Source: Candidatus Alcyoniella australis (GTDB lineage Bacteria; Lernaellota; Lernaellaia; JAVCCG01; Alcyoniellaceae). Taken from it: a DNA stretch of 24,942 nucleotides. The position numbers and the translations under genes were made by a program. Shown piece by piece: positions 1 through 24,942 of the stretch (position 1 is the stretch's first letter; each line of letters begins with the position of its first letter). The notes under the pieces are model-generated. The model was not told the DNA's origin. It was given only the letters and a program-made list of their open reading frames with translations, and made no database searches. The stretch covers positions 1-24,942 of the forward strand of contig JAVCCG010000012.1 in assembly GCA_030765605.1 (NCBI GenBank), read 5' to 3'.

Positions 1-91
1 AATTGGAAAGATATCCTACTCCGGATGAAAGCTTGACCGCCAGAAGAAAACAAGATTGGATGCCCTTCCATCGTCAAGCGGGGAAGAGCCT

Positions 92-1690
92 ATGCAGCCG
101 TCAAAAGCGTCCCCTGGCCGGGGGTCGGAAAAACCGATTCGGCACTGGGTCGTACTGGCGGCGTTGTACTGCGGGCTGTGTGCCGTGACCTTGTACGCGG
201 CGCGCAACGTGAGCCTGGCGATCATCCTCCTGGCCCAAATCGACCTGGTCGAGGCCCTGAGCCTCTACTGCTGCTGCCTGTTCACCCTCGCCCTGGTTTG
301 GCCGACAGCGGCCTTGGGACGCGGCCCGGCCGCGTTGCGCATCGTCGCGTCGATAATCGCCGCCAGCATCGTGCTGGTTCCCGCCGTACTGTGCTACAGG
401 CGTCCGCCCTATGCCGTGAACGCGCTGTTGCTCGCGGCCTGCGCCTGGTGTGCATTGAATATGGCTCTGGCGCCCTGGGCGGCGGCACGCGGCGAGCGTC
501 GGCCGACGTTGTGGCGCGGCGCGTTGTTCCTGCTGTTGCCGCTGTACGCCGCGACGAGCACGGGACAGGGCATGGGGAGGCTGATGCGCGCATGCTCGCG
601 CCTGCTCAGCGCCGCTTTGGTGGCTGCCGCGCCCCTGGCCGCGCTGTTCCTGGCGCCGCCGAGCTTCGACCTGCTCCCCGATCCCTCGCCCGAGGTGAGC
701 TTGGCCTCGAACTATACGGGCTATCAGGTGCTGCTCGACAAAGGTCGCTCGACCGTTTGGTCCACGACCAAATACAAGGGCGTCTATCGCTTCGATCTGC
801 CCATCGACGATCGCCGCTGTCAGAGTATCGACCTGCACTCGGATGAGGTGCAGGAAGTGGCACTGCTGCCCAACGGCGGAATTCTATTCGTGGAGCGCGA
901 CGAGCTGACCCTTTGGGTCGTGGACCCGACAGGGAGGGTGCTAAGCAAAATCGGCCGCCTCGGCGGTAGCGCCCACGGCTCGGTGCGGCCGCTGCTGCCC
1001 GGCCGGATCCACGACCTGATCGTGGACAGCGAGAACAGCGGCCTGCTGGCCTACGTCTTCTCGTCGCCGCTGCCGCAGGCCGAGTACCGCTGGCCCGGCG
1101 GCACATCCAAGGGGTCGGTGCTGCACCCAGTACGCGATAGGGTCTACGCCATCGTCGAGATGCTCGGACTGTTGATCGAGCTCGACCTGCGCGACCTGCG
1201 GGAGCTGCGCAGCCTCGAGATCGGCAGGGGCGGCGAGCGGATGACCATCGATCCGCAGTCTGACCTGTGCTGGATTCCGGTGCCCCCCGCCGCCTGTCTG
1301 CTGGCCGTGGACCTGGAGCGGTTCGAAATCGTCGAGCGTCTGACCGCCGCGCCCGGGGTGCGCGTGGCTGCGGTCGACAGTCGGCGAGAGCTGCTGGTCT
1401 GCGGCGGGTTCAGCAGCTATGTGGAGATATTCGACTTGCGCGACAGGTCGCTGCTGGCGCGGCTGCGGGCCGCGCCCTGGCAGCGCTCAATCGTCCTGGA
1501 CCCCGAGACGGGGATCGCCTACATCAACACCGCGCACTCCGGGATCTACACCTTCGACTATGTCCGGGCGGCCCAAAGGGCGTGGGAGGGCGCAGAGCGC
1601 CCGCGGACCCGGCCGCTGTGGCTGGCGGTCAACTACCTCGGGTCGCGCCTCTCCGGTGGTCTGTTCGAGAGCCTCTGGCACAGCGAGTAA
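92..1690 (+). CDS. Membrane protein with C-terminal beta-propeller-like domain
   Basis: Unrecognised protein of about 532 aa. The N-terminal 200 residues hold roughly six hydrophobic segments (for example HWVVLAALYCGLCAV and LLSAALVAAAPLAALFL). The remaining 330 residues look like short beta-propeller blades of the YVTN/SMP-30 kind, with phrases such as VWSTTKYKGVYRFDLP, LLPNGGILFVERDELTLWVVDP, RELLVCGGFSSYVEIFDLRD and PETGIAYINTAHSGIYTFD. I chose the ATG at 92 because GGGAAG lies just upstream. The in-frame ATG at 56 has no such site. It is convergent with the metalloprotease gene, with only six bases between the stops and no terminator. The propeller half probably faces the periplasm, which is an inference from topology. 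The substrate or partner is unknown. It could be a sensor or a scaffold protein. Confidence 0.8.
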   Translation: MQPSKASPGRGSEKPIRHWVVLAALYCGLCAVTLYAARNVSLAIILLAQIDLVEALSLYCCCLFTLALVWPTAALGRGPAALRIVASIIAASIVLVPAVLCYRRPPYAVNALLLAACAWCALNMALAPWAAARGERRPTLWRGALFLLLPLYAATSTGQGMGRLMRACSRLLSAALVAAAPLAALFLAPPSFDLLPDPSPEVSLASNYTGYQVLLDKGRSTVWSTTKYKGVYRFDLPIDDRRCQSIDLHSDEVQEVALLPNGGILFVERDELTLWVVDPTGRVLSKIGRLGGSAHGSVRPLLPGRIHDLIVDSENSGLLAYVFSSPLPQAEYRWPGGTSKGSVLHPVRDRVYAIVEMLGLLIELDLRDLRELRSLEIGRGGERMTIDPQSDLCWIPVPPAACLLAVDLERFEIVERLTAAPGVRVAAVDSRRELLVCGGFSSYVEIFDLRDRSLLARLRAAPWQRSIVLDPETGIAYINTAHSGIYTFDYVRAAQRAWEGAERPRTRPLWLAVNYLGSRLSGGLFESLWHSE

Positions 1691-1696
1691 TCCGGG

Positions 1697-2617
1697 TCAG
1701 TGCAGCAGCCCTGATAGGTCGTCGTCGTGCTCGAAGCGCTCCTCAAGCTCCATCGCGCGCAGCTTGCGTCTGCGGCGCACCAGCGAGATCGCGGCTGCGA
1801 ACAGCATCAGCAGCGAGGTCAGGGCCCAGACCCAACGCCGCGAGAGGAACAGCCCCAGCCAGGTGTGGTGCAGCTCCAGGTAGCGGCGCCAATCGTGCTC
1901 TAGCGCGTGGATGTCGCGCCCCAGGGCCCGTTCGCAGGCGATCTCCACCGGCAGGCCCTGGGCCAGCAGCTCGAGAAAGCGGCCCAAGCCCTCGGGACCG
2001 AAATTGTCGAGCAGAAAGGCGACGAAGCTCTGACTCTGGGCGTAGGCCAGGTGCACGCGCGGCTCGTCTTCGGGGAAGCGTTGGACCAGCTGGGCCAGGG
2101 GGATCAGCCGTCCGCGCACCACGGCCCAGGTCAGGGTCGTGGCCGTGCCCAGGCTCCACTCGCGGGCCGCGGTCTTGGCGTAGCCCTCCTCGAGCCAGCG
2201 CGGCACGTCGCGGCCGCCGAGCTTGGCGTGCAGCATCAGGTGCGCCAGCTCGTGCACCAAAACCTGAGTCGTCAACAGCTCGCGCCCCTCGCCGCGCGCC
2301 GCGTTCTGGCTAAGCAGTACGATCAGGCCCGACTCGGGCCGGGCCCAGCCCACGGACCACTGCGGCGGAGTGCGGCCCGGCGAGATCTCGTCGTAGGTCG
2401 ACCGATCCGGCGCCAGATAGACCTTGAATCGCGGCTGGCGCGGCAACTGCAAGTCGCGCTCAATGCGCTGCACCGTGGGTGGGATGATCTGAGCCAGTTT
2501 TTCGGCGGCCAGAGAGTCGGAGCGCTGATAGTGGATCGTGGCGTAATCGGTCTGGATCAGCAGCCAATCGGCGCGGCCCGCGCCCAAAAGTAACGCGAGC
2601 AGCAGCGTGCCGATCAA
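1697..2617 (-). CDS. Peptidase MA-like zinc metalloprotease, membrane-anchored
   Basis: About 306 aa. A hydrophobic N-terminus (IGTLLLALLLGAG) acts as signal peptide or anchor. The gluzincin zinc motif HELAH is at residues 122-126, and WLEEGYA at about 141-147 supplies the likely third ligand glutamate, a spacing typical of the peptidase MA-like family. A C-terminal transmembrane segment (WALTSLLMLFAAAISLV) is followed by an Arg/Lys-rich tail, so the catalytic domain probably sits outside the cytoplasm, tethered to the inner membrane. The start is a TTG at 2617 that overlaps the stop of the upstream DUF167 gene (TTGA), with CGGAG a few bases before it. It is the last gene of a three-gene minus-strand operon. 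The natural substrate is unknown; protein-envelope maintenance is a guess from location. Confidence 0.85.
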   Translation of the reverse strand: MIGTLLLALLLGAGRADWLLIQTDYATIHYQRSDSLAAEKLAQIIPPTVQRIERDLQLPRQPRFKVYLAPDRSTYDEISPGRTPPQWSVGWARPESGLIVLLSQNAARGEGRELLTTQVLVHELAHLMLHAKLGGRDVPRWLEEGYAKTAAREWSLGTATTLTWAVVRGRLIPLAQLVQRFPEDEPRVHLAYAQSQSFVAFLLDNFGPEGLGRFLELLAQGLPVEIACERALGRDIHALEHDWRRYLELHHTWLGLFLSRRWVWALTSLLMLFAAAISLVRRRRKLRAMELEERFEHDDDLSGLLH

Positions 2618-2910
2618 TCGGCTCCGATGCCCAGGCGTTCGCGCAGCACTCGAGCCTCCAGACCGGCGATCCGCACGCGTTTGCGGCGCGAGCTCTGGCC
2701 CGAGACGATATTCACCGAGGACTTGGATACGCCCAAGGTCTTGGCCAGCAGTTTGATCAGCGCCTTGTTGGCCTCGCCCTCGACCGGCGCTGCGCGCAGT
2801 TTGAGCTTGAGCGCGCCCTGGACCACACCCGCGGGCTGGTCGCGGTGCGAGCGCGGCGTAACCGAGACGCTGAACTCGATCCAGCCCTCGCCTTGGGCGA
2901 TCTCCAACAT
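2614..2910 (-). CDS. DUF167 / YggU family protein
   Basis: Small protein of 98 aa matching the DUF167 (YggU) family: an N-terminal strand (IEFSVSVTPRSHRD), the family signature LKLRAAPVEGEANKALIKLL, then LGVSKSSVNIVSGQSSRRKRVRI. The length is normal for the family. The ATG at 2910 is chosen because translation from upstream in-frame codons gives only low-complexity Ser/Pro/Arg sequence, and it begins 7 nt after the divIVA stop. DUF167 genes next to divIVA are a familiar arrangement (often yggS-proC-yggT-divIVA-yggU), here without proC or yggT. The molecular function of the family is not established. Confidence 0.9.
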   Translation of the reverse strand: MLEIAQGEGWIEFSVSVTPRSHRDQPAGVVQGALKLKLRAAPVEGEANKALIKLLAKTLGVSKSSVNIVSGQSSRRKRVRIAGLEARVLRERLGIGAD

Positions 2911-2917
2911 TGTCGGG

Positions 2918-3412
2918 CTACTTGAGCTGCGAGACCTTCTTGGCGTCGGCGTCGGACTCGGATGCCTGCTCGGTGAGGCCCTCGAGCAGCTTGCGGTGGG
3001 TGTCGATGATCCCACGCAGGTTGGCTTCGAGCACCGTGCGTTGGCGCTTGAGCTCGTTGATCTCCTCGCTGACCCGCGCGACCTCGGCGTGCGCCTGGTC
3101 GATCTGTCGCTCGCCGCGCAGCTTGGACTCGGCCACGATCACCTCGGCCTCTTTGCGGGCGTTGGCGATGATGTCGTCGGTCACGCGTTGGCAGGATAGC
3201 AATGCGGATTTAAGCGTGTTTTCCTGCTCGCGTAGCGCTGCGATTTGGTTCTCGAGTTGGCGCAGCCGCTCACGCTGCTCCTCGTTCTGCCCGATTTTGC
3301 TCTCCAATTCGGCGCGCACCAGCTCGAGGAAACTGTCGACCTCGGCCGCGTTGTAGCGGCCGCCTTTTTTCTTGAACTGCTGCTGCTGGATGTCCAGCGG
3401 CGTGATTTTCAT
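2918..3412 (-). CDS. divIVA: DivIVA family coiled-coil protein
   Basis: 164 aa. The N-terminus KITPLDIQQQQFKKKGGRYN is the conserved DivIVA membrane-binding region (DI...F....GY-like), followed by AAEVDSFLELV and a long heptad-like region rich in Glu/Leu/Arg (about residues 40-150) that predicts a coiled coil. DivIVA proteins sense negative membrane curvature and recruit partners at poles or septa; in Gram-negative lineages the role is less well defined. The start is set at 3412 because GGGAGG lies 7 nt upstream there, whereas the in-frame ATG at 3430 would put that site inside the gene. It is the first gene of the divIVA-DUF167-metalloprotease operon. Confidence 0.9.
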   Translation of the reverse strand: MKITPLDIQQQQFKKKGGRYNAAEVDSFLELVRAELESKIGQNEEQRERLRQLENQIAALREQENTLKSALLSCQRVTDDIIANARKEAEVIVAESKLRGERQIDQAHAEVARVSEEINELKRQRTVLEANLRGIIDTHRKLLEGLTEQASESDADAKKVSQLK

Positions 3413-3462
3413 TCCAGACCTCCCGGTCAATATCGATTCGCCCTATTTTCGGGGCGTTTTTA

Positions 3463-3489
3463 GGATCTCAGATCAGGGGGCGATGTCAA
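3463..3489 (-). promoter_or_regulatory. Putative promoter of the divIVA operon
   Basis: On the minus strand a perfect -35 hexamer TTGACA (plus-strand 3484-3489) is followed by TGAG and an A/T-containing stretch (ATCCTA) at about -10 distance, some 70 nt before the divIVA start. The -10 match is poor, so this rests mainly on the -35 and the location. Confidence 0.35.
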
Positions 3490-3551
3490 GTAAAAGTTGA
3501 ATGTTATATATTCACGGCTTGACGTATCGCCGATCTAACCGCGAGGAACTG

Positions 3552-5171
3552 ATGGATCTGTTGCCCGGCAATCCAAAGACCACCAGGCGTATCAGTATCG
3601 TTGCGCTGGTCGGCCTGATCGTGCTGCTGGGCGTGAGCAACTGGATCTTTATCAGCTACAAGTCGGCCCCGCGCGGCGTGGACGAGCTCGACGTGTGGTC
3701 GGGCACGCTGATCTACATTACTCAGGGCTACGGCCTGGCCGGGCTGTTCACGGCTCAGCCGCAGGACTTCATGAACATGCCTCCGCTGCTGCCCTGGGCA
3801 GGCTGGATCGCCCGCGAGCTGGCCGGCCCGAGCTACGCGGCGATGGCCTTGGTGGTCACGCTGTTTCAGGCGTTGCTGCTGCTGGCGGTCTTCAACATCG
3901 GTCGGCGGCTGGCCGGCGATGTGGAGGGGCTGCTCGCGGCCTGCGTAGTGGCCTGCTCGCCGATCGTGATGCCCTTTGCCCGCACCTTTATGACCAACGT
4001 GCCGGCCCTGGCCATGGCGGCCTGCGTGATTTGGAGCCTGCTGTACTCCGAGCGCTTTACGCGGCGGGGCAGCGGAGTGCTGGTCGGCGTGGTGCTGGGC
4101 CTGGCGCTGCTTTCCGAGCGCGGCACGCCGCCGCTGCTGTTGAGCGTTCCGCTGCTGTACTACGCACTGCTCTCGCTGTACAGCGTGCGCCGTCGCCGCC
4201 GGGCGCTGCTGCGCGTGCTGGGCCGCGGCCTGTGCGCTGTTGCCATCGCCCTGGCGCTTTCCGCCCTGTATTTGCGGCAGTACCTGCGGCAGAACCTGGA
4301 TCACATCTCCGAGCTGGCCTCGGACGATTTCTTTCCCTCGGTGGGAAGCTGGCTCGACGCTCTGCCCGAGCCGCTGTTCTATCCCGTGGCGTTGTTCACC
4401 CATCAGTTAAGTTACGCTTGGGGATTGCTGCTGCTGATCGCCCTGCCGTTTTTCCTGCGACGGCTCGAGGGCGAGCGCGGCCTGATCCTGTTGGTGATGG
4501 TCTGGCCGATGGCGATCATGTCGACGTTCGCCACCAAGTACTTTGACTTCGATTTGGGCACGTTGATCGGCGCGGCGCTGGTGCTCGGCGTGGGCCTGGG
4601 CGCGATCAACCGGCCGCGTTTGCGCCGTGCGGCCCTGGGCCTGGGGTTCGGCACGGCGCTGTTGATGTTCTGGTTTATCCAGCCCGACCTGCTGCCCCAT
4701 CCGCAGTACCCGCCGCTGGTGCGGCTGTGGCTCGAAGACTTATACAAATTTGATCTGCGCACTCAGGACCAGCCGGTGTTTCAGGACGCGACCTACCGAC
4801 GGCTCGAGCAGCGCATCCCGCCGGGTCCGCACTACCTGTTCGTGATCCATGCGCCGGACGACGGTCGGGTGCGGACGCTGTTTTGCGAGATCGGCAACTT
4901 CGCCTGGTTGCACTACGGCGACGCGGACCAGGTGACGCTGATCGACCCGCAACTGCCCGCGGACGCGCCGCTGCTGATCGACGTCTGGGAGACCACGACG
5001 GCGCAGCGCGATCGGTTCGCTTCGCTGATCAAACGCCGCTCGTGCCCCTACATAATCCGCGATCCGCTGCCGCTGCCCGACCGCGGGAGCTGCTGCCGCA
5101 CGGTCTACGCCGACGAGCTCGACGGGGTCGAGGTACGCTGGAGCCTTTGCCGCTGGGCGGGCGCGTTGTGA
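3552..5171 (+). CDS. GT39-like (ArnT/PMT type) membrane glycosyltransferase, copy 1
   Basis: 539-aa polytopic protein of the GT-C fold. After the first transmembrane helix comes the acidic motif RGVDELD of the first extracytoplasmic loop, the likely catalytic Asp-Glu pair of PMT-type enzymes that use a polyprenyl-phosphate sugar. Further family features are PPLLPW, the helix pairs around RRLAGDVEGLLAACVVACSPI, MTNVPALA (in place of the more common TDxP) and SERGTPPLLL. The C-terminal 130 residues form a soluble, probably periplasmic domain with conserved cysteines (LFCEIGNFAWLHY, RRSCPYIIRD, SLC). The ATG at 3552 is preceded by GAGGA; the ATG at 3501 lacks a binding site. It overlaps copy 2 by GTGA. 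The acceptor is unknown; sugar transfer to lipid, glycan or protein are all possible. Confidence 0.88.
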   Translation: MDLLPGNPKTTRRISIVALVGLIVLLGVSNWIFISYKSAPRGVDELDVWSGTLIYITQGYGLAGLFTAQPQDFMNMPPLLPWAGWIARELAGPSYAAMALVVTLFQALLLLAVFNIGRRLAGDVEGLLAACVVACSPIVMPFARTFMTNVPALAMAACVIWSLLYSERFTRRGSGVLVGVVLGLALLSERGTPPLLLSVPLLYYALLSLYSVRRRRRALLRVLGRGLCAVAIALALSALYLRQYLRQNLDHISELASDDFFPSVGSWLDALPEPLFYPVALFTHQLSYAWGLLLLIALPFFLRRLEGERGLILLVMVWPMAIMSTFATKYFDFDLGTLIGAALVLGVGLGAINRPRLRRAALGLGFGTALLMFWFIQPDLLPHPQYPPLVRLWLEDLYKFDLRTQDQPVFQDATYRRLEQRIPPGPHYLFVIHAPDDGRVRTLFCEIGNFAWLHYGDADQVTLIDPQLPADAPLLIDVWETTTAQRDRFASLIKRRSCPYIIRDPLPLPDRGSCCRTVYADELDGVEVRWSLCRWAGAL

Positions 5172-6766
5172 GTTCGCCGCAGCGCGCGTTCGGTCCGGCG
5201 CGGATCGCCCTGGCCGGGCTGTTGCTGATCGTGCTGGTTGGCAACCTGGCGTCGATCGCGATGAAGTCCGCGCCGCGCGGTCCCGACGAGCTCGACGTGT
5301 TCTCCGGCACGTTGATCTACATCACCCAGGGCTACGGCGCTGCCGGACTGTTTACTGCCCAGCCGCACGACTTCATCAACTTTCCGCCGCTGCTGCCTTG
5401 GCTGGGCTGGCTGACAACATCGATTTTCGGCCCCAGCTACCTGAGCCTGGCGCTGATCCCTACGCTGTTCCAGCTGGCGCTGTTGCTGGCGCTGTTCGAC
5501 GTCGGCCGCCGCTTTGGCGGCGAATGGTGCGGCCTGCTGGCAGCCTGCGTGCTGGCCACGACCCCGGCGATTATGGCCTACAGCCGGGTGCTGATCACAA
5601 ATATTCCAGCCGTGGCCCTCGAGGGATTGGTGCTGTGGGCTCTGCTGCGCTCCGAGCGGTTTCAAAAATGGAATTACAGCTTGCTCGCCGGGCTGTTCAC
5701 GGGCCTGGCCTGTCTTGTCGAGCGCGGCACGCCGCCGCTGCTGCTGAGTTTGCCGCTGCTGTACTGGGCCGTGGTCTCGCTACGCAGCGCGCGGGCCCAG
5801 GGCGGCTCGCGGCTTAAAACGCTGGCGCGCATGGGCGCGGCCGCGGCCCTGGCGTTGGCGCTGAGCGGCGTGTACCTCTGGTCGTACTTCAACCGGCGTT
5901 TGGACCACATCGCGAACCTGGGAGCCAACGACGCCTACCCCCAGGTGCACCGGATTCTCGACTGGCTGCCAGAGCCGCTGTTTTACCCCGCGGCAATGCT
6001 GACCCATCAACTGAGCCTGATCTGGATCCTGCCGCTGCTGATCGCGCTGCCGCTGTTCGTGCGGCGGCTCGACGCGGAGCGCGGGCTGATCGGCCTGGCC
6101 GCGCTGTGGCCGATGGTGGCGATGGCGCCGTTTGCCACCAAGACCTTTAACTACGATTTGGGAAAATTCCCGGCCGTGGCGCTGGTGATCGCCGTGGGGC
6201 TGTGTTCGATCGAGCGTACGACCCTGCGGCGGGCGGCCGTCGGCCTGGGTCTGGGCGCGGCCGCGCTTTCGTTGTGGGTCTTGCAGCCGCAGTTGCTGCC
6301 GCATCCGCCGCGGCCCGCGCCGGTGCGGGCCTGGCTTTCCGAGCTTAACAACTTCGACCTGCTGGGCCACGACACGCCGGTGCTGCACGACGCTGTGCAG
6401 CGCCGCCTCCAAAAACGGCTGCCCGTGGGTCCGCAGTACGCATTCGTGATCAACGCGCCGCAATCCGAGCAGGTGTTCGCGCTGTTTTGCGAGATCGGCA
6501 ACTTCGGCTGGCTGCACTATCCGCAGAGCGATCAAATGCTGCGCATCGACCGCGCGCGGCCCGAGGGCGCCGAGCTACTGATCGATGTATGGGATCTGGA
6601 TCCGCAGCAGCGCGACGAATTGCGGCAGGTGTACAAGCGCCGTTCGTGCCCCTACATTATTGAGCAGGATCTGCCGCTGCCCGACCGCGCGTCCAATTGT
6701 CAACCGCTGTATGCCGACGTGATCGACGGGCAAGAGGTGCAATGGAGCCTGTGCCGCACACCGTAA
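5168..6766 (+). CDS. GT39-like membrane glycosyltransferase, copy 2
   Basis: 532 aa, clearly paralogous to the gene before it over its whole length: RGPDELDVFSGTLIYITQGY, PPLLPWLGW, ITNIPA, VERGTPPLLL, and a C-terminal domain with LFCEIGNFGWLHY, RRSCPYIIEQDLPLPDR and WSLCR. It is closer to copy 1 than to copy 3. I place the start at GTG 5168, which overlaps the stop of copy 1 (GTGA) and gives a short basic leader before the first helix (IALAGLLLIVLVGNL). The much longer open frame upstream is the shadow of copy 1. Translational coupling is likely. The predicted role is the same enzyme class with a different sugar donor or acceptor, which is inference. Confidence 0.87.
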   Translation: MSSPQRAFGPARIALAGLLLIVLVGNLASIAMKSAPRGPDELDVFSGTLIYITQGYGAAGLFTAQPHDFINFPPLLPWLGWLTTSIFGPSYLSLALIPTLFQLALLLALFDVGRRFGGEWCGLLAACVLATTPAIMAYSRVLITNIPAVALEGLVLWALLRSERFQKWNYSLLAGLFTGLACLVERGTPPLLLSLPLLYWAVVSLRSARAQGGSRLKTLARMGAAAALALALSGVYLWSYFNRRLDHIANLGANDAYPQVHRILDWLPEPLFYPAAMLTHQLSLIWILPLLIALPLFVRRLDAERGLIGLAALWPMVAMAPFATKTFNYDLGKFPAVALVIAVGLCSIERTTLRRAAVGLGLGAAALSLWVLQPQLLPHPPRPAPVRAWLSELNNFDLLGHDTPVLHDAVQRRLQKRLPVGPQYAFVINAPQSEQVFALFCEIGNFGWLHYPQSDQMLRIDRARPEGAELLIDVWDLDPQQRDELRQVYKRRSCPYIIEQDLPLPDRASNCQPLYADVIDGQEVQWSLCRTP

Positions 6767-8361
6767 AGCCGCCGAGGCCGCGCATCGAGCGCACGGTGCG
6801 CCTGGCCCTGGCCGGGTTGATCTTGATCTGTCTGACCGCGAACATGGCGTTCATCGCGCACAAATCCGCGCCGCGCGGACTGGACGAGCTCGACGTTTTC
6901 GCCGAGGGGGTCTACTTCCATACTGCGGGCGCGGGGCTTTTGGGGCTGTGGACGATGCAGACCGACGAGGAGATCGGCTGCCCGCCGCTGCTGCCCTGGG
7001 CCGGGCGGCTGTGCACCGCGCTGCTGGGGCGCGGCTACATGCAGATGGCGTTCGCCGCCACGCTGTTCCAGGCGCTGCTGCTGCTCTCGATGTACGGCAT
7101 CGGTCGCCGCCTCAGCGGTCCGGGGGCAGGGCTGCTCGCCGCGGCAATCGCCGCCACCTCGCCGATCATTATGAGCTACAGCCGGATCTTCACTACCAAC
7201 CTGCCGGCCCTGGCGATGATCGGTTGCGTGCTGTGGGCGCTGCTGTATTCCCAGCGCTTCACCCGCCGCCGCAGCGGGCTGCTGGTCGGCGCGCTGATCG
7301 CCCTGGCCAACCTCGCCGAGCGCGGCACTCCGCCGTTGGCGCTATCGCTGCCCGTGGTTTTCTGGTGCATGTTCTCGATCCTCAAGGCGCGCAAACAGCC
7401 CGAGGCGTTTAGGCGCGTGATCGTACAGGTCGTGATCGCGGCGCTGGTCGCCACGGCGCTCTCGGGCCGTTACCTCTACTTCTACTTCTTTCGTACGGCG
7501 AGCCACATCGCGGCCCTGGGAGCGCAGGACGTGTTCGGCTCGCAATCGCAGTTTGTGGTCGACCGGCTGCCCGAATGGCTGTTCTACCCGGCGACGCTGT
7601 TCGTGGTGCAGCTCAGCTTTGTCTGGGCCCTGCCGTTCGTGATCGCGCTGCCGTTCTTTTTACGGCGTTTCAGCGCGGAGAAGTTGCTGCTGATCTTGCA
7701 GACCCTCTGGCCGATGGCGGTGATGACGCCGTTTGCCTCTAAGGTCTATGACTTCGATCTGGGCGCGGTGGCCGGGGCGATTCCGATCGCGGCCGTGGGC
7801 CTGGCGTCGATCCCCTGGCGGTCGATCCGCGCCGTGCTGGGCGTGGCCGCGGGCCTGCTGGCCTGTCTGGCGTTCTGGGCGATGAATCCATCGCTGCTGC
7901 CCCAGCCGCAGTGGCCGCTGGCCGTGCGCGACTGGCTGGGGCACATGAACAACGTGGGCCTGCTGATGCCCTCGGACACGGTCTATCAAAATCGCATTGC
8001 CCAAGATCTGGCCCGGCGCGTGCCGCCAGACGAGCGTTGGCTGTTCATCTACAACGTCGAGCCCTCGGGGCCGCTGGACAGCCTAGTGTGCGAGACCGCC
8101 AACTTCAGCTGGCTGCAATTTCCGCACAGCGAGCAGTACGCGATCCTCGACCCCAACGTGCCGCAGGACGGGACGATCGAGGTCGAGATCCGTCCGCTTA
8201 GCGCGGAGCAGCGCCGACTGTACCGCGCGACCTACTTCCGCCCGCCGTGCGCGATGGTCGGCTACGACCCGCCGCTCGTGCCCGAACGCAGCGCACCGTG
8301 CCGGCCGATCTACAGCGCGGAGGTCGACGGCCGCGAGTTTCTCTGGAAACTCTGCGAGTAG
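6742..8361 (+). CDS. GT39-like membrane glycosyltransferase, copy 3 (divergent)
   Basis: 539 aa, third tandem paralogue. It keeps RGLDELDVFAEG, PPLLPWAGR, TTNLPALA and AERGTPPLAL, and the C-terminal motifs VCETANFSWLQF and LWKLCE. It has changed the segment after the DELD motif (GVYFHTAGAGLLGLW instead of GTLIYITQGYG) and the first C-terminal motif (CETANFSW for CEIGNF). The ATG at 6742 has AGAGG just upstream and lies inside the 3' end of copy 2, a 25-bp overlap. It is followed after nine bases by the GH31 gene. The divergence next to the presumed active-site loop suggests a different substrate, which cannot be named from sequence. Confidence 0.87.
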   Translation: MEPVPHTVKPPRPRIERTVRLALAGLILICLTANMAFIAHKSAPRGLDELDVFAEGVYFHTAGAGLLGLWTMQTDEEIGCPPLLPWAGRLCTALLGRGYMQMAFAATLFQALLLLSMYGIGRRLSGPGAGLLAAAIAATSPIIMSYSRIFTTNLPALAMIGCVLWALLYSQRFTRRRSGLLVGALIALANLAERGTPPLALSLPVVFWCMFSILKARKQPEAFRRVIVQVVIAALVATALSGRYLYFYFFRTASHIAALGAQDVFGSQSQFVVDRLPEWLFYPATLFVVQLSFVWALPFVIALPFFLRRFSAEKLLLILQTLWPMAVMTPFASKVYDFDLGAVAGAIPIAAVGLASIPWRSIRAVLGVAAGLLACLAFWAMNPSLLPQPQWPLAVRDWLGHMNNVGLLMPSDTVYQNRIAQDLARRVPPDERWLFIYNVEPSGPLDSLVCETANFSWLQFPHSEQYAILDPNVPQDGTIEVEIRPLSAEQRRLYRATYFRPPCAMVGYDPPLVPERSAPCRPIYSAEVDGREFLWKLCE

Positions 8362-8370
8362 GGGGAGGGC

Positions 8371-11352
8371 ATGCGTGATCAACGGCTGCTGATCTTGCTT
8401 CTGGCCGGCAGTCTGTTGCTGTTGACGGCGCTGGCCGCCTGCGAAGACGACCCTGCGGACGATGACGACGGAGGCGCGCCCGAGGCGGACGACGACGACG
8501 ATGAGGGCGATTGCGGGGCCGAACAGCTCTGCGCCGGGCTGGTCGATTGTGAAGGGTGGCAGTCCGCGGATCGCTGCCTGGAATGGCTGGCCAATGAGAA
8601 CAACTGCTACGACATGCCCGGATACGTCGACTGCGGCTGCCAGTGCATCGACCAGCCCAATTGCGAGAGTTTCCTGTTCTGCATGCAGTCCTGCGCCCAG
8701 CACAACTGCCCGTCGATGCCCGTGCGGCCCGCGGACCCTCTGATCCCGGGCATCCCCGCACAGAAGCAGCCGCCCGATCCCGCAAGGATCGAGATTGAGG
8801 AGTACGACGACTCGCTGCTGATCAGCGGCCCGGTGCTGGAAGTACGCGTGACCCTCGACCCGTTCGGATTCGAGGTGCGGCGCGCGGCGGACGGATCGAC
8901 GATCCTTGCCACGCAACAAGGGGCCCTGGGCGACGGATTCGCGCCGATCAGCTTTACCCAAAACAATGGCGCCTATTGGAACCACTGGTACTGGGGCTAT
9001 CGCGGCTACAGCGGCGAGGATCAGCCATGGGCGCATTCCCTACGTGCGATCGACTACAGCGTGCTCGATGACCGGGTGCTGATCGAAGTTCGCGCCGATC
9101 CGGTGGACCGCGGTCGGACGCTGTTCGTGGTCGGGCCGTTCTATGAAAACGCGGTGCGCATTGCTGCGCGCGTGGCCTCGGGCTCGTACTTCGTCAACCG
9201 CGTGGGATTCAGCTTTTACTCACCGCAAACGGAACGTTTCGTCGGTTTCGGCGAACGCTTCAACGGACTGGACCAGCGCGGCAAGCGGCTCGAGACTTGG
9301 CTCGAGGAGGGCGGGATCGAGCCCGGATCGCTACGCCCGACCCTCGAGGCGCTGTTTCCCGAGATCACGCCGGAGTGGACGCTCCCCTCGGGCGAGGACG
9401 GCTCGTACTGCCCGCTGCCGTTCTTCATCTCCAACCAGGGCTACGGCTTTCTGGCCGACGTGCCCGAGCCCAGCCTGTTCGATCTGGCCGCCTCCGACTC
9501 CGACATCTGGCGCGTGAGCGTGGAGTCCGACACCCTGCAGGCCATCGTTTTTGCCGGTCCCGATCCCGCGGACGTGATCGAGCAATACACCGCGCGCACC
9601 GGCCGCAGCCAGGTGCCGCGGCGCTGGACCCTGGCGCCGTGGAACATGTTCGTCGGCTATCGCGGCCTGGGTATGCAGCAGGTTGCGCGGCGCTTCCGCG
9701 AGCTGGACATCCCCTCGAGCGTGACCCACAGTTGGACCAACATCACGCCCTCGGGCTCCTACCGCGGATCTGAAAACGCCCTGGCCGCGAGCAACGCCGC
9801 GCTGCACGACCTGGGGTACAAGAGCCTGTGCTACCTCCAGCCGCGGATCGACCACGATGATTTTCCCGAGCTGTGGGACGAGGCTGACGCCCTGGGCCAC
9901 CTGACGCGCGACGCCGAGGGGCGCAGCTACATCCAGACCGTGTACCTCAACCTGATCAACCTCGCGGAGTTTCACGTCAGCCACGTGGATTTTACCCACG
10001 AGGGCGTCGATGCCTGGTGGCACTCGGTGCTGCAGCTGATCCTCGACCTGGGCTACGACGGGACGATGTACGACTTCGGCGAGTACACGCCGCCCGACGC
10101 CTATTTCTCCGACGGCCGCGGCGGCCACTATTGGCACAACCCTTATCCGCTGATCTATCAGCGCTCGGGCTACCGTTTCTTCAGCGCCCTGGACGACGAT
10201 CCCCTCGACGGCCTGGCCCCGGACTATGTCTACTTCGTGCGCTCGGGCTACGTGGGCTCGCAGAACTGGACCTACGCCATGTGGTCGGGCGATCCCAACG
10301 CGGGCTGGAGCCTCGCCGACGGGCTGCCGGCCCAGGTCAGCGCGGGGATCAACGTCGGCCTGAGCGGCATTGCCTTCTGGGGCAGCGACATCGGCGGCTA
10401 TCACGCCTACCTCACGCCCGCGCCCACCGTGGAGCTGACCGCGCGCTGGTACGAGTTCGGCGCGTTCTGCGGCCTGATGCGCGACATGACCGCGCCGGAG
10501 ATCAGCCAGGGGCAACGGCCGCTGCCCCTGGACGACCCGCAGCTGACCTACGTGGTGCGGCGCTACCAGAAGCTGCGCACCCAGCTCGTGCCGTACATCG
10601 TCAACGCGGCCTGGGAATACCGCGAAAGCGGCCTGCCGTTGATGCGCGCGCCGCTGCTGGTCTTCCCCCACGACCCGGCGTGCTGGGAGATGCGCTGGGC
10701 CTACATGTTCGGCCCGGATCTGCTGGTGGCGCCGGTGGTCGAGCAGGGGGCGCGCCAGCGCACGCTGTACCTGCCGCAGGGGAGTTGGGTCGAGCTGTGG
10801 CCGCTGACCGAATACGACGGCGACGAGTCCGGAGCGGGCAGCGGCGGCTTTCGCATTGGCGGACGGCCGATCGAGGGCGGCCGGGTGGTCACGGTCGAGG
10901 CCGCGTTGGACCAGATCCCGCTGTTCGTGCGGCTTGGCGCGCTGATCCCGCTGGTCGATCCGGCGGTCGACAGCTTCGCCCCGGCCGATCCTCCGCCGGA
11001 TTACGAGGTGACCACGGCCGACGACCTGGCGCTGCTGCTGCACGCCTGGGCCTTCCCGCTCGATGTCTCCTCGACCACGTTGGCCGACGGCAGCCTGCTG
11101 CGCATTGAGGTTGGCGACAGCGCCCTGAGCATCGAGCGCACACCGTACGGCGACCAGGCCGAGCTGATCCTGCAGATCGTCTGGCCCGAGCAGCTGGCCG
11201 CGCCCACGGCAGTGGGCGGCCTGGATTTCGTCGAGGGCGGCGACCCGCTGCACCTCGATCCGGGAACTTGGACTTGGAGCGCCGAGCGCAACTGCCTGGC
11301 GTTGCACGGCCGGCCCGGCGAGGGATCGTTCACGATCAGCAGCGGCGGCTGA
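8371..11352 (+). CDS. GH31-family glycosidase lipoprotein with Cys-rich N-terminal module
   Basis: 993 aa. The lipobox LAAC (Cys24) is followed by an Asp-rich linker (residues 25-47) and a module with 12 cysteines between residues 48 and 113. A GH31 retaining alpha-glycosidase domain follows: an N-terminal beta-domain with GFGERFNGLDQRG, then the (beta/alpha)8 barrel. The likely nucleophile is Asp568 in YDFGEYTP and the likely acid/base Asp641 in WSGDPNAGW, followed by GIAFWGSDIGGY. The DFGEY form of the nucleophile motif resembles YihQ-type sulfoquinovosidases more than the WxDMNE of classical alpha-glucosidases. I do not see a convincing YihQ sulfonate-binding pattern, so specificity is open. 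GGGGGAGG lies before the ATG. As a lipoprotein it acts in the periplasm or on the cell surface, and it is the last gene of the glycosyltransferase operon. Confidence 0.9.
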   Translation: MRDQRLLILLLAGSLLLLTALAACEDDPADDDDGGAPEADDDDDEGDCGAEQLCAGLVDCEGWQSADRCLEWLANENNCYDMPGYVDCGCQCIDQPNCESFLFCMQSCAQHNCPSMPVRPADPLIPGIPAQKQPPDPARIEIEEYDDSLLISGPVLEVRVTLDPFGFEVRRAADGSTILATQQGALGDGFAPISFTQNNGAYWNHWYWGYRGYSGEDQPWAHSLRAIDYSVLDDRVLIEVRADPVDRGRTLFVVGPFYENAVRIAARVASGSYFVNRVGFSFYSPQTERFVGFGERFNGLDQRGKRLETWLEEGGIEPGSLRPTLEALFPEITPEWTLPSGEDGSYCPLPFFISNQGYGFLADVPEPSLFDLAASDSDIWRVSVESDTLQAIVFAGPDPADVIEQYTARTGRSQVPRRWTLAPWNMFVGYRGLGMQQVARRFRELDIPSSVTHSWTNITPSGSYRGSENALAASNAALHDLGYKSLCYLQPRIDHDDFPELWDEADALGHLTRDAEGRSYIQTVYLNLINLAEFHVSHVDFTHEGVDAWWHSVLQLILDLGYDGTMYDFGEYTPPDAYFSDGRGGHYWHNPYPLIYQRSGYRFFSALDDDPLDGLAPDYVYFVRSGYVGSQNWTYAMWSGDPNAGWSLADGLPAQVSAGINVGLSGIAFWGSDIGGYHAYLTPAPTVELTARWYEFGAFCGLMRDMTAPEISQGQRPLPLDDPQLTYVVRRYQKLRTQLVPYIVNAAWEYRESGLPLMRAPLLVFPHDPACWEMRWAYMFGPDLLVAPVVEQGARQRTLYLPQGSWVELWPLTEYDGDESGAGSGGFRIGGRPIEGGRVVTVEAALDQIPLFVRLGALIPLVDPAVDSFAPADPPPDYEVTTADDLALLLHAWAFPLDVSSTTLADGSLLRIEVGDSALSIERTPYGDQAELILQIVWPEQLAAPTAVGGLDFVEGGDPLHLDPGTWTWSAERNCLALHGRPGEGSFTISSGG

Positions 11353-11382
11353 GCATCCGCGCCGCGATAAAACCGATCGAAC

Positions 11383-11412
11383 TTGACAGCCCGACCATAG
11401 GTTGAGTATGTC
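11383..11412 (+). promoter_or_regulatory. Putative promoter of the hydratase pair
   Basis: A perfect TTGACA (11383-11388) is followed 18 nt later by TATGTC (11407-11412), about 55 nt before the first gene. The spacer contains GGTTGAG at 11400-11406, which recurs at the same distance after TTGACA upstream of the gene at 14340. Confidence 0.5.
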
Positions 11413-11466
11413 AACATTTGGACACTCTTCCTTCCTTTGCCACACATGCCCGGGAGGTAATGGAGC

Positions 11467-11892
11467 ATGATCGACCCCAAGTTCATTGGGAAGACCTACG
11501 AGCCGGTGACCTACGAGGTCGGCCGGGAGAAGATCAAGGAATTCGCCGTCGCGCTTACAGACGACAGCCCGGTGTTTCTCGACCCGGCGGCGAGCCCCCA
11601 CGGCGACATCATTGCGCCGCCGACTTTTGTCGTGCGCGTGCAGGCCGACGCCATCGCCAAACTGCTGTTCGACCGGGAGATCGATCTGAACTTCATGATG
11701 CTCGTGCACGGCGAGCAGGAGTTCGAGTGGTTCGACGTGATGCGGCCCGGCGACGTACTGGTCACTCAGACCACGGTCAAGGAGATCTACGAGAAGGACG
11801 ACAACAAGGACTTCATCATTGGCGAGTGCGTGACCAAGCGCGGCGACCAGGTGGTCGTTGTCGGCCGCTACAACTTCGTGGTGCGGAGGTAG
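11467..11892 (+). CDS. MaoC/FAS1-like hydratase subunit (HadA type)
   Basis: 141 aa. It resembles the N-terminal half of (R)-specific enoyl-CoA/acyl hydratases, the non-catalytic hot-dog subunit of a split HadAB-like enzyme: DPKFIGKTYEPVTYEVGREKI, FAVALTDDSPVFLDP, APPTFVVRV, LVHGEQEFEWFDVMRPGDVL. GGGAGGTAATGGAGC directly precedes the ATG. Its stop overlaps the ribosome-binding site of the next gene, so the two are co-translated and probably form a heterodimer. The expected reaction is reversible hydration of trans-2-enoyl-CoA or enoyl-ACP in fatty-acid or polyketide-like metabolism. The physiological substrate is not visible. Confidence 0.88.
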   Translation: MIDPKFIGKTYEPVTYEVGREKIKEFAVALTDDSPVFLDPAASPHGDIIAPPTFVVRVQADAIAKLLFDREIDLNFMMLVHGEQEFEWFDVMRPGDVLVTQTTVKEIYEKDDNKDFIIGECVTKRGDQVVVVGRYNFVVRR

Positions 11893-11895
11893 ATC

Positions 11896-12300
11896 ATGGC
11901 TAACGTAAGCATTGACCAGGCCAAGGTCGGCGACGTGATCGAGGCGATCCAGTCCGTGGACAAATACCGGCCGATCTACTACGCAGGCGCCAGCGGAGAC
12001 TTCAACCCGATCCACATCGACCCGGAGTTCGGCAAGATGGTCGGGCTCGGCGGAGCGATCCTCCAGGGCCTTTGCACCATGGGCTTCGCCGCCAAGATGC
12101 TCGGGCGCTGGGCGGGCGATCCGGCCAAAATCAAGAAGCTGCGCGTGCGCTTTAAAAAGCCGGTTAAGCCCAACGACGACCTGACGTTCAAGGCCGTTGT
12201 TACGGCGCGCGATGAGAGTTCGATAACCGTCGAGGTCGAGGGGATCAACCAGGACGGCGAGGTGGTGCTGGGCAACGCCGTGGCGGTCATCGCGCTGTAA
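11896..12300 (+). CDS. MaoC-family catalytic hydratase subunit (HadB type)
   Basis: 134 aa with the MaoC hydratase-2 motif YYAGASGDFNPIHIDPEF, in which Asp and His of DFNPIH are the catalytic pair, then GGAILQGLCTMGFAAKML, which forms the hot-dog helix and acyl pocket. The C-terminal half carries FKKPVKPNDDLTFKAVV, usual for the family. GGAGGT lies 4 nt before the ATG, overlapping the stop of the partner subunit. It is followed within 30 nt by an intrinsic terminator, so the pair is its own transcription unit. Together the two subunits should make an (R)-specific enoyl-CoA/ACP hydratase. Confidence 0.92.
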   Translation: MANVSIDQAKVGDVIEAIQSVDKYRPIYYAGASGDFNPIHIDPEFGKMVGLGGAILQGLCTMGFAAKMLGRWAGDPAKIKKLRVRFKKPVKPNDDLTFKAVVTARDESSITVEVEGINQDGEVVLGNAVAVIAL

Positions 12301-12327
12301 GTAGACAGACCGATACACAAACCCAAT

Positions 12328-12370
12328 TCCCCGTCCCGCTTCTATACGAAACGGGGTGGGGATTTTTATT
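12328..12370 (+). terminator. Intrinsic terminator after the hydratase pair
   Basis: Stem 12328-12338 (TCCCCGTCCCG) pairs with 12352-12362 (CGGGGTGGGGA), 11 bp including two G-U pairs, with a 13-nt loop, and TTTTTATTTT follows at once. This is a classical Rho-independent terminator. Confidence 0.9.
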
Positions 12371-12625
12371 TTCAACAATGTTCAAAATCCCCACAAATAT
12401 CGTTCGTCGCGAGATGGCCCATTGTAATTGGACCTGTGTACTACGCGAGTTTTACGGGCACCTCGAAGATGCCGTCGCGGGGTGGGTCGTTCTCTTTACA
12501 ACCAGAGAAGCATGCGAGTTTTGCGGCGGCTCAAAGCCGCATCCCGTCTTGTTGTGGACAGGAGTAGTGGGATAGTGGTCTTATAAATAATAAATCCCAA
12601 TTGTGATTCCCAAGTGGAGACTCCG
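12371..12625 (+). promoter_or_regulatory. Intergenic region with possible cytochrome promoter
   Basis: No convincing gene. A small inverted repeat GCGGCT-CAA-AGCCGC lies at 12526-12540. TGGACA (12555-12560) and an AT-rich block TTATAAATAATAAA (12581-12594) lie 30-70 nt before the cytochrome start, but their spacing (21 nt between TGGACA and TATAAA) is longer than usual, so the exact promoter is uncertain. Confidence 0.3.
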
Positions 12626-14122
12626 ATGAGACGTTGGCCTAGCGGATTGGTCTTGATCGTTGCCATGATCTGTGCGGCGCTGTTCGTCCAGGCCCAAGAG
12701 GCGCCGCAGAACACTGCGCCCTACAGCTCCAACACACAGCTCTGCCTTGATTGCCACAGCCTGGAGACCCCGGGCATCGTGCAGGACTGGATGCACAGCC
12801 GCCACGCCCGAATCTCGCCCGCAACGGCTTTGGAGCAGCCTGTCAACCAGCGCCGGATCTCGGCCGCGCGCGTGCCCGACGAGCTTGAGAACACGGCCGT
12901 GGGCTGCTACGAGTGCCATGGATTGCGCGCGGACCAGCATCCGGACAGCGTTGAGCATTTCGGCCTGCGCATCAGCAGCATCGTCACTCCGACGGACTGC
13001 GCCGTGTGCCATCCGCTGGAACTGGAGCAGTACGCCAAATCCAAGATGGGCAACGCCTGGGGCAACCTGGCCAAGAACTCGCTGTTCACGGCGTTGGTCA
13101 ACACCATCGACAGCCCCAAGCGCCTGCGCGAGGGCGAGCTGCAACAGCTCACCGCCACCGACCAGACCAAGGCCGAGAACTGCTTTGCCTGCCACGGCAC
13201 CAAGGTTACGTTCACCGGTACGGTTGCGGTCCAGACCGACTACGGCGAGCAGTTGCGGCCGCAATACGTGGGTTGGCCCAGCAACGGGGTCGGCCGCATC
13301 AATCCCGACGGCTCAATGGGTTCGTGCAGCTCCTGCCATCCGCGACACGGTTTCTCGATCGAGATCGCGCGCAAGCCGCACACCTGCGGCCAGTGCCACC
13401 TCGAGCCCGACGTGCCGGCCTACAACGTCTATCTGGAGTCCAAGCACGGCAACATCTACAGCTCGCTGAAACAGGATTATGATTTCGACGCCGTGCCCTG
13501 GACCGTGGGCCGCGACTTTCGCGCGCCGACCTGCGCCGTATGCCATGCCAGCGCGCTGCAAACCCCGGAGGGCACGCTGGTCGTGGAGCGCACCCACGAT
13601 TTCGGCTCGCGGCTGTGGGTGCGGATCTTCGGCCTAATCTACGCCCATCCTCAGCCGGTGCTCGGCGACACATCCAAGATCCGCAACGCCGACGGGCTGT
13701 CGCTGCCCACGACTTTCGACAACCGTCCGGCCTCGGGATTTCTGATCAACGAGCAAACCGCGGATCAACGCCAGGCGCAGATGCAGTCGCTGTGCTCGCT
13801 GTGTCATGGGACCACGCATGTTGCCGGACATTTCGCCAGGCTCGAGAACACCATCGCCGAGACCGATCAGATGGTGGCCACGGCCACCGGGCTGATGGTC
13901 CACGCCTGGGAGTTGGGGTTGGCCGACAAGACCAATCCCTTTGACGAGGCGTTGGAGATCAAGTGGATCTCCCAGTGGCTGTTCTACGCCAGCTCCGTGC
14001 GCTATGCCTCGGCCATGTCCGGGCCGGATTACGCGGGATTTAAAAACGGCTGGTGGTACCTGTCGAAGAACCTGCGCGAGATGGACAAACAGATCAAATG
14101 TTCCGAAACCAAGGCTAAGTAG
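12626..14122 (+). CDS. Octahaem cytochrome c, hydroxylamine oxidoreductase (HAO) family
   Basis: 498 aa with a signal peptide (LVLIVAMICAALFVQAQ) and exactly eight CXXCH haem sites, at residues 40, 94, 125, 186, 234, 254, 303 and 390. Order and surrounding motifs fit the HAO family: TPTDCAVCHPLELEQYAKSK, CSSCHPRHGFSIEIARKP, TCGQCHLEPDVP, YLESKHGNIY. The fourth site (CFACHG) is expected to be the catalytic haem. A C-terminal SGPDYAGF with Tyr469 is a place to look for the tyrosine that cross-links the P460 haem in oxidative HAOs. Without an alignment I cannot say whether that residue is equivalent, so oxidation of hydroxylamine or hydrazine versus reduction of hydroxylamine or nitrite is open. 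It has no membrane anchor and is periplasmic. The ATG at 12626 has GGAGA upstream; the in-frame GTG at 12614 would start on that site. No partner cytochrome or quinol oxidase is adjacent. Confidence 0.93.
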   Translation: MRRWPSGLVLIVAMICAALFVQAQEAPQNTAPYSSNTQLCLDCHSLETPGIVQDWMHSRHARISPATALEQPVNQRRISAARVPDELENTAVGCYECHGLRADQHPDSVEHFGLRISSIVTPTDCAVCHPLELEQYAKSKMGNAWGNLAKNSLFTALVNTIDSPKRLREGELQQLTATDQTKAENCFACHGTKVTFTGTVAVQTDYGEQLRPQYVGWPSNGVGRINPDGSMGSCSSCHPRHGFSIEIARKPHTCGQCHLEPDVPAYNVYLESKHGNIYSSLKQDYDFDAVPWTVGRDFRAPTCAVCHASALQTPEGTLVVERTHDFGSRLWVRIFGLIYAHPQPVLGDTSKIRNADGLSLPTTFDNRPASGFLINEQTADQRQAQMQSLCSLCHGTTHVAGHFARLENTIAETDQMVATATGLMVHAWELGLADKTNPFDEALEIKWISQWLFYASSVRYASAMSGPDYAGFKNGWWYLSKNLREMDKQIKCSETKAK

Positions 14123-14136
14123 AACTCTCAATATTT

Positions 14137-14220
14137 GTAAACGCGCGTGTTTGAGCGTGACGCTTCTGTGTGCACGCTTGCGCGAAAAGTTTACGCCTGT
14201 GCGATGAGTGTTAGTTTTTT
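14137..14220 (+). terminator. Nested inverted repeat and T-run downstream of the cytochrome gene
   Basis: GTAAACGCGCG (14137-14147) can pair with CGCG (14181-14184) plus GTTTAC (14189-14194), enclosing a second stem AGCGTG/CACGCT (14154-14159 with 14173-14178). A T6 run lies at 14215-14220, about 20 nt past the stem. It may be a terminator or another folded RNA. The distance to the T-run makes plain intrinsic termination uncertain. Confidence 0.4.
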
Positions 14221-14224
14221 GTAA

Positions 14225-14256
14225 TTGACAAGAATGGTGTTGGTTGAGAGGATAGA
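14225..14256 (+). promoter_or_regulatory. Putative promoter of the envelope-transport gene group
   Basis: TTGACA at 14225-14230, then 11 nt, then GGTTGAG (14242-14248) and AGGATAGAT. The TTGACA-N11-GGTTGAG arrangement matches that at 11383. The -10 region is weak by the usual sigma-70 rule. The site is about 90 nt before the lipoprotein start. Confidence 0.45.
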
Positions 14257-14339
14257 TCGAACATCCCAGAAAATGCAGCTGGCACAAGATTTCGCAATCC
14301 ATGTGTTTTATCTATCCACGGTCTGAAAGGAGCATCGTT

Positions 14340-15203
14340 ATGTTCAAGAAGTTCATCTGGTTACTGCTGATCTCCCTGGTGGCACTGTCAGCGGCGGCGC
14401 TGGTATTCACAGGCTGCGGGGGTGACGACGACGACGATGATACGGGCGACGACGACACCGGTGACGATGATACGGGCGACGATGACACGGACGACGACGA
14501 TGATACCGGCGGACCTGGAACCTTGAGCGCCTTTGTCAACGATTTCCAGACCAGCGAACCGGTGGCGCAGGCCATGGTCGAGGTACTGCAGAACGACAGC
14601 GGTCTGGAGTTCGACCCGGCGATCGTCTGGTTCAGCGAGAACGATGGCTCGGTCACAATCGATAATATTCCCGATGGCGTGACCGATGTCGCGATTCGCA
14701 CCTCCAAGGGCGACTACCGTAACACTCTGCAGTACGGCTTCCCCGTTGGCGCGACCGGCGAGGAGTTCCTGATCGTCTCCAACGTCACCGCATCGTTGAT
14801 CTTCGGACTGCTGGGCGTGACCGACGACCCGGCCGACACGCACATCGCCGGCGCGGTCTACTGGGGCGATCCCTCAGACGAGACCGAGATCGGCTGCGCG
14901 GTTGTGACCACCGACCCGGTGGGCCCCGAGCCCATTCACTACGCCACAGGCAGCAAAATCCCGACCACCTCGCGCGACGCTGCGACGCCGGCCAACAGCA
15001 AGGGCACCAACCCGGGCAACGGTATCTTCACCAGCCTGGGAATGACTCCCGGCGCCTACGACATCACCGCCACGCCCGACGGCGTGGAGGAAGAGACGGT
15101 TTCGTTGCCAATGGCGTTCGCCAACACAATTTGCATCCAGAACGTCTACTTCAGCAAAGCTGATTACCCAACGAACCCGATGGCGGCGTTCTGCACTGAG
15201 TAA
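14340..15203 (+). CDS. Lipoprotein with Asp/Thr/Gly repeat linker, unknown function
   Basis: 287 aa. A signal peptide ends in FTGC (Cys26), followed by GG and a run made of DDDTG units (residues 29-56), a low-complexity acidic spacer that could bind Ca2+ or hold the domain away from the membrane. The rest looks like two small beta-sandwich modules similar to carboxypeptidase regulatory-like folds: SAFVNDFQTSEPVAQAMVEV with a DGSVTIDNIPDGVTDVAI hallmark, and a second ending GMTPGAYDITATPDG. The ATG at 14340 has AAGGAG upstream. The ATG at 14301 would add a leader with no function. It sits before the DUF1302-RND genes but is separated from them by a hairpin, so operon membership is likely, not certain. 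No enzymatic motif seen. Confidence 0.85.
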   Translation: MFKKFIWLLLISLVALSAAALVFTGCGGDDDDDDTGDDDTGDDDTGDDDTDDDDDTGGPGTLSAFVNDFQTSEPVAQAMVEVLQNDSGLEFDPAIVWFSENDGSVTIDNIPDGVTDVAIRTSKGDYRNTLQYGFPVGATGEEFLIVSNVTASLIFGLLGVTDDPADTHIAGAVYWGDPSDETEIGCAVVTTDPVGPEPIHYATGSKIPTTSRDAATPANSKGTNPGNGIFTSLGMTPGAYDITATPDGVEEETVSLPMAFANTICIQNVYFSKADYPTNPMAAFCTE

Positions 15204-15225
15204 TTTAGCGGACCGGTAAGACACG

Positions 15226-15267
15226 CGGGCCGGTCGCCCTTCGACCAATGCGGCGAAGGGCGGCCCG
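15226..15267 (+). terminator. GC-rich hairpin between lipoprotein and DUF1302 genes
   Basis: CGGGCC and GCCCTTCG on the left arm (15226-15243, with a 4-nt GGTC bulge) pair with CGAAGGGCGGCCCG (15254-15267) around a 10-nt loop. There is no T-run, so it may attenuate or process the transcript and need not end it fully. Confidence 0.45.
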
Positions 15268-15322
15268 TCCGCGATTACGAGTTTCGATCGGGCACATCGG
15301 ACTATTGAATTAGGGGGATGAG

Positions 15323-16987
15323 ATGAGAGGGGCACATGCGGTTCCGGCCTTGGTTGTACTGGCTGCGATCATTCTAACGGCCGCGCCCGTAGCGGCCGAG
15401 CTGAGCGACATTGAGCTCGGCGGCTACCTGATGAGCCACATCGGTGTGTTCATCGAGGAACATCCGAATCGCGAGGGCCCCGAGGGCTTCCCCGTGGATC
15501 ACGGCGAGGATTTCGGCGACCTGTCGGCGTTTCGCAATACGCTGTTTCTGCAGCTCGACTGGCGGCCGCACAACAACGTCTGGCTCCACAGCGAGTTCCG
15601 CGGCGTGCGCTCGGCAAGCCTCGACGCCGACAACTACGCCCAGGTGCCGGTGTTTTGGGCCGACGAGACCTACAATGACGATCAGGCCGTCAAGCGCGAC
15701 AAACGGCGCTGGGTCCAGGAGAACTACTACACCGAGAACGACCTGCGCGAGATCTGGGTCGACTTCGACGCTTTCTCATGGCTCAACTTTCGCGTTGGCC
15801 GCCAGCAGGTAAGCTGGGGCGAGACCGGCAGCTACCGCACCCTGGACGTGGTCAATCCCACCGACAGCACCTGGCATCTGTCGGTGTTCGAGGATTACAA
15901 GGACCAGCGCATCCCGCTGTGGATTCTTAAAACGCTGGTCGACGTGCAGCCTCTACGCGGTAACCTCGAGATCGTCTGGGTGCCGATGATCGACGACCCG
16001 GAAGATACGGCGACCGTGCCGCTGACCTTTGTCGGCGCATGGGGCCTGCCGATCGCCTGCCAGAATGACACCAATTCGACGATCGCCATCGAAGAGAAGG
16101 TCTTCCTCTACCCGGACAACGACCTCAAGGACAGCCGCATCGGCGCGCGCTGGAAGGGCGTTCTGGGCAACCTGACCTACACGATGGTCTACTACTACAC
16201 ACACCAGCTCAGCCCGCCGGTACCTAAGTACGCCGAGATCGGCAACGAGGTTGACTCCAAGGGGCGCAACATCGCCAAGGTCTACCTCGACTTCCCGCGC
16301 GAGATGATCGCAGGAATGAGCTTGGAGTTCCCGTTCCCGCGGCCGATCAGCACCGTGCTGCGGATGGAAGCGGCCTACGAGTTCGAGAAGGCCTACCCGG
16401 TCAGTTCCTACCTCGGACCGGGCGCCGATCCGCGCTCAGGCGCGGGCCGCGGCTGGTATCCCTCGCCCGAGAACGAAGGGCTGCTGCGCGCCGACTTCTA
16501 CAGCGAGAAGCGCGACACGATCAGCTATGCGGTGGTGCTGCAGCGGCCGAGCATGATCCGCTGGATCAATCCCACCAGCTCGATCATCGTCCAGGCGCAG
16601 TTCATGCAGACGATCATCCCCGAGGACGTCTACATCGAGGAGACCTTCGAGGACGGTTCGTCGCAGACCAACGAGAACTGGTACCTCGTCTCCATCCCGG
16701 GCTACGACTCGAGCAAGCCCAGCATGTTCAGCTCGACCGTGGTGCTCGCCTTGCTGACCAACTACTTCCACGGCATGTACTCGCCGATGGTTGTGGCGGC
16801 CTACGTCCCGGGCAAGGAGAAAGACGGATTCACCGGCTTTGTCAGCGTGCGCAACAAGTTCGCCTTCGGCAACCATTGGCGGCTGGAGATCGGCTACAAC
16901 GGCATCTTTGCCCCCGATCCCTATAAGAGCCTGGGGCTGTTCGCCGACCGCGACGAGGCCTACGCCAAGGTCAAGTTCCAGTTCTAG
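15323..16987 (+). CDS. DUF1302 family outer-membrane beta-barrel protein
   Basis: 554 aa with a signal peptide (cleavage likely after APVAA, residue 25) and alternating beta-strand pattern throughout. It ends in KFQF, the C-terminal aromatic typical of outer-membrane barrels. DUF1302 hallmarks are LREIWVDFDAFSWLNFRVGR, QQVSWGETG and LDVVNPTD. AGGGGG precedes the ATG. The next gene encodes DUF1329, the usual partner. Members of this family are found with DUF1329, YCF48-like and RND genes in Pseudomonas and other proteobacteria. An outer-membrane channel for hydrophobic molecules is the common proposal, but the cargo here is unknown. Confidence 0.9.
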   Translation: MRGAHAVPALVVLAAIILTAAPVAAELSDIELGGYLMSHIGVFIEEHPNREGPEGFPVDHGEDFGDLSAFRNTLFLQLDWRPHNNVWLHSEFRGVRSASLDADNYAQVPVFWADETYNDDQAVKRDKRRWVQENYYTENDLREIWVDFDAFSWLNFRVGRQQVSWGETGSYRTLDVVNPTDSTWHLSVFEDYKDQRIPLWILKTLVDVQPLRGNLEIVWVPMIDDPEDTATVPLTFVGAWGLPIACQNDTNSTIAIEEKVFLYPDNDLKDSRIGARWKGVLGNLTYTMVYYYTHQLSPPVPKYAEIGNEVDSKGRNIAKVYLDFPREMIAGMSLEFPFPRPISTVLRMEAAYEFEKAYPVSSYLGPGADPRSGAGRGWYPSPENEGLLRADFYSEKRDTISYAVVLQRPSMIRWINPTSSIIVQAQFMQTIIPEDVYIEETFEDGSSQTNENWYLVSIPGYDSSKPSMFSSTVVLALLTNYFHGMYSPMVVAAYVPGKEKDGFTGFVSVRNKFAFGNHWRLEIGYNGIFAPDPYKSLGLFADRDEAYAKVKFQF

Positions 16988-17047
16988 CCCGGATTGTTCA
17001 CTAGGGTTCGGCCGCAAGGCCTGCACGATAGCAAGGGAGAAGAGCCC

Positions 17048-18322
17048 ATGAGACGCATCAAAAAAATTACGCTGATCACGATCCTGTTGATCGCCACCGC
17101 GGCCCTGGCAATTTCGGTGGCGGCCCAGGGACAAAAGATAACGCGCGAGAACTGGACCAAGACGGTCTGTTTCAGCGCCGATTTAATCAAACCGGGCGTC
17201 AGCACCGTGTCCAAGGCCAACATGGATCAGGTCAAGGACATGCTCACCCAGGGCGTACAGGTGCTGGTCAACAACTACGACCTGAAGTTCCGCGTGATCG
17301 ACTACCGGCCCGAGGCGCCCAGCGACGGCTACATCGATGCCACCAACAAAGGGTTGGGAATGACCAAGCTGGGCGACCCCAATGCGCCTGCGCGCCAGAG
17401 GGCGCTCTCGGGTTACACCGGCGGCCTGCCGTTCCCCAATCCGCAGACCGGGGTCGAGGTCGCCTGGAACTACCACTACAACTACTCGGGCGACGACGCT
17501 GACAACGAGTTCGGCGTTTACTGGGTCTCGGCCAAGCGCGGCGTCGAGCGCTCCGAGCAGTGGCGCTGGCTGTACATCGTCAAGAGCCTCAACCGCAGCG
17601 ACATCGATCCGCCGTACTTCGAGGACATGAAGAAGGCGAACATCCAGTACCACTCGATGACGATCTGTCGCAAACCGCTGGACAAGAAGGGCTTCACCGC
17701 GCTGTATCACCGCTTTGACGAGCCCAAAGACCAAGAGGGCTGGATCTACGTACCCCAGCAGCGCCGCGCCACGCGCTTCAGCTTCGGCACCCGCGGCGAC
17801 GCCTGGAACAACACCGACATGCTCTACGAAGACGTGCGCGGCTACATGGGCTTCGCCGAGTGGATGACCTGGGAGCTGCTTGACAAAAAGGTGCTGCTGG
17901 CCCCGGCGCACTCGGGTACGCCCTACGGCTTGGACAACGCGGACAAGGTCTTCGACTTCAAGAATGCGCCCTACTGGAATCCGCGTTGGAAGTGGGAGCC
18001 GCGGCCGATGTACGTGGTGCAGGCCACTCCCAAGTTCCGCGACTACCCCTACAGCAAGATGGTGTTCTACATCGACGGCGAGACCTACCAGATCCTGATC
18101 AAAGAGATGTGGGACAAGAAGGGCCAGCTGTGGAAGGTTCAGGTCAACGGTTTCGACGAGTCGTCCGATCCGTTGAGCATGCCGGGAAACATTGCCGGTT
18201 CGCTGATGGTCGACCTGCAGTCCGAGCACGCCACGGCATTTGTCTGGCACGAGATGAAGGCCAACGTCGGGCTCGAGCCGAGCCTGTTCACACTCTCCGA
18301 GCTGCGCAAGCTCGCACAGTAG
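17048..18322 (+). CDS. DUF1329 family periplasmic protein
   Basis: 424 aa with a signal peptide (ITLITILLIATAALAISVAAQ). The body matches DUF1329: SGYTGGLPFPNPQTGVEVAW near residue 120, NYHYNYSGDD, the mid-domain QQRRATRFSFGTRGDAW, DLLYEDVRGYMG-like LYEDVRGYMGFAEW, YPYSKMVFYIDGETY, and the C-terminal end PSLFTLSELRKLAQ. Proteins of this family have a LolB-like curved beta-sheet in structural predictions, consistent with carrying lipid-like ligands across the periplasm; that role is inference here. The start at ATG 17048 follows AAGGGAGAAG. It is about 60 nt after the DUF1302 gene and 16 nt before the next gene, in one operon. Confidence 0.9.
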   Translation: MRRIKKITLITILLIATAALAISVAAQGQKITRENWTKTVCFSADLIKPGVSTVSKANMDQVKDMLTQGVQVLVNNYDLKFRVIDYRPEAPSDGYIDATNKGLGMTKLGDPNAPARQRALSGYTGGLPFPNPQTGVEVAWNYHYNYSGDDADNEFGVYWVSAKRGVERSEQWRWLYIVKSLNRSDIDPPYFEDMKKANIQYHSMTICRKPLDKKGFTALYHRFDEPKDQEGWIYVPQQRRATRFSFGTRGDAWNNTDMLYEDVRGYMGFAEWMTWELLDKKVLLAPAHSGTPYGLDNADKVFDFKNAPYWNPRWKWEPRPMYVVQATPKFRDYPYSKMVFYIDGETYQILIKEMWDKKGQLWKVQVNGFDESSDPLSMPGNIAGSLMVDLQSEHATAFVWHEMKANVGLEPSLFTLSELRKLAQ

Positions 18323-18338
18323 GCGCGGGGAGAAAAAT

Positions 18339-19409
18339 TTGATCAAGTTCGCCAAGACGTCGGGGGTGCGCCCGGCCGCGGCAATATTGCTGTGTATGTT
18401 GTTGCTCGCGGTCGCTCCAGGCTGCAACCGGATCGACGCTGATCAGCTCGGACTGGACACCAGACCGATCACCAGCCGCGATCGGCTATACGACGTAAGC
18501 TTCGTCAGCCCCAACGAGGCCTGGGCCGTGGGCTACCCCGGAATCATTTTGCATTCGATTGACGGCGGGGCCAACTGGCAACGCGAGCAGATCGACACCA
18601 ACGACGCGCTGTTTGCCGTCGACTTCGCCGACGCGCTGCACGGTTGGGTCGTGGGCCGTGGCGGCCTGGTGGTCTCCACGGTCGACGGTGGTCAGACCTG
18701 GACCTCCCAACGGATCGAGACCGGCCAGGGCGAGGGGGCCGCGCGCCAGCACCTGTTCGGAGTTGAGGCGATCTCGCCCCAGCACGCGGTTGCCGTGGGC
18801 AGCTTTGGCACCGTGGCGCTGACCCTCGACGGCGGCAGCAGCTGGGAGACGACTTTTATCGAGAGCATGTACAGCGCGCACCTGTTCGACGTCTCGTTCG
18901 TCGACGAGAACAACGGCCTGATCGTCGGCGACTACCCCAGCTGGGAAGAGTGGATGCTCGAGGGCGACGAGGCGGCCGCACTGACCAACATCTTCGGCAC
19001 CAGCGACGGCGGTCGCAGTTGGCAGCCGCTGCCCGTGCCGGTCAAGGCTTCACTTTACGCGGTTGAGTTTCCCGATCCGCTGCACATCCGCGCCGCGGGC
19101 CGCAACGGCACCCTGATCGGCAGCGAAGACGGCGGCTCGACCTGGCAACAATTCGACAGCGGCGTGGAGCAGCACCTGTTCGACGTGTTCCGCCTCAACC
19201 CCCAATCCCCGCTTTGGATCTGCGGCGACACCGGAGTGCTCGCCGAGGCCGACAACGGCACGATGACCCGGCGCGAGCTGGGCACGGTAATTTGGCTTCG
19301 CGCCGTGAGCTTCAGCGACGAGCAGCACGGAGTGGTGCTCGGCGGTAGGGGTACTTCCTTCTACACCGCCGATGGCGGTAAAACCTGGGAAAGCAGCGAG
19401 TATCAATGA
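18339..19409 (+). CDS. YCF48-like beta-propeller lipoprotein
   Basis: 356 aa. The signal peptide ends in a lipobox-like VAPGC (Cys29). About six to seven repeats of the YCF48/BNR type follow, each with a glycine-rich turn and an Asp-Gly-Gly-x-(S/T)-W box: DGGANW, DGGQTW, DGGSSW, DGGRSW, DGGSTW, DGGKTW. YCF48 itself is a photosystem II assembly factor; bacterial homologues in this gene context are thought to act with the RND pump, as a periplasmic scaffold. The start is TTG at 18339 with GGGGAGA 6 nt upstream. The stop overlaps the next ATG (ATGA), so it is translationally coupled to the transporter. Confidence 0.9.
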   Translation: MIKFAKTSGVRPAAAILLCMLLLAVAPGCNRIDADQLGLDTRPITSRDRLYDVSFVSPNEAWAVGYPGIILHSIDGGANWQREQIDTNDALFAVDFADALHGWVVGRGGLVVSTVDGGQTWTSQRIETGQGEGAARQHLFGVEAISPQHAVAVGSFGTVALTLDGGSSWETTFIESMYSAHLFDVSFVDENNGLIVGDYPSWEEWMLEGDEAAALTNIFGTSDGGRSWQPLPVPVKASLYAVEFPDPLHIRAAGRNGTLIGSEDGGSTWQQFDSGVEQHLFDVFRLNPQSPLWICGDTGVLAEADNGTMTRRELGTVIWLRAVSFSDEQHGVVLGGRGTSFYTADGGKTWESSEYQ

Positions 19410-21985
19410 CGCAGACCGTTAGAGAGACACTTCATCCCAGCTCCCTGCGGCTGGGCCGATTTATAATCCGCCGCCGGCTGCCGATCCTGATCATCCTCAG
19501 CGTGCTCACGGCGCTGTTCCTGTTGGCGGCCCTGCGCGTGGGGTTCAAGAACCCGACCATCGACCTCTTCCCGCGCAACCACCCCTACGTCGAGACCTTC
19601 GTCCAGTACCAGGACACCTTCGGCGGCGCTGGCGTGGTGATCCTGGCGTTGGAGGTCCAGAGCGGCGACGTGTTCAACGTCGAGACCCTGGCCAAGGTGC
19701 GCACGCTGACCAAGGCGCTCGAGCTGTTGCCCGCGGTCAACAACTACCAGGTGCTTTCCATCGCCCAGCGCAAGATCAAGCGCATCTCGGTCGAGGACGT
19801 CGACGGCTACCCGGCCTATCGCGCCGACCCGATCATGTGGCCCGACGTACCGCGCACCGCCGAGGAAATCGCCAAGCTGCGGCAGACGGTCTACACCACG
19901 GGCACGATTCACGGCTCGCTGGTCTCGCGCGACGACCAGGCCGTGCTGGTGGTGGCCGGATTCTTTGACAAGGGGCTCGAGTCGCCCGGCTCGCCCTTGA
20001 TCGAAATCGAGCGCGAGATCGCATCCAAAGAGGGCGCGGATACCGAGGAGAAAGTCGAGCAGCGTTTGACCCTGCTGCGCAACCGCGCCGCGGACCAGCC
20101 GTGGTCGGTCGACGACACGCTCTACGCCGCACTGCGCAATATTGCCGACTCGGTCGAGGACGAGAACACCAGCGTGCGGATGATCGGCGCGCCGGTGCTG
20201 CTGGGCTCGGTCTACCAGCAGCTTCCCAAGCTGGGCTACATCTTCGCGATCACCGTGCTGGTTACGCTGCTGGTGCTCTTCGCCTACTTCCGCGACCTGC
20301 GCGGCGTGCTGATTCCGTTGAGCACGGCGGCGGTCAGTGCGATCTGGGGCGTGGGCATGCTCGGCGTGCTCGACCTGCTGCGCCCCACGATGCAGCCCTG
20401 GGTCACCGAACATATTGCCAATCCGTACTTCCGCGACCTGCTGGTCGGGCTGTTTAACGCCTACTTCAATCCGCTGGTGATTGTCGTACCGTTCATCATC
20501 AGCGCCACGGCCACCAGCCACGCGGTGCAACTCATGGGCCGCTTCAAGGAGGAGTACGCCGAGTGCCGCGATCGCCGAGAGGCCGCGGTGGCAACCTTCT
20601 CCGGGCTGCTCAAACCCGGACTGCTCTCGATATTCACCGACGCCGCGGGCGTGTTCATCGTAATCGTCACGCCGATCCCGCTGATGGAGAAGCTGGCGCT
20701 GATGGGCAGCTTCTGGGTGATCTCGATCATCGTCTCGGACTTGATCCTCAACCCGATTTTGCTCAGCTACATTCCGCCGCCCAAAGATAAGCCGGCCAAG
20801 GAACACCTGGTCGACCGCATGTTGGGCACCCTGGGCCGCTGGGTCGTGGGCTGGCAGCGCTGGGTGATCGTCGTTGTGGCGCTGGTCGTTTTCGGCATCG
20901 GCCTATTAATGGCCAACCGGATCGTGATCGGCGACGTGCATCCGGGCACGCCGCTGCTCTGGCCGAGTTCGAGCTACAACCAGGACACCGCGCACATCGC
21001 CGAGCGCTTCGGCAACACCGAGATCATGAGCGTGGTGGTCGAGGGCAGCGACCCCGGGGCGATCAAAAACCCCGAGGTGCTCAAGACCATGGAAGCGCTA
21101 CAGCGCGACCTGGAGATGCTGCCCGAGGTCACGACCACCAGCTCGATCGCCGACCTGCTCTCAATGGTCACCCGCGTGCAGCAGCGCGGCCACCCGTTCT
21201 ACGAGCTGATCCCCAACGAATACACCGAGGCCGCGCTCTACCTCGAGCTGATCTTCGGCAACGCCGAGCCCGGCGATCTCAACCGTTTCATCACCACCGA
21301 TTTTAAAGACGCCAACATCTCGGTCTACCTCTCGGACCACAAGGGCGATACCCTACGTGCGGTGATCGCCCGCACCCAGCGCTTCATTGAGGCGCACCCG
21401 ATGGAACAGGCGCGCTTCCGTCTGGCGGGCAACATGGGTGGGCTGCTCGCCGCGGTCAACGAGACCATCGTCGCCTCCCAGGCGCGAGTGACGATAGTGG
21501 CCTTCATGATCGTCTTCCTGTTCTGCGCGATCATCTACCGCTCGGTAGTGGCCGGCCTGTTCTTCCTGGTGCCGATCGCCGTCTCGAACTACATGACCTA
21601 CGCGGTGATGGGCGCGGTGGGCATCGGCCTGGACGTCAACGCGCTGCCCGTGATCTCGCTGGGGGTCGGGCTGGGCGTGGACTTCGGGCTGTACGTTATC
21701 GGCCGACTCGAAGAGGAGTTCCGTCTCAGCGGCGATTTGGCCGCGGCCACGGCGCAGTCGATCAAGACCGCGGGCAAGGCTGTACTGTTCACCGCCTCGA
21801 CGATGGTCGCCGGCGTGGTGTTCTGGGCCTTCTCCTATCTGCGCTTCCAGGCCGAGATGGGAATCCTGCTCGCGTTCTGGATGATCACCAGCATGCTCGG
21901 CGGACTGATCCTGCTGCCGACCCTGGTGATGCTGATTAAGCCGCGGTTCATCACCAAGCAGCATCCGGCCAAAAACGCGGAGTGA
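19406..21985 (+). CDS. RND/MMPL family inner-membrane transporter
   Basis: 859 aa with the RND layout: first helix at residues 25-47, a large extracytoplasmic loop to about 270, five helices to about 465, a seventh helix near 485-507 (VIVVVALVVFGIGLLMANR), a second loop to about 690, and a last helix cluster containing GVGLGVDFGLYVIGR, the conserved Gly-x-Asp motif region of MMPL/sterol-sensing-domain proteins. This is the COG1033 predicted exporter type, not the drug-efflux HAE1 type. It is proton-motive-force driven by family analogy and likely moves lipid-like cargo. It overlaps the YCF48 gene by ATGA and closes the DUF1302-DUF1329-YCF48-RND operon. No membrane-fusion-protein or TolC gene is present, so the DUF1302 barrel may serve as the outer-membrane part. 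Confidence 0.93.
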   Translation: MTQTVRETLHPSSLRLGRFIIRRRLPILIILSVLTALFLLAALRVGFKNPTIDLFPRNHPYVETFVQYQDTFGGAGVVILALEVQSGDVFNVETLAKVRTLTKALELLPAVNNYQVLSIAQRKIKRISVEDVDGYPAYRADPIMWPDVPRTAEEIAKLRQTVYTTGTIHGSLVSRDDQAVLVVAGFFDKGLESPGSPLIEIEREIASKEGADTEEKVEQRLTLLRNRAADQPWSVDDTLYAALRNIADSVEDENTSVRMIGAPVLLGSVYQQLPKLGYIFAITVLVTLLVLFAYFRDLRGVLIPLSTAAVSAIWGVGMLGVLDLLRPTMQPWVTEHIANPYFRDLLVGLFNAYFNPLVIVVPFIISATATSHAVQLMGRFKEEYAECRDRREAAVATFSGLLKPGLLSIFTDAAGVFIVIVTPIPLMEKLALMGSFWVISIIVSDLILNPILLSYIPPPKDKPAKEHLVDRMLGTLGRWVVGWQRWVIVVVALVVFGIGLLMANRIVIGDVHPGTPLLWPSSSYNQDTAHIAERFGNTEIMSVVVEGSDPGAIKNPEVLKTMEALQRDLEMLPEVTTTSSIADLLSMVTRVQQRGHPFYELIPNEYTEAALYLELIFGNAEPGDLNRFITTDFKDANISVYLSDHKGDTLRAVIARTQRFIEAHPMEQARFRLAGNMGGLLAAVNETIVASQARVTIVAFMIVFLFCAIIYRSVVAGLFFLVPIAVSNYMTYAVMGAVGIGLDVNALPVISLGVGLGVDFGLYVIGRLEEEFRLSGDLAAATAQSIKTAGKAVLFTASTMVAGVVFWAFSYLRFQAEMGILLAFWMITSMLGGLILLPTLVMLIKPRFITKQHPAKNAE

Positions 21986-22026
21986 GTGGGTAGAACAAAC
22001 AATCGATCCCGGCTAAATTCCAACAG

Positions 22027-22938
22027 ATGGAACTTGAGCAGTTACAGCCGATAGTGCCGGGGATGTTCCTGTTGCCCGCCGAGGACAACGGTCGCTTTCC
22101 CCGCAGCCACTGCATCGTGGTGCGCGGCGAGACTGAGGCGCTGATCGACGCGGGCTGCGGCATCGAGCGTCTGCGAGCCCTGCGCGAGCGCTGGACTCCC
22201 GAACTGGTGATCGCCAGCCACTCGCATCCGGACCACGTGGGCGGGCTGTGGCTGTTCGACGACTGTCGAATCTTCAGCCCGTCGCAACACTCAGAGATCT
22301 TCTGGCGCTTTGACCCGCAGTCCCAGCGGCTGACCGAGCCCGGCGAGATCGCGAAGCAGTGGATCGAGTTCGTGACGCAGGCCACGGGCGTGCGCGAGGT
22401 AGGGTTCACCGATCTCTACGACGACGGACACGAGTTCCAGCTCGGTCGAATAAAGTTGCAGGCGATCCACGCGCCGGGGCATTTGGACGACGCCTACGTA
22501 TTCTTCGAGCCGCATCACGGCGTGGCCCTGACATTCGACATCGACCTCACCGGCTTCGGCCCGTGGTACGGCCATCGCGAGTGCGACATCGACCAAATGC
22601 TCGACGCCATTGAGCTGGTGCGCGCGCTGAAACCCAAGCTCGTTGTCTCGTCGCACAAGGGGATTGTGCGCGACGACATCGACGGGCGGCTGGTGCGCTA
22701 CGCCGCGGTGATCGACCAGCGCGATGCACGGCTGATCGAGCTGCTGCGCAACCCGCAGACCCTCGATCAGCTCGTGGAGCAATCGCCGATTTACGGCGGG
22801 TTCCCCTATGCGCCGCTGGTGATGCGCTATTGGGAGCGGCAGATGATCGACAAACACCTGGCGCGTCTGCACCAGCGCGGCCTGGTCGTGCGCCAGGGCG
22901 ATAGCTGGGCTACTGCTCCACGCGGCGGCCGATCTTAA
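22027..22938 (+). CDS. Metallo-beta-lactamase-fold hydrolase
   Basis: 303 aa. Zinc ligands are visible: HSHPDH (His65, His67, Asp69, His70), His148 or His152 in HAPGHLDD, Asp171 in TFDIDL and His210 in SSHKG. The C-terminal 80 residues resemble the winged-helix tail of LACTB2/glyoxalase-II-like members (TLDQLVEQSP, MIDKHLARLHQRGLVV). Members of this group hydrolyse thioesters, phosphodiesters or RNA, and the exact substrate cannot be read here. The ATG at 22027 has no clear ribosome-binding site, but the first residues ELEQLQPIVPGMFLLPA fit the family start. It lies 41 nt after the RND gene. Its last 55 nt lie in the 59-bp direct repeat, so the insertion next to it left the reading frame complete. 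Confidence 0.9.
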   Translation: MELEQLQPIVPGMFLLPAEDNGRFPRSHCIVVRGETEALIDAGCGIERLRALRERWTPELVIASHSHPDHVGGLWLFDDCRIFSPSQHSEIFWRFDPQSQRLTEPGEIAKQWIEFVTQATGVREVGFTDLYDDGHEFQLGRIKLQAIHAPGHLDDAYVFFEPHHGVALTFDIDLTGFGPWYGHRECDIDQMLDAIELVRALKPKLVVSSHKGIVRDDIDGRLVRYAAVIDQRDARLIELLRNPQTLDQLVEQSPIYGGFPYAPLVMRYWERQMIDKHLARLHQRGLVVRQGDSWATAPRGGRS

Positions 22939-22942
22939 GCTC
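22884..22942. repeat. 59-bp perfect direct repeat, left copy
   Basis: Identical base for base to 24152-24210 and in the same orientation; the match breaks at both ends (22883 t versus g, 22943 c versus g). This copy carries the last 18 codons plus stop of the metallo-hydrolase gene. It also contains, at 22910-22912, the minus-strand stop triplet that ends the gene on the far side. Confidence 0.97.
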
Positions 22943-23111
22943 CGGACTTTATCTCTACGTCCACCCCGGCGGTGTGCTTGACGATGCGCTGACCACCTGG
23001 CTCACGGCCCTCGATATCAGCTCTATTGCAGGCAAGGGTTTCCAGAAATGACAGAGAGGATTGAGATGCTGATTGACTGATCGTGAGGAATAGTATCGAG
23101 GTGTATGTCAT
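22935..23111 (-). CDS. Small ORF of 58 aa at the left end of the inserted segment
   Basis: Open frame from ATG 23111 to TAA 22935-22937, whose stop lies in the left 59-bp repeat. The second half reads like real protein (TLACNRADIEGREPGG, QRIVKHTAGVDVEIKSGA), while the first half is Ser/Gln-rich and less convincing. No good ribosome-binding site. It follows hicA by 64 nt. It may be the 3' remnant of a longer gene. The plus strand over 22943-23055 also has a readable frame (LYLYVHPGGVLDDALTTW), so coding is unproven on either strand. I do not recognise a family. Confidence 0.3.
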   Translation of the reverse strand: MTYTSILFLTISQSASQSSLSFLETLACNRADIEGREPGGQRIVKHTAGVDVEIKSGA

Positions 23112-23128
23112 GGCCGCGTCTCATCCGC

Positions 23129-23142
23129 GCCCGGGGACGGGC
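23129..23142. other. Short GC hairpin downstream of hicA
   Basis: GCCCG-GGGA-CGGGC on the plus strand, 34 nt past the hicA stop. There is no T-run after it on the minus strand, so its use as a terminator is doubtful. Confidence 0.25.
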
Positions 23143-23175
23143 TATGACTGTTGATCTATACTGTGGTGGGTCAGG

Positions 23176-23421
23176 CTATTCGGAAAGTTGTTTCGCTAAC
23201 CATCGGCGGCCCAAACCTGTTTGCTTGGGACCCAAGACTGCATTAAGCGTGCCGACAGGCAATATTCCCCTCTTATTCGGCACGACGGTTATTTTTTTCC
23301 CCGAATGATATTTCTTAAAAAGAGAAATCCCATGGTTTGTTTTTCTAACGGACTCCCAGCCGTCCTTCTGTAATAAGGCTATCAGCTTCTTGCCGCTTAT
23401 AGAAGGAAGATCCTTGGACAT
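23176..23421 (-). CDS. hicA: HicA-family toxin (mRNA interferase)
   Basis: 81 aa, the usual size. The HicA fold pattern is SGKKLIALLQKDGWESVRKT, then NHGISLF with the likely catalytic His30, then KKITVVPNKRGILPVGTLNAVL. HicA is a dsRNA-binding-fold ribonuclease that cleaves mRNA when not bound by HicB. In many members the residue before the catalytic His is Ser or Gly (GSH); here it is Asn (TNH). The ATG at 23421 has AAGG directly upstream, within the end of hicB, and the genes are 3 nt apart, so the antitoxin is made first and the two are coupled. This is the AT-rich part of the window. Confidence 0.85.
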   Translation of the reverse strand: MSKDLPSISGKKLIALLQKDGWESVRKTNHGISLFKKYHSGKKITVVPNKRGILPVGTLNAVLGPKQTGLGRRWLAKQLSE

Positions 23422-23424
23422 ACC

Positions 23425-23748
23425 TTAGGCGTATTGATGTGTGGGGATACGCTGGGGAAAGCACTGGATAAAGCTCGTTTTATCGGCAGGAACCGTGCAT
23501 GTGGCTTTCTTTGGTTTTGAACGATGAAATTCAATCCCATGCCTCTCGAAAAACGCGTCTCTTTCTTCAAGATCTTCGAGCGTATTAAGATGTAAGGTAA
23601 CTAAATCCTCGATTTCTGCTTGCACCCTTTCGAGGGTACGCGAGAAGGTCGCCGTACCCAATTCGATGCATTCTGCGGTCCAAATCCCGTCCTGCTCTTT
23701 ACGGAATTTAAACGTTAGCACGATGTAACCAGCGTGCCTGCTTGTCAT
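23425..23748 (-). CDS. hicB: HicB-like antitoxin
   Basis: 107 aa. The N-terminus YIVLTFKFRKEQDGIWTAEC, then IELGTATFSRTLERVQAEIEDLVTLHL, is the HicB degenerate RNase-H-like fold that blocks the toxin active site. No clear C-terminal helix-turn-helix or ribbon-helix-helix is visible; the tail is SKPKKATCTVPADKTSF. If it autoregulates, DNA binding may reside in an unrecognised part or in the complex. Start set at ATG 23748, which has AGGAGA 6-7 nt upstream; the TTG at 23754 is too close to that site. It is the first gene of the pair, placed before the toxin, an order common in hicBA-type loci. Confidence 0.8.
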   Translation of the reverse strand: MTSRHAGYIVLTFKFRKEQDGIWTAECIELGTATFSRTLERVQAEIEDLVTLHLNTLEDLEERDAFFERHGIEFHRSKPKKATCTVPADKTSFIQCFPQRIPTHQYA

Positions 23749-23787
23749 TGCCAATCTCCTATTGACTCATAAAACAATTTTCTAACT

Positions 23788-23798
23788 ACTATAATAGT
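23788..23798. promoter_or_regulatory. Palindrome over the hicB -10 box, candidate operator
   Basis: ACTAT-A-ATAGT is a perfect 11-bp palindrome that includes the -10 hexamer of the hicB promoter. Its position suits autorepression by the HicAB complex. It is short and could be chance in AT-rich DNA. Confidence 0.4.
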
Positions 23799-23819
23799 CC
23801 CTTACAACCGCTTCGTCAA
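23791..23819 (-). promoter_or_regulatory. Promoter of hicBA
   Basis: Minus-strand TTGACG (23814-23819) and TATTAT (23791-23796), each five of six to the sigma-70 consensus, with exactly 17 nt between them. The start of transcription would be near 23784, about 36 nt before the hicB ATG. Confidence 0.7.
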
Positions 23820-23912
23820 TCATTTAAAATATTCTAAGTTACTAATATTGTAGGGTTTTGTAAATGCGTCCCGCTTATGTGGGAAGGGTTGGTCGAAAAT
23901 GCTTCCAATTAC
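23820..23912. other. AT-rich spacer upstream of hicBA
   Basis: No gene or convincing repeat. The stretch 23820-23870 is rich in A and T and could act as an upstream promoter element; the base composition returns to GC-rich after about 23930. Confidence 0.4.
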
Positions 23913-24151
23913 CTACTGTCGCACCGCAGTATGTACCATACAGGCACCGGAGTGGCTGGGCTTGTGCCAAGCGTCGTTATCGAAGCTCCATTCGTGCGTC
24001 GGATCGGCGCTCTCGTTCTCGGTCAGGCAGGTCTCCTTGTTGTCCAGCGCCCGGCCAACGGCCACGACGAAATATAGGCCCCCGCCCATTACACCCACGC
24101 TGACCTGCAGGTCTAGTTCGCAGGGTTCCCACACGTCCCATTCCGCGGCCG
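23913..24151 (-). pseudogene. Truncated reading frame at the right end of the inserted segment
   Basis: The minus-strand frame is open from the right junction (24151) down to a TAG at 23913-23915. From the junction it reads PAAEWDVWEPCELDLQVSVG, then GGGLYFVVAVGRALDNKETC, then ADPTHEWSFDNDAW, which has the look of a real extracellular protein. Upstream of the junction the frame runs into the 59-bp repeat and then antisense-like sequence of another gene, so its true 5' end is missing. GTG 24134 could start a 73-aa product, but no ribosome-binding site is seen. I do not recognise the family. Most likely it is the 3' remnant of a gene brought in with the segment. Confidence 0.4.
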
Positions 24152-24210
24152 GGTCGTGCGCCAGGGCGATAGCTGGGCTACTGCTCCACGCGGCGGCCGA
24201 TCTTAAGCTC
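24152..24210. repeat. 59-bp perfect direct repeat, right copy
   Basis: Same sequence and orientation as 22884-22942. This copy carries the last ten codons plus the TAG stop (24178-24180) of the minus-strand propeller gene. Confidence 0.97.
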
Positions 24211-24942
24211 GGTGTCCACCGAGTACAGCGCGTACAGCTCGCCCGCCGAAGTCCAACTCAGCTCCGCCTCGTACCCCAGGCGCGCGGGGTCGATCAACGA
24301 ACTCACCCACTGCTGGTCGATATCCAGGGCGTAATACAGCCGCGAATCGACCTGGCTGTCCTCGCGGTCGGTGAACACCACGTGCGGCCGGTCCGTGCCA
24401 TCCAAGGCCAGGGCGATCACGTAGGTCCGCTGTTCAAGCTGGGCAACGCTTTCGTGCAGCCACTGGCCGTTGTCCCGAATCTTGAGCGCGATCTCGTAGG
24501 AGAACGGGTCGAGCAGCAACAGGTTCGGCCTGCCGCTGGAGTCGATCTCCAAGTCCAGGAACGACGGGCCCGAGTAGTCGTCGATTGTCAGGTCGTCCCA
24601 GGCCGAGCCGTTTTTCGCGCAGAGGTGGATCGTGTTGTTCTCGTTCTCGGCGCCGACCTCCTCGACGAACGCCACCCATGGTTCGTCCGCGTTGTCGAGC
24701 GCCAGGCGCAGCTCGCGCAGCAGGCGCGATCCGGCGTGCACCTGGCTGAAGCTCCATTCACCGTCGTATAGCCCGTAGATCACCTGCGAGAGCGTCGCCT
24801 TGTCCAGCATCGTGAACTTGTACCAGACCAGGTGGATGCGGTCCTGGCCGTCGATGGCCGCGGCGAGCATGCCGCCGCACTCGGGCATCGGCTCGATAGT
24901 CTGATTGACCCATTCGCCGCTGACCAGCGTGGTGTGCAGCAG
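24178..24942 (-). CDS. Propeller-like repeat protein, 3' part (5' end outside window)
   Basis: The frame is open to the window edge, giving at least 254 codons plus stop; an internal ATG at 24888 is probably not the start because the sequence before it (LVSGEWVNQTIEP) continues the same repeat. About five repeats of 45-50 residues have the pattern G-x-W, an acidic/hydrophobic strand, then A-(L/I)-D-x-x-(D/G)-R-x-H-(L/V): AAIDGQDRIHLVW, LALDNADEPWVAF, LEIDSSGRPNLLL, LALDGTDRPHVVF. This resembles BNR/sialidase-like propellers of secreted or surface lipoproteins. No catalytic residues recognised. It converges on the metallo-hydrolase gene and is separated from it by the hicAB insertion. Confidence 0.85.
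   Translation of the reverse strand: MLHTTLVSGEWVNQTIEPMPECGGMLAAAIDGQDRIHLVWYKFTMLDKATLSQVIYGLYDGEWSFSQVHAGSRLLRELRLALDNADEPWVAFVEEVGAENENNTIHLCAKNGSAWDDLTIDDYSGPSFLDLEIDSSGRPNLLLLDPFSYEIALKIRDNGQWLHESVAQLEQRTYVIALALDGTDRPHVVFTDREDSQVDSRLYYALDIDQQWVSSLIDPARLGYEAELSWTSAGELYALYSVDTELKIGRRVEQ

Follow-up and report, generated by a model that had tools for sequence, protein, structure and literature searches.

A predicted hicBA toxin–antitoxin segment between long direct repeats at the convergent ends of two genes in Candidatus Alcyoniella australis

Candidatus Alcyoniella australis carries a predicted hicBA toxin–antitoxin operon in a segment of ~1.2 kb that is enclosed by a long direct repeat. 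The segment is probably a foreign insertion at the site where the 3' ends of two convergent genes overlapped, and ~59–67 bp of the target would have been duplicated in the event. We regard the locus as a genuine further example of a type of event already described, which is here extended to hicBA. The window, namely the whole stretch of DNA that was analysed (24,942 bp), is a whole contig of a metagenome-type assembly with 4.29 Mb in 157 contigs. The features of the locus are as follows, in window positions.

22027–22938, plus strand: MBL-fold metallohydrolase gene (PF00753, E 1.8e-13), whose last residues (VVRQGDSWATAPRGGRS, then stop) are encoded by repeat copy 1
22876–22942, no strand: direct repeat copy 1, 59 bp perfect from 22884, 66/67 from 22876
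22941–23051, plus strand: left remnant, an open C-terminal-like coding stretch (SGLYLYVHPGGVLDDALTTWLTALDISSIAGKGFQK, then stop) that begins at the left junction
22943–24151, no strand: putative inserted segment, 1209 bp, 50% GC versus 64% in both flanks
23176–23421, minus strand: predicted hicA toxin gene (PF07927, E 2e-8)
23425–23754, minus strand: predicted hicB-like antitoxin gene, upstream of hicA, with 23754 or an ATG two codons further in as its start
23913–24150, minus strand: right remnant, an open GC-rich coding-like stretch (from AAEWDVWEPCELDLQVSVGVMGGG to AVRQ, then stop) that runs inward from the right junction
24144–24210, no strand: direct repeat copy 2, 59 bp perfect from 24152, 66/67 from 24144
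24178–24942, minus strand: lipoprotein-like gene with BNR repeats, 3' part (BNR_4 at E 1.6e-4, which is under the curated cut-off); the gene continues on contig C55

The direct repeat and the enclosed segment

The two 59-bp copies (22884–22942 and 24152–24210) are identical in an alignment of the window. The match extends leftward to 22876 and 24144, where 66 of 67 positions agree and the single mismatch, T or G, lies at position 8 of the 67-bp form. In shuffled windows (n=20, dinucleotide model), the longest exact repeats measured 14–17 bp. Hence, the perfect repeat around 1209 bp of unlike DNA, as given in the preliminary description, is borne out by the identity of the copies and by the GC contrast. 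A whole-genome search with the 59-mer returned the two copies as the only strong matches, with the next best at E ~0.07. The 59-mer with different cargo, which the same description had proposed to look for, occurs neither elsewhere in the genome nor in six class-mates, and a 32-bp core of the 59-mer has no match in viral contigs.

An assembler may join unrelated pieces at a shared k-mer. The metagenome-type, 157-contig origin of the sequence and the contig end lying 732 bp beyond repeat copy 2 are in favor of such an artefact. The right end of the window shares exactly 127 bp with contig C55, and exact overlaps of the same length were found between contig ends in 18 sampled pairs, a pattern characteristic of an assembler run with k=127. 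The 127-bp k-mers are longer than the repeat and span both copies into unique sequence, so that a k-mer artefact is very unlikely. The suspicion that 59 itself reflects a k-mer length thus falls away, as 59 is far below the systematic overlap. Moreover, the window is free of N, and an identity over 59 bp is not something that an assembler can invent. Taken with these points, misassembly is extremely improbable.

The segment between the repeats hosts two genes on the minus strand in the order antitoxin–toxin. The HicA protein matches PF07927 with 34.6 bits, above the cut-off of 27, and is 50–53% identical to HicA of genome G195. Its partner of 109 residues matches DUF7387 and, weakly, HicB-like PHROGs, and is 38–39% identical to the partner of the G195 HicA, where the gene order is the same. 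The HicA-family gene and the adjacent HicB-like gene are therefore both present as needed for a HicBA module, which is a predicted toxin–antitoxin pair, and the pair originally read from the open reading frames is retained. Like known HicAB/HicBA modules, this one has a HicA over the Pfam cut-off next to a HicB-like partner; it differs in having the antitoxin first and a partner that curated libraries match only weakly to HicB.

Two remnants lie between the repeats and hicBA. Both are short and GC-rich, run inward from the junctions and close in a stop codon. They may be captured 3' ends of two other genes, the segment having perhaps been taken from between a convergent pair. Neither remnant has a family match and the right one has no convincing protein relative, so that their identity as gene ends is a reading of the sequence. 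An end-remnant resemblance (GLYxxV..G..LD) was considered as an inverted repeat and dropped, since it reached a shuffle p of 0.015 at the protein level and nothing at the DNA level. Terminal inverted repeats were absent when the two segment ends were aligned against each other, and neither the list of open reading frames nor the family search revealed a transposase or integrase within the segment. These searches agree with the first reading of the segment, which had noted all three absences. DNA relatives of the segment were found neither in the same genome nor in plasmids or phages.

Other repeats occur in the same genome. A survey of 1.63 of its 4.29 Mb revealed a single further long repeat that is solitary and near-perfect and has an unlike AT-rich interior; it is located in a phage-like region (L188, G000:C113). 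Its copies, at 17697–17800 and 19505–19608, match over 104 nt at 90% and over 83 nt at 98.8%, and represent the duplicated 5' end of a phage-like gene (19505–19936). The insert has 41% GC and open reading frames of 104 and 368 aa; the longer one resembles the neighbor of 356 aa. Within the window, positions 3660–8358 hold three tandem units of ~1.6 kb that are 60–80% alike and are probably paralogous membrane-protein genes.

The flanking genes and their convergent ends

The two copies of the repeat play different coding roles. Relatives of the hydrolase are present in four class-mates, the nearest ones belonging to other families and being 37–49% identical, and their tails can be aligned through the motif GDSW. 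Positions 1 to ~30 of the repeat encode this conserved tail. On the other side, the last 10 residues of the lipoprotein-like protein (ELKIGRRVEQ, then stop) are encoded by the last ~33 positions of the repeat in copy 2. Some relatives of this protein in class-mates align to residue 244 and one to residue 249 of 254. As the first half of copy 1 encodes the hydrolase tail and the last half of copy 2 encodes the end of the lipoprotein-like gene, one ancestral copy could have served both genes. The simplest ancestor would thus have had a single 59-mer in which the convergent genes overlapped by ~29 bp at their 3' ends.

We infer this empty site from what each copy encodes, the related genomes compared being of the same class and of other families. 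In the class-mates, the DNA past the stop codons of the hydrolase relatives has no likeness to the repeat, and a hydrolase scan of genome contigs for the empty site gave no match.

Both neighboring genes had been described as intact. This holds for the hydrolase. The minus-strand gene is cut by the contig end. Its N-terminal part on C55 (L060, G000:C55, 1–567) begins like a lipoprotein and is out of frame with the part in the window near C55 position 200. Either damage to the lipoprotein-like gene or an error in the sequence near the contig end could account for this frame break.

Possible routes of insertion

We favor an insertion with a long target duplication. A foreign segment with a complete hicBA operon, and possibly with scraps of two genes at its ends, would have entered the overlap between the hydrolase and lipoprotein-like genes. 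Duplication of ~59–67 bp of the target would let each neighbor keep its own end. The duplication could result from the fill-in of a widely staggered break after DNA capture, with neither a transposase nor a dedicated enzyme taking part. Alternatively, replicative template switching with captured DNA may have produced it, again with no transposase. Recombination between the repeats would restore the empty site and leave the cell without antitoxin, by which the addiction module would be retained. That the toxin–antitoxin pair penalizes its own loss through the repeats is plausible.

An insertion sequence or transposon was rejected as the source, since transposase and terminal inverted repeats are both absent and the duplication is 59–67 bp rather than short; its length had rightly been called atypical of insertion sequences. 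The closest description in the literature is that of "insertion with long target duplication", which was drawn from a comparison of Helicobacter pylori strains for restriction-modification genes (Nobusato et al. 2000, Gene 259:99, as cited in PMC1643837, PMC3031569 and PMC3154945). In these articles, the target duplications of restriction-modification systems are long and variable (PMC3031569, PMC1643837). The window has the marks of this kind of insertion, namely a long direct repeat together with the absence of transposase and terminal inverted repeats. As far as these accounts go, the insertions share with the present one an addiction-type gene pair, no recognizable transposase, and long, variable direct duplications of the target. 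They differ in that the cargo here is a toxin–antitoxin pair that makes no DNA-cutting enzyme and that the empty site here is a reconstruction.

Another likeness is found in Microcystis aeruginosa PCC 7806, in which a ParE/ParD-like module lies between two identical 152-bp direct repeats (PMC7935541). Both loci have a toxin–antitoxin pair with an identical long direct repeat on each side. However, the Microcystis repeats are 152 bp in length, contain a 16-bp inverted repeat and begin 14 bp past a stop codon (PMC7935541), whereas the window repeat consists of the coding ends of two genes. No direct report linking long target duplications to toxin–antitoxin loci was found in a search that covered mainly the open literature.

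Homologous recombination offers a further route. A circle already carrying the 59–67-bp stretch, taken earlier from a relative, could have integrated by a single crossover, and the mismatch at position 8 of the 67-bp repeat could mark a slightly different incoming copy. The donor circle must then have carried the exact overlap of two host genes, and no such DNA was found in plasmids or phages. We assign this route a low probability.

Integron gene cassettes share with the locus a coincidence in length, their attC sites being known as "59-base elements", and a toxin–antitoxin cargo. An integron cassette was rejected, as the repeat is coding DNA whose palindromic folding does not exceed chance (z 0.5) and no array is present. 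An island of the tyrosine-recombinase type with its own integrase was also rejected, given the lack of an integrase among the open reading frames and families of the segment. CIME-type islands, which are flanked by att sites and lack an integrase, and genomic islands at tRNA ends resemble the locus in having a direct repeat at gene 3' ends; the window differs in having no integrase and no second att site, and in that the site is an overlap of protein genes rather than a tRNA.

Flanking repeats at other hicBA loci

The nearest hicBA relative (L065, G195:C137) lies between imperfect direct repeats of 54 nt at 9907–9960 and 11034–11087, which are 1127 bp apart. The two copies are 70% identical and contain an 18-bp perfect block. 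This pattern resembles a core with arms and is unlike the gene-end duplications. Because of this flanking repeat, the left and right flanks were compared for all hicA loci fetched.

Several of these loci are clear cases. In L242 (G229:C4, 1098–1784), an 87-bp copy of the nuoG start with 8 mismatches lies after nuoF; hicA, hicB and the intact nuoG come next, and the nuoG ATG is eight bases past hicB. In L231, a 71-bp piece of the pckA 3' end recurs, with 1 mismatch, beyond hicBA. These two loci show which copy is the orphan, so that they are most naturally read as insertions with duplication. In L210, a repeat of 108 bp at 97% lies next to der, a name given to this gene from its sequence alone. 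L204 (G059, 717–2063) has two tandem hicBA pairs, one of which is between direct repeats of ~112–125 nt, with 112 nt matching at 92%. The flanking repeats are unrelated in sequence and are located at gene 3' ends, at gene 5' ends and between genes. The nuoG case illustrates that such an insertion can lie between neighboring genes in a core respiratory operon and leave behind a short duplicate of a gene start.

The main rival to an insertion with target duplication is that a recombinase acting in trans integrated a non-autonomous island at a specific site, in which case the 59 bp would represent attL and attR at the overlapping gene 3' ends. Both the length of the repeat and its place at a gene 3' end suit tyrosine-recombinase islands, and the core-like block in the G195 repeat is consistent with such integration. 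Against it, the segment has no integrase by open reading frames and families, the 59-mer occurs at a single locus in the genome with no second site, its single-strand fold is no better than that of shuffled sequences (z 0.5), and no clear inverted core is present. The repeats at other hicBA loci are also unrelated in sequence, and one is at a gene 5' end. Hence, nothing points to the enzyme in trans that had been offered as a possible origin, and its probability is small though appreciable.

Aside from the clear cases, weaker matches were seen between flanks. Those in L205 are paralogous genes, those in L057 and L245 are in or like repeat-rich intergenic DNA, and in L241 the second copy is at a contig end. 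Settings of the repeat-rich type would suit a reading in which the copies in the window are older dispersed elements, with hicBA recombined between them and no target duplicated. As the 59-mer is coding sequence at gene ends with no further copy in its own genome, we judge this reading improbable. Most hicBA loci, including close relatives in G336, G300 and G365, have no flanking repeat.

We then compared the frequency of flank repeats reaching a score of 80. They occur at 11 of 58 hicA loci, a count that includes the weaker matches (paralogous genes, repeat-rich intergenic DNA and the contig-end copy), versus 5 of 89 control stretches (Fisher p=0.012, exploratory). The controls comprise 57 unrelated loci, 2 of which reach the score, and 32 tiles of other genomes, 3 of which do so; one of these tiles (L066) overlaps with a hicBA locus, and this reduces the contrast. 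Versus tiles of the same genome as the window, where 10 of 466 reach the score, the 11 of 58 give p=2e-6, likewise exploratory. The enrichment is exploratory because the test was devised after the first matches, the weaker cases were counted, and the control sets are limited to unrelated loci and tiles.

The parallel loci hint at a more general behavior, which we put forward tentatively and hold to be possible rather than probable. Small toxin–antitoxin modules may recurrently enter the genomes of distant bacteria without a transposase, duplicating 60–110 bp of the target, and addiction would keep in place insertions that could otherwise excise themselves. On this view, illegitimate integration in general would yield long target duplications, which addiction modules bring to light, and restriction enzymes would not be what produces them. 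This would bear on how solitary toxin–antitoxin modules move without a transposase: were hicBA commonly to insert with long duplications of the target, in the manner of restriction-modification units, no restriction enzyme could be essential to the route. The direct repeats would then also provide a built-in way to undo each insertion, and the notion of addiction preventing loss would be directly testable.

The number of HicA matches varies within the class. HicA scans across genome contigs and viral contigs gave no confirmed locus, and the genome of the window has only one HicA match, with 6–8 in each of the class-mates G001, G003 and G005.
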